Below, piece by piece: positions 1 through 52,302 of a DNA stretch of 52,302 nucleotides (the stretch's first letter is position 1; every line of letters starts with the position of its first letter). The position numbers were made by a program, and so were the translations under genes. The stretch covers positions 1-52,302 of the forward strand of contig VGVM01000013.1 of assembly GCA_016874035.1 (NCBI GenBank). The letters are read 5' to 3'. Below the pieces are notes generated by a model, which saw only the letters and a program-made list of their open reading frames with translations, was not told where the DNA came from and ran no database searches. The stretch is from Gemmatimonadota bacterium (GTDB lineage: Bacteria > Gemmatimonadota > Gemmatimonadetes > Gemmatimonadales > Gemmatimonadaceae).

Positions 1-707
1 CGTTGGTCGTACACACCGAACGGTGGCGAGGCGTCCGGGCGCACCGACGTCAGCGTCGCGACGTCGAGGCGCACGCTCCACGCGAGCAGCAGGAGCGCCA
101 AGGACGCCAACACGCCCAGGTGACGACGGCAGTACGTCGAGACCTCGACGCCCGCGCGCGACACCCGAAGGCTCGGCGTGATCGCGTAGAGCGCGACAAC
201 CACGAGCGACACCGTGATCACGGCGCGCGCGGCCAACCGAAACACCTGCGCCTCAAACGGGAGCCAGGCAATCGGGTAGGCGAGATCGGTGTCCAGCAGG
301 AAGTCGCGTTCGTCGAAGGGCTCCGCGTAGCGGGCCAGCGCGAAGACGCTCCAGTCCACCGGCTGCGCAATCAACGCCACGCCGATCACGCCGGCCAGCA
401 CGACCACCGCCAGATGCAGCACCGCGGGCGAGACCGCCTCGCCGATCTCGATGTTGCCGAGCCGGCGCGGCAGCACGAGCGAGACGATCGAGCGGCGGAG
501 TGCAAGCAGGTTCAGGTACGCGAAACCCACCACCGTCACGCCGGCGACGCCGTACCAGGCGAGCGCGTGCGCCATCCGGGCGCGATACACCTCGCCGCCG
601 CCGATCGCGTCATACCATGCCCATTCCGCGTAGCCGCTGGCGGCCACGCGCCCGATGATGAGGAGCGCGGCGACCGACGCGACCAGCGCCCAGAACGGTC
701 GGCGCAT
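1..707 (-). CDS. UPF0182 family membrane protein (C-terminus cut by window edge)
   Basis: The minus-strand frame opens with ATG at 707 and runs off the window start with no stop, giving 235 visible residues. Hydrophobic segments lie near residues 5-22, 48-72, 95-115, 155-178 and 196-212. A spaced D..F..D..(Y)..LPF pattern at about 132-151 resembles UPF0182 (COG1615), large integral membrane proteins of unknown function with several N-terminal membrane helices and a big C-terminal soluble part, which would lie outside this window. The start codon shares one base with the TGA of the upstream sugar phosphomutase (TGATG), so the two are translationally coupled. The family call rests on the membrane pattern and this segment only. 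Confidence 0.72.
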   Translation of the reverse strand, partial: MRRPFWALVASVAALLIIGRVAASGYAEWAWYDAIGGGEVYRARMAHALAWYGVAGVTVVGFAYLNLLALRRSIVSLVLPRRLGNIEIGEAVSPAVLHLAVVVLAGVIGVALIAQPVDWSVFALARYAEPFDERDFLLDTDLAYPIAWLPFEAQVFRLAARAVITVSLVVVALYAITPSLRVSRAGVEVSTYCRRHLGVLASLALLLLAWSVRLDVATLTSVRPDASPPFGVYDQ

Positions 708-2137
708 CAACCCAGGCCGGCCAGCTCCGGAACGGCGACGCCCTGCGTCGCGAGCCACGACGCGAAGTCGTCGCGAATCTGGTGCAAGCGTTCCCGGCTT
801 CGCGCCTCAAACCTGAGCACAAGGATCGGTTGCGTGTTTGACGCGCGCACCAGGCCCCAACCATCGCCGTAGAGGACGCGTGCGCCGTCCACATCCACGA
901 CTTCACGCTGGCCCCGGAAGTGCGCGACCGCTTGCGTGACCACCTCGAACTTGCGCGCATCGTCGCAGTCCACGCGGATCTCCGGCGTGGACACGAAGGC
1001 CGGAACGTCCGCGAGCATCTCGGTTACCGACCGCCCGGCGCCGGCCGCGATCCGGCAGAGCCGTCCGGCGGCGTAGATCGCGTCGTCGTGACCCAGGAAG
1101 CCTTCGCTGAAGAACATGTGCCCCGACATTTCGCCCGCGACCGGCGCGCCAAGCTCCCGCATCTTCTCCTTGATCAGCGAATGCCCGGTCTTCCACATCA
1201 CCGGTGTGCCGCCGGCAGCCGTGATCGCGTCCGGCAGGGCCTGGGAACACTTCACGTCGAAGATGATCGGCTCGCGCTGGCCGCTGCGCTGCAGGACATC
1301 ACGCGCGTAGAGGAGCAGGAGGTAGTCGCCCCAGACGACCTGCCCCGCCCCGTCCACCAGGCCGATACGATCCGCGTCGCCGTCGAACCCGATCCCGAAG
1401 TCGCAACGCTCGCGCCGCACCGTGGCGATCAGGTCCTGGAGATTCTCGAGCACCGTCGGATCAGGATGGTGATTCGGAAACGTGCCATCCGAATCGCCGA
1501 ACAGCAGTGTCACGCCAACGCCGAGGCGCTTGAAGAATCGCTCGGCCACAAGCGCACCGGCGCCGTTCCCGCAGTCCACGGCGATTTGCAGCGGGCGCCC
1601 CCGAAACGTCGGCACCGGTCCGATCCGGGCCACGAGGTCATCCACGTAGGCGTCCAGCACCCCGCGCTTGACGAGCGCGCCTCCCGCCGGTCGCGCTGAC
1701 GCATGCGCCGGCGCGTCCGCCTCGGGGGCCTCGACGCGGCTGGCCAGTTCGAACAGGTGCTGCAACGCATCGCCGTGCAAGGACTGCCCGCCGACCGAGA
1801 TCTTCATCCCGTTGAACTCCGGCGGATTGTGCGAACCCGTGATCTGGATGCCGCAGCCGACCCTGAGGTGGTGCAAGGCCCAGTAGAGCGCAGGGGTTGG
1901 CACGACGCCGATGTCCGTCACATTGACGCCACCGGTGCGGAGTCCCCGGATCAGCGCGTCGCGAAGCCCACTGCCGCTGGGGCGATTATCGCGGCCGACC
2001 ACGACCTTCTTCGGCTCCCGGCGCTCCTCGAGCAGCGCGGCCATACCGCGACCGATCGCCTCGGCGCCGGCTTCGGTGAGGTCGCGAGCGACCACGCCGC
2101 GAATATCGTACTGACGAAAGATGCTCCGGGACAGCAT
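707..2137 (-). CDS. Phosphomannomutase/phosphoglucomutase (alpha-D-phosphohexomutase family)
   Basis: This cytoplasmic enzyme interconverts hexose 1- and 6-phosphates (mannose and/or glucose) and feeds nucleotide-sugar and polysaccharide synthesis. The 476 residues match the usual length of bacterial PMM/PGM. All four signature loops are visible: phosphoserine loop TGSHNPPEFNG with Ser102, magnesium loop DGDADR at 252-257, sugar-specificity loop GEMSGH at 335-340, and phosphate-binding RASNTQP at 431-437. The GEMSGH loop fits the dual-specificity AlgC/ManB type rather than GlmM. The gene lies 59 bases after nuoN and overlaps the UPF0182 gene by one base. I see no convincing promoter in the 59-base gap, so it may be co-transcribed with nuo. 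Mannose versus glucose preference cannot be decided here. Confidence 0.93.
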   Translation of the reverse strand: MLSRSIFRQYDIRGVVARDLTEAGAEAIGRGMAALLEERREPKKVVVGRDNRPSGSGLRDALIRGLRTGGVNVTDIGVVPTPALYWALHHLRVGCGIQITGSHNPPEFNGMKISVGGQSLHGDALQHLFELASRVEAPEADAPAHASARPAGGALVKRGVLDAYVDDLVARIGPVPTFRGRPLQIAVDCGNGAGALVAERFFKRLGVGVTLLFGDSDGTFPNHHPDPTVLENLQDLIATVRRERCDFGIGFDGDADRIGLVDGAGQVVWGDYLLLLYARDVLQRSGQREPIIFDVKCSQALPDAITAAGGTPVMWKTGHSLIKEKMRELGAPVAGEMSGHMFFSEGFLGHDDAIYAAGRLCRIAAGAGRSVTEMLADVPAFVSTPEIRVDCDDARKFEVVTQAVAHFRGQREVVDVDGARVLYGDGWGLVRASNTQPILVLRFEARSRERLHQIRDDFASWLATQGVAVPELAGLG

Positions 2138-2196
2138 GGGACCGAATATCGCGACGAGAGCGGCCGTTCTGCTACGCGCGCAGGCGGCCGAGGCCG

Positions 2197-3708
2197 CTAC
2201 GGAGCGTTCGTGGTAACCGCGGTCGGCCGGGCGCCCAGGGCGTTGTCCTTCGCCCAGGTCGCGAGCGTGTTCGGGAACAAGCCAAGCAGGAGGATCAGCG
2301 CGACGCTGCCAACCAGCACAGCCTGCGTGAGCGGATACACCGGCCCGGGCTCGTCAGCGTCCTCAGGACGCGGCTTCATGAACATCACGCGAACGACATG
2401 GAGGTAGTAGCCCGCGGACACCACCGACGTCAGCACAAGCACGATCGCCAGGGGCGTAAGCTCGCGCGGCGACGTGATGGCGGCCTGGAGCACGTACCAT
2501 TTCGCGAAGAAGCCAACCCCACCGAAGATCGGGAATCCCAGCAGGGCGAGCATGCAGATCGCAAAACCGACGGCGAGCCACGGGCGCGTGGTCCACAGGC
2601 CCTCGTAATCCCGGATCAGCGCGCCACGCGAGCCGGTGGGCGCCATCACGGACACGATGGCGAAGGCGCCGAAGGTCGCGAGCGTGTAGGCGATACCGTA
2701 AAACAGGAACGCGGCCGACCCGAGCCCAGTGCCCGCCGCGACGGCCACGAGCAGGTAACCACCGTGGACAATGCTGGAGTACGCGAGCATGCGCTTCACG
2801 TTCCGCTGGGCGAGCGCAATCGCATTGCCCGCCACCATCGTTACGGCGGCCAGCCACCAGATCGGCGTGAGCCAACTTCCGTCCAGCAGCGAGAACGCCT
2901 CGAGCCACGCGCGGAGGAACATCGCGAAGGCCGCGGCCTTCACCGCGGCCGCCATGTAGGCGGTGATCGGCGTTGGAGCGCCCTCGTACACGTCCGGCGC
3001 CCACATGTGGAACGGCACGGCGGCAATCTTGAACGCGAACCCGACCAGCAGCAGCCCGACGCCGACCAGCAGCATGCCGTGGCCCGCGAGCCCGAATGTG
3101 CCGATCCGCTCGCCGATCACGCCGAGGTGGGTCGAGCCCGTCGCCCCGTAGATCAGTGCGATGCCGTACAGCAGGAACCCCGTGGAAAACGCGCCGAGGA
3201 GGAAGTACTTGAGGGCGCCCTCCGCCGACCGCGCGCTCGACCGATTGATGCCCGCGAGCACGTACACGGCGATCGACATCATCTCGACACCGAGGAAGAC
3301 GATCATCAGGTCGCGCGCCGCCGCCAGCACCATCATCCCCGCCGTCGCAAACAGCACCAGCACGTGCGACTCAGCCGCGACAATCCGGTCGCGCGGGTTG
3401 GCCTCGATCCCAAGCGCAATGGTCGCAGCGGCGCCGACGAGGAATACCAGGTTCACCGCCCACCGGAACCCATCAACGGCGATGATCCCGTGCACCGTGG
3501 TCGAGCTGGCATTCGTCGCGTACCACGACATGGTCGCGATCGTCGCCACCAGCACGCCCAGCGCCATCAGGCCGACGCGCCGCTGATGCCCGGCGCTCTC
3601 CGGCCGAAACGCCGCGACGAGCATCAAGACCATCGCGCCGACGATCAGCACGAGGTCCGGGCCGAGGGCCTGCAGCAGCCCGGTGGGCGTCGAAACGTCG
3701 AAGCTCAT
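2197..3708 (-). CDS. nuoN: NADH-quinone oxidoreductase subunit N
   Basis: NuoN is one of the three antiporter-like proton-pumping subunits of respiratory complex I in the cytoplasmic membrane. The 503-residue protein is almost all membrane helices. The channel residues of the family are visible: the glutamate in FLGVEMMS, the lysine in FKIAAVPFHMWAPDVYEG, and the lysine in NVKRMLAYSSI before a Ser/His stretch. It is the last of fourteen nuo genes and its ATG overlaps the nuoM stop by 4 bases. The C-terminus ends in a short polar tail (ARPTAVTTNAP). Identification is firm because of both sequence and operon position. Confidence 0.97.
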   Translation of the reverse strand: MSFDVSTPTGLLQALGPDLVLIVGAMVLMLVAAFRPESAGHQRRVGLMALGVLVATIATMSWYATNASSTTVHGIIAVDGFRWAVNLVFLVGAAATIALGIEANPRDRIVAAESHVLVLFATAGMMVLAAARDLMIVFLGVEMMSIAVYVLAGINRSSARSAEGALKYFLLGAFSTGFLLYGIALIYGATGSTHLGVIGERIGTFGLAGHGMLLVGVGLLLVGFAFKIAAVPFHMWAPDVYEGAPTPITAYMAAAVKAAAFAMFLRAWLEAFSLLDGSWLTPIWWLAAVTMVAGNAIALAQRNVKRMLAYSSIVHGGYLLVAVAAGTGLGSAAFLFYGIAYTLATFGAFAIVSVMAPTGSRGALIRDYEGLWTTRPWLAVGFAICMLALLGFPIFGGVGFFAKWYVLQAAITSPRELTPLAIVLVLTSVVSAGYYLHVVRVMFMKPRPEDADEPGPVYPLTQAVLVGSVALILLLGLFPNTLATWAKDNALGARPTAVTTNAP

Positions 3709-5282
3709 CGTCCCTGCCCCGCCACGGAACCGTCCGCTCCCATGCCGTGTACGCGTTCGATCACGCGGTTAGCCGCCGCCTGCGTCCGCTCGAGGACCGG
3801 CTTCGGGTAGAGGCCGAGCCAGAGGATCCCGGCGATGAACGGCACCAGCAAGCCGAGTTCGCGCGCATTGAGGTCCTTCAGCGCCTGATTCTCGGGCTTG
3901 CTCAGTGGATTGTAGATGATCCGCTGCAGCGCCCACAGGAGGTACACCGCCGCAAAGATGACGACCGTCGCGGCGATCACCGACGCGATCGGCTCCGTGC
4001 GGAACGCCCCGACCAGCACCAGGAACTCCCCGACGAACCCATTGGTCCCCGGCACGCCGATCGAACTGAGCGCGACGATCGTGAGCATCACGGCGAACAG
4101 CGGCATGACCTTCGCGATACCGCCAAAGTCCGCCAGCTGCCGTGTGTGCCGACGCTCGTAGATCATGCCGATCAGGAGGAAGAGCGCGCCCGTCGAGATC
4201 CCGTGGTTGATGTTGACCATCAGGGCGCCCTGCAGCGACTGCGTGGTGAACGCGAAGATGCCGAGCATCACGAAGCCCAGGTGGCTCACGGAGCTGTACG
4301 CGACGAGCTTCTTGAAATCGGGCTGCACCATGGACACCAGCGCGCCGTAGACGATTCCCACCACGGCGAGGATCACGATGGCGGAGCGGACCGCCGGGTT
4401 CGTGGCCGCGTCCGGAAACAGCGGGAGCGCGAATCGTACGAAGCCGAACGTGCCCATCTTCAGCATGATCGAGGCCAGCACCACGGAGCCGGCCGTGGGC
4501 GCCTCCACGTGCGCATCGGGCAGCCATGTGTGGAACGGCCACATCGGGACCTTCACGGCGAACGCGAGGAAGAAGGCGCCGAAGAGCCACAGCGACGCCA
4601 TTCCCGGATACGTCGCGCCACTCACGATGACGTCGTAGGCGAACACGGGACGCCCAAGGGGGTCGGCCGCCGTCAATCCGATATACAGGATCGCGACGAG
4701 CATGACGAGCGACCCCAGCATCGTAAACAGGAAGAACTTCAGGCTGGCGTACAAGCGGCGTTGGCCGCCCCACATACCGATGATCAGGTACATGGGCACG
4801 AGCATCAATTCCCAGAATACGTAGAACAGCGCCAGGTCCAGCGCCATGAAGACGCCGAGCATGCCGGTCGTGAGCACGAGCAGCATGGCGTAGAACAGGT
4901 GTGCGCGTTCCCGGATGCTGGTCCAGCTGCCCAGCACGGTGAGCGGCATCAGCAGCGTGGTCAGCAGGATCAGCATCGTCGCGATGCCATCCACGCCCAC
5001 GCGGTAGAAGATGCCCCACGCAGGAATCCACGGGACCGCGACGTAGCCCGACCAGAGCGGGCTGCTGTAGTCCACGGACCACCACAGCCCGAGCGACACA
5101 ACGGCTTCCGCGGTGAAGACGACCAGGGCCAGCTTGCGCGCCGCCGACGTGCGAGCCGTTTCGTCCGCGTGCCGCATCGCCGCACCCTGAGCCCACAGCG
5201 CGAGTGCGCCGAGCACCGGGAGGGCGAGCAGGACCGTCAGGATCCAGTTGTTGTAGCTGATTGACGCGAGCAGTCCGTGCAT
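3705..5282 (-). CDS. nuoM: NADH-quinone oxidoreductase subunit M
   Basis: NuoM is the middle antiporter-like subunit of complex I, 525 residues, all helical membrane protein. Family hallmarks are the glutamate in FYVFWELMLVPMYLIIG, the lysine and His-rich turn in KVPMWPFHTWLPDAHVEAPT, and KKLVAYSSVSHLGFVMLG. The start ATG lies 3 bases after the nuoL TAG and the end overlaps nuoN by 4 bases, so translation is coupled. The C-terminal tail carries a short soluble stretch (ERVHGMGADGSVAGQGR). Nothing appears broken. Confidence 0.97.
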   Translation of the reverse strand: MHGLLASISYNNWILTVLLALPVLGALALWAQGAAMRHADETARTSAARKLALVVFTAEAVVSLGLWWSVDYSSPLWSGYVAVPWIPAWGIFYRVGVDGIATMLILLTTLLMPLTVLGSWTSIRERAHLFYAMLLVLTTGMLGVFMALDLALFYVFWELMLVPMYLIIGMWGGQRRLYASLKFFLFTMLGSLVMLVAILYIGLTAADPLGRPVFAYDVIVSGATYPGMASLWLFGAFFLAFAVKVPMWPFHTWLPDAHVEAPTAGSVVLASIMLKMGTFGFVRFALPLFPDAATNPAVRSAIVILAVVGIVYGALVSMVQPDFKKLVAYSSVSHLGFVMLGIFAFTTQSLQGALMVNINHGISTGALFLLIGMIYERRHTRQLADFGGIAKVMPLFAVMLTIVALSSIGVPGTNGFVGEFLVLVGAFRTEPIASVIAATVVIFAAVYLLWALQRIIYNPLSKPENQALKDLNARELGLLVPFIAGILWLGLYPKPVLERTQAAANRVIERVHGMGADGSVAGQGR

Positions 5283-5285
5283 CGC

Positions 5286-7502
<2,217 letters not shown>

Positions 7503-7506
7503 GCGG

Positions 7507-7800
7507 TCAGCCCCTGAGCAGGTTGATGTCCTGCAGGTTGACCGACTTCTTGTGCCGGAAGATGGCGATGATGATCGCGAGGCCGACCGCGGCTTCCGCG
7601 GCGGCCACCGTCATCACGAAGATCACGAACACCTGCCCCGTCGCACCATACAGCTTCGACAGCGCGACAAACGACAGGTTCACCGCATTGAGCATCAGCT
7701 CGACGCACATGAACACGATGATCGCGTTCCGGCGCGTCAACACGCCGATCACGCCGATCGTGAAGAGGGCCGCGGAAAGCGTCAGCGATTCAACGAGCAT
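7507..7800 (-). CDS. nuoK: NADH-quinone oxidoreductase subunit K
   Basis: NuoK is a three-helix membrane subunit at the junction of the complex I arms. It is 97 residues, close to the usual 100. The two conserved membrane glutamates are present in [12 protein letters not shown] and in [11 protein letters not shown], which in the family form part of the fourth proton path. It starts 3 bases after the nuoJ stop and ends 4 bases before nuoL. Start codon is ATG. Confidence 0.97.
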
Positions 7801-7803
7801 GGT

Positions 7804-8355
7804 TCAGGCGCTCCGCTTCTTGGCGAGGACCACGGCACCCACGATCGCCACCAGCAGCAGCACGCTCGTCAACTCGAAGGCAAGCAGGTACTCGTTGAAC
7901 AGCGGCGCCGCCACCGGGCCGATGATGCCACCCGGCTGGTCCACGGCCGGCAACGCCGCCCCCACGGGCAACACCAGCTCGGGCGTGAGCGCGTTGCGCG
8001 ACAGCGCGAGCAACTGCGCCACCAGTCCCAGCCCAACGAACCCCGCCGCGATCCGGCCGAACCGGCCACGCATGTCGCCAAGCTCGGACGGGTGCCCGAG
8101 ATTGAGCAACATGACGACGAACAGGAACACCACCATGATCGCGCCGGCGTACACCAGGACCTGCATCATGCCGATGAACTCCGCGCCGATCATGACGTAG
8201 AGCGCGGCCAGCGCGAACATCACGACGACGAGCCACATCGCGGCCGCCACCGGGCTCTTCCGCGTCACGAAAATGATCGCGCCCACCAGCGCCACCAGGC
8301 CGAACAGGTAGAAGTGGAACGTGAAGAAGAGCGGAAGGACTTCCTGGCCGATCAC
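7804..8355 (-). CDS. nuoJ: NADH-quinone oxidoreductase subunit J (GTG start)
   Basis: NuoJ is a five-helix membrane subunit of complex I. The open frame extends into nuoI, but the family-like N-terminus begins at VIGQEVLPLFFTFHFYL. I therefore place the start at GTG 8355, two bases after the nuoI TAG, with a strong purine-rich ribosome site (AGGGGGAA) just upstream inside nuoI. This gives 183 residues, in the usual range of 165-210. Core signatures are GAIIFVTRKSPVAAAMWLVV and MQVLVYAGAIMVVFLFVVMLLNL, the latter containing the pi-bulge helix of the family. The C-terminal half carries a variable loop and a last helix. Confidence 0.95.
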   Translation of the reverse strand: MIGQEVLPLFFTFHFYLFGLVALVGAIIFVTRKSPVAAAMWLVVVMFALAALYVMIGAEFIGMMQVLVYAGAIMVVFLFVVMLLNLGHPSELGDMRGRFGRIAAGFVGLGLVAQLLALSRNALTPELVLPVGAALPAVDQPGGIIGPVAAPLFNEYLLAFELTSVLLLVAIVGAVVLAKKRSA

Positions 8356-8357
8356 GA

Positions 8358-8855
8358 CTATTCCCCCTTCGGGTCGGCAGGGTCCCACATCTCGCACACC
8401 GCGTGCGACTGCGACGTCAGGCGTTCGAGGTCGTACACGAAGCGGTCGCGGCTGTACTCGGCGTTCTCGTAGTGCCGACCGACGTGGATCGCCTCTTCCG
8501 GGCACACTTCCTGGCAGTAGCCGCAGAAGATGCAGCGAAACTCGTCAATCTCGAAGACGAGCGGATAGCGATTCCCGTCCTCGTCCTCACCCGGCACCAG
8601 CTTGATGCAGTTGGCCGGGCACACGGTCGGGCAGAGTCCGCAGGCGACGCACTTCGCCTTTCCGTCTTCGGTCGTCAACATGCGGTGCGTCCCGCGCCAG
8701 CGCGGGGAGATGTCCCAACGCTCCTCAGGGTACTGCACGGTGACCTTGTGGGGGTCCACAAGGTGCTTGAAGGTCAGCGCGAGTCCCTTCACCGTCGCGC
8801 GCAGGTAGCTGACCTCGCCGACGGGACGCTCGAGCACCTTGACCTTGATCGTCAT
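8358..8855 (-). CDS. nuoI: NADH-quinone oxidoreductase subunit I (2 x 4Fe-4S)
   Basis: NuoI is the ferredoxin-like subunit that carries clusters N6a and N6b in the peripheral arm. I chose ATG 8855, which overlaps the nuoH TGA by 4 bases; the longer frame upstream is a shadow of nuoH. The protein has 165 residues. Two CxxCxxCxxxCP motifs are complete: Cys69, 72, 75, 79 and Cys108, 111, 114, 118. The conserved membrane-contact N-terminus (GLALTFKHLVDP, TVQYPEE) is also visible. Nothing is odd. Confidence 0.97.
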   Translation of the reverse strand: MTIKVKVLERPVGEVSYLRATVKGLALTFKHLVDPHKVTVQYPEERWDISPRWRGTHRMLTTEDGKAKCVACGLCPTVCPANCIKLVPGEDEDGNRYPLVFEIDEFRCIFCGYCQEVCPEEAIHVGRHYENAEYSRDRFVYDLERLTSQSHAVCEMWDPADPKGE

Positions 8856-10135
8856 GCGCCGGTTCCTCGGCCTGCCAGGTGGCTGCGGCCGGTCGCCATG
8901 GCGCGCAGGCGCTCGACGCGCGACCGGTCGAGACGTGAGTAGGCCGGGCTGATCAAGCGGCCCTTGTCGAGCACGAACAGGATACCGCCCATCAGCACCG
9001 CGTTGAGGGCGAACAGGATCGCGCCGAACATCGGGCCGCGGGCGATGCCCGCCATGTCGAGTGCCAGCACCGTCGCGGCAATCACGATCACGTACACGAG
9101 CGCCATCGGCAGCAGCACCTTCCAGCCGAGCGACATGAGCTGATCGTACCGGAAGCGCGGCAGCGTCCATCGGATCCAGATGTAGAACAGCACGAAGAGG
9201 ATCACCTTGGTCGCGAACGCGCCGAACGTAAGCAGCGCCTTGAGCACCGTGGCGTCACCGGTGTTGTCCCACTTCGTGAACGGGATGTCCCAGCCGCCAA
9301 AGAACAGCGTGGCCATCATGGCGCTCGCCGTGATCATGTTGGCGTATTCAGAGATCGGGAACATCGAGAACTTCATCGCGCTGTATTCCGTGTGGTAGCC
9401 GGCGATGAGCTCCGATTCCGCTTCGGGCAGGTCGAACGGCACGCGGTTGGTCTCCGCGAACGCGGCGATGAGGAAGATGAAAGCCGCGACGGAGAGCAGG
9501 AACGCATTCCAGCCCATCTGGGCCTGTTGCTGCACGACTTCGTTCAGCGACACGTTGCCGGCGAGCAGGAGCACGCAGACCGTACTCATCCCCATGGCGA
9601 TCTCGTAGCTGACCATCTGCGCGCTCGACCGAAGTCCGCCAAGCAACGCGTACTTGTTGTTCGACGCCCATCCCGCGAGCACGATCCCATACACACCCAG
9701 CGACGAGATGGCGAGCGTGAACAGGAAACCCACGGGAAGGTCTGCCACGACGAGGTCGATCCGTCCCCACAGCGTCGGCAGCGGCGCGCCGAACGGGATC
9801 ACCGCCCACGTCATCATGGCGGGCACGAACGCGATGCCCGGCGCGAGCACGAAGAGCGCCTTGCTGACGTACGACGGGTACGTCTCCTCCTTCATGATGT
9901 TCTTGATGCCGTCCGCGGCGACCTGGAGGATGCCCTGCGGTCCCACGCGGTTCGGACCGTGGCGATCCTGGATCCACGCCGACACGCGGCGCTCGGCGAA
10001 GGTCGAGTACGCGACGCCGACCATGTAGATCGTGAAAATCACGATCATCTTGATCACGGTCGCGATCAGGAAGACGCCGGTCGACGGCGGCAACTGCGGA
10101 TGCGGGAGCTGCAGGATCAGCGTCGGTTCGATCAT
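8852..10135 (-). CDS. nuoH: NADH-quinone oxidoreductase subunit H
   Basis: NuoH is the membrane subunit that forms the quinone-entry site and links the peripheral arm to the pumps. It is 427 residues with about eight helices. The quinone-pocket loop AERRVSAWIQDRHGPNRVG lies near residues 47-65, and the acidic loop FAETNRVPFDLPEAESEL with TEYSAM follows. The C-terminus has an extra hydrophilic tail ending in RSHLAGRGTGA. Its start overlaps the nuoG stop by 4 bases, and its stop overlaps the nuoI start by 4. Confidence 0.97.
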   Translation of the reverse strand: MIEPTLILQLPHPQLPPSTGVFLIATVIKMIVIFTIYMVGVAYSTFAERRVSAWIQDRHGPNRVGPQGILQVAADGIKNIMKEETYPSYVSKALFVLAPGIAFVPAMMTWAVIPFGAPLPTLWGRIDLVVADLPVGFLFTLAISSLGVYGIVLAGWASNNKYALLGGLRSSAQMVSYEIAMGMSTVCVLLLAGNVSLNEVVQQQAQMGWNAFLLSVAAFIFLIAAFAETNRVPFDLPEAESELIAGYHTEYSAMKFSMFPISEYANMITASAMMATLFFGGWDIPFTKWDNTGDATVLKALLTFGAFATKVILFVLFYIWIRWTLPRFRYDQLMSLGWKVLLPMALVYVIVIAATVLALDMAGIARGPMFGAILFALNAVLMGGILFVLDKGRLISPAYSRLDRSRVERLRAMATGRSHLAGRGTGA

Positions 10136-11678
10136 CGCCCCGCCCCCGCCGTGGCGCCGGCGGCGGCCGCGCCGCGGGTGCCCAGCTGGTCGAACGTCAT
10201 GCCGGCGAACGCGGCATGGGCCTTCGCCATCGCGGCAAACGCGTCGGCGGCCGTGAGGAAGTTCGCTTCACCCTTGAGCGCGATCAGGAGATCCGCCACC
10301 GCGCTCCAGGCCGGGCGGGCGTGCCCCGGGGCCGGCCGTGCCTGGAAGTAGCGTTGCACGTGCCCGCGCAGGTTGGTGACCGTGCCATCGTGCTCGGCGA
10401 TGTTCGCGATCGGCAGCACCGCCGCGGCCTTCACCCCCGCGGCAACCACCGTTCCGAGGTACACGACCCGCCCGGCTGCCGCGAGTGCGCCCGCGGGCAC
10501 CGATGCGGGGTCCACATCCACCAGCACCAGCGTGTCGCCGGCGCCCAGGCCACGGTACGGGTCATCCGCTCGAGACGCCCCGAGCAACTCGGCGCCATAC
10601 GCGTTGGCGGCGCGATCCGCGCGCAGGGCAAGGTCCTCGACGCCCGGCAGCAACGCTTCCGGGCCCTGCGGCACGGTGAACCGGACGCTTCCGCCAGTCT
10701 TCTTCGCCAGGACGCCGAGCAGGAAGAACGCCTCGTTGCCCAGCGACGCGTTCGCCACGATGTGTGCACGCTTGCCGTTGAGGGCGGACGCCGCCGCCGC
10801 GACCGCGGCATCCCAGTGACACTCGGTGCCCGCCGCCGTCGGCGCCAGGCAACGATCCTGGCGGTTCATCCAGCGGTAGTTGAGGCGGCCTTCGTCACAG
10901 ATGAAGAACGCGTTGACGTCGGGATTGCCGCGCGGCTTGATGCGCACGACGGCGTTGTCCCGCGTTTCCAGCGTGACGTTGCAACCCTGCGAGCACCCCG
11001 TGCAGATCGAGGGGGCGCGGTCGAGCTCCCACGCGCGCGCCTTGTTCAGGAAGTCCTTCGACAGCAATGCGCCCACCGGGCACAGGTCCACCACGTTCCC
11101 GGCCCAAGCCTGGGTCAGGTCCGCATCAGGCGCCTTGGCGATCACCGCCCGGTCACCACGCTCTGCCACGCACAGCGCCGACTCCTGCTGGACGTCGTCC
11201 ATGAACCGCACGCAGCGTGTGCACAGGATGCAGCGGTTCGGGACGTACAACACGTCCCCGCCGAAGTCTTCCACCGGATTGAACCGCTTCGGCTCGCGGT
11301 AGCGCGAGTCGGCGCGGCCTTCCTGGAACGTGTAGTCCTGCAGTTCGCATTCGCCGGACTGGTCGCAAATCGGGCAGTCGAGCGGATGATTGATCAGCAG
11401 CATCTCGAGCACGCCCTTGCGCGCTTCGAGCGACTTGTCGTCGTGGACGCGCACGACCTGACCTTCGGCCACGGTCGTCGCGCAGCTGGGCATGAGCTTC
11501 GGCGCCTTCTCAACATCCACCAGGCACATGCGGCAGACGCCGGCCACCGGCAGCCCCGGGTGATAGCAATAGTGGGGGATCAGCACGCCAGCGGCCTTGG
11601 CCGCCTCGAGGATCGACGTCCCGGCGGGCACGGACACCGGACGACCCTCGATCGTCAGGTTCACCATCGCCGGGGCCG

Positions 11679-11682
<4 letters not shown>
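10132..11682 (-). CDS. nuoG: NADH-quinone oxidoreductase subunit G, short form with N7 ligands
   Basis: NuoG carries the Fe-S clusters that pass electrons from NuoF/E towards NuoB. All N-terminal clusters are encoded: 2Fe-2S ligands Cys39, 50, 53, 67; N5 ligands His99, Cys103, 106, 112; N4 ligands Cys151, 154, 157, 201. A fourth set, Cys227, 230, 234 and 262 (CxxCxxxC, 27 residues, C), matches the N7 cluster found in bacterial but not mitochondrial forms. At 516 residues the protein is clearly shorter than the usual 680-900, so the molybdopterin-oxidoreductase-like domain is cut to about 250 residues with an Ala-rich end. The stop overlaps nuoH by 4 bases, so this is a natural end rather than a frameshift. 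An in-frame ATG at codon 6 is an alternative start. Confidence 0.95.
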
Positions 11683-13018
<1,336 letters not shown>

Positions 13019-13019
<1 letters not shown>

Positions 13020-13519
13020 TACTTCAACCCCGCGAGAATCTGCGGCACCTTGTCCGCCGTCACGTTCTCGATCGTGTCCGCGTTGATTTGCACCGGCGTC
13101 GCAAACCCGCAGGCGCCGAGGCACTCGACCTCGATGACCGTGTACTTGCCGTCGGGTGAGGTGACCCCCAGCTCGTTGCAGCCCGTGTGCTTCAAGAACG
13201 CCTCGGTCACCTTGTCAGCACCGGCGCAGAGGCACGGCGAGGTCGTGCAGACCTGGATGAAGTGCTTCCCGACCGGATGTTGGTGGTACATGGTGTAGAA
13301 CGTCACCACGCCCTTCACGTAGGCCGGCGTCAGGTCGAGGCACTTGGCGACCTCCGCCATGCCCTCCTCGCTGACCCACCCCTGCACTTCCTGGACGATC
13401 CAGAGCGCGGGCAGGAGCGCCGCCTGCTTGTTCGGGTAGCGAAGCAGGATGGCGTCCAGGTCGGCCTTTCGCTTGCCGACGAAGACCGCTTCGTAGGGAG
13501 CCGTGCCGTGCGCACTCAC
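13019..13519 (-). CDS. nuoE: NADH-quinone oxidoreductase subunit E (2Fe-2S, GTG start)
   Basis: NuoE is the thioredoxin-fold subunit with cluster N1a. The open frame reaches into nuoD, but the family begins around YEAVFVGKRKADLDAILLRYPNK. GTG 13519 overlaps the nuoD TGA by 4 bases (GTGA), the junction style used throughout this operon. This gives 166 residues. Cluster ligands are Cys91 and Cys96 (CTTSPC) and Cys133 and Cys137 (CLGAC), the standard pattern. The helical N-terminal domain (LLPALWIVQEVQGWV) is present. Confidence 0.95.
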
Positions 13520-14829
13520 CGGTCGATCTCTCCCATCACGATGTCGATGGATGCGTTGATCGCGATCACGTCCGAGAGCAGGTGCCCCTCGACCATCTTC
13601 GGGATCGCGGAGAGGTTCACGAAACTCGGCGGGCGAATGCGCCAACGAGCCGGCTTCGAGGAACCGTCGGACACCATGTAGTAGCCCTTCTCGCCCTTTG
13701 GGCTCTCGACCGCGACGTAGCACTCGCCGATCGGCGGGCGCGGCCCTTCCATCACGTTCTTGAAGTGATGGATCATGGATTCCATCTCGCTCGTCGCCTT
13801 GTGCTTGGGCGGGAGCACCAGGCGCGGATCGTCCACGTTCACCGGACCGTCCGGCAGGCGCTTCACCGCCTGCTCGAGGATCCGCACCGACTGCCGCATT
13901 TCTTCCACGCGTACCAGGAACCGATCGTAGACGTCGCCGTTCGTGCCCACCGGGACGTCGAAGTCGTACGTCTCGTAGTCGAGGTACGGGAAATCCTTCC
14001 GGACATCGTACGCCACGCCACTGGCCCGCAGCAGCGGGCCGGACAGCCCGTAGTTGATCGCTTCGTCCGGACTCATGACGCCGAGCCCGACGGTCCGACC
14101 GACCCAGATCGCGTTCCGCGTGAGCATGCGCTCACACTCGTCGATCGTCTTCGGGAAGGTCCGGATGAAGCCCTGCAGGCCCTCGAGCCACTTGTCCGGG
14201 ATGTCGGCCGCCATCCCGCCGACGCGTGTGGCGCTGGTCGTAAGCCGCGCACCCACCCAGCCTTCGAGCAGGTTGTAGATGTTCTCGCGTTCCTGGAAGC
14301 CCCAGAGGAACGGGGTGAACGCCCCGATATCAATGCAGGTCGTGCCCATCCACACCAGGTGCGATGCGATACGCGACAGCTCCATCGCAATGACGCGGAG
14401 GACGGTGCACCGCTCCGTGATGTCAATGGCGAACAGGCGCTCGGCGCCCAGGGCAAACGCGACGTTGTTGCCGATCGAGTTGAGGTAATCCTCGCGATCG
14501 GTCCACGGGATGATCTGGTTGTACTGTCGGTACTCACCGATCTTCTCGAAGCCGCAATGCAGGTAGCCAACGTGCGGGATGCAGCGCACCACGGTCTCGC
14601 CGTCGAGCTCGAGCACGAGGCGGAGCACTCCGTGCGTCGCCGGGTGCTGCGGCCCGATGTTGATGAGCATGTGCTCGCCTTCGAGGTCCGGCTCCAGGGC
14701 CGGAGGCGCAGCGACCGCGGTGGCCATGTCGCCGCCGACCACGAGCGGCACGCGCTGGGGCTTCCCATCCGGCGAGAGGCCGGTGGTCGACAGTTCGACC
14801 TCGACGGTGCGCGTCGTCCCGGTGGTCAT
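13516..14829 (-). CDS. nuoD: NADH-quinone oxidoreductase subunit D
   Basis: NuoD is the 49-kDa-type subunit that forms the quinone head-group site with NuoB. The start is ATG 14829, two bases after the nuoC TAG, giving 437 residues; the longer frame upstream is a shadow of nuoC. The first 45 residues are variable. The family core begins at MLINIGPQHPATHGVLRLVLELDGE, containing the quinone-site His pair, and continues through GYLHCGFEKI and the C-terminal DIVMGEIDR. NuoC and NuoD are separate here, not fused as in enterobacteria. Confidence 0.97.
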   Translation of the reverse strand: MTTGTTRTVEVELSTTGLSPDGKPQRVPLVVGGDMATAVAAPPALEPDLEGEHMLINIGPQHPATHGVLRLVLELDGETVVRCIPHVGYLHCGFEKIGEYRQYNQIIPWTDREDYLNSIGNNVAFALGAERLFAIDITERCTVLRVIAMELSRIASHLVWMGTTCIDIGAFTPFLWGFQERENIYNLLEGWVGARLTTSATRVGGMAADIPDKWLEGLQGFIRTFPKTIDECERMLTRNAIWVGRTVGLGVMSPDEAINYGLSGPLLRASGVAYDVRKDFPYLDYETYDFDVPVGTNGDVYDRFLVRVEEMRQSVRILEQAVKRLPDGPVNVDDPRLVLPPKHKATSEMESMIHHFKNVMEGPRPPIGECYVAVESPKGEKGYYMVSDGSSKPARWRIRPPSFVNLSAIPKMVEGHLLSDVIAINASIDIVMGEIDR

Positions 14830-14831
14830 CG

Positions 14832-15527
14832 CTATTCGCCCGTCTTCTCGCCGGACGCGAGCCGGCGCCGCATGTCGGCGGGAAGTTCCTCGAACGCGTC
14901 GGCGATCGAGAGTTCCTCCATCGAGTACCGGGCCTCGGGATTGGCGGCGAGCGCATTCCGGAGCTGCTCCGAACGACTCAGGCGACCGCGCAGCGGAAAG
15001 TCCTTTCGCAGCGGGAAGCCTTCGCGGTACTGCTCCCACAGCAGGATGCGCCGCAAGTCCGGGTGGCCGACAAACTCGATGCCGAACATGTCGTAGCACT
15101 CGCGCTCGAGCCAATCCGCGGCCTTGTAGATGTCCCACACGCTCGGCACCGACAGCGCGGTCCCCTTCGGCAACTCGACCTTGACCCGGATGAACCGGCG
15201 GAACCGGAGCGAGCGCAGGTGCCAGACCACCTCGATCGGCCGCGCCAGCTCGCGATGCTCAACGGCCGTCACGTCGCTCAGGTACTCGTAGGATTCCCCG
15301 GCATCGTCGTGCAGCCACTGGATCACGTCGTGGACGAGCGCCGCGCGTACCGTCACTGCCGTCTCGCCGCGGGACACCGCCGTATGCGTGACGCCGCCCG
15401 GAAAGCGACGCTCGATCGCGGCGGCGCTCGGGTTCACCGGCCCGCCATGGGCCGGAACGCGCTTCGGCGTCGCCGGCGTCGCGTCGGCACCGGTGCCCGG
15501 ATAGACGATCGTGAACGGCGCAGTCAT
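14832..15527 (-). CDS. nuoC: NADH-quinone oxidoreductase subunit C
   Basis: NuoC is the 30-kDa-type structural subunit of the peripheral arm. It is 231 residues. The conserved core is in [13 protein letters not shown], the [12 protein letters not shown] strand, [24 protein letters not shown] (here [14 protein letters not shown]) and [14 protein letters not shown] Pro/Ala-rich N-terminus of about 35 residues and a polar C-terminal extension of about 40 residues flank it. It starts 5 bases after nuoB and ends 2 bases before nuoD. Confidence 0.96.
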
Positions 15528-15532
15528 GAACG

Positions 15533-16189
15533 CTACGGCGCCGATCGTGTCTGGTGCACCGAGTTCCCGAAGGGCTCGGACAGTTCGTCGATGCGGGACG
15601 GCGGGATGTACAGCTTGCTCGCGGGGTCCGGCGTCATCTCATCGCGAAGGCGGGGATCGGCGTTGCGCTCGTTCATCACCTTCTTCTGCAGCATCATGAT
15701 GCCGTAGATGAGCCCCTCAGGGCGCGGCGGGCAACCGGGGACGTACACGTCCACCGGGATGATGGTATCGATGCCCTGCACGACCGCGTAGCTGTCGAAC
15801 ATCCCGCCGCTCGACGCGCAGGCGCCCATCGAAATCGCCCATTTCGGTTGCGTCATCTGCTGCCAGATCCGACGCAGCACGGGCGCGAGCTTGAACGGCA
15901 CGCGTCCCGCGCAGATCAGCACGTCGCTCTGGCGTGGCGAGAACGCCATCCGTTCCATGCCAAACCGCGCGAGATCGTACTTGCTCGCCGCGCTGGCCAT
16001 GAACTCGATCGCGCAGCACGCCGTCCCGAACGGCATCGGCCATAGCGAGTTGGCGCGCCCCCAGTTGACGACGAAGTCGAGCTTCGTCGTGACCCAGGGT
16101 TCTCCCGGGCGCGCATCGAAGGCCTTCAGCGTCCCACCAAGGTCGGCGGTGGCGCCGTTCGTCCCGATATCCGGCGTGCTCAATCCCAT
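15533..16189 (-). CDS. nuoB: NADH-quinone oxidoreductase subunit B (cluster N2)
   Basis: NuoB holds N2, the last Fe-S cluster before quinone. I choose ATG 16189 (MGLSTPDIG, 218 residues) over the ATG seven codons upstream: it has a good ribosome site (AAGGGGG) and overlaps the nuoA end by 10 bases. N2 ligands are Cys58 and Cys59 ([10 protein letters not shown]), Cys124 (GACASSGG) and Cys153 (VPGCPPRPE). The N-terminal 25 residues and about 45 C-terminal residues are variable extensions. Confidence 0.97.
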
Positions 16190-16584
16190 TCGAGCGCCCC
16201 CTTCTTCCACACATAGATGAACCCGACGAACAGGATCACCATGAACACGACCATTTCAGCCAGGCCGAAAAAGGACGCCTGGCCCGCCGGGCACGCGCCG
16301 GCGACGAGTGGCACCGCGCAGGTGAGCTGCTGGTAGTACGCAGCCCACGGAATCATGAACACGGTTTCGATGTCGAAGACGATGAAGAGCATCGCCACGA
16401 TGTAGAACTTGACGCTGAACCGCTCCCGCGCATCGCCCAGCGGCGTGATGCCGGATTCGTACGGGATGTTCTTTTCCGGCGTCGGCCGCCAGCGCATCGT
16501 GAAGTGCGAGAGGCCAAGCATCCCCACGGCGTTTGCGACGACAAACCCGAGGAGGAGGAGTACCGGAAGGTAGGTGCGATCCAT
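16180..16584 (-). CDS. nuoA: NADH-quinone oxidoreductase subunit A
   Basis: NuoA is the first gene of the operon and encodes a three-helix membrane subunit of complex I. It is 134 residues. Helices lie near residues 6-28, 60-83 and 103-126. The family motif [20 protein letters not shown] and the acidic helix [14 protein letters not shown] are intact. A short insert with two cysteines ([14 protein letters not shown]) between helices 2 and 3 is not general in the family. The ATG has only weak purine-rich upstream sequence. Promoter and palindrome lie directly upstream. Confidence 0.96.
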
Positions 16585-16599
16585 TCTTTAGAGAGCGGC

Positions 16600-16617
16600 T
16601 CGTGAAACATTTCACGA
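16600..16617. promoter_or_regulatory. Rex-like operator in the nuo leader
   Basis: TCGTGAAA-CA-TTTCACGA on the plus strand is a perfect 8-base inverted repeat around two bases. It fits the published Rex operator pattern TTGTGAA-N4-TTCACAA at all positions except the symmetric second base (C/G instead of T/A). Rex senses the NADH/NAD+ ratio and is known to repress nuo in Streptomyces. The site lies between the predicted nuo transcription start and the nuoA ATG, a position suited to repression. It also fits GTGA-N6-TCAC of CRP-family sites, so the regulator is inferred. No regulator gene is in the window. Confidence 0.62.
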
Positions 16618-16626
16618 ACGGCGGGT

Positions 16627-16656
16627 AAGCTATTGGGCGGGTCGAACTTGTGTCAA
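16627..16656 (-). promoter_or_regulatory. Putative sigma70-type promoter of nuoA-N
   Basis: Reading the minus strand, a perfect -35 TTGACA at 16656-16651 is followed after 18 bases by TAGCTT at 16632-16627. The -10 is weak against TATAAT but resembles the other candidate -10 boxes in this window. Predicted start near 16620 would give a leader of about 35 bases containing the palindrome at 16600-16617. Confidence 0.55.
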
Positions 16657-16676
16657 CGCGCGCCCGCAACCGCTGG

Positions 16677-18251
16677 TTAGAAGCGCTCCGGGCTCGCCGC
16701 CTCCCACACGCGGGCAAGCATGCCCGTCACCCTCGGCCCGGACAGCTCGCCCGGCTGCACGGAGGGGTAGATACTGGCGTAGCTTAGCGTCTCGAGCGGG
16801 CTCACGCGCCGCATGACGTACCACGGTTTGAGGTCTCCGGGGCGCCGTAACCCCGCCGCCCCGAGCACCTCGAAGAACGAGTGCACGGTCTCGCGGTGGT
16901 ACCGCGCGACGCGCTGCGCCTTGTCGCCCACGTGCAGGCCCGCAACCAATTCCGGATTCTGCGTCGCGACGCCCGTCGGGCAATGGTTGCTGTTGCAGCG
17001 CAGCGCCTGGATACAGCCGAGCGCGAACATCATGGCCCGCGCGGCGCTGCACATGTCTGCGCCAAGCGCCGCCTTCGTCGCCATGGCGAACCCGGTGTTC
17101 ACCTTGCCGCTCGCGATGATACGAATCCGGTCGCGCACCTCCGCCCCGACCAAGGCGTTGTGCACGAACGACAGTCCGTCGTTCAGCGGCGTGCCGACGA
17201 AATCCGAGAACTCCGGTGGCGCCGCGCCCGTGCCGCCCTCGCCGCCGTCAACCGTGATGAAATCCGGCGTGATGCCGGTCTGCAGCATCGCCTTCACGAT
17301 CCCCAGGAACTCGTGGCGCTTGCCGACACAGAGCTTGAATCCGACCGGCTTGCCGCCGCTCAGGTCGCGGAGCCGTTTCACGAACTCCAGGAGGCCGCGC
17401 GGCGACGAAAACGCGGAGTGCGCCGGCGGCGAGATCACGTCCTTGCCGAGCGGAACGCCGCGAATTTCCGCGATCTCCGGCGTGAGCTTCTTTGCCGGCA
17501 GGATCCCGCCGTGCCCCGGCTTCGCGCCCTGGGACAGCTTGATCTCGATCATCCGCACGTTTGGAAGCGCCGCCCGCTGCGCGAACGCCTCGTCGTTGAA
17601 ACGCCCGGCCGCATCGCGGCAGCTGAAATAGCCCGTCCCGATCTGCCAGATCAGGTCGCCACCCGGCTCGAGATGGTACTGGCTCAACCCGCCCTCGCCG
17701 GTAGAGTGCGCGAAGTTGCCGAGCTTGGCTCCCCGGTTCAACGCGAGCACCGCGTTCTTGCTCAGCGAGCCGTAGCTCATCCCGCTCACATTGAAGATCG
17801 AGGCCGCGTACGGCTGCTTGCAGTCCGGCCCCCCGACGACCGTGCGAGCCGCGGTAAGATCCGGTTCGGCCGGCGCCAGCGAGTGGTTGATCCACTCGTA
17901 TCCGGTGGCGTACACGTCGCGCTGGGTGCCGAACGGCAGCGTGTCGAGTTCGCCCTTCGCCCGTTGGTACACCACCGAACGATCATTGCGACTGAAGGGT
18001 TTCCCGTCGCTGTTCGACTCCACGAAGTACTGGTTGATCTCGGGGCGGATCATCTCGAGCAGGTAGCGCCCATGTCCCACCAGCGGGAAGTTGCGGCGCA
18101 CGGCGTGACGGGTCTGCGTCATGTCGCTGACGCCAAGGGCGACCAGCGGCAGCACGATGGCCAGGCCCCAATACGCCGCCGGCCAGAACCAGCCGGCAGC
18201 CAGCACGGCGACAACGGCGACCGACGCGCCGATTACGAAGCGTGTTCGCAT
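16677..18251 (-). CDS. Membrane-anchored FMN-binding glutamate-synthase-like protein
   Basis: The 524-residue protein holds the FMN/3Fe-4S synthase domain of the glutamate synthase large subunit, without the glutaminase domain and without the beta-helix domain. Two hydrophobic helices at about 6-21 and 26-42 should anchor it in the membrane. Family signatures are FNVSGMSYGSLSKNAV, HSTGEGGLSQYH, IEIKLSQGAKPGHGG, the active-loop DFITVDGGEGGTGAAPPEF, and a CX5CX4C cluster motif ending HCPTGVATQ. Stand-alone proteins of this type (YerD-like) are widespread but their reaction is not settled. It lies 92 bases upstream of nuoA on the same strand, separated by the nuo promoter. Confidence 0.88.
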   Translation of the reverse strand: MRTRFVIGASVAVVAVLAAGWFWPAAYWGLAIVLPLVALGVSDMTQTRHAVRRNFPLVGHGRYLLEMIRPEINQYFVESNSDGKPFSRNDRSVVYQRAKGELDTLPFGTQRDVYATGYEWINHSLAPAEPDLTAARTVVGGPDCKQPYAASIFNVSGMSYGSLSKNAVLALNRGAKLGNFAHSTGEGGLSQYHLEPGGDLIWQIGTGYFSCRDAAGRFNDEAFAQRAALPNVRMIEIKLSQGAKPGHGGILPAKKLTPEIAEIRGVPLGKDVISPPAHSAFSSPRGLLEFVKRLRDLSGGKPVGFKLCVGKRHEFLGIVKAMLQTGITPDFITVDGGEGGTGAAPPEFSDFVGTPLNDGLSFVHNALVGAEVRDRIRIIASGKVNTGFAMATKAALGADMCSAARAMMFALGCIQALRCNSNHCPTGVATQNPELVAGLHVGDKAQRVARYHRETVHSFFEVLGAAGLRRPGDLKPWYVMRRVSPLETLSYASIYPSVQPGELSGPRVTGMLARVWEAASPERF

Positions 18252-18259
18252 GACCCCTC

Positions 18260-18289
18260 ATCATACGGCGCGCCCCCGTGGGCGGCCAA
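18260..18289 (-). promoter_or_regulatory. Putative promoter of the glutamate-synthase-like gene
   Basis: On the minus strand TTGGCC (18289-18284) and TATGAT (18265-18260) are 18 bases apart. The -10 lies only 8 bases before the ATG at 18251, so a start at the usual distance would give a nearly leaderless mRNA and would exclude the GAGGGG ribosome site that sits in those 8 bases. Alternatively a further upstream promoter supplies the leader. Confidence 0.4.
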
Positions 18290-18310
18290 TCAGTGACGAT
18301 CCCGAAGACA

Positions 18311-18346
18311 GCACGGGCCCGGCGGCTTTCGCTGCCGGGCCCGTGC
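18311..18346 (-). terminator. Strong GC hairpin between the DUF4342 and glutamate-synthase-like genes
   Basis: Arms 18311-18326 and 18331-18346 pair over 16 positions with one mismatch/wobble around a TTTC loop. There is no T-run on either side, so if it ends transcription it would not be a classic intrinsic terminator. It may instead protect or attenuate the transcript. Confidence 0.5.
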
Positions 18347-18359
18347 CCATCCAGTATCG

Positions 18360-18388
18360 GACGGAGTCGTCGCCTCCGGTACTCCGTC
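18360..18388. other. Second hairpin in the same intergenic region
   Basis: GACGGAGT at 18360-18367 and ACTCCGTC at 18381-18388 form a perfect 8-base stem around a 13-base loop. It lies between the DUF4342 stop and the stronger hairpin at 18311-18346. No T-run follows. The rest of the 159-base gap holds the promoter at 18260-18289 and the 9-base repeats at 18396-18422. Confidence 0.45.
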
Positions 18389-18395
18389 ACCCTTC

Positions 18396-18422
18396 GTCGG
18401 CCTAGTCGGCCTAGTCGGCCTT
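18396..18422. repeat. Three 9-base tandem copies spanning the DUF4342 stop codon
   Basis: GTCGGCCTA occurs at 18396-18404 and 18405-18413, followed by GTCGGCCTT at 18414-18422. Read on the minus strand this is GCC GAC TAG repeated, so the stop codon of the DUF4342 gene is duplicated in frame: Ala-Asp-stop-Ala-Asp-stop. Confidence 0.9.
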
Positions 18423-18665
18423 CACCACCGCGCCGTCGTGCCGTTCGATCACGACGGTGAATTCCTTGGCCAGCGCCACCACGCCGGTTACGGCGACCCA
18501 AAACGGCGCGAGCACGGCCCCCGCAATCCCCGCGGTGAGCGGCATGTCGAGCAGCGTCCGCCCTTCCGCATTCCGAATCACGACGCGACGCACGTTGCCC
18601 TCACGCACCAGCGCCTTGAGCGTATCCTTGAGCTTGCCGGCCGCAACCTTCACTTCTTCCTGCAT
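18411..18665 (-). CDS. DUF4342 domain protein
   Basis: This 84-residue protein matches the small DUF4342 family: an N-terminal amphipathic helix (EEVKVAAGKLKDTLKALVREG), the motif NVRRVVIRNAEGRTLLDMPLT, then a hydrophobic segment at about 43-68. Function is unknown. I begin at ATG 18665; the much longer frame upstream is a shadow of mdh. It lies 44 bases downstream of mdh on the same strand and may be co-transcribed. Its stop codon lies inside a 9-base tandem repeat, and a second in-frame TAG follows. Confidence 0.82.
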   Translation of the reverse strand: MQEEVKVAAGKLKDTLKALVREGNVRRVVIRNAEGRTLLDMPLTAGIAGAVLAPFWVAVTGVVALAKEFTVVIERHDGAVVKAD

Positions 18666-18709
18666 CGGGGCCTCGCGTGTGAACGCCTGAGCTAACGCGG
18701 CGACTGGCG

Positions 18710-19690
<981 letters not shown>

Positions 19691-19697
19691 TTATCGG

Positions 19698-20699
19698 CTA
19701 GCCACCCACCTGCGACAGCGCCCGCAGCCCGCCAACCTGCATCTGGAGCAGTTGGTGCTCCTTCGGCTTGTTGGCGAGGGCGGTCTCGAACAAGGGGGCC
19801 AGCGCCGCCCCGGACCGCAGCGGGTCCCGGAGGTTGACCTCATGGTCACCGTAGAGGCAGGTACGCAGGCGGCCGTCCGCCGTGAGCCGCACACGGTTGC
19901 ACGAGCCACAATACGTGTGGGTCATCGGGGTAATCACGCCTACCGTTCCGGCCGCCCCGCTCGCGCGGAAATACTTCGCCGGGCCGTTGCCCCGAGCCGG
20001 TCCCTCGGCGCCGGTGAGCGGCCCGACCGCTTCGGCGGCACGCGACAAGACCTCGTCGCTCGGCACCACATGCTCCCACGTGAGGTTGGCCATCTCGCCG
20101 ACCGGCATCAGCTCGATGAACCGCACATGGACCACGTGCTCGAGCGTCAGCCGCGCAAGGTCGCCCACCTCGTCGTCGTTGATTCCGCGCATCACGACGA
20201 CGTTCACCTTCACCGGATCGAGCCCGGCCCGGCGCGCCGCGGTGATCGCCGCAACGGGGTCGAACTTGAGATCGCGGCGCGCGATCGCGGCAATCCGATC
20301 CGGGCGCAGGGAGTCGGCACTGATGTTCACGCGGTCCAGCCCAGCCGCCGCGAGTTCCGCCGCCATCGCGGGCAGCTTGACCCCATTCGTCGAAAGCGCG
20401 ATGTCCGAGATGCCCGGGATCGCCTTCAGCTGCGCGATCAACTGGGCCAGGTCGGGCCGGATCGTCGGTTCACCGCCGGTGATCCGAAGCCGGCTCAACC
20501 CCAGCGGCGCCAACTGGGCGACGATCGCCACGATCTCTTCGTACGACAGGATGTCCCGCTTCGGCAGCCAGTCCAGTCCCTCGGCCGGCATGCAGTACAC
20601 GCAGCGGAAGTTGCAGCGGTCCGTCACCGAAATCCGCAGATACTCGATCGCGCGGCCGAACTGGTCGCGCCGCGGTTCCAGGGCAGGCGCGTTCAGCAT
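19698..20699 (-). CDS. moaA: GTP 3',8-cyclase MoaA (radical SAM)
   Basis: MoaA performs the first step of molybdenum cofactor synthesis, converting GTP to 3',8-cyclo-GTP (with MoaC, which is not in the window). I start at ATG 20699 (MLNAPALEPRRDQFGR), which overlaps moaE by 7 bases, giving 333 residues. The radical SAM cluster is CNFRCVYC at Cys29, 33, 36, with TGGEP for SAM. The C-terminal GTP-site cluster is CGSC then 13 residues then Cys. The conserved C-terminal Gly-Gly is present (SQVGG). ATG ten codons upstream is an alternative. Confidence 0.95.
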   Translation of the reverse strand: MLNAPALEPRRDQFGRAIEYLRISVTDRCNFRCVYCMPAEGLDWLPKRDILSYEEIVAIVAQLAPLGLSRLRITGGEPTIRPDLAQLIAQLKAIPGISDIALSTNGVKLPAMAAELAAAGLDRVNISADSLRPDRIAAIARRDLKFDPVAAITAARRAGLDPVKVNVVVMRGINDDEVGDLARLTLEHVVHVRFIELMPVGEMANLTWEHVVPSDEVLSRAAEAVGPLTGAEGPARGNGPAKYFRASGAAGTVGVITPMTHTYCGSCNRVRLTADGRLRTCLYGDHEVNLRDPLRSGAALAPLFETALANKPKEHQLLQMQVGGLRALSQVGG

Positions 20700-21127
20700 G
20701 TGACCTGGCTTGAGCCGGCATGTACCCACTCGCGCGTGCCATCCACGTAGTGTTCGCGCTTCCAGATCGGCACGCGCTGCTTGAGCTCCTCGATGATCGT
20801 CTCGACGGCGCGCAGCGCTTCGGCACGGTGCGGATGCGAGACGGCAATCACCACGCTCGCCTCACCGACGGCGAGCAGGCCGATCCGGTGCTCGACGACC
20901 GCGCGCAACGCCGGCGCGCTGGCGCACGCCTCCTCGAGGATGCGCTCCAGCTCCCGCTCCGCCATCGGCCCGTACGCGGAATACTCGATCGCGGTGACCG
21001 GCCGCCCGTCGTTGACGTCACGAACGGTGCCGACGAACACCGCAATCGCGCCGGCGCCGCCGTGGGCGACCTCGGCTTCCAGGCGCGCTGCGTCCAGCGC
21101 CCGTTCCACCAGTGCGCTGCGCCTCAT
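20693..21127 (-). CDS. moaE: Molybdopterin synthase large subunit MoaE
   Basis: MoaE joins MoaD to insert the dithiolene sulfurs into precursor Z. The start ATG 21127 overlaps the moaD TGA by 4 bases, giving 144 residues, the usual size; the longer frame upstream is out of register with moaD. Signatures are AIAVFVGTVRDVNDG, a TAIEYSAYGPMAERELERI stretch, the His-containing RIGLLAVGEASVVIAVSHPHR, and the catalytic lysine region VPIWKREHYVDGTREWV. Confidence 0.95.
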   Translation of the reverse strand: MRRSALVERALDAARLEAEVAHGGAGAIAVFVGTVRDVNDGRPVTAIEYSAYGPMAERELERILEEACASAPALRAVVEHRIGLLAVGEASVVIAVSHPHRAEALRAVETIIEELKQRVPIWKREHYVDGTREWVHAGSSQVTC

Positions 21128-21363
21128 CCGCCGGCGACCGGGGGGATCACGGCGATCTCGTCGCCGGGGTTGACGCGTGCATCGGCCGGGGCGTAGGCCT
21201 GGTTCACCGCCACCGCCGCGCGCGGGAGCTGCTTCCCGGGCATCTGTGCCAACACGGCCTGCAGGACGTCCGAGACCGTCGCACCCGCCGACACGGATAC
21301 CCGTGCCTGGCGAGCTCCGAACGCATCGGCGTACGAGGCGAACAGCAACACGTCGAGCTCCAT
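21124..21363 (-). CDS. moaD: Molybdopterin synthase sulfur carrier MoaD
   Basis: MoaD is the ubiquitin-like sulfur carrier whose C-terminal glycine becomes a thiocarboxylate. It is 79 residues and ends in AVIPPVAGG, with the required Gly-Gly. It is the first gene of moaD-moaE-moaA. Its ATG lies 3 bases after the T-run of the HU terminator and there is no recognisable ribosome site, so expression must come from read-through or from a promoter overlapping the terminator. Confidence 0.93.
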   Translation of the reverse strand: MELDVLLFASYADAFGARQARVSVSAGATVSDVLQAVLAQMPGKQLPRAAVAVNQAYAPADARVNPGDEIAVIPPVAGG

Positions 21364-21366
21364 GCG

Positions 21367-21409
21367 AAAAAACTAGCGGGCCCTGCCACCAATCGGTGAC
21401 CGGGCCCGC
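21367..21409 (-). terminator. Intrinsic terminator of the HU gene
   Basis: On the minus strand, 22 bases after the HU stop, GCGGGCCC (21409-21402) pairs with GGGCCCGC (21383-21376). An inner CACC/GGTG stem strengthens the hairpin, and TAG plus six T follow (21372-21367). This is a textbook rho-independent terminator, and the only one in the window with a six-base T-run. Confidence 0.85.
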
Positions 21410-21430
21410 GGGCAATGCTCGAGGAAGCGC

Positions 21431-21751
21431 CTAGTCGTCCGGGATCTGGGACGGATCGAGGTCGGATACCAGCGCCCGGAGTTCTTTCGACGGCTTGAAG
21501 ACCGGCACGGGGCGCGCGCTCACCTCGACCGGAGCGCCGGTGCGCGGATTGCGCGCCATCCGGGTCTTCCGATTCCGGATCTTGAACGTGCCAAAACCGC
21601 GCACCTCAATGTTGCGCTGCTCCTTCAAGGCGTCCTTGATGGAGTCCAGGAATGTGTCAACGACCCGAGCACAGTCCTTCTTGGAGATCATCGGCCCGGA
21701 AGTCTGCGCTATTGCAGCAGTTACACGCTCGACCAGGTCTGCCTTGGTCAT
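21431..21751 (-). CDS. HU/IHF-family DNA-binding protein
   Basis: This histone-like protein bends and packs DNA as a dimer. The 106-residue sequence has the HU fold: MTKADLVERVTAAIA helix, the DTFLDSIKDALKEQRNIEVRGFGTFKIRNR core and the DNA-binding arm RMARNPRTGAPVEV with the intercalating RNPRTG proline. A ten-residue acidic tail (SDLDPSQIPDD) extends past the usual 90-95 residues. It is transcribed alone, with its own promoter overlapping the carA stop and its own terminator. Confidence 0.95.
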   Translation of the reverse strand: MTKADLVERVTAAIAQTSGPMISKKDCARVVDTFLDSIKDALKEQRNIEVRGFGTFKIRNRKTRMARNPRTGAPVEVSARPVPVFKPSKELRALVSDLDPSQIPDD

Positions 21752-21809
21752 CGTGGTCCTCAGCTGGTTGCGACATACGAAAAAGCGAGCTAACCCGTGA
21801 ACTGACTAT

Positions 21810-21839
21810 AGCTTAGCTCACTTTTGGGCGGCGTGTCAA
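21810..21839 (-). promoter_or_regulatory. Putative promoter of the HU gene
   Basis: TTGACA at 21839-21834 (overlapping the carA stop) and TAAGCT at 21815-21810 are 18 bases apart on the minus strand. Predicted start near 21803 leaves a leader of about 50 bases. A TATAGT directly after it (21810-21805) would need a 23-base spacer, so is less likely. Confidence 0.55.
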
Positions 21840-22954
21840 GCTTTGGGGCCGCCGACGGCCTTCATGAAGTCATCAAAGAGGCCGCGCGCGTCGTGAGGAC
21901 CCGGCGCCGCTTCGGGATGGTACTGCACTGCGAAGATAGGCTTGGACTTATGACGCAGCCCCTCGACGGACCCGTCATTCAGGTTGACGTTGGTTACGAC
22001 CAAGTCGGGCGCCCCTTTGATCCCGTCCTCGGAGCCCTCCACCGCGAAACCATGGTTCTGCGAGGTGATCAACACCTTGCCGGTGGCCAGCTCCTTTACT
22101 GGATGGTTACCGCCGCGGTGTCCGTACGGAAGCTTGAACGTCTTCGCGCCGAAGGTGAGCCCGATAATCTGGTGTCCGAGACAGATCCCGAAGATCGGAA
22201 TGCCGGCGTCCGCGATCTTCCGTACCGCGCCAGGCGCGTAGGTGACCGCCTCCGGATCGCCCGGGCCGTTCGACAGGAAGACACCGTCAGGCTTGAGGGC
22301 GAGCACATCTTCGGCGCTGGTCTTGGACGGAACGACCGTCGTCCGGCACCCGTGCTGCTCGAAGAGGCGCAGGATGTTGTGCTTGATCCCGAAGTCGTAC
22401 GCCACGATGTGGCGCTTGGCGGTCGCCGGACCCCACGCGTATCGCTCTTTCGTCGAGACGACCGTCGCCAGATCCAGCCCCGCCATGGATGGGCAGGCCT
22501 CGAGCGCCGACTTCGCCGCGGCGTCCGGTTCGGCACCGGCTCCGATCACGCCGCGAAGTACGCCCACGGTGCGCAGGTGCCGGGTCAGGCGGCGCGTGTC
22601 AACATTGACCAACACGGGGATGCGGGACCGCTGCAAGTACCCCCCGAGCCCCTCGCCCGCGCGCCAGTTCGAGTATGAGCCGGACAGCTCCTTGACGATA
22701 ACGCCGGCCACCTGCGCTTTTTCCGATTCGGGGTCTTCGTCGTTTGCGCCGTAGTTCCCGATCATCGGGGCGGTCATCACGACGATCTGACCGCGATACG
22801 AGGGGTCCGTGAAGACTTCCTGGTACCCGCTCATGTTCGTGGTGAACACGACCTCGGCGACCGACGGGAGGCCGTCCTCGTGTTCGAGCGTCCCGCGAAA
22901 AAGGGTCCCGTCCTCGAGGAGGAGGAACCCCGGTTTCGTGCGAAGCAAGCTCAC
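21836..22954 (-). CDS. carA: Carbamoyl-phosphate synthase small (glutaminase) subunit
   Basis: CarA hydrolyses glutamine and delivers ammonia to CarB for carbamoyl phosphate, the start of pyrimidine and arginine synthesis. It is 372 residues and starts at GTG 22954. The N-terminal CPSase domain has [22 protein letters not shown], and the class I amidotransferase triad is Cys258 (GICLGHQ), His346 and Glu348 ([12 protein letters not shown]). carB is not in the window. It starts 3 bases after secG, an odd operon partner. Confidence 0.96.
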
Positions 22955-22957
22955 CAG

Positions 22958-23374
22958 TTACGGTTGCTTCTTCGTTGCCGGGTCTGGCGGCGTGGTGGCC
23001 TTGCCGTCACCGGTCGGCGGCGCTGTCGGCAGCGACTGCAGCGGAACGGCCGGGTTGGCGGTGCCACCGGTGGCGGGCGCCGGCGCCGAGGAGGGCCGAG
23101 GCGCGGTGAACGACTGGTCGAGCACGGAGCGCGGACCGGTGCTGCTCGCCGTCATCAACTGGAGCATGAACGCAAGCAGCAGGAAGATGCCGGCCGACCA
23201 CCACGTCGTCTTGGTCAGCAGGTTGCCGGCTTGGCGTGCACCGAACAGCTGGTCACCGCCCGAGCCGCCGCCAAAACTCGCGGCAAGTCCGCCGCCCTTG
23301 CCCGCCTGCAGCAGCACGGCGGTGATCAGGACGATGCAATCGAGGATCAGGAGGATGACGAAGAATCGATACAC
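22958..23374 (-). CDS. secG: Preprotein translocase subunit SecG (GTG start)
   Basis: SecG is the small third subunit of the SecYEG channel. Two membrane helices lie at about 2-22 and 55-75, separated by the Gly-rich loop GKGGGLAASFGGG...LFGARQAG typical of SecG. The 138 residues include a C-terminal Pro/Ala/Thr-rich tail of about 55 residues, which is common in high-GC bacteria. GTG 23374 has GGAAA as ribosome site 8 bases upstream. It forms a transcription unit with carA. Confidence 0.93.
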   Translation of the reverse strand: MYRFFVILLILDCIVLITAVLLQAGKGGGLAASFGGGSGGDQLFGARQAGNLLTKTTWWSAGIFLLLAFMLQLMTASSTGPRSVLDQSFTAPRPSSAPAPATGGTANPAVPLQSLPTAPPTGDGKATTPPDPATKKQP

Positions 23375-23407
23375 GGCAGGATTTCCGGTTTTCGCGCTAA
23401 GCCCTTG

Positions 23408-23436
23408 AATCTAGGCGAGTTGCCGCGCTGACTCAA
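23408..23436 (-). promoter_or_regulatory. Putative promoter of secG-carA
   Basis: TTGAGT at 23436-23431 (overlapping the tpiA stop) and TAGATT at 23413-23408 are 17 bases apart on the minus strand. The predicted start near 23401 gives a leader of about 27 bases. Confidence 0.5.
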
Positions 23437-24182
23437 GTCGTGCAGATGGCCGCCCACCCGTCGGCGTCCAGGCTCGCGCCGCCCACCAGCAGGCCCCCGA
23501 CTTCCGGGGCGTCCAGCAGCGCGCGGGCGTTGCCACGGTTGACGCTGCCTCCATAGAGGATAGGCACGCTGTCCGCACGGTCTCCGCCCAGCGCGTTGAG
23601 CTCCGCGCGGATCGCGGCGTGCACCGAAGCGGCATCGGCCGGGGTCGCGGTCTTCCCGGTTCCGATCGCCCACACGGGTTCATAGGCCACAAGGCAGGAC
23701 GCGACCTGCGCCTTCTCGATGTGCGCCATACCGGCGCGGAGTTGGCGGACGACGACTGCGACGGTGTCTCCGCGCTCGCGCTCGTCGAGTTTTTCCCCGA
23801 CACAGAGCATCGGTGTCAGGCCGCCGCGGAACGCCGCGGCCACCTTCTTCCCCGCCTGCTCGTCGGTCTCGCCGAACACATGGCGACGTTCGGAATGCCC
23901 GACCAACGTGTACCGCGCGCCCGCCCCGCGCGCGATCGCCGCCGAGTTCTCGCCGGTGAACGCACCGACATCCTCCCAGTGGATGTTCTGCGCACCAAGC
24001 TTGATGTCCGGGCGCTCACGAACGGCCGCGTGCACCGCGTGCAACGTGAGCGCCGAGGGGAAGAACATGACGCTGCGATCATAGGCCCGCGCGTAGTGCG
24101 CGAGAAACTGGCGCATGAACGCCTGGGCGTCCGCGACGCCGTGATTCATCTTCCAGTTGGCGGCGAATACCGGGTTGTTCAT
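23433..24182 (-). CDS. tpiA: Triose-phosphate isomerase
   Basis: TpiA interconverts glyceraldehyde 3-phosphate and dihydroxyacetone phosphate. The start ATG 24182 overlaps the pgk TGA by 4 bases and gives 249 residues. Catalytic residues are Asn9/Lys11 (AANWKMN), His96 (VGHSERR) and Glu168 (AYEPVWAIGTGKTA). The phosphate loop is LYGGSVNRGN and the end is LLVGGASLDADGW. It is the last gene of gapA-pgk-tpiA. Confidence 0.97.
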   Translation of the reverse strand: MNNPVFAANWKMNHGVADAQAFMRQFLAHYARAYDRSVMFFPSALTLHAVHAAVRERPDIKLGAQNIHWEDVGAFTGENSAAIARGAGARYTLVGHSERRHVFGETDEQAGKKVAAAFRGGLTPMLCVGEKLDERERGDTVAVVVRQLRAGMAHIEKAQVASCLVAYEPVWAIGTGKTATPADAASVHAAIRAELNALGGDRADSVPILYGGSVNRGNARALLDAPEVGGLLVGGASLDADGWAAICTT

Positions 24183-25381
24183 GCGCCCACCTGGTCGAGG
24201 CACTCGACGCCGGACAGCGCCTTGCCCTCGAGGAACTCGAGCGAGGCGCCTCCCCCGGTCGAGACGTGGCTCATGGAAGCCGCGAGGCCGGCCTGTTCCA
24301 CGGCCGCGGCGGAGTCGCCGCCGCCAACGATGGTCGTCGCGCCTCGCTTGGTGGCTTCGGCCATCGCACGCGCCACGGTGCCGGTACCGGCGTCAAATCC
24401 GGGCGTCTCGAACACGCCCATCGGCCCATTCCACAGCACGGTCTGCGCGGCCGCGATCGCGCGGGCGTACGACGCACACGACTCGGGCCCGATGTCGTAC
24501 ATCGCCGCCGTGGCGGGAATCGCATCGCGCTTCACCGCGCGGGCCTGTCCCGGCTGGTCGATCGCCGGCGCGACGAGCGCATCGTGGGGCAGCGTCAGCC
24601 GGAAACCCGCGCGGTCCATCAGCTCCTTCGCGAGTGCGACGCGCTCCGGCTCGACAAGTGAGTTCCCCGTTTCCAGTCCCATCGCCTTGAAGAACGTGCA
24701 CGCCATCGCGCCACCGATCAGCAGTCCGTCAACCTTGGGCAGCAGCGCCTCGATCACGTCAATCTTGCCGGAAATCTTGCTGCCGCCCAGGATCGCGATG
24801 AACGGGCGTTTCGGCTTGTCGAGCGCGCCGCCCAGGTAGTCCAGTTCCTTCTGCATGAGGAGCCCGGCGACCGCCGGCCGCAGGTGCTTCGCGACACCGG
24901 CCGTGGACGCGTGCGCCCGGTGGGCGGCGCCGAACGCGTCGTTGACATACACATCGCCAAGGGCGGCCAACGCCGATGCCAAGCCGTCGTCGTTCGTCTC
25001 CTCGCCCGGCAGGAAGCGGGTATTCTCGAGCAGGAGCACCTCGCCGTCCTTGAGACGGCGCGTCGCCTCAACCGCGGCGGCGTCCACGGTCGTGCCGCAC
25101 CACTGCACGGGAAGCCCGATCACGCGCGTCGCCGCCTCGACCACGGGCGCGAGCGAGTACTTCGGCTCGACCTTCGCCTTCGGGCGCCCAAGATGGGACA
25201 GGAGCACGACGCGCCCACCCATCGCCGCCAGGTGGCGAATCGTCGGCGCCGCGGCGGCGATCCGCGTGACGTCGGCCACTCGCCCGTCGGCGAGCGGCAC
25301 GTTGAAATCCACGCGCACCAGCACGCGCTTGGCGCGAACCTCCGCGTCGCGAAGGTCCTGGATCGTGCGTCTTCGTTTCAC
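24179..25381 (-). CDS. pgk: Phosphoglycerate kinase (GTG start)
   Basis: Pgk transfers the phosphate of 1,3-bisphosphoglycerate to ADP. I place the start at GTG 25381 (VKRRRTIQDL), 11 bases after the gapA stop, giving 400 residues; the ATG further up lies inside gapA. Signatures are KRVLVRVDFNVPL, SHLGRPK, NDAFGAAHRAHAST (mobile loop), LGGSKISGKI and the ATP-site GGGDSAAAV. No obvious ribosome site is seen at this start, so coupling with gapA is likely. Confidence 0.96.
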   Translation of the reverse strand: MKRRRTIQDLRDAEVRAKRVLVRVDFNVPLADGRVADVTRIAAAAPTIRHLAAMGGRVVLLSHLGRPKAKVEPKYSLAPVVEAATRVIGLPVQWCGTTVDAAAVEATRRLKDGEVLLLENTRFLPGEETNDDGLASALAALGDVYVNDAFGAAHRAHASTAGVAKHLRPAVAGLLMQKELDYLGGALDKPKRPFIAILGGSKISGKIDVIEALLPKVDGLLIGGAMACTFFKAMGLETGNSLVEPERVALAKELMDRAGFRLTLPHDALVAPAIDQPGQARAVKRDAIPATAAMYDIGPESCASYARAIAAAQTVLWNGPMGVFETPGFDAGTGTVARAMAEATKRGATTIVGGGDSAAAVEQAGLAASMSHVSTGGGASLEFLEGKALSGVECLDQVGA

Positions 25382-25392
25382 CGGCGTCGGGG

Positions 25393-26433
<1,041 letters not shown>

Positions 26434-27159
26434 TCAGGTGTCGGCCGGGGTCTTCGCGCGCCCGAAAGTTGCGTAGCTGATGATGCGGGCTCCCGCGGCG
26501 AAGAGCGCGGCGCCGACGGCGTTGAGGGTCGCCCCGGTCGTGAGGACGTCGTCCACCACGATCACGTGCGCCCCGACCAGCGGCGCACGCCTCGTTTCCG
26601 GCACGCTGAACGCCGCGTGAACGTTCATTGAACGCTGCGATTGAGTCAACCGGACTTGCGTTCGCGTCTCACGCACCCTCACAACGAGGTCGGTCCACAG
26701 CGGCAGGCGCCAACGCGCCGCGACGTGGCGTGCCAGCAGCTCGGCCTGGTTGTACCCGCGCTCGCGCAGGCGCACGCGGCCCAACGGCACCGGCACCACC
26801 GCCGTTCGCTCGGCGACCACGTCCGCCGGCCAGGCCAGGCGGGACATCCGATCGGCCATCGCCTCGGCGATCCCGTGCCACTCGTCGTACTTGAGCGCGT
26901 GCACAGCGGCACCGCCAACGCCCTCCGGTACCCAACACACGGACCGCGCGGCCCGCACATACGGCGGGAGCCGTTCGCACAACCGGCACTGGTCGCCGTG
27001 GCGCGGCTGGCCGCAGCGGTCGCAGCGCGGCGACGGGAGCGCCGGCAGTTGCAGCCAGCAGACGTCGCACAGGAAGCCGCTCACCACCTGCCGATCGCAC
27101 ACGAGGCAGGCGCGCGGGAGCGCCAGGTCCGCGAGGCCACGCAGCAGCGTGGTGATCAC
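26434..27159 (-). CDS. comF: ComF-family phosphoribosyltransferase-like protein (GTG start)
   Basis: ComF proteins act in natural transformation, with DNA uptake/processing partners, though their chemistry is not established. GTG 27159 overlaps the aroE TGA by 4 bases and gives 241 residues. An N-terminal zinc ribbon is built from CLVCDR, CDVCW, CDRCGQPR and QCRLC. The C-terminal PRTase fold has VVPVPLGRVRLRERGYNQAELLA and the PRPP loop VIVVDDVLTTGATLNA. No other competence gene is nearby, though radA lies in the same gene run. Confidence 0.92.
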   Translation of the reverse strand: MITTLLRGLADLALPRACLVCDRQVVSGFLCDVCWLQLPALPSPRCDRCGQPRHGDQCRLCERLPPYVRAARSVCWVPEGVGGAAVHALKYDEWHGIAEAMADRMSRLAWPADVVAERTAVVPVPLGRVRLRERGYNQAELLARHVAARWRLPLWTDLVVRVRETRTQVRLTQSQRSMNVHAAFSVPETRRAPLVGAHVIVVDDVLTTGATLNAVGAALFAAGARIISYATFGRAKTPADT

Positions 27160-27971
27160 GAGACCGCCGCCCGCATGGCGGCACGATCCGCCGGGATACC
27201 GAACCACCGCTCGAACGCGAGTGCAGCCTGGGCTACGAGCATGCCGAGTCCATCGGCCGCGCGGTGCCCCCGACTCCGGCACGCCCGCACCCACGGCGTC
27301 TCGCCGCGCCGGTAGACGAGGTCGTACACCAGCGCGGCCTCCGGCAGGAGGCGGGGCTCCACCGGCATGGCATCGTCCGACATTCCCACTGGACTGGCAT
27401 TGACGACCAGCGCTGCGCCGTCAACGCACGTCTCCACGTCCCAGGCCGTGGCGGCGAAGCGCGGAAACCGCGCGACGAGTCGTTCCGCGCGCGACATGGT
27501 GCGCGACCACACGCGTGCCCGACCACCCCAACGCTCGACACCCGCGAGCACCGCGGCAGCCGCACCGCCCGCGCCGAGCACCGCGACCTCAATGCCCTCG
27601 ACGGAGCCGAGCCTGAGTTCCTCGGTCGCCGCGTGGCAGAATCCGCCGACATCCGTGTTGTCGCCGACCAAGTGGTCGTCCTCGGTCCAAAACGTGTTCA
27701 CCGCCCCCACGCGTCGCGCCACCGGCGTGAGCTCGCCGCAGCACGCGACGAATGCCTCCTTGTGGGGAATCGTGACGTTCCCCGCGCCACCGGCCTCGCG
27801 CAGCAGGCCGGCCACGCGGGCGAGATCGCTTGCGGGTACTTCGAGCGCTTCGTAGTCGAGCGAAATACCGGCGGCACGAAGCGCCGCGGTGTGGATCGCC
27901 GGCGACAACGAATGCCGGACGGGCAACCCGATCAGGCAGAGCCGCTGGGGCCACTTGGCCGCGTCATCCAT
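27156..27971 (-). CDS. aroE: Shikimate dehydrogenase
   Basis: AroE reduces 3-dehydroshikimate with NADPH in aromatic amino acid synthesis. ATG 27971 overlaps the phosphatase gene by 8 bases, giving 271 residues. Shikimate contacts are visible in LPVRHSLSPAIH, the catalytic Lys in NVTIPHKEAF and the Asp in GDNTDVGGF. The NADP fold has VLGAGGAAAAVLAGV and WSRTMSRAERL, the latter Arg/Thr set fitting NADPH. The C-terminal Gln (GLGMLVAQAALAFERW) is present. Confidence 0.95.
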   Translation of the reverse strand: MDDAAKWPQRLCLIGLPVRHSLSPAIHTAALRAAGISLDYEALEVPASDLARVAGLLREAGGAGNVTIPHKEAFVACCGELTPVARRVGAVNTFWTEDDHLVGDNTDVGGFCHAATEELRLGSVEGIEVAVLGAGGAAAAVLAGVERWGGRARVWSRTMSRAERLVARFPRFAATAWDVETCVDGAALVVNASPVGMSDDAMPVEPRLLPEAALVYDLVYRRGETPWVRACRSRGHRAADGLGMLVAQAALAFERWFGIPADRAAMRAAVS

Positions 27972-28434
27972 TCGGCCCGCCGGCCTCTTCCCGGAGCCGC
28001 TCGAGCAGCGCGCGAACCAGGCCGGACAACTCATCGGCGGTTTCGCGATACTGCGCGAGATTCCCGCCGAAGGGATCCTCGACCGGCCGGCCGGCGCGGC
28101 TCCGTTCGGCGAAATCCGTCAACAGGTGCGTCTTGCCGTCGCCGCCCAGCGCATGGACGCGATCCATGTGGTGCGCGCCCATGCACAGCACCAGGTCGGC
28201 GGCCTCCACCACATCGCGGGTGAGTGCTGTCGCGCGGTGGTGGTCGAGCGGCAGTTGCCGTTCGACGCCGACAAGGATCGCACCGTCCGATGCGGGCGCA
28301 CCGGTCCAGGCGCTCGTTCCTGCGCTGCCGAACGTGATGCCCTGCGTGCCCGACTCGACGACGTGGGCGCGCGCGATCGCCTCAGCTATCGCGCTCCGGC
28401 ACGTATTCCCGGTGCAGACGAAGAGCACGTGCAC
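27964..28434 (-). CDS. Low-molecular-weight protein phosphatase, probably arginine-phosphatase type
   Basis: The fold and catalytic sites are those of LMW protein tyrosine phosphatases: P-loop VCTGNTCRSAIAE at about 6-18 and the acid loop VEDPFGG. In this family a Thr in CTGNTCRS (as in Bacillus YwlE) selects phospho-arginine, whereas Ile (CLGNICRS) selects phospho-tyrosine, so an arginine phosphatase role is likely. GTG 28434 is separated by one base from the sua5-like gene, the same pairing as ywlC-ywlE in Bacillus. It is 156 residues. No McsB-type arginine kinase is in the window. Confidence 0.88.
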   Translation of the reverse strand: MHVLFVCTGNTCRSAIAEAIARAHVVESGTQGITFGSAGTSAWTGAPASDGAILVGVERQLPLDHHRATALTRDVVEAADLVLCMGAHHMDRVHALGGDGKTHLLTDFAERSRAGRPVEDPFGGNLAQYRETADELSGLVRALLERLREEAGGPNG

Positions 28435-28435
28435 G

Positions 28436-29104
28436 TCAGCGATCCCCGATCAGGTCGGGCGCAACCTCGCGGAGCGCGGCCGCCGCGATCGCCCCGGGGC
28501 GGATCACTCGCGGCACCCGTGCGGAACAGTCCACCACCGTCGAAGGCAGTGACGGCGGGAGCGCACCCGCATCCAGTATGCGAAGGCGCCCCGCATTGGC
28601 GGTCCCCGCCCAGCGCTCGGCGATTTCCTGCGCGGTCGCCGCCGGCGGTTCGCCGGGCTGATTCGCGCTCGTGGAGGTGATCGCGTCGCCGTACGCGGTG
28701 ATGAGCCGCTGCAGCGGTGCGTACGGAGTCCAGCGGACCGCGATGCCACCTTCCGGGCCCCGCAGTTGCGGCGGCACACGGCGCTCTCCGCCCGGAAGGA
28801 CAAGCGTCAGCGGCCCGGGCCAGAAGCGCGCGGCCAACGCCGAGGCCGAGGGCGTCATGCGCAGGTCGAGCCGGTCCAGCATTGCCGTATTCGCGATCAA
28901 GAGCAGGAACGGCTTGCCCGGTTCGCGCCGCTTGACGGCCAGGAGCGCGCGAACCGACTCGCGATCGATCGCACTGCCGAGTCCGTACACGGTCTCCGTG
29001 GGATAGGCGAGCACCCCGTGCGCGGCGAGGTGCGCTACGGTGGCGGGGATTGCCGCCTCCACTTCGACCGGCGACCAGAACGGGACTACCCGGAGGGTCG
29101 TCAT
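28436..29104 (-). CDS. L-threonylcarbamoyladenylate synthase (TsaC/Sua5 YrdC domain)
   Basis: This enzyme makes threonylcarbamoyl-AMP from Thr, bicarbonate and ATP for the t6A37 modification of tRNA. ATG 29104 overlaps the ispD TGA by 4 bases, giving 222 residues. The YrdC-domain residues are clear: PTETVYGLG, KRREPGKPF, and ITSTSANQPGEPP. The length is that of the single-domain TsaC form, without the Sua5 C-terminal domain. The other t6A enzymes (TsaB, TsaD, TsaE) are not in the window. Confidence 0.93.
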   Translation of the reverse strand: MTTLRVVPFWSPVEVEAAIPATVAHLAAHGVLAYPTETVYGLGSAIDRESVRALLAVKRREPGKPFLLLIANTAMLDRLDLRMTPSASALAARFWPGPLTLVLPGGERRVPPQLRGPEGGIAVRWTPYAPLQRLITAYGDAITSTSANQPGEPPAATAQEIAERWAGTANAGRLRILDAGALPPSLPSTVVDCSARVPRVIRPGAIAAAALREVAPDLIGDR

Positions 29105-29811
29105 TCGCGGAGCGTGCTCAGCGCTTCCGCACGGGCAAAATCCGCGGGGTCCGTGATCTTCATGGCCCGTTCGCTGCCGTACACCACGCGCACGGGAAGC
29201 CCGAGGCGTTCGCACAACGCGGCGTCATCGGTCGCGGCACCGGCGCCCGGCGACGAATGGGCCTTCAGGATCATCTCGCGCGGGAATCCCTGCGGCGTCT
29301 GCGCCCGCCACAGCGACGACCGGTCAATCGTGCGGATCACCATGCCGTCAGGCCCGACTTCCTTGAGCGTATCCACGACCGGCAACGCCGCGATCGCGCC
29401 GGTACCGGCCCGTGCCGCCTCCACGACCCGCCCGATCATGGCATCGGTCGCAAGCGGTCGAGCCGCGTCGTGAATCAGTGCCACCGTGCATCCGGCCGGG
29501 AGGTCTTCGAGGCCATTGCGCACCGACTCGGCCCGCGTCGCCCCGCCCGCCGTCACGAGCAGGCGCTCAGTGTCGCATTGGAAAATCCACGGCGGCGGGT
29601 CGCCGGCGGCCTCACGCGGAAGGACGCACACCACCATCGCCACATCCGCCCGCGCATGGAACGCCTGCAGCGAATGCAGGAGCACCGGTTTCCCGGCCAC
29701 CCAGCGGAACTGCTTGAGTTCACCGGACGCATCGCCGGTTCGCGCCCGATGCCCGGCGCCGGCAGCGACAATCACCACGCCGACGTCGCGCACGGGGGCG
29801 GTCGCCGTCAT
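29101..29811 (-). CDS. ispD: 2-C-methyl-D-erythritol 4-phosphate cytidylyltransferase
   Basis: IspD couples MEP with CTP in the non-mevalonate isoprenoid pathway. It is 236 residues with an ATG that overlaps the radA stop by 4 bases. Signatures are the nucleotide loop VAAGAGHRAR with downstream LKQF (the usual PKQF has its Pro replaced by Leu), LIHDAARPL, RAQTPQGF and ATDDAALCE, and the end KITDPADFARAEALL (here EALS). No ispF follows; the next gene is sua5-like. Confidence 0.94.
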   Translation of the reverse strand: MTATAPVRDVGVVIVAAGAGHRARTGDASGELKQFRWVAGKPVLLHSLQAFHARADVAMVVCVLPREAAGDPPPWIFQCDTERLLVTAGGATRAESVRNGLEDLPAGCTVALIHDAARPLATDAMIGRVVEAARAGTGAIAALPVVDTLKEVGPDGMVIRTIDRSSLWRAQTPQGFPREMILKAHSSPGAGAATDDAALCERLGLPVRVVYGSERAMKITDPADFARAEALSTLRE

Positions 29812-31214
29812 GCGCCCACCGCCGCGAAGACGTCGCCGATGGCCTTCATGGGGCGCACGGCGAGCGCACCGACGCCACGGGGCGCACCGCGCTCCGGCAC
29901 GAACGCCGTCGTCATGCCCATGCGCGCCGCTTCAGCGAGCCGCCGTTCGAGCTGCGTGACCGGCCGGAGTTCCCCCCCGAGCCCGACCTCACCGATAAAG
30001 ACATGGCGGGGGTCGAGGATCCGATCATGGACGCTCGATGCCAGCGCAGCCGCGATGGCGAGGTCGCCCGCCGGCTCGTGCACGCGCGCACCGCCCACCA
30101 CGTTGACAAAGACATCCAGCGCGCTGGTGGGGAGCGCCGCGCGGCGTTCGAGTACCGCCAGGAGCATCGCCATGCGCTTGCCGTCCACGCCGGTGGCGAC
30201 GCGTTGGGATGTGCCGTAGCCGGACTTCGCGGCGAGCCCCTGCACTTCCACCAGCACCGGGCGACTGCCCTCGACCAATGCCGTCACGGCGCTCCCCGAC
30301 GCGTGGGCCGCGTTCCGGTCGCTGAGGAACAGCGCCGATGGATTGCCGACCCCTTCGAGGCCCTCAGCGGTCATGCGAAAGACGCCGATCTCGTCCACGG
30401 ATCCAAAGCGGTTCTTCGTGGCGCGCAGGACACGATGTTCGAGCGTACTGTCGCCCTCGAAATACAGCACGGTGTCCACGATGTGCTCGAGCGTCTTCGG
30501 GCCGGCAATCCCGCCGCCCTTGGTCACGTGGCCGATCAGCGCGATGGCAACGCCGCTCTCCTTGGCAAAGCGCATGAGCTGCGCGGCACACTCGCGCACC
30601 TGACCGACGTTCCCCGGGGCGCCTTCGAGGTCCGCACTGTACACCGTCTGGATCGAATCCACGATCAACAGCGCCGGGCGAGCGGCGGCGGCTACATCCA
30701 TGATCGTCGCCACGTCGGTCTCGGCGAGCAGCGGCACATCCAGCGCCGACGACCCGATACGATCCGCGCGCAGCTTCACCTGGACCGGCGATTCCTCGCC
30801 GGAGACGTAGAGCGTCGGTCGGCCGGCCGCTTCGAGGGCCGCCGCGACCTGGAGCAGCACCGTGCTCTTGCCGATCCCTGGCTCACCGCCCACCAGGATC
30901 AGCGACCCCGGGACGATCCCGCCACCGAGCGCGAAGTCGAACTCCGAGAGACCGGTGGCGATGCGTTCGGTCGCGGTGTCGGCGACCGTGGCAAGTCGCG
31001 CGGGTGCGCCGGTAAACGGGGTGTTCGCATCGGCGCCCGACGCACGGCCCGACTTCCCCGCTCCGCCGCCGGCGCGCTTTCGCGACGTCCGACTTCCGTC
31101 GCGTTCCTCGGCGATCGTGTTCCATTCCCCGCACACATCGCAGCGGCCGGACCACTTGGCGTGGTCGGCGCCGCACTCCGAGCAACGGTACTGCGTGCGC
31201 GCGCGTGTGGGCAT
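29808..31214 (-). CDS. radA: DNA repair protein RadA (Sms)
   Basis: RadA is a RecA-like, hexameric branch-migration helicase used in recombination and transformation. It is 468 residues. The zinc finger is Cys11, 14, 25, 28. Walker A is GGEPGIGKST at 109-118, the RadA-specific KNRFG motif is at 267-271, and a C-terminal Lon-protease-like domain follows (DVFVNVVGGARVHEPAGDLAIA). It lies 8 bases after dnaB. Confidence 0.97.
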   Translation of the reverse strand: MPTRARTQYRCSECGADHAKWSGRCDVCGEWNTIAEERDGSRTSRKRAGGGAGKSGRASGADANTPFTGAPARLATVADTATERIATGLSEFDFALGGGIVPGSLILVGGEPGIGKSTVLLQVAAALEAAGRPTLYVSGEESPVQVKLRADRIGSSALDVPLLAETDVATIMDVAAAARPALLIVDSIQTVYSADLEGAPGNVGQVRECAAQLMRFAKESGVAIALIGHVTKGGGIAGPKTLEHIVDTVLYFEGDSTLEHRVLRATKNRFGSVDEIGVFRMTAEGLEGVGNPSALFLSDRNAAHASGSAVTALVEGSRPVLVEVQGLAAKSGYGTSQRVATGVDGKRMAMLLAVLERRAALPTSALDVFVNVVGGARVHEPAGDLAIAAALASSVHDRILDPRHVFIGEVGLGGELRPVTQLERRLAEAARMGMTTAFVPERGAPRGVGALAVRPMKAIGDVFAAVGA

Positions 31215-31222
31215 CGCCCGGT

Positions 31223-32647
31223 TCAGGAAGGTTGTCGGGACGTCCAGTTCTCGAATCGCGTGTACTGCTTCCGGAAGGAAAGCTTGGTGAAGCCGGTCGG
31301 GCCATTGCGCTGCTTGCCCACGATCACCTCGGCATAGCCCTCGATCGGCGTGCCGTCCGGGAGCTTGCTGGGATTGCCGTGGTCGTCCACGGGGCGGTCG
31401 TACATCTCCGGACGGTAGATGAACATCACGACGTCGGCGTCCTGCTCGATCGCGCCGGATTCGCGCAGGTCCGACAGCTGCGGCCGCTTGTTCTCGCCCG
31501 TCCGCTGCTCGGGTGCGCGGGACAGCTGGGACAGCGCGAGCACGGGCACGGCCAGCTCCTTCGCCAGGATCTTCAGCGAGCGGGAGATCATCGAGATCTC
31601 TTGCTGGCGACTTTCCGCGTTGGGCGGCCCGGCGAGGAGTTGCAGGTAGTCCACGACAATCATCTGGATACCGGCCTGCGCCTTGAGACGGCGCGCCCGC
31701 GACCGAAGTTCGAGAAGCGTCAGCCCGGGCGTATCGTCGATCCAGATCGGGGCCTGACCGAGCAGGGCGGCCGCCTTGGCAAGATTCGAATGGTCCTGGC
31801 TGCTGAGCTTGCCCGAGCGGAGCTTTTGCGCGTCGATGTACCCCTCCGACGCGAGCATACGCTGCACGAGCGATTCCTTGCTCATTTCAAGCGAGAAGAT
31901 GGCGGTGGGCACGTGGGCCTCGACGGCCGCGAACTGCGCGACGTTCAGCACGAACGCGGTCTTCCCCATCGAGGGCCGGGCCGCGACGATCACCAGATCG
32001 GAGGGCTGGAACCCGAGGGTGAGCTTGTCGAGGTCCACGAATCCGCTCGGGACGCCGGTGAGCGGCCCGCCTTCGCGCAGCTGCTCGATGCGCTCCATGG
32101 CGGGCCAGAGCAATTCCTTGATCCGCGTGAACCCCTCGCCACCGCGTTGCTGGCTGACGACGAAGACCTTGTGCTCGGCGAGATCCACGAGCTCGCTCGC
32201 GGTCTGCGGCGACTCGTGCGCCTCGACTTCGATGCTCCGCGCGACCTCGATCAGTCGGCGCCGGAGCGCCTTTTCCTTGACGATGCCCGCGTGGTATTCG
32301 ACGTTCGCCGCCGTGGGCACTGCGAACAGCAGGACGCCCAGGTACTCCCGCCCACCGGCGGCCTGGAGTGCCCCCTGCCGCTCGAGCTCGGCCGCGAGCG
32401 TGACCGGGTCCACCACGGCCCCCGTCTGGTGCAGCGCGAGCGCCGCGCGGAAGATCCGGCGGTGGCCCTCGCGGTAGAACATCGTTTCGTCGAGCAGTTC
32501 GACGGCGCGTACGACGGCGTCGCCGTCCGTGAGCATTGCCGAAAGGACGGCAACCTCGGCGTCTTCGGAATACGGCGGTCGTCGGTCCCGCGAGGCGTCA
32601 GGCGCCTCCCTAGGGACTATCGAGAATTTTTCGGGCGAGCTGGACAT
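31223..32647 (-). CDS. dnaB: Replicative DNA helicase DnaB
   Basis: DnaB is the hexameric 5'-3' helicase of the replication fork. It is 474 residues, intein-free. The N-terminal domain (SEDAEVAVLSAMLTDGDAV) is followed by the RecA-like domain with Walker A AARPSMGKTA at 222-231, IFSLEMSKESLVQRM, the Walker B MIVVDYLQLL and LSDLRESGAIEQDAD. The only sensible ATG (32647) makes a 38-base overlap with the upstream uracil-DNA glycosylase gene, longer than the other overlaps in this window; the first 23 residues are unconserved. Confidence 0.96.
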   Translation of the reverse strand: MSSSPEKFSIVPREAPDASRDRRPPYSEDAEVAVLSAMLTDGDAVVRAVELLDETMFYREGHRRIFRAALALHQTGAVVDPVTLAAELERQGALQAAGGREYLGVLLFAVPTAANVEYHAGIVKEKALRRRLIEVARSIEVEAHESPQTASELVDLAEHKVFVVSQQRGGEGFTRIKELLWPAMERIEQLREGGPLTGVPSGFVDLDKLTLGFQPSDLVIVAARPSMGKTAFVLNVAQFAAVEAHVPTAIFSLEMSKESLVQRMLASEGYIDAQKLRSGKLSSQDHSNLAKAAALLGQAPIWIDDTPGLTLLELRSRARRLKAQAGIQMIVVDYLQLLAGPPNAESRQQEISMISRSLKILAKELAVPVLALSQLSRAPEQRTGENKRPQLSDLRESGAIEQDADVVMFIYRPEMYDRPVDDHGNPSKLPDGTPIEGYAEVIVGKQRNGPTGFTKLSFRKQYTRFENWTSRQPS

Positions 32648-33575
32648 CTTCCCAGGTCGGGCGCTTCCAGTTGGGGTTTCGCAGTAGCGCCGCCGGGTGG
32701 TACGTCACGACCAAGGGAACCCCGTAAAACCGGTGCACCTGCCCGCGTAACTTACCGATCGGCGTCGTCGTTTGCAGCAACGTTTGGGCCGCAAAGGTGC
32801 CCAAGGCAAGAATCACCTTTGGGCGCAACAACGCAAGCTGCTGCAACAAAAAGGGACTGCAGGCCGCGATTTCGTCCGCGGCGGGATTCCGGTTCCCGGG
32901 AGGCCGGTGCTTCAGCACGTTGCAAATGAAGACCTCCTCGCGCGGCAGGTTGACGGCCGCGAGGATCTTGGTGAGCAGCTGCCCCGCCGCTCCCACGAAT
33001 GGCCGGCCGGTTTCATCCTCCGTAGCGCCCGGCGCCTCGCCCACGCAGACGAACTTGGCGTTCGGATCGCCCTCGCCGGGAACGGCGTTCGTCGCCGTTG
33101 CATGCAGCGCGCAGCGCTTGCAGGCGGCGACCGCCGCAGCGAGTTCGGCGAGCGTCCCGAGGCCGGCCACATCTTCCCCCGCGGCGTCCTCGAGCATGCC
33201 GCCGACGATGATCGGCGTGCCAGCCTGCGGCGCCTGGGCAGCGGGCTGGGAAGCACGCGCGGGATCTGGCGCCGATGTCGGCGCGGCCGCCGGTGCGGCC
33301 GGCTTGGCTGGGACTGCGGCCTTGGCGACCTTCGCGGCCGCCTTGAGGTCGTCGAGCGACGGCGTGTCCATGGCTTCCAGCGCGGCACGGCGGGCTGACT
33401 CGCGACGCGGGCCCGCCACCGCACGGTCGGCCGCCCGACCGGGCGCGCCGCGTGTTGCCGATGCACCAAGCAGTCGCATCAGGTCGTCAACCGGCATGCC
33501 GTCGAGGACCAGTTCATCCTCGCCCAGCTCCCGTCGTTGTTCCAGGTACTGCCGGAGCCGGTCCCTAGCGTCCAC
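32610..33575 (-). CDS. Uracil-DNA glycosylase with 4Fe-4S cluster (family 4-type)
   Basis: This enzyme removes uracil from DNA. The C-terminal 190 residues hold motif GEAPGATEDETGRPFVG (179 onward) and VVTYHPAALLRNPNW. Fe-S ligands are Cys152, Cys155, Cys218 and Cys239. The N-terminus has a [24 protein letters not shown] element and then about 60 residues of Ala/Pro-rich linker. I start at GTG 33575, which overlaps the coaBC end by 11 bases, giving 321 residues; ATG at MPVDDLMRLL is an alternative that would lose the helical element. Confidence 0.92.
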   Translation of the reverse strand: MDARDRLRQYLEQRRELGEDELVLDGMPVDDLMRLLGASATRGAPGRAADRAVAGPRRESARRAALEAMDTPSLDDLKAAAKVAKAAVPAKPAAPAAAPTSAPDPARASQPAAQAPQAGTPIIVGGMLEDAAGEDVAGLGTLAELAAAVAACKRCALHATATNAVPGEGDPNAKFVCVGEAPGATEDETGRPFVGAAGQLLTKILAAVNLPREEVFICNVLKHRPPGNRNPAADEIAACSPFLLQQLALLRPKVILALGTFAAQTLLQTTTPIGKLRGQVHRFYGVPLVVTYHPAALLRNPNWKRPTWEDVQLARKILDSP

Positions 33576-34779
33576 TGAGCAGCTGCTCCACTCGGTCCAC
33601 GATCGTGCAAGCAACGGAATCCTTCGACGCGAGCGGGAGCGCTTCGACGGAGCCGTCCCTGCCGATCAAGGTCACGCGATTGGTGTCGCTGCCGAACCCG
33701 GATCCCGTTTCGCCGGCCTGATTCGCCACGACCAGGTCGAGCGCCTTGGCGGCGAGCTTCGCCTGCGCGTTCGCCACCAGATTCTCGGTCTCCAGCGCAA
33801 AACCGACGATGACCGTCCCGGACTCCCGTGCGTCCCGCGTTGACGCCAGGATGTCGGGCGACAGTTCGAGGGGAATAGCCGGAGGAGCGGTGGCCTTTTT
33901 GATCTTCTGATGCGCCACCGACGATGGCCGGAAGTCCGCGGGCGCCGCCGCCATCACTAGGGCGTCAGCCCCGCGCAGCGCTGAGCGCACGGCCGCCTCC
34001 AGCTCGGCAGTGGATTCAACGCGCACCACGTGAACGCCCGACGGCACCGCCACTTCGAGGGGCCCGGCGATCAGTATGACGTGCGCGCCGCGGGCCGCGG
34101 CGGCCTTGGCGACCGCGACCCCCATCTTGCCACTCGAGCGATTGGAGATGAACCGGACCGGGTCGATCGCTTCGCGGGTCGGGCCCGCCGTGACGACCAC
34201 CGTGCGGCCCGCCAGCGAGGACGGAGTCGCCATGGCCGCCACCGCGGCGTCGAAGATTTCCTCAGGCTCTCGCATGCGGCCGGGACCGACGCCTTCGTCC
34301 GCCGACGCGAGCGGACCGACCGCCGGGTCGAGCACGCGGTATCCGAGTGAGCGCAGATGCGCGACGTTCGAGGCCGTCTGCGGATGAGTCCACATCTGGT
34401 CGTTCATCGCCGGCGCCACGAGCACCGGCGCGCGCGTCGCGAGCAGGATCGCCGTCAGCAGGTCATCCGCGCGGCCCTGGCCCGCGCGGGCGATGAAATC
34501 GGCCGTCGCCGGCGCCACGACGACGAGATCGGTGTCCTGCGCGAGTCGGATATGATCCAGCGCGTGGCCGTCGGCGATGAGATCGACGTGAACCGGGCGC
34601 CCGGTGAGCGCCTCGAACGTCACGGCCCCGACAAACTCGCGCGCGCTGCGGCTCATGACCACATCAACGCGCGCGCCCGCCTGTGTCAGCAGGCGGGCGA
34701 GCGAAACCGTCTTGTAGCTGGCAATCCCCCCGGTCACTCCGAGGAGCACGCGTTGGCCGGCGATCGATCGCATTGCCAC
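33565..34779 (-). CDS. coaBC: Coenzyme A biosynthesis bifunctional protein CoaBC
   Basis: CoaBC joins phosphopantothenate to cysteine (C-terminal CoaB) and decarboxylates the product (N-terminal CoaC, FMN). It is 404 residues. CoaC motifs are [11 protein letters not shown], the catalytic His76 (DHIRLA) and PAMNDQMW at 123-130. The conserved active-site Cys loop reads GPLASADEG, with Ser159 where many family members have Cys. CoaB motifs are [20 protein letters not shown] and KIKK. The first codon is GTG 34779; ATG two codons later is equally possible. Confidence 0.95.
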
Positions 34780-34815
34780 GCGAGAAGTCAGGCCGCGTGT
34801 TCGCGCGGCCGACCG

Positions 34816-35028
34816 CTACTCAGTCGGCTGGCGGCGCGGGACGACGCGATACTCGAGCGTCCCGTCGGACAGGTCTTCCAGCGCGCGCGTCGTCAGCTTC
34901 TTCTGGCCAAGGACCGACCGGTCCCGGGGAAACTCGTTCAGGATGCGTGAGTACTTGGCCGCGACCAGCACGGAGAGGTACTTGTTCGTCGCGTGAGCGG
35001 TGACTTCGGCCGGCGTGAAAACTCGCAT
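34816..35028 (-). CDS. rpoZ: RNA polymerase omega subunit
   Basis: Omega is the small subunit that helps assemble beta-prime. It is 70 residues with the family core NKYLSVLVAAKYSRILNE, KLTTRALEDLSDGTLEYRVV. It lies 26 bases after gmk, in the widespread yicC-gmk-rpoZ-coaBC order, which supports the call. A GC hairpin (34791-34810, 7-base stem) lies between its stop and coaBC but has no T-run. Confidence 0.93.
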   Translation of the reverse strand: MRVFTPAEVTAHATNKYLSVLVAAKYSRILNEFPRDRSVLGQKKLTTRALEDLSDGTLEYRVVPRRQPTE

Positions 35029-35054
35029 GGGGTACTCGTGATCGGGGGTCGGGA

Positions 35055-35705
35055 CTACCGTGCTGCGCCGCGAATGCGGTCAATCTGGTCCTGCAACTCC
35101 ACCAGCAACCTCGAAATCTGTGCATCGAGCGCATGGACACGATCGCGCTTGAGGCGTTCGGCATCGATGATTCGGGACACGTTCTCGACGGCCTGGTCGA
35201 GGGCATCGTTGACGACCACGTAATTATAGCGCCCTACATCCTGAAGTTCCGCGTGGGCCGTGTTGAGGCGGACGGCCAGGTCGGCGGGCGATTCGGTGTT
35301 CCTTCCCTTCAGGCGGGCGACCAAGGCCTCGACCGACGGCGGCAGCACGAAGACGAGCACCGACGCCGGGAACGCCGTGACAAACTGGCGGGCGCCCTGC
35401 ACATCAATGTCCATGAGCACGAACTTGCCGGCGTCGAGCACGCGCTGAACCTCGGAGCGCAGCGTCCCGTAGCGCTTGCCGTGCACGAGCGCCCATTCGG
35501 CGAACTCCCCCGCGGCAACGCGGGCCTGGAAATCGGAATCGGCGAGGAAGTGGTAGTCATGCCCGTTTCGCTCGTGCGCCCGGGCCGTGCGCGTCGTACA
35601 CGAAACCGAGTACCCGACGTCGCCTCGCCGCTGCATCAGTTCGCGGGCGATCGTGGTCTTCCCGGCCCCGGAGGGCGCCGACAGCACAACCGGGAACGGT
35701 GTCAC
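35055..35705 (-). CDS. gmk: Guanylate kinase (GTG start)
   Basis: Gmk phosphorylates GMP to GDP. It is 216 residues, and GTG 35705 overlaps the yicC TGA by 4 bases. The P-loop is SAPSGAGKTT at 9-18, followed by SVSCTTRTARAHERNGHDYHFL for GMP, the EWALVHGKRYGT segment, and DIDVQGARQF. Downstream is rpoZ. Nothing is unusual apart from the start codon. Confidence 0.96.
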   Translation of the reverse strand: MTPFPVVLSAPSGAGKTTIARELMQRRGDVGYSVSCTTRTARAHERNGHDYHFLADSDFQARVAAGEFAEWALVHGKRYGTLRSEVQRVLDAGKFVLMDIDVQGARQFVTAFPASVLVFVLPPSVEALVARLKGRNTESPADLAVRLNTAHAELQDVGRYNYVVVNDALDQAVENVSRIIDAERLKRDRVHALDAQISRLLVELQDQIDRIRGAAR

Positions 35706-36595
35706 TCGAGATTCTCGACCTGTTCGCGGATGCGCTCCAACTCCTCCTTCACCGCAATCACGTCGCGCTGCGTCGCGGCGTCGTTGGCCTTGCTTCCTGT
35801 CGTGTTGACCTCGCGGAGCATTTCCTGAAGGAGGAATCCGAGGCGCTTGCCTACTCCCGCCTCAGCGCCACCCTCAGCGCCACGCGCCAGGGTTTCACGG
35901 AATGACGCGACGTGCGCGGTAAACCGATCCACTTCCTCGGCGACGTCCAACCGCTCGGCCAGGATCGCCACTTCCTGCGCCAGCCGTTGCTCGTCCAGTG
36001 CGACCCCACGGAGCAGCGCCTGGACGCGCTCGCGGACTCGCGCCTGGTGGGACTGCACCCGTTCCGGGCTGCGCGCGGCGATCTGCGCGAAGAGCCCCTC
36101 CACGACAAGCAGTCGCGCCCGGATGAACTCGACCAACCGCGAGCCTTCCGCGACCCGCGCGGCGTCCAGCGCGTCCGTCGCCCGCGCGAGCACCGCGGTG
36201 AACTCCGCTGCCGTCCCCGTAACCGCCTCGGCTTCCTCGGATGGCGACCGAAACACGTCGGGCATCCGGAGCACGGTGGCGACATCCACTTCACCGCCCA
36301 AGCCGTGCCGGTCCTTGAGCGAGCGGAGGGCGCTCGCCCGCTCCGCAAACACGGCCTCGTCAATACCCGCCGCCGTTCCTTGCGGTCGTTCGACGCGCGC
36401 GGTCAGGGTCACATGTCCGCGGCTGAGCCGGCTGCGGAGCAGCTCTCGCGCGTCAGCTTCCCATCGGCTCAATGCCGACGGGAGCTTGATGGTGGGGCTG
36501 AAGAACCGATGGTTGACGGAGCGGATCTCGACGGAAACCGTCGTGCCGCCAAGTGGCCCGTCGGCCGCGCCAAAACCGGTCATGCTCTTGATCAT
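35702..36595 (-). CDS. YicC/YloC-family protein
   Basis: YicC-family proteins are stress-linked and have been reported to act on RNA as endoribonucleases or RNase adaptors. The 297 residues begin MIKSMTGFGAADG and carry the SVEIRSVNHRFFSPTIKLP segment, and the C-terminal LGFLLQEMLREVNTTGSKA with conserved Glu residues near the end (DVIAVKEELERIREQVENLE). It heads yicC-gmk-rpoZ-coaBC-udg-dnaB-radA and onward, with a promoter upstream at 36608-36636. Confidence 0.94.
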   Translation of the reverse strand: MIKSMTGFGAADGPLGGTTVSVEIRSVNHRFFSPTIKLPSALSRWEADARELLRSRLSRGHVTLTARVERPQGTAAGIDEAVFAERASALRSLKDRHGLGGEVDVATVLRMPDVFRSPSEEAEAVTGTAAEFTAVLARATDALDAARVAEGSRLVEFIRARLLVVEGLFAQIAARSPERVQSHQARVRERVQALLRGVALDEQRLAQEVAILAERLDVAEEVDRFTAHVASFRETLARGAEGGAEAGVGKRLGFLLQEMLREVNTTGSKANDAATQRDVIAVKEELERIREQVENLE

Positions 36596-36607
36596 AAAGG
36601 GCCATGT

Positions 36608-36636
36608 AAGTTATGGCCGGACAATGACTTTGTAAA
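36608..36636 (-). promoter_or_regulatory. Putative promoter of the yicC-gmk-rpoZ run
   Basis: TTTACA at 36636-36631 and TAACTT at 36613-36608 are 17 bases apart on the minus strand. The -10 is embedded in a GGCCAT/ATGGCC inverted repeat with a 7-base loop (36599-36617), which could be chance or a repressor site. Predicted start is near 36601, leaving a very short leader before ATG 36595. Confidence 0.5.
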
Positions 36637-36645
36637 CTTTCCCCG

Positions 36646-38490
36646 CTAGTTCCAGAACTCCCATCGAATCCCATAAACACTGGTGATTCGAGGCATCAGG
36701 TAGCCTGGAAAGGTCTCGTAGTTGGTGCCGGCCATGTTCCGGTAATCCCACGATACCACCGCCGACCCGATCCGGAACTCCAGGAGCGAGCCGAATGCGT
36801 TGAACGCCGGGCTGGTCTGGCCGACGGGGTCATCCCCACTCGAAGCGTACATCGCCGTCCTGTACTCATGGATCAACGACGCCGTGATCTTGAAGTTCGC
36901 GTGCGGATATCGCTGCTCCAGGCGAGACACCCACGAGAGGCGCGTACGCGCCGTCATCTGCGGCCGAAACGTGGCGGCCGATTGCCAACGCAGGACGTCG
37001 CTTCGAACGACCCACCCCCGCCAAACCGGCCCCGCCCCGAAGAACGAAACGCCGCTGGCGGCGGCCACGCTGACCGTACGCTGGGCGGTGTCGAACTCGA
37101 TCGCCGGCACGACCTGTGCCTGGGGGCGACGGACCACGCCACCCCCTGCCCAATAGTCCCGCCATCGCAAGGCCAATCCGGCGGTCAGACCCACCGCAGT
37201 GCCGCCTGCCGCGCCGGCCCCAACGCGCCCGCGCCGATCCGCGGTCGCATACGCCTGCGCCCAGGCACGCAGGTCACTCGTCACGCGGAGCGCGGCGTCC
37301 ATGGTACCGCTTCGCGTGCGCTCCACCGTCGCCGCAGCCGTCATTCCCTCGCCGCGCCACTCACCGCGGACCGACGCCGCGAGTCCGCTCACTGTGTCGC
37401 CGGTTGAGTTGCGCAACGTAGCAACGGCCGCCCACTGCCGCCGCCGGAGGCCGACCTCGAGGACCTGCTGCGCGTACGCCGCGGTGGTATCCGCGACGCC
37501 GCCCGAGTCGCTCGGTGAACCCGGCGGCGCCGAGCCGCTGCTGGACGACGCGGCTGGGCGCTCGCCCGATCCAACACTCGCGACGATCGCTTGCGCCCAC
37601 ATGCCCAGCGAATCCGTCTGACGCCACCCGACCCGCAGGTACGAAGTTGACGCCGTGCCGCGATACGCCGGCAACGCGTTCTTCACGCGGTCCGACAACG
37701 GATACCGATCGCCGGCGTTGCGGTTGAGGGCGTTGCGCAGCGTGGTGGCATCCACGCTCCACGTGCCCCGTGTCCAGCCGAGCCGTGCGAACGTCGTGAA
37801 CGCATCCCCGTCGTGGCCAGCGGACGACGCCGTACTTGCCTGCTGCGCGGCGGCCTGGATCGCCAGGCTGTTCGACGCCCGCTTGCCGAAGTACCCGCGA
37901 AACAGGTTGAGGTTTTCGCTCCCGGTGAGCACATCGGTCCGCGTCGTCGCGGTCGTCCGGTCCACGCGCCACGTGCGGGCGTGCACCGTCAGCTCACCAG
38001 CCGTTTCCTCGAGCGTGACGTCCTCCAGGGCCCAGAGGTGCACTTGCGAGAGGTCGGCAACCGGTCCGTTCCGCGGCGTAATCTCGGCGCGCTCGACGCC
38101 GTCAATGAACACCCGAACGGCGTCGGTTCGCCCGTGCCACGCGACGACTTGCGGCGCGAGGAAGAAGCCCGCCGAGTGCAGCGTGGCCCCGGACACCTGG
38201 CCAAGGAGCTCCGCGAGCGTCAACGCACCGCTGGCAAAGAGTTCTTCTCGCGACCAGTATCTCCGCTGCCGAAACGACTCGCTGGCTGGCGGGACATAGG
38301 CCCTGGTGACGGGTGCCTTGATGGTATCCGACGCCGTCAGCGCTCGCGCCACCACCGAGCGGCGGGACGAGTCCGCAGCTGCGACCGAATCCGGCGGCGC
38401 GCCTCCCCGCTGCGCGGCTGACGACTGCGCAAGCACCGCAACCGCGGCGGCGATGGCGCCAAGGCGCCTGACGCCGGAATGCGCCCTCAG
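36646..38490 (-). CDS. Secreted TonB-plug-like outer-membrane protein, probable CTG start
   Basis: The mature part looks like an outer-membrane barrel: a degenerate TonB-receptor plug (LAELLGQVSGATLHSAG, VRVFIDGVERAEITPRN, LSQVHLWALEDVTLEE at about 80-165), then alternating-pattern strands ending in the aromatic terminus IRWEFWN. No good ATG, GTG or TTG start exists near the signal sequence. CTG 38490 overlaps the pepA TGA as CTGA, like the ATGA and GTGA junctions nearby, and yields a convincing signal peptide ([20 protein letters not shown], then SSAAQ). This gives 614 residues. The ATG far upstream lies inside pepA and would bury the signal. Substrate is unknown. Confidence 0.72.
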   Translation of the reverse strand: MRAHSGVRRLGAIAAAVAVLAQSSAAQRGGAPPDSVAAADSSRRSVVARALTASDTIKAPVTRAYVPPASESFRQRRYWSREELFASGALTLAELLGQVSGATLHSAGFFLAPQVVAWHGRTDAVRVFIDGVERAEITPRNGPVADLSQVHLWALEDVTLEETAGELTVHARTWRVDRTTATTRTDVLTGSENLNLFRGYFGKRASNSLAIQAAAQQASTASSAGHDGDAFTTFARLGWTRGTWSVDATTLRNALNRNAGDRYPLSDRVKNALPAYRGTASTSYLRVGWRQTDSLGMWAQAIVASVGSGERPAASSSSGSAPPGSPSDSGGVADTTAAYAQQVLEVGLRRRQWAAVATLRNSTGDTVSGLAASVRGEWRGEGMTAAATVERTRSGTMDAALRVTSDLRAWAQAYATADRRGRVGAGAAGGTAVGLTAGLALRWRDYWAGGGVVRRPQAQVVPAIEFDTAQRTVSVAAASGVSFFGAGPVWRGWVVRSDVLRWQSAATFRPQMTARTRLSWVSRLEQRYPHANFKITASLIHEYRTAMYASSGDDPVGQTSPAFNAFGSLLEFRIGSAVVSWDYRNMAGTNYETFPGYLMPRITSVYGIRWEFWN

Positions 38491-39965
38491 GACTGTCTCG
38501 CCCGCGCGAACTCGACGAACGTGCGCACCGGCACGCCAGTGGGCCCGCGGCCGATGATCCCCAAATCGGTCTCGGTGTATGCCGTCCCGGCTATATCGAG
38601 GTGTCCCCACGCCACTCCTTCGACGAACTCCGACAGGAAGAGGCCTGCGGTGATCGTCCCGCCTCCGCGTCCGCCGATGTTCTTCAGGTCGGCCACGTCC
38701 GACTTGAGCTGCTCCTTGTACTCCGCCCACTGCGGAAGTTGCCATCCGGGTTCGCCCGCCCGCTTGCCGGCGGCCAGCAGTTCATCCGCGACATCCTGCG
38801 TGTTGGCCATGACACCCGTCGCATTGCTGCCGAGCGCGACGACGACCGCACCCGTGAGCGTCGCGGCATCCACGATGACGCGCGGCTTGTACTCGCGCGC
38901 GGCGTAGGTCAGCACATCGGCGAGCACGAGCCGACCCTCGGCATCGGTGTTGATGATCTCCACGGTCTTGCCGCAGAGTGACTTCACCACATCGCCCGGA
39001 TTGATCGCCGTGCCGCTCGGCATGTTGGTCGTGGATCCGATCAACCCGACGACATTCACCTTGAGCTTCATGCGCGCGATCGCTTCCATGGCGCCGATGA
39101 CGCCGGCCGCGCCACACATGTCGAACTTCATCCATTCCATGCGGTCGGCCGGCTTGATCGAGATGCCACCGGTGTCGAAACAGAGACCCTTGCCGACGAG
39201 ACACACCGGCGCGCCGGTGCCGCTCTTGTACTCGATGGTGATGAACTTCGGGTCTTGTGGGGTGCCCTGCGCCACGGCGAGGAACGTGTTCATGCCGAGC
39301 GCCTGCATCTCCTTGCGGCCCCGCACGGTGCACTTGAGTCCATGTCGCTTGGCGACATCTTGCGCCGTCGCCGCGATGAACTCCGGGGTACAGAGGTTCC
39401 CCGGCATCATGGCCAGCTTCCGGGCGATCGCCTGGCCATCCGCGATCGCCTTGCCTGCGGCAAGGCCCGCGCGGGCGTCCGCGCCAACCTTTGACACCGC
39501 GACGACGACGGATTCGAGCGGGCGCCGGCGTTCGGCTGCCGATGGCTTGGCCTTCAGCTCCCGATACTCCCACGCGCCGAGCAACACGGAAATCACGGTT
39601 TGCTCGACATCGGCCTTCTTCCCCGACGCGCACCAAAACGCCACGCGCCCCACTCCCATGCCATTGGCCTTGCGCCCGACCAAGGTTGCGGCGCGCCCCA
39701 GAGAGGCGGTGGTCAGTTCGCCGGCGCCGGCGCCAACGAGCATCACGCGCTCGGGCCCGCGGCCCTTCGTGTAGGCGACAAACGTCTCGTCGCGGGCGCC
39801 GCGGAAGTCGCGCTCCGCGATCGCGCGACCCAAGGCGCCACCGGTCGCGCGGTCGAGTCGCGCGAGCGAACGCGGAAGCGCCGCGCCGGCGGCGAGCGGC
39901 ACCGCCAGGAGCGCGGCCCGGAGTGCGGCCGGATCTCCGCCGGCAAGCGTGACCGCGATGCTCAT
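38487..39965 (-). CDS. Leucyl aminopeptidase (M17)
   Basis: This two-metal cytosolic aminopeptidase removes N-terminal residues from peptides. It is 492 residues. The C-terminal catalytic domain shows [15 protein letters not shown] (metal Lys/Asp), [12 protein letters not shown], the signature NTDAEGRL and [12 protein letters not shown]. The N-terminal domain is variable, as usual for M17. It overlaps icd by 4 bases, and its stop overlaps the CTG of the outer-membrane gene. Confidence 0.95.
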
Positions 39966-41215
39966 GTGCCCTTCCTGAGACCGGCGATGACCGCGTCGCC
40001 GAATGCCGTGGTGGAAACTTCCGTGGCCCCGGGCATCTGCCGTGCGAGGTCATAGGTCACGGTCTTCGCCCCGATCGCGCGCTCCATCCCGGCAATGATG
40101 CGGTCGGCGGCTTCCTGCCAGCCCATCTGCTCGAGCATCATGACCCCGGAGAGGATCACGCTGCCCGGGTTGATCTTGTCGAGCCCGGCGTACTTCGGCG
40201 CCGTGCCGTGCGTCGCTTCAAACACCGCGGCTGCATCGCCGACGTTGCCGCCCGGAGCAATGCCGAGCCCACCGACCTGCGCCGCGGCCGCGTCGCTCAC
40301 GTAGTCGCCGTTCAGGTTCGGCGTCGCGATGACGTCATACTCGTCCGGCCGGAGGAGCAGTTGTTGGAACATGGAATCCGCGATGCGGTCCTTGATGATC
40401 ACGCCATCCGCCCGCGCAGCCCCGCCGGCCTGTGACAGGTCCGCCTCGGCGACGACCAGGTCCTTGAACTCCTCGCGGGCGACCTCGTACCCCCAGTCCT
40501 TGAAGCCACCCTCGGTGAACTTCATGATGTTGCCCTTGTGCATCAGCGTAACCGAACGGCGGCCGCGCTTGAGCGCATACTGGATGGCCATCTTCACGAG
40601 GCGCTTGGACCCGAACGGCGACATCGGCTTGATGCCGATCGCGGAGCCCTCGCGGATCTTCTTCTTGAACTCGGACTGGATGAACTCGCGCAGCTTCGCG
40701 GCCTCGGGCGAACCGGCCTTGAACTCGATGCCCGAGTAGACGTCCTCGACGTTTTCGCGGAAGATCACGACGTTCAACTTCTCGGGCGCCTTCATCGGGG
40801 CGCCGACGCCCTGGAAGTAGCGCACCGGGCGAATACACGCGTACAGGTCGAGTTCCTGGCGGAGCGCGACGTTGAGCGACCGGATTCCGCCGCCAACCGG
40901 CGTCGTCAGCGGACCCTTGATCGCGATCTTGAACTCGCGGACCGCCTCGAGCGTCTCGGCCGGCATCCACTCACCGGTGGTGTTGAATGCCTTTTCGCCG
41001 GCGAGGATCTCCATCCAGTGGATCTTGCGCCGTGCGCCATACGCCGCGTCCACGGCGGCGTCGAAGACACGCACGGAGGCGCGCCAGATATCGGGCCCGG
41101 TGCCGTCTCCCTCAATAAACGGGATGATCGGGCGGTCCGGCACCTTGAACTGCCCGGCGGCAGCCTCGATGCGCTCGCCCGCTGAAGGAACCTTCGCATG
41201 TGTGTAAGTCGTCAC
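39962..41215 (-). CDS. icd: NADP-dependent isocitrate dehydrogenase (GTG start)
   Basis: Icd converts isocitrate to 2-oxoglutarate. It is 417 residues, of the E. coli-like dimeric type. Substrate loop is [23 protein letters not shown], and metal/substrate residues are in [18 protein letters not shown] and [16 protein letters not shown]. The [16 protein letters not shown] segment holds the Lys-Tyr pair that favours NADP. GTG 41215 has AAGGA as ribosome site 9 bases upstream. The 102-base region upstream of it shows no clear promoter. Confidence 0.96.
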
Positions 41216-41317
41216 GGCTCTCTGTCCTTATCGTGTTGCGACGCGACTGAACCTGCGTCGGCGGATCAAAATCGGCAACGAATACGCGAACAACGGGTAC
41301 GCGGCGCGGCGAAACGG

Positions 41318-42487
41318 TTACTTCGCCGATCCCTGGTACCACGCCTGCGCGGCCGCGACCCCGGCGCCGCGCGTGATCTGGATCCCGGTGTCGATCAGTG
41401 TCATCTCCGTGCCCGCCAACGCGCCAAGGAGCATCAACTCATTGAGGTCGCCGAGGTGACCGATGCGGAACACCTTGCCCTTGAGCGGTCCGAGGCCGGC
41501 GCCGAGCGCAAGGTTGTACTTCCGGAACCCGACATCGCGGACCTTCTCGGCGTCACCGCTTTCGGGAACGACGATCGCGGTGACGGTATCCGAGACCCTG
41601 CACGGGTCAGTGCAGCAGTTCTTGAGGCCCCATGCCGCGACGGCGCGGCGCACGCCTTCGCCAAGTCGCTTATGGCGGGCGGCGACATTCGGCATCCCCT
41701 CGGCGAGCAGCATATCGAGCGATTCGCGCAGGCCGTACAGCCCCGAGAGCGCGGGTGTATATGGGAAGTAGCCGGTCGCGTTGTGGGTGACGTGGTCGCG
41801 CAGGTCAAAGAACGCGCGGTTCGACTTGGAGCCCGCGAATGTCGCAAGCCCCTTCGGGCTCACGCACAGGATGCCGAGCCCGGCCGGCATCATGAAGCCC
41901 TTCTGGGAACCGGCGATCGCGAAATCCACGCCCCATTCGTCGAGCTTGAACTCGAGGCTGGCGACCGAACTCACGCCGTCCACCATGAGCAGCGCGCCAT
42001 GTCCGGCGCCGTCAATGGCCGCGCGCACCGCGGCAATGTCACTCGTCACGCCGGTGGCGGTCTCGTTGTGCACGACAAGCACGGCCTTGAAGGCGCCGGC
42101 CTTGTCCGCCTTCAGCGCATCGCGAATCCGGTCGGGCTGGACCGCGCCGCCCCACGGCTCCTCGATGATCTCCACCTGCATGCCGAGTCGCTGCGCGGCA
42201 TCAATAAACAGGTGCGAGAACTGGCCGTTCCGCACCGCGAGGACGCGGTCGCCGGGGGAAAGCGCGTTCACGATGGACGCCTCCCACATGGCCGTCCCCG
42301 ATGCCGGCAGCACGAACGCCTGGCCCTTCGCCGTCCCGAAGATCTTCGGGAGGTCGGCGAGGATGCCCTTCGCCAAGGCGGGGAACGCGGATGATCGATG
42401 GTCTTCCTGGGCGCGGTGCATCGCTCGCAGGATGCGATCGGGCACGTTCGTTGGACCGGGAACGAAGAGGAAGTTGCGGCCTGACAT
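41318..42487 (-). CDS. Class V PLP aminotransferase (serine/alanine-glyoxylate type)
   Basis: This 389-residue PLP enzyme fits the AGXT/SgaA group, which moves the amino group of serine or alanine to glyoxylate. Signatures are FVPGPTNVPDRILRAM, the cofactor loop SGTAMWEASI, DGVSSVASLEF with the PLP Asp, and the Schiff-base lysine in AGSQKGFMMPAGLG. The C-terminal FRIGHLGDLNE matches the group. Substrates cannot be set from sequence; serine-glyoxylate, serine-pyruvate and alanine-glyoxylate are all possible. It stands 66 bases downstream of the next aminotransferase and 102 bases upstream of icd. Confidence 0.9.
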   Translation of the reverse strand: MSGRNFLFVPGPTNVPDRILRAMHRAQEDHRSSAFPALAKGILADLPKIFGTAKGQAFVLPASGTAMWEASIVNALSPGDRVLAVRNGQFSHLFIDAAQRLGMQVEIIEEPWGGAVQPDRIRDALKADKAGAFKAVLVVHNETATGVTSDIAAVRAAIDGAGHGALLMVDGVSSVASLEFKLDEWGVDFAIAGSQKGFMMPAGLGILCVSPKGLATFAGSKSNRAFFDLRDHVTHNATGYFPYTPALSGLYGLRESLDMLLAEGMPNVAARHKRLGEGVRRAVAAWGLKNCCTDPCRVSDTVTAIVVPESGDAEKVRDVGFRKYNLALGAGLGPLKGKVFRIGHLGDLNELMLLGALAGTEMTLIDTGIQITRGAGVAAAQAWYQGSAK

Positions 42488-42553
42488 GGGTGTGGTATCT
42501 GATGGAGCCGGGCCTGGCCGACGCGCCCTCGCGCGCCGCCACTGCCCGAGGGT

Positions 42554-43714
42554 CTAGACCATCTGCGGCAGTTTCGCGAGTCGCTCGACCGCCTTCTCGA
42601 GCGTCGCGCGTGTCTTGCAAAACGCGAAACGGACGTACTTGCGGCCCTCCGGCGCGCCCGGTCGGAAGAAACTCGAGCCCGGCACCGTGGCAACGCCGAC
42701 CTCACGCGCCATCCATTTCGCAAACGTGACGTCATCATCACTGCTGAGCGCGGTGAAGTCGGCGAAGAAGTAGTAGGCCCCGGCTGGTGACGCGAACTTG
42801 AACCCCGCCTCGCGCAACGGCGCGGCGAGGAAGTCGCGCCGATCCTGGTAGTCGCGCGAGAGCTGCGCGTAGTAGGCATCGTCGAATCCGTAGCCGATGG
42901 CCGCGGCTTCCTGGAGCGGCGCCGGCGCACCGACCGTGAGGAAGTCGTGCACCTTGCGGATCGCCACCGACCGCTCCTCGGAGGCGATCGCATAGCCGAG
43001 TCGCCACCCGGTGATGCTGAACGTCTTTGAGAGCGACGAGATCGTGATCGTGCGATCGCGCATCCCCGGCAGCGTCGCCATCGGGATGTGCTCGCCCTCA
43101 AACAGGATGTACTCGTACGGATCGTCGGTGATGACCAGGAAATCGTGCGCGATCGCAAGCCGCGCGATCTCGGTCAACTCGGCCCGGGAAAACACGTGGC
43201 CCGTCGGGTTGTGCGGCGAGTTGAGCACCACCGCACGAGTGCGCGGCGTGATCGCCGCCTTGAGCGCCTCGATGTCGAACGACCAGTCCGGGGCGCGCAG
43301 CGGGACGAACACCGGGGTGGCCTGGCAGAGGATGGCATCGGGCCCGTAGTTCTCATAGAACGGCTCGAAGATCATGACCTCGTCGCCGGGGTTGAACAGC
43401 GCGAGGAAGACGCTGGCGGTGGCTTCCGTCGCCCCGCAGCCTACCGTGATCTCGCGATCCGGGTCCACCGGCATGCCGTACCGTGTCTCGTACTTCCGCG
43501 CGATGGCGTGGCGAAGGGTCTTCGAGCCCCACGTCACCGCGTACTGGTTGATGTCGTCGCGGATGGCCGCGTAGGCCGCCTCCTTCATGACCGCCGGCAT
43601 CGGGAAGTCCGGAAACCCCTGCGACAGGTTGATCGCGCCGTACTGCTGCGCGACGCGGGTCATCTCGCGGATGACGGATTCCGTGAAGGTGTGGGTGCGG
43701 GTCGCAGTGGTCAT
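42554..43714 (-). CDS. Class I/II PLP aminotransferase (kynurenine/methionine aminotransferase-like)
   Basis: This 386-residue fold-type I aminotransferase has INLSQGFPDFPMP, the NSPHNPTGHVFSR loop, the DDPYEYILFEG loop and the lysine motif SSLSKTFSITGWRLGY. The overall pattern is nearest to the KAT/YbdL-like group, so the amino donor could be kynurenine, methionine, glutamine or an aromatic residue. ATG 43714 lies only 3 bases after the mature end of tRNA-Leu. The in-frame codons upstream lie within the tRNA gene and are not protein. No ribosome site is visible, so translation after tRNA processing would be almost leaderless. Confidence 0.9.
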   Translation of the reverse strand: MTTATRTHTFTESVIREMTRVAQQYGAINLSQGFPDFPMPAVMKEAAYAAIRDDINQYAVTWGSKTLRHAIARKYETRYGMPVDPDREITVGCGATEATASVFLALFNPGDEVMIFEPFYENYGPDAILCQATPVFVPLRAPDWSFDIEALKAAITPRTRAVVLNSPHNPTGHVFSRAELTEIARLAIAHDFLVITDDPYEYILFEGEHIPMATLPGMRDRTITISSLSKTFSITGWRLGYAIASEERSVAIRKVHDFLTVGAPAPLQEAAAIGYGFDDAYYAQLSRDYQDRRDFLAAPLREAGFKFASPAGAYYFFADFTALSSDDDVTFAKWMAREVGVATVPGSSFFRPGAPEGRKYVRFAFCKTRATLEKAVERLAKLPQMV

Positions 43715-43717
43715 AGG

Positions 43718-43803
43718 TACCCGGGGCGGGAATCGAACCCGCAAGCCACTCGCGTGGCGGGGGATTTTGAGTCCCCTGCGTCTGCCAGTTCCGCCACCCG
43801 GGT
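43718..43803 (-). tRNA. tRNA-Leu (CAA)
   Basis: The 86-base gene folds as a class II tRNA: 7-base acceptor ACCCGGG/CCCGGGT with discriminator A (43718), anticodon stem GGGGA/TCCCC with loop CTCAAAA (anticodon CAA at 43769-43767), a 5-base variable-arm stem GCCAC/GTGGC, and T-arm GCGGG/CCCGC with TTCGATT loop. CCA is not encoded: the next bases are CCT, then the ATG of an aminotransferase. No clear promoter is seen between the terminator at 43822-43865 and the tRNA. Confidence 0.96.
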
Positions 43804-43821
43804 AAAGGCACGGAACCCCAG

Positions 43822-43865
43822 AAAACCGAAGCGCCGTCGCCAGCGAGAAGCTAGCGGCGGCGCTT
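43822..43865 (-). terminator. Terminator downstream of the LTXXQ/anti-sigma/sigma unit
   Basis: Arms 43829-43844 and 43850-43865 pair over 16 positions, with one C-A mismatch and one G-T wobble, around a GAGAA loop. On the minus strand CGG and four T (43825-43822) follow, with tRNA-Leu beginning 19 bases further on. This fits an intrinsic terminator that insulates the tRNA from the sigma-factor operon. Confidence 0.7.
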
Positions 43866-43894
43866 GGACTGAGCCAGCAGGAATGCGTCGCCTG

Positions 43895-44575
43895 TTAACG
43901 CGGCGCGGAACGCAACGGCGCCGGCGGAGGTCCAGAATCCGGCGGCGGCCCCGCGCCCCTGCGGCCGCCGATGCCGCCTCGAAGCCCGGGCACACCCGCC
44001 GGGGGACCGCCGCCTCCCGGCGGCCCCATCCGCCCACCCTGCATCCCCTGGATGCGCTGCCGCAACTGTTCCTCAAGCCCGATGTACTGAGAGCGCTGCA
44101 AGGGCGACATGACGCCGTCGAGCTCGCGCTGTTCCTGTTCGAGCAAGTCGATCCGCTGACGCTGGACCCGCACCATACGGTCAAGGAGCTCCCGCACCTG
44201 GTCGCCGCGCGTACTGTCCGCCGCGATCACTTCGTCCCGGAGCGCCATGCGCACGTCGCGCTCCTGCTGGAGGGTCGTCGTCCGCCGGTCGCGGTACCTC
44301 GCGTTGATCTCACGCACGCGGCTCATCTGTGCCTCGGTGAGGCCGAGCCGGCGCTGCAACACGTTCGACAGCTGTTCTTCGAATCGCCGCTCAAGCGCCG
44401 CGCGCCCGGGCGCCGCGGAATCGCCCTGCCCCCCGCCACGCCGGCCAGCGAGCGGGCGGTTGGGATTCCGCTGGGCCTCGAGCGAACTGCCGGCAACCAA
44501 TGCCAACAGCGCCGCAACCATCACGCCAGTCCCGGCCGTTCGTTTCCGCGCCGATAGTGTTCCGGTATTACGCAT
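43895..44575 (-). CDS. Secreted Spy/CpxP-like (LTXXQ-type) periplasmic protein
   Basis: The 226-residue protein has a signal peptide (positively charged ARKR, then VMVAALLALVAGSSLEAQ) and a helical, charged central region. RLGLTEAQMSRVREINARYRD carries an LTxxQ-like motif, and a second MSPLQRSQYIGLEEQLRQR follows, as in Spy/CpxP/heavy-metal-sensor proteins. The last 60 residues are Gly/Pro/Arg-rich. It shares one base with the anti-sigma stop (TGATG), so it is probably the third product of the sigma operon and an envelope-stress sensor or chaperone. The function is inferred from fold and context. Confidence 0.78.
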   Translation of the reverse strand: MRNTGTLSARKRTAGTGVMVAALLALVAGSSLEAQRNPNRPLAGRRGGGQGDSAAPGRAALERRFEEQLSNVLQRRLGLTEAQMSRVREINARYRDRRTTTLQQERDVRMALRDEVIAADSTRGDQVRELLDRMVRVQRQRIDLLEQEQRELDGVMSPLQRSQYIGLEEQLRQRIQGMQGGRMGPPGGGGPPAGVPGLRGGIGGRRGAGPPPDSGPPPAPLRSAPR

Positions 44576-45177
44576 CAGCGGTTCCCCCGCGCGGTCCCCA
44601 CGCCCCCATCCGGGACGATGACGACGGCAAAAGTGTCTGGTTCGGCGCGCACCGTCACATCCAGGCCGTCCAGGGATGCCAGCAGCGCTTCGATCTGCGC
44701 GTCGGACAGGTCCGCGAGCGACGGTCCCAACGAGACGCCTCGCTGCGTCGACACGTCGGCCGGCCCCACCACGCCAATGCCGGCTGAGTCGCGGATGACC
44801 GAGTCGAGGGGCTGCACGAGCGCCTGGCCACCAGCGCCCGAGCCGACCTCGCCGGCCTGGCGGGCGATCACGACGCCCGCGGCGCCGACGATGAACAGCG
44901 TGATGCTGGCCGCCGCGCGCCACAGCGGCTGGCGATAGTACGGCTTGCTCGACCGCACCTGGCTTGCCATCGCGACTCGGCGCGCGACCGCGCCAAGCTC
45001 GACCGCAGGGGCCGGATACGCCCGGCGCGCCGCGTCAAGCAACTCGAGTTCGCTGGCGCAATCCGCGCAGCCGCTGAGGTGGGCTTCCACCGTCGCACGG
45101 TCCGCCTGTGAAACCGTCCCAGCCGCATAGAGCGGAAGCAGGTCCCGAATCTCGCCGTTTTCGCAATCACGCATCAT
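44575..45177 (-). CDS. Anti-sigma factor with zinc-finger domain and one membrane helix
   Basis: The N-terminal 50 residues hold a zf-HC2-type anti-sigma domain with the HxxxCxxC ligand set in EAHLSGCADC. A single hydrophobic helix lies at about 88-105 (AAASITLFIVGAAGVVIA), and the C-terminal 95 residues would be periplasmic. The ATG pair at 45177/45174 overlaps the sigma-factor end by 11 bases, so it should bind and hold that ECF sigma. It is 200 residues. The outer domain (SDAQIEALLASLDGLD) resembles no enzyme I know. Confidence 0.88.
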   Translation of the reverse strand: MMRDCENGEIRDLLPLYAAGTVSQADRATVEAHLSGCADCASELELLDAARRAYPAPAVELGAVARRVAMASQVRSSKPYYRQPLWRAAASITLFIVGAAGVVIARQAGEVGSGAGGQALVQPLDSVIRDSAGIGVVGPADVSTQRGVSLGPSLADLSDAQIEALLASLDGLDVTVRAEPDTFAVVIVPDGGVGTARGNR

Positions 45178-45724
45178 CGCTCAACTTCTCCTTGATCGAT
45201 CGCATGGCATTGTGATAGTGCACGCGACACGCTCCCTCCGTACTGCCCACCACCGTGGCGATCTCACTGTACGCCATCCCGTCGGTGACGCGCAGCAGGA
45301 ACACTTCTCGCTGCAATGGCAACAATTGTTGCACCGCCCCACGCACCCGCATTGCCGTTTCGTCCGCAATCATCTGGTCAAGCGCGCCGTATTCGTCCAC
45401 GGCGTGCGTCTCCTCCAACTCCGTTGCCCCCGCCTGCCGGCGCTCGGCCCGCCTTCGGTCCAGGACCAGCCGCTTCAGGATCGTGAAGAGCCACGTCCGG
45501 AGCGTGGAATCGGCCCGAAAGCTGTCGAGCGAATGAAACGCCCGGACAAACGTGGCCTGCACCAGCTCGTCCACCCCTTCGCGAACGCCGGAACTGGCAG
45601 CGAATCGTGCGAGCGCTGTGCCGTGCCGTTCCACGATGGCCGTCGCCGCCCGTTGGTCGCCCGCCTTCCAGCGTTGGATCAACTCGGCGTCGATGGCCCT
45701 GTTCGTTCCTGCGTCGTCGGTCAC
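45167..45724 (-). CDS. ECF-type RNA polymerase sigma factor (GTG start)
   Basis: The 185-residue protein has sigma region 2 (ELVQATFVRAFHSLDSFRADSTLRTWLFTILKRLVLDRRR) and region 4 (LPLQREVFLLRVTDGMAYSEIATVVGSTEGACRVHYHNAMRSIKEKL). Regions 1 and 3 are absent, as in ECF sigmas. It starts at GTG 45724, with the anti-sigma gene overlapping its end. A candidate self-regulated promoter (AAC, 16 bases, CGTC) lies at 45768-45746. The signal that releases it is unknown, but the periplasmic partner gene suggests envelope stress. Confidence 0.94.
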   Translation of the reverse strand: MTDDAGTNRAIDAELIQRWKAGDQRAATAIVERHGTALARFAASSGVREGVDELVQATFVRAFHSLDSFRADSTLRTWLFTILKRLVLDRRRAERRQAGATELEETHAVDEYGALDQMIADETAMRVRGAVQQLLPLQREVFLLRVTDGMAYSEIATVVGSTEGACRVHYHNAMRSIKEKLSDDA

Positions 45725-45743
45725 GAGTCCGGGTTCACGAGGG

Positions 45744-45773
45744 TTGACGGGGATTCGGGAGAAACGTTAAGGC
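45744..45773. promoter_or_regulatory. Overlapping divergent promoter candidates (sigma operon / GDPD)
   Basis: On the minus strand AAC (45768-45766) and CGTC (45749-45746) are 16 bases apart, fitting ECF promoters of GGAAC/CGTC type and suggesting autoregulation. On the plus strand TTGACG (45744-45749) and TAAGGC (45768-45773) are 18 bases apart and could drive the phosphodiesterase gene. Both use the same 30 bases, so binding would be mutually exclusive. Confidence 0.4.
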
Positions 45774-45797
45774 CGGGGATGAAGCACGCGCGGCACC

Positions 45798-46511
45798 GTG
45801 TTAGGTATCAGCGTGCGACCTGAGGTCATCGCCCACCGCGGGGCCAGCCGCGAAGCCCCGGAGAACTCCCTGCGCGCGTTCGCGCGGGCGGCCGAACTCG
45901 GTGCCAACGCGATCGAGCTTGACCTGCATCTGACGACTGACGGGGTCCTGGTGGTTCACCACGATCCGCTGATCCACTCCGCAGCGGGCGAGGTGCCGAT
46001 CAATCAGCGTTCGAGCGCCGAACTCGCCGGTATCCTCGTCCGGGACGAGCCCGTCCCGCGATTCGCGGACGTACTCACCCTGGCTGCCGAGCGCGGCCTG
46101 ACAGTGTACGCCGAGGCGAAAGGCCGCGGGACCGGCGCCGCGGCGGCACGCCTGCTCGCGCACGCCGCGGCGAACGGCTCGGTCAGCGGCGCGGTGCATT
46201 CGTTCGACCATCGCGAAGTGGCGTCGGCGGGCCGCGCCCAACCGACGGTGCCACGGGGCGTGCTCGAAGTCGCCTACCACGTCGAACCGGCCGGCGCGCT
46301 GCGCGATGTCGGCGCGCGCGACCTGTGGCAACAAGCCCAGATGATTGACCGCGCGCTGGTTGATGCAACGCATGCGGCCGGCGGGCGCGTCATTGCATGG
46401 ACCGCGAATGCGCCCGAACTCATTCGGCACCTGATCGCGCTCGGCGTGGACGGGATCTGCACGGATGATGTCGCACTGGCCCGGACGATCGTTGACTCGG
46501 CGGCGGCGTAG
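45798..46511 (+). CDS. Glycerophosphodiester phosphodiesterase (GDPD family)
   Basis: It hydrolyses glycerophosphodiesters to glycerol 3-phosphate and an alcohol. The core is IAHRGASREAPENSLRAF, GANAIELDLHLTTDGVLVVHHDP (metal Glu/Asp and catalytic His) and VIAWTANAPELIRHLIALGVDGICTDD. There is no signal peptide, so it should be cytosolic. The frame opens at GTG 45798, but GTG 45813 (VRPEVIAHRG) has a better-spaced AGG ribosome site and may be the true start; lengths are 237 or 232 residues. Confidence 0.9.
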   Translation: MLGISVRPEVIAHRGASREAPENSLRAFARAAELGANAIELDLHLTTDGVLVVHHDPLIHSAAGEVPINQRSSAELAGILVRDEPVPRFADVLTLAAERGLTVYAEAKGRGTGAAAARLLAHAAANGSVSGAVHSFDHREVASAGRAQPTVPRGVLEVAYHVEPAGALRDVGARDLWQQAQMIDRALVDATHAAGGRVIAWTANAPELIRHLIALGVDGICTDDVALARTIVDSAAA

Positions 46512-46582
46512 ATTCGTCGTCGCGTATGCGAATCCCCATGCCCGCCGAACTGGATATTGAACTACACACCCGGAGCACCCAC

Positions 46583-48004
46583 GTGAGAAGTCACTTCATT
46601 CGCGCTCGCCTTGTCCTCGCAGGGCTCGTACTCGCCGTCACGGCGCCGGTGTACGCCCAGCAGCCCGCCGCCACGCCGGCCGCGGTGCCCGGCCGAGGCG
46701 GTGTCTCGCAGCCGCTCGCGGACCCGTTCCCCAGCACCTACCAGCCCGCCAGCTCGCGCCCGACGGTCATCCGAAACGTGAACATCTTCACCAGTGCCGG
46801 GCCGCTGGTTCGCAATGGATCGATCCTTGTCCAGAACGGGAAGGTGACCGCCGTCGGTGCGAGCGTGACCGCCCCGGCCGACGCGATTGCGATTGACGGG
46901 AGCGGCAAGTACGTAACGCCGGGCCTGATTGACACGCACTCACACCTCGGCGTGTACCCGTCGCCGGGGACCGCGGCGCACCAGGACGGCAACGAAATGG
47001 TGAATCCCGTCACCGCGCACGTCTGGGCCGAACATTCCGTGTGGCCGCAGGATCCGCAGTTTCCGCGTGTACTCGCCGGCGGGACCACGACCATCCAGGT
47101 CCTGCCGGGCTCGGGCAACCTGATCGGCGGGCGGAGCGTGGTCCTGAAGGTTGCGCCGTCGCGATCCGTCCAGGGGATGAAGTTCCCGGGCGCGAAGTAC
47201 GGCCTCAAGATGGCCTGCGGTGAGAATCCGAAGCGTGTTTACGCAACGAGAGGCCCGGCGACGCGCATGGGCAACGTGGCCGGCTATCGCGCGGCATGGA
47301 TCGCGGCCGAGCAGTACCGACGTCGCTGGGACAAGTGGAACGCCGATCGTCAGGGCGACCCGCCCGCCCGCGACCTAGGCAATGAGACGCTCGCGGAGGT
47401 TCTCCGGGGCAACATCCTCGTCCAGAATCACTGCTACCAGGCCGACGAGATGATGCAGATGATTGATATCGCGAAGGAGTTCGGATACCAGATCCGTTCG
47501 TTCCACCACGGCGTGGAGGCCTACAAGATCGCGGACGTCCTGGCCCGCGAGGGCATCAGCGGCTCGCTCTGGTCCGACTGGGGCGGCTTCAAGATGGAAG
47601 CGCTGGATGCCACGCGGGCGAACATCGGGCTGGTGCACGCCGCCGGCGCGCGCGCGATCGTGCACTCGGACGACGCATCGTACTCGCAGCGCATGAACCA
47701 GGAAGCGGCGAAGGCGCTCGCGGCTGCACGAGCCGTCGGCCTGACGATCAGCGACGAGGACGCGATCCGGTGGATCACGATCAACGCCGCATGGGCACTG
47801 GGCCTCGAGGATCGCATCGGCTCGCTGGAGCCGGGCAAGAATGCGGACTTCGTGCTGTGGTCCGGGAACCCGCTGTCGGTGTACGCGCGAGCGGAAAAGG
47901 TGTGGATTGACGGCGTGATGCTGTACGATCGGCTGGATCCCCGGCAGCAATGGCGGACCGATTTTGAGCTGGGCTACGTCACGTCAACAGGAGGGAGCCG
48001 CTAA
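46583..48004 (+). CDS. Secreted amidohydrolase (metal site present)
   Basis: I start at GTG 46583, with GGAG 9 bases upstream, because it yields a standard signal peptide (HFIRARLVLAGLVLAVTAPVYAQ); the ATG at 46526 has no ribosome site. The 473-residue protein is an imidazolonepropionase/dipeptidase-like member of the metal-dependent hydrolases. The metal HxH is His119/His121 (TPGLIDTHSHLG), further ligands may be His283 and His309, and Asp363 lies in IVHSDDASYSQ. The substrate is unknown, probably a peptide-like or cyclic amide. It overlaps the second amidohydrolase by one base. Confidence 0.88.
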   Translation: MRSHFIRARLVLAGLVLAVTAPVYAQQPAATPAAVPGRGGVSQPLADPFPSTYQPASSRPTVIRNVNIFTSAGPLVRNGSILVQNGKVTAVGASVTAPADAIAIDGSGKYVTPGLIDTHSHLGVYPSPGTAAHQDGNEMVNPVTAHVWAEHSVWPQDPQFPRVLAGGTTTIQVLPGSGNLIGGRSVVLKVAPSRSVQGMKFPGAKYGLKMACGENPKRVYATRGPATRMGNVAGYRAAWIAAEQYRRRWDKWNADRQGDPPARDLGNETLAEVLRGNILVQNHCYQADEMMQMIDIAKEFGYQIRSFHHGVEAYKIADVLAREGISGSLWSDWGGFKMEALDATRANIGLVHAAGARAIVHSDDASYSQRMNQEAAKALAAARAVGLTISDEDAIRWITINAAWALGLEDRIGSLEPGKNADFVLWSGNPLSVYARAEKVWIDGVMLYDRLDPRQQWRTDFELGYVTSTGGSR

Positions 48005-49335
48005 TGCGAGCGCTTCACGGTCTCCCATCCCGCGCACGCCAGGTCGCCACGCTGGCTGCCGCGGTTGCGTCTGTTGCTGGACCAGTGGCTGCCCGGGCCC
48101 AGGCGGCGCCACCGCCTGTCATCGCGATCACGGGTGGCACGGTCTATCCCGTCTCGGGCCCGAAGATCGAGGGCGGGACCGTGCTCATTCAGGGGGGCAA
48201 CATCTCCGCGGTTGGGCGGAACATCCCCATTCCGGCCGGGGCCGAACGGGTGGACGCCACCGGCAAGTGGGTCACGCCGGGCTTGATCAACGCCGCCACG
48301 AACCTGGGCCTCACTGAAGCGGGCGGCCCGCAGTTCTCGGGCGGCTACAACGACACGCGCGCGACCGGCACCAAGGGGATCGCGGCCGCGTTCAACGCCT
48401 GGGAAGGCCTGAATCCCGCCTCGACCTTCATCCCGATGCAACGTGGAGATGGCATCACGAGTGTGCTCGTCGCGCCCGCGGGCGGGTTGATCGGCGGGCG
48501 CGCGGCCATGGTGGACCTCGCCGGCGCCACGGTCGGCGCCATGGTTGTGCGCGGGCCGGTCGCCATGGTGGGGGCGTTTGACCCCACGGCGGGCAACCTG
48601 CAGTCGCGAGGGGAACTGATCGGCACGCTGCGCGACCTGCTCACGGATGCAAGGAGTTTTGTCGCGCGCCGCGCCGCGATCGAGTCGAACCAGACGCGTC
48701 CGCTCTCGGCGCCGAAGGCGGATCTCGAAGCGCTGCAACCAGTGCTGAATCGCACCATGCCGCTCGCGATCGCCGTGGACCGCGCCAGCGACATCACCGC
48801 CGTGCTCGCCCTGGCCCGGCAGTTCAACATCCGGGTCGCGCTGGTGGGGGCCGCCGAGGCATGGCAGGTCGCCGCGGAAATAGCCGCCGCGCGGGTCCCC
48901 GTGATGGTCGGCGCCATGAACAACATCCCCGGGTCCTTCAACACCCTGGGCATGCGACAGGAGAATGCCGCGATGCTGAAGGCCGCCGGCGTGCAGGTCA
49001 CCTTGATCGGGAACGGCCCAGGTGACGGCGCGACGTTCAATGCGCGCAATATCCGGCAAGAGGCCGGAAACGCGGTCGCCTACGGCATGACGTGGGACGA
49101 CGCGCTCCGCGCCATCACACTCGCGCCGGCGGAGGCGTTCGGCGTCGGGGACCGGATCGGATCACTGCAGCCGGGGCGCGCCGCGAACGTCGTCGTCTGG
49201 TCGGGCGACCCGTTCGAGTTCGAGACGCGCGCCGAGCGCGTGTACATCCGGGGCGCCCTGCAAAGCGGCCGTTCACGGCAGGACGAGTTGTCCGAGCGGT
49301 ACCGCCGGTTACCGCCAAACTTCCGGACGCCGTAG
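48004..49335 (+). CDS. Secreted amidohydrolase-like protein lacking metal ligands
   Basis: The 443-residue protein has the same layout as its upstream neighbour: signal peptide (residues 1-33, ending ARAQA), beta domain, TPGLI motif, TIM barrel and C-terminal DRIGSLQPGRAANVVVWSGDP. However the HxH is replaced by Ala98/Asn100 in TPGLINAATNLGL, and no HSDD equivalent is seen (VMVGAMNNIPG region). It therefore looks like a non-catalytic partner, perhaps forming a heteromer with the active protein. ATG shares one base with the neighbour's TAA. The alternative of a different metal-free activity cannot be excluded. Confidence 0.85.
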   Translation: MRALHGLPSRARQVATLAAAVASVAGPVAARAQAAPPPVIAITGGTVYPVSGPKIEGGTVLIQGGNISAVGRNIPIPAGAERVDATGKWVTPGLINAATNLGLTEAGGPQFSGGYNDTRATGTKGIAAAFNAWEGLNPASTFIPMQRGDGITSVLVAPAGGLIGGRAAMVDLAGATVGAMVVRGPVAMVGAFDPTAGNLQSRGELIGTLRDLLTDARSFVARRAAIESNQTRPLSAPKADLEALQPVLNRTMPLAIAVDRASDITAVLALARQFNIRVALVGAAEAWQVAAEIAAARVPVMVGAMNNIPGSFNTLGMRQENAAMLKAAGVQVTLIGNGPGDGATFNARNIRQEAGNAVAYGMTWDDALRAITLAPAEAFGVGDRIGSLQPGRAANVVVWSGDPFEFETRAERVYIRGALQSGRSRQDELSERYRRLPPNFRTP

Positions 49336-49372
49336 GCGACGGCTCCTGCTGTCCCGACGCGCCATTCGCCGA

Positions 49373-49741
49373 TCAGCCGGCGGGTGGCGCGTCTGGCTTC
49401 GGAGGCTCGCCGGGACGCGGGTCCCCGCCATCCGGATCATCGCCCTTGTCGCTCGGCGCCGGTGGCGTCTCACCCCGATGCCTCGCGAGTTCACGCTGGA
49501 GTCGTTCCGCGTCGGCCTCGTGCGTCGCGAGGACATCATCGAGGCGCTTCAGCGCGTCGGGCTCGATCTCCTTGCCGTCGCGTCGGGCACGGTGGACGGC
49601 GTAGCCAAGCGCCTGGGCCGCCGCGTCGGCCGATTGGCGCACGCGGAAGATCTCGATGCGGACCTTGCCTTCGTCCAGTGCGTCCTTCGCGGCATCGCCC
49701 GCCGTTTGCAGCTCTCGCTTGAGTCGGCCCAGCAGTCCCAT
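49373..49741 (-). CDS. Small hypothetical coiled-coil protein
   Basis: I do not recognise this 122-residue protein. The first 90 residues are charged and helical (MGLLGRLKRELQTAGDAA, GKVRIEIFRVRQSADAAAQA, EPDALKRLDDVLATHEADA), suggesting a coiled coil, and the tail is Pro/Gly/Asp-rich. There is no signal peptide or membrane helix. A plus-strand frame overlaps it almost fully, but composition and the helical repeat favour the minus strand. It is convergent with the amidohydrolase gene and follows the rpmA terminator. Confidence 0.6.
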   Translation of the reverse strand: MGLLGRLKRELQTAGDAAKDALDEGKVRIEIFRVRQSADAAAQALGYAVHRARRDGKEIEPDALKRLDDVLATHEADAERLQRELARHRGETPPAPSDKGDDPDGGDPRPGEPPKPDAPPAG

Positions 49742-49822
49742 GGCAACCTCCGTGGCTACCAGCGACTACGGAAGCCCCGGGGGATCGGTTCCAGCGCGGC
49801 TGGGCGAGCGGCCCCCAAACGA

Positions 49823-49851
49823 GAGACGCCTCCGCGATGCGGAGGCGTCTC
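49823..49851 (-). terminator. Terminator of rplU-rpmA
   Basis: A perfect 13-base stem, GAGACGCCTCCGC (49823-49835) and its complement (49839-49851), surrounds a 3-base loop, 20 bases after the rpmA stop on the minus strand. Only three T follow, so termination may be imperfect. The rest of the 130-base gap between rpmA and the hypothetical gene shows nothing else. Confidence 0.7.
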
Positions 49852-49871
49852 GATCTTCAGCGAATAGCGCT

Positions 49872-50141
49872 TCAGGCCGCCGTGGTCGCTTCCGGCTGGA
49901 CGCTGACCTTGTAACGCGCCTTGCTCTTGTGCTCGAACTTCACGACGCCGTCCACCAGGGCGAAGATCGTGTAGTCCGTGCCGAGCCCGACGTTCGTGCC
50001 CGGATGCCACTTGGTGCCGCACTGCCGGAGGATGATGTTGCCGGCACGCACGCGCTCGCCGCCGAACTTCTTGATCCCGCGGTACTTCGGGTTCGAGTCG
50101 CGGCCGTTGCGCGAACTGCCTACGCCTTTCTTATGAGCCAT
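49872..50141 (-). CDS. rpmA: 50S ribosomal protein L27
   Basis: L27 reaches the peptidyl-transferase centre with its N-terminal tail. The 89-residue sequence begins [20 protein letters not shown], the uncleaved classic tail with no Firmicutes-type leader, and continues [28 protein letters not shown]. It lies 28 bases after rplU, the usual pairing. Confidence 0.97.
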
Positions 50142-50169
50142 ATCGGTATCCCTGTTGCGAGGTCAGCGG

Positions 50170-50487
50170 TCAGCCAACCGAGACGTCGCTGATACGAACT
50201 TCGGTGAACGCCTGCCGATGCCCCTGCTTGCGGGCGTAGTTCTTGCGGCGGCGGAACTTGAAGACGACGATCTTGTCGCCGAGCCCGTGCTTGACGATCT
50301 CGGCCGTGACCTTGGCGCCCTTGAGCATCGGCGTGCCGGCGCGAACGGCCGTGCCATCCGAAGCGAGCAGGACGTCCTTGAACTCGACCGTGGCGCCAGC
50401 TTCCGCGGTCAGGGTCGGGACGCGGAGCGTCACGCCCTTTTCGGCGCGGAACTGCTTGCCACCAGTCTTGAAGATTGCGTATGCCAT
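50170..50487 (-). CDS. rplU: 50S ribosomal protein L21
   Basis: L21 is a 23S rRNA-binding protein of the large subunit. It is 105 residues and starts MAYAIFKTGGKQFRAEKG, with the conserved FKFRRRKNYARKQGHRQAFTEVRI in the C-terminal half. It is co-transcribed with rpmA from the promoter at 50527-50555, giving a leader of about 30 bases. Confidence 0.97.
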   Translation of the reverse strand: MAYAIFKTGGKQFRAEKGVTLRVPTLTAEAGATVEFKDVLLASDGTAVRAGTPMLKGAKVTAEIVKHGLGDKIVVFKFRRRKNYARKQGHRQAFTEVRISDVSVG

Positions 50488-50526
50488 CGGAAAACCCTGA
50501 AAAGCCCGAAAACGGTAGAGCCCAAA

Positions 50527-50555
50527 AACTTATGCGACAACGGGTTAGGAGTCAA
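50527..50555 (-). promoter_or_regulatory. Putative promoter of rplU-rpmA
   Basis: TTGACT (50555-50550) and TAAGTT (50532-50527) are 17 bases apart on the minus strand, in the 94-base gap after the RNase gene. A predicted start near 50520 fits the short rplU leader. Confidence 0.6.
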
Positions 50556-50581
50556 CGGGGCCGAGCGGCCAATCCCACCCT

Positions 50582-52302
50582 CTAGGCCACCTCATACTGG
50601 CCGGTCACGTCCCGGCCGGCACCCTTCACGACCAGCTTGAACTGGTCGGGCTTGAGCAGCGGGTCGTCGCGCATCTCCACCCGGAAGCCAATCCCCTTCT
50701 CGAGCTTGGGGAACAGGTCCTTCTCATGCTCGATCACGTATAGCGCCGTGTCCGGGTGCAGCTTGACCACGAGGTTGTCCTTGCGCCCTTCGACCGCGAC
50801 GCGTCGGACTGAGCGCTCCATGCGGCGAACGATGGTCTCGGGCGTGAACACTCGCCCGGTGCCTGCACAGGTCGGGCAGGCCTCTGTCATGTTCTGCAGG
50901 TGGCTGGCCCGTACGCGCTGGCGGGTCATCTCGATGAGCCCGAGATCGCTGACCGCGAACGCCTTGGTACGCGCCCGGTCGCGGCCGAGGTGCGTGCGCA
51001 GTTCCTGAAGCACCTTGTCGCGGTTGCCTCGCGTTTCCATATCAATGAAGTCGCACACGATGATCCCGCCAACGTCGCGCAGGCGGATCTGGCGTGCGAC
51101 CTCGCGCGCGGCCTCGATGTTGGTGCGCAGGCTGGTCTTCTCCGGGTCCTTCTTCCCGGTGAACCGGCCCGAGTTCACGTCCACCGACACGAGCGCCTCG
51201 GTGGGCTCGATGATCAGGTAGCCGCCCGAGGGCAGGTCGCAGCGCCGCTTGAAGAGGTCGCGGATTTCCGTCTCGATCTCGGACTTGTCGAACAGCGGCT
51301 CCTTGCCTTCGTACAGGACGGCGCGGTCGAGCAGCTCCGGCGCGATGTTCTTCAGGTACTCGACGATCTCATTGTGGATCTGCTTCGAATCCACGGTGAG
51401 CTTGTCCACCTTGTCGCTGAACAGGTCGCGGATGATGCCGCGCGTCAGCGACGTCTCACGATGGAGCAGCTTGGGCGCCGAGCCGACGAATTTCTGCTTC
51501 TTGTTGATCTTGGCCCACTGCCCCATCAGCGTATTGAGGTCGCGCGTGAGGGTCTCCTGCGTGACGTCCTCGCCGACCGTGCGCACAATGACGCCGCCGG
51601 AGTCCTTGGGCAGCACGCCGGCGACTTGCTGCCGAAGCCGCTGGCGTTCGGCGCGTTCGCCGATCTTCCGGCTCACGCCCACGCGCGACGCAAACGGCAT
51701 GTAAACGAGGAACCGGCCGGCGAGTGAAACCTGCGCCGTGACACGCGGCCCCTTGGTCGAGATTGGCTCCTTCGAGACCTGGACGATCAGCGACTGGCCG
51801 CGCTTGAGCACCTCCTGGATCGGGGGCGGCTCCGCGCGGCGGCGGCGCCCCCGCTGGCCGCGCTGCCCACGCCCGCCCTCGTTCCCCTTTCCATCGCCGG
51901 GCTCCTTGCCGCCACCCTGGCCCTTGCCGCGATCGCCGCGTTGTCCGCGACCGCCGTTCCGCTGCGCGTCGGCCGGCGGAGTTTCAGGCGCCGCGGCATA
52001 CGGCGAGGCGCCTCCGTCGGCGGCTGACTGCGCGGCCTCAACCGCACGATCCGCTTCGTCGGCGACATCGTCGTCGCCGTCATCATCGTCGTCGTCATCG
52101 TCGTCCCCGCCCTCATCGAACACGAGGTCTGACGAGTGGAGGAAGGCGCTCTTCTCGGTGCCGATATCCACGAATACCGCCTGGATACCGGGGAGCACCG
52201 CTTCAACCCTGCCGAGATAGATGTCACCGACCATGCGACGGGCTTCCGGTCGGTCCACCTGCAACTCAACGAGCTTGTCGTCCTCCAGGATCGCCACGCG
52301 AA
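50582..52302 (-). CDS. Rne/Rng-family ribonuclease (N-terminus cut by window edge)
   Basis: The reading frame is open to the window edge; the last codons read as R-V-A-I-L-E-D, the family's RVA(L/I)LEDG start region, so the true start lies outside. The visible 573 codons include an S1 domain (GDIYLGRVEAVLPGIQAVFVDIG), catalytic DNase I-like domain (SVDVNSGRFTG), the zinc-link CPTCAGTGRV and an RNase G-like C-terminus. A low-complexity insert of about 95 residues splits the S1 domain: an Asp run, then Gly/Arg/Lys-rich repeats (RGQRGDRGKGQGGG). This enzyme processes rRNA and degrades mRNA. It lies upstream of rplU-rpmA. Confidence 0.94.
   Translation of the reverse strand, partial: RVAILEDDKLVELQVDRPEARRMVGDIYLGRVEAVLPGIQAVFVDIGTEKSAFLHSSDLVFDEGGDDDDDDDDDGDDDVADEADRAVEAAQSAADGGASPYAAAPETPPADAQRNGGRGQRGDRGKGQGGGKEPGDGKGNEGGRGQRGQRGRRRRAEPPPIQEVLKRGQSLIVQVSKEPISTKGPRVTAQVSLAGRFLVYMPFASRVGVSRKIGERAERQRLRQQVAGVLPKDSGGVIVRTVGEDVTQETLTRDLNTLMGQWAKINKKQKFVGSAPKLLHRETSLTRGIIRDLFSDKVDKLTVDSKQIHNEIVEYLKNIAPELLDRAVLYEGKEPLFDKSEIETEIRDLFKRRCDLPSGGYLIIEPTEALVSVDVNSGRFTGKKDPEKTSLRTNIEAAREVARQIRLRDVGGIIVCDFIDMETRGNRDKVLQELRTHLGRDRARTKAFAVSDLGLIEMTRQRVRASHLQNMTEACPTCAGTGRVFTPETIVRRMERSVRRVAVEGRKDNLVVKLHPDTALYVIEHEKDLFPKLEKGIGFRVEMRDDPLLKPDQFKLVVKGAGRDVTGQYEVA

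Follow-up and report, generated by a model that had tools for sequence, protein, structure and literature searches.

A predicted Rex-type operator between the nuo promoter and nuoA in Gemmatimonadota

Which protein acts through the inverted repeat that immediately precedes nuoA at this locus? The window, i.e. the whole stretch of DNA analysed here (52,302 nucleotides), carries a nuo (complex I) operon on its minus strand, and the palindrome TCGTGAAA-CA-TTTCACGA occupies positions 16600-16617, 15 bp before the nuoA ATG. The initial annotation had placed this palindrome just downstream of the predicted nuo transcription start and assigned it to the repressor Rex, with the caveat that CRP-family proteins bind similar sites. 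The palindrome and its coordinates match the sequence exactly, and that observation is confirmed. The features of the locus are as follows.

16600..16617, no strand (palindrome): predicted Rex-type operator TCGTGAAACATTTCACGA, with its gene-proximal half TTCACGA on the minus strand; based on sequence and on conservation before nuoA in relatives
16651..16656, minus strand: -35 element TTGACA of the predicted nuo promoter; from sequence, kept in relatives
16627..16632, minus strand: -10 element TAGCTT of the same predicted promoter, 18-nt spacer; from sequence, kept in relatives
16619..16620, minus strand: predicted nuo transcription start, deduced from the -10 element
16180..16584, minus strand: nuoA, first gene of the operon; NCBIfam NADH-quinone oxidoreductase subunit A
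15533..16210, minus strand: nuoB; profile match
14832..15527, minus strand: nuoC; Pfam Complex1_30kDa
8358..15138, minus strand: nuoD, E, F, G, H and I in order; Pfam and ORFs, approximate bounds
After nuoI to about 2197, minus strand: further ORFs; ORF list
16677..18251, minus strand: upstream neighbour, a glutamate-synthase-like FMN domain protein; Pfam Glu_synthase, outside the system

The site reads TCGTGAA-N4-TTCACGA (its bases are numbered 1 to 18 below). Relative to the Rex operator consensus, TTGTGAA-N4-TTCACAA, the GTGAA-N4-TTCAC core and the 4-base spacer are exact and one outer base is off on each side, just as the initial annotation had described. It is the sole match to the motif with up to three mismatches in the window, where 0.09 are expected. 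Perfect 8+8 palindromes with a two-base centre occur twice in the window, at 67% G+C, and we dropped palindrome rarity alone as evidence. The significance of the site comes instead from its specific GTGAA-N4-TTCAC core and the conservation of that core, not from the palindrome as such.

On the minus strand, the order of elements is TTGACA-N18-TAGCTT-ACCCGCCGT-operator, and the operator extends from about +3 to +21, in agreement with the position proposed earlier. A generic promoter scan did not report TTGACA-18-TAGCTT, since its -10 element matches at only 3 of 6 positions. Relatives have TTGACAC...TAACTT/TAAGTT at the equivalent place before nuoA, TAGTTT being a further variant of their -10 element. 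Their operators start 7-33 bp after the -10, mostly at 9-17 bp (68 of 103 nuo sites).

Conservation of the site before nuoA extends to nearly all members of the family and to many of the order; by comparison with named genomes, the family is Gemmatimonadaceae, of Gemmatimonadota. The core is perfect in 84 of 91 distinct same-family sequences; the full 10 bases are present in 98 of 114 distinct sequences upstream of nuoA, and five more keep 9 of the 10. At the order level, most members of family f2 have the nuo site. Family f3 has none, though rex is present, and one rex-carrying genome (G015) has a nuo operator decayed to TCGTGGTGTTTTGCACGA. Two genomes of genus g64 (family f7) carry TCGTGAAAAATTTCACAA 94-95 bp before nuoA.

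The presence of a Rex homologue had been proposed as a check on the assignment, and a profile search of the whole genome to which the window belongs (3.08 Mb, completeness 99.5%) found exactly one Rex gene, at C12:7181-7807. Its product scores 65.9 bits with Pfam PF06971 and 245.8 bits with NCBIfam NF003995 over residues 2-208, and it exceeds the cut-offs of several NCBIfam Rex models. Profiles and alignment to 2dt5 identify a winged-helix N-terminal domain and a C-terminal Rossmann NAD(H) domain, whose GxGxxG nucleotide loop is kept as GAGKIG. The recognition helix and wing nearly match those of Thermus Rex (T-Rex) residue for residue in the 2dt5/3ikt alignment. A perfect TTGTGAAATCATTCACAA (TTGTGAA-N4-TTCACAA) occupies C12:7826-7843 and precedes the aligned Rex start by 18 bp. 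Across rex promoters, the full core is present in 50 of 53, and 39 of those 50 match the full consensus in their outer bases as well (TT..AA).

We searched the 3.08-Mb genome for TTGTGAA-N4-TTCACAA with up to two mismatches, using the reversed motif as a control. Six sites were obtained, against none for the control, and they precede mostly respiratory genes: rex, nuoA, an operon for a QrcA/ActA-like haem protein, a cupredoxin gene, atpA and clpX. The haem-protein operon (G000:C91:1-2891), led by the Rex-type site ATGTGAAATTGTTCACAA, codes for a multihaem cytochrome and then a molybdopterin-like protein. Their nearest models are QrcA and QrcB, though with scores below cut-off, and on this basis we named the operon an Act/Qrc-type quinol-oxidising complex. 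The nearest model of the cupredoxin is plastocyanin, with a score below its cut-off. The site TTGTGATATTTTTCACAA (G000:C24:22979-22996) lies before the ATP synthase genes atpA-atpG, and that of clpX (G000:C8:45894-45911) is in the clpP-clpX gap, before clpX. The initial annotation had expected the motif before other redox genes, namely cyd, ldh, adh or hemA. It is indeed found before rex and further redox genes, but none of the six strong sites of the host genome (up to two mismatches) precedes any of those four; its partners are the Act/Qrc-type complex, the cupredoxin, the ATP synthase and clpX. With one mismatch, TNGTGAANNNNTTCACNA had 12 matches in the genome and 3 in the control. The broader pattern YCGTGAANNNNTTCACGR with two mismatches gave 132 and 21, respectively; most of these matches have no full A7/T12 core, and this pattern was set aside as uninformative.

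Recurring targets among the sites fetched from relatives are the QrcA-like gene (n=8), clpX (n=6) and the cupredoxin gene (n=1), together with rex and nuoA. In one relative (G006), a coxB-type gene, for subunit II of cytochrome c oxidase, follows TAGTGAAAAACTTCACGA at a distance of 17 bp; a second such case, in G012, is assigned from an ORF that has the same length and lies equally far from its site.

As a side observation, Rex-type sites are located 82-146 bp before clpX in relatives belonging to several genera. They suggest that clpX is a Rex target, with redox control of the ClpX unfoldase. Genomes of genus g64 mostly contain 5-20 exact Rex-type sites each, versus 0-7 elsewhere in the class; the Rex regulon is apparently expanded in that genus. 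The g64 genome G065 has 19 sites, for which simple ORF picking gave few clear downstream genes.

The outer bases of the nuo operators differ from those of the rex promoters. Most nuo operators read TNGTGAA...TTCACGA: G17 is present in 93% of nuo sites versus 6% of rex sites (Fisher p about 4e-28, phylogeny ignored), and T2 in 15% versus 86% (Fisher p below 1e-17, likewise ignoring phylogeny). Like the Rex consensus, the nuo sites have A7 and T12, each conserved in 96-100% of them. Rex is still compatible with the nuo outer base, because the rex promoters of family f3, which read TCGTGAATTCCTTCACGA, have the same TCGTGAA/TTCACGA variant as the host nuo site, and Streptomyces avermitilis Rex footprints the variant-bearing TTGTGATACGGTTCACGA at atp, a site that ends in TTCACGA (PMC5355995). 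The Thermotoga maritima Rex complex shows a minor-groove contact to O2 of the thymine that precedes the half-site's first G (PMC8836258). A cytosine in its place also offers an O2, and the contact could hold at the nuo site. With Staphylococcus aureus Rex, operator mismatches lower affinity and need not abolish binding (PMC2883068). The simplest reading of the nuo outer base would be a conserved, weaker Rex operator.

We also compared the occurrence of sites with that of rex. Within the family, rex carriers have 3.7 sites on average and rex-less genomes 1.0 (Mann-Whitney p about 8e-5, phylogeny ignored), a comparison that is partly circular because the loss of rex also removes the rex-promoter site. 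The sole rex-less genome of g64 (G190) has no site, versus mostly 5-20 in the rex carriers of that genus. Among the rex-less genomes of the order in which nuoA was found, the nuo site is lost or decayed in four (G029, G059, G160 and G278) and kept in three (G136, G266 and G283), a comparison that is only suggestive, since draft genomes may miss genes. G136 is 99% complete. The assemblies that keep the nuo site either lack a rex gene that the organism has or come from organisms in which the site serves a different protein.

The main rival to Rex is a CRP-like protein. A member of the CRP/FNR family would bind GTGA-N6-TCAC instead of Rex and repress nuo from downstream of the promoter. The caveat of the initial annotation was fair in this respect: the site fits that pattern, and the genome has one CRP-family gene (G000:C99:5032-5238) whose product has the recognition helix SRETVSR, close to the SRETVGR of CRP. 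Any Rex site also fits TGTGA-N6-TCACA, and the rex-less assemblies that keep the nuo site are compatible with such a protein. However, the conserved A7 and T12 of the nuo sites are Rex-like, unlike the Escherichia coli CRP consensus, whose half-site is GTGATC without conserved A7/T12. The motif is also found before rex itself, and site numbers in the family follow the presence of rex. Finally, the position of the site, downstream of the start, is not that at which CRP activates, i.e. upstream of or overlapping the -35 element. We consider it very unlikely that a CRP-like protein takes the place of Rex at this site. Both proteins might use it, the conserved G17 keeping it readable by each. The uneven occurrence of G17 in nuo and rex sites and the presence of the CRP-like protein agree with such a dual use, but a tuned, weaker Rex site accounts for the same G17 pattern, and we regard sharing of the site as unlikely.

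Alternatively, the palindrome might function in the nuoA leader RNA as a hairpin, since it is downstream of the predicted start and has the potential to pair over 7 bp around a loop of 4 bases. We rejected this explanation, which appears highly implausible, because the outer positions fail to pair: of 103 sites, 43 have unpairable bases at positions 2 and 17, mostly A-G and C-A, and 20 have them at positions 1 and 18. The core hardly varies and hence offers no covariation in support of a stem, and the motif is shared by several unrelated promoters. As for a chance palindrome, the window does contain two of the 8+8 type, but 84 of 91 distinct family sequences conserve the site at the same place and the motif recurs before rex, which makes coincidence a negligible prospect.

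Thus, the palindrome at 16600-16617 is very probably the operator through which the NADH/NAD+-sensing repressor Rex would control the nuo operon. We observed the palindrome, a rex gene, the motif that the two promoters have in common, its conservation in relatives and the genes that it precedes, and the Rex interpretation of the initial annotation is supported by the rex gene, by the motif before rex and redox genes and by conservation before nuoA. By analogy with known Rex systems, we infer Rex binding, nuo repression and a response to NADH. With little NADH present, a Rex dimer, NAD+-bound or free, would sit just downstream of the nuo start and block RNA polymerase. Accumulating NADH would bind Rex and release it from the operator; complex I would then be made and NADH re-oxidised. 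Rex would in this manner govern a small, self-regulated regulon over the respiratory chain, comprising rex, nuo, the Act/Qrc-type complex, the cupredoxin, the ATP synthase and clpX. We tentatively put forward a more specific proposal, which is possible but has less than even chances. Gemmatimonadota Rex would control a compact regulon that runs from complex I via the Act/Qrc-type complex and cupredoxin to ATP synthase, plus clpX, and the nuo operator would be held below consensus throughout the family (G17, and C or A at position 2), such that complex I is derepressed at lower NADH than rex.

Two points depart from the textbook picture and are modestly surprising, namely the non-consensus outer base kept by the nuo operators and clpX as an apparent Rex target. 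Judged by title and abstract, none of the ten listed papers that mention Rex, redox sensing and clpX describes a Rex site at clpX. Similarly, we found no published Rex study in Gemmatimonadota in a search that covered few subscription journals and is weak evidence of novelty. With the predicted operator, aerobic respiration in this widespread, poorly studied phylum gains a candidate redox regulator that can be put to the test. In addition, the about 100 orthologous operators represent a natural set for measuring the tuning of Rex affinity, and the site at clpX is a hint that protein turnover may be coupled to the NADH state.

Several known systems resemble the one described here. CRP sites, TGTGA-N6-TCACA, share the GTGA-N6-TCAC spacing and differ in A7/T12 and in their activating position. 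T-Rex (2dt5, 3ikt), from another phylum and compared by protein only, is the closest solved relative, with a nearly identical recognition helix and wing. The S. aureus Rex operator, TTGTGAAW4TTCACAA, has a core identical to that of the Gemmatimonadota site, but S. aureus Rex targets fermentation and nitrate/nitrite genes, nuo being absent from that report (PMC2883068). S. avermitilis Rex represses nuo, atp, cyd and rex (PMC5355995). The likeness to that system comprises the motif core, a site before rex and Rex sites at nuo and ATP synthase (predicted in our case), the atp site ending in TTCACGA (PMC5355995). In contrast, the nuo operator of S. avermitilis overlies the promoter from -35 to -10, and its rex is co-transcribed with hem genes (PMC5355995). 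The host nuo operator is just downstream of the start, and the host set includes the Act/Qrc-type complex, the cupredoxin and clpX. Unlike in S. avermitilis, no cyd site was found in the host genome. The nuo operator of this Gemmatimonadota bacterium is almost certainly a strongly conserved new example of the known Rex operators.
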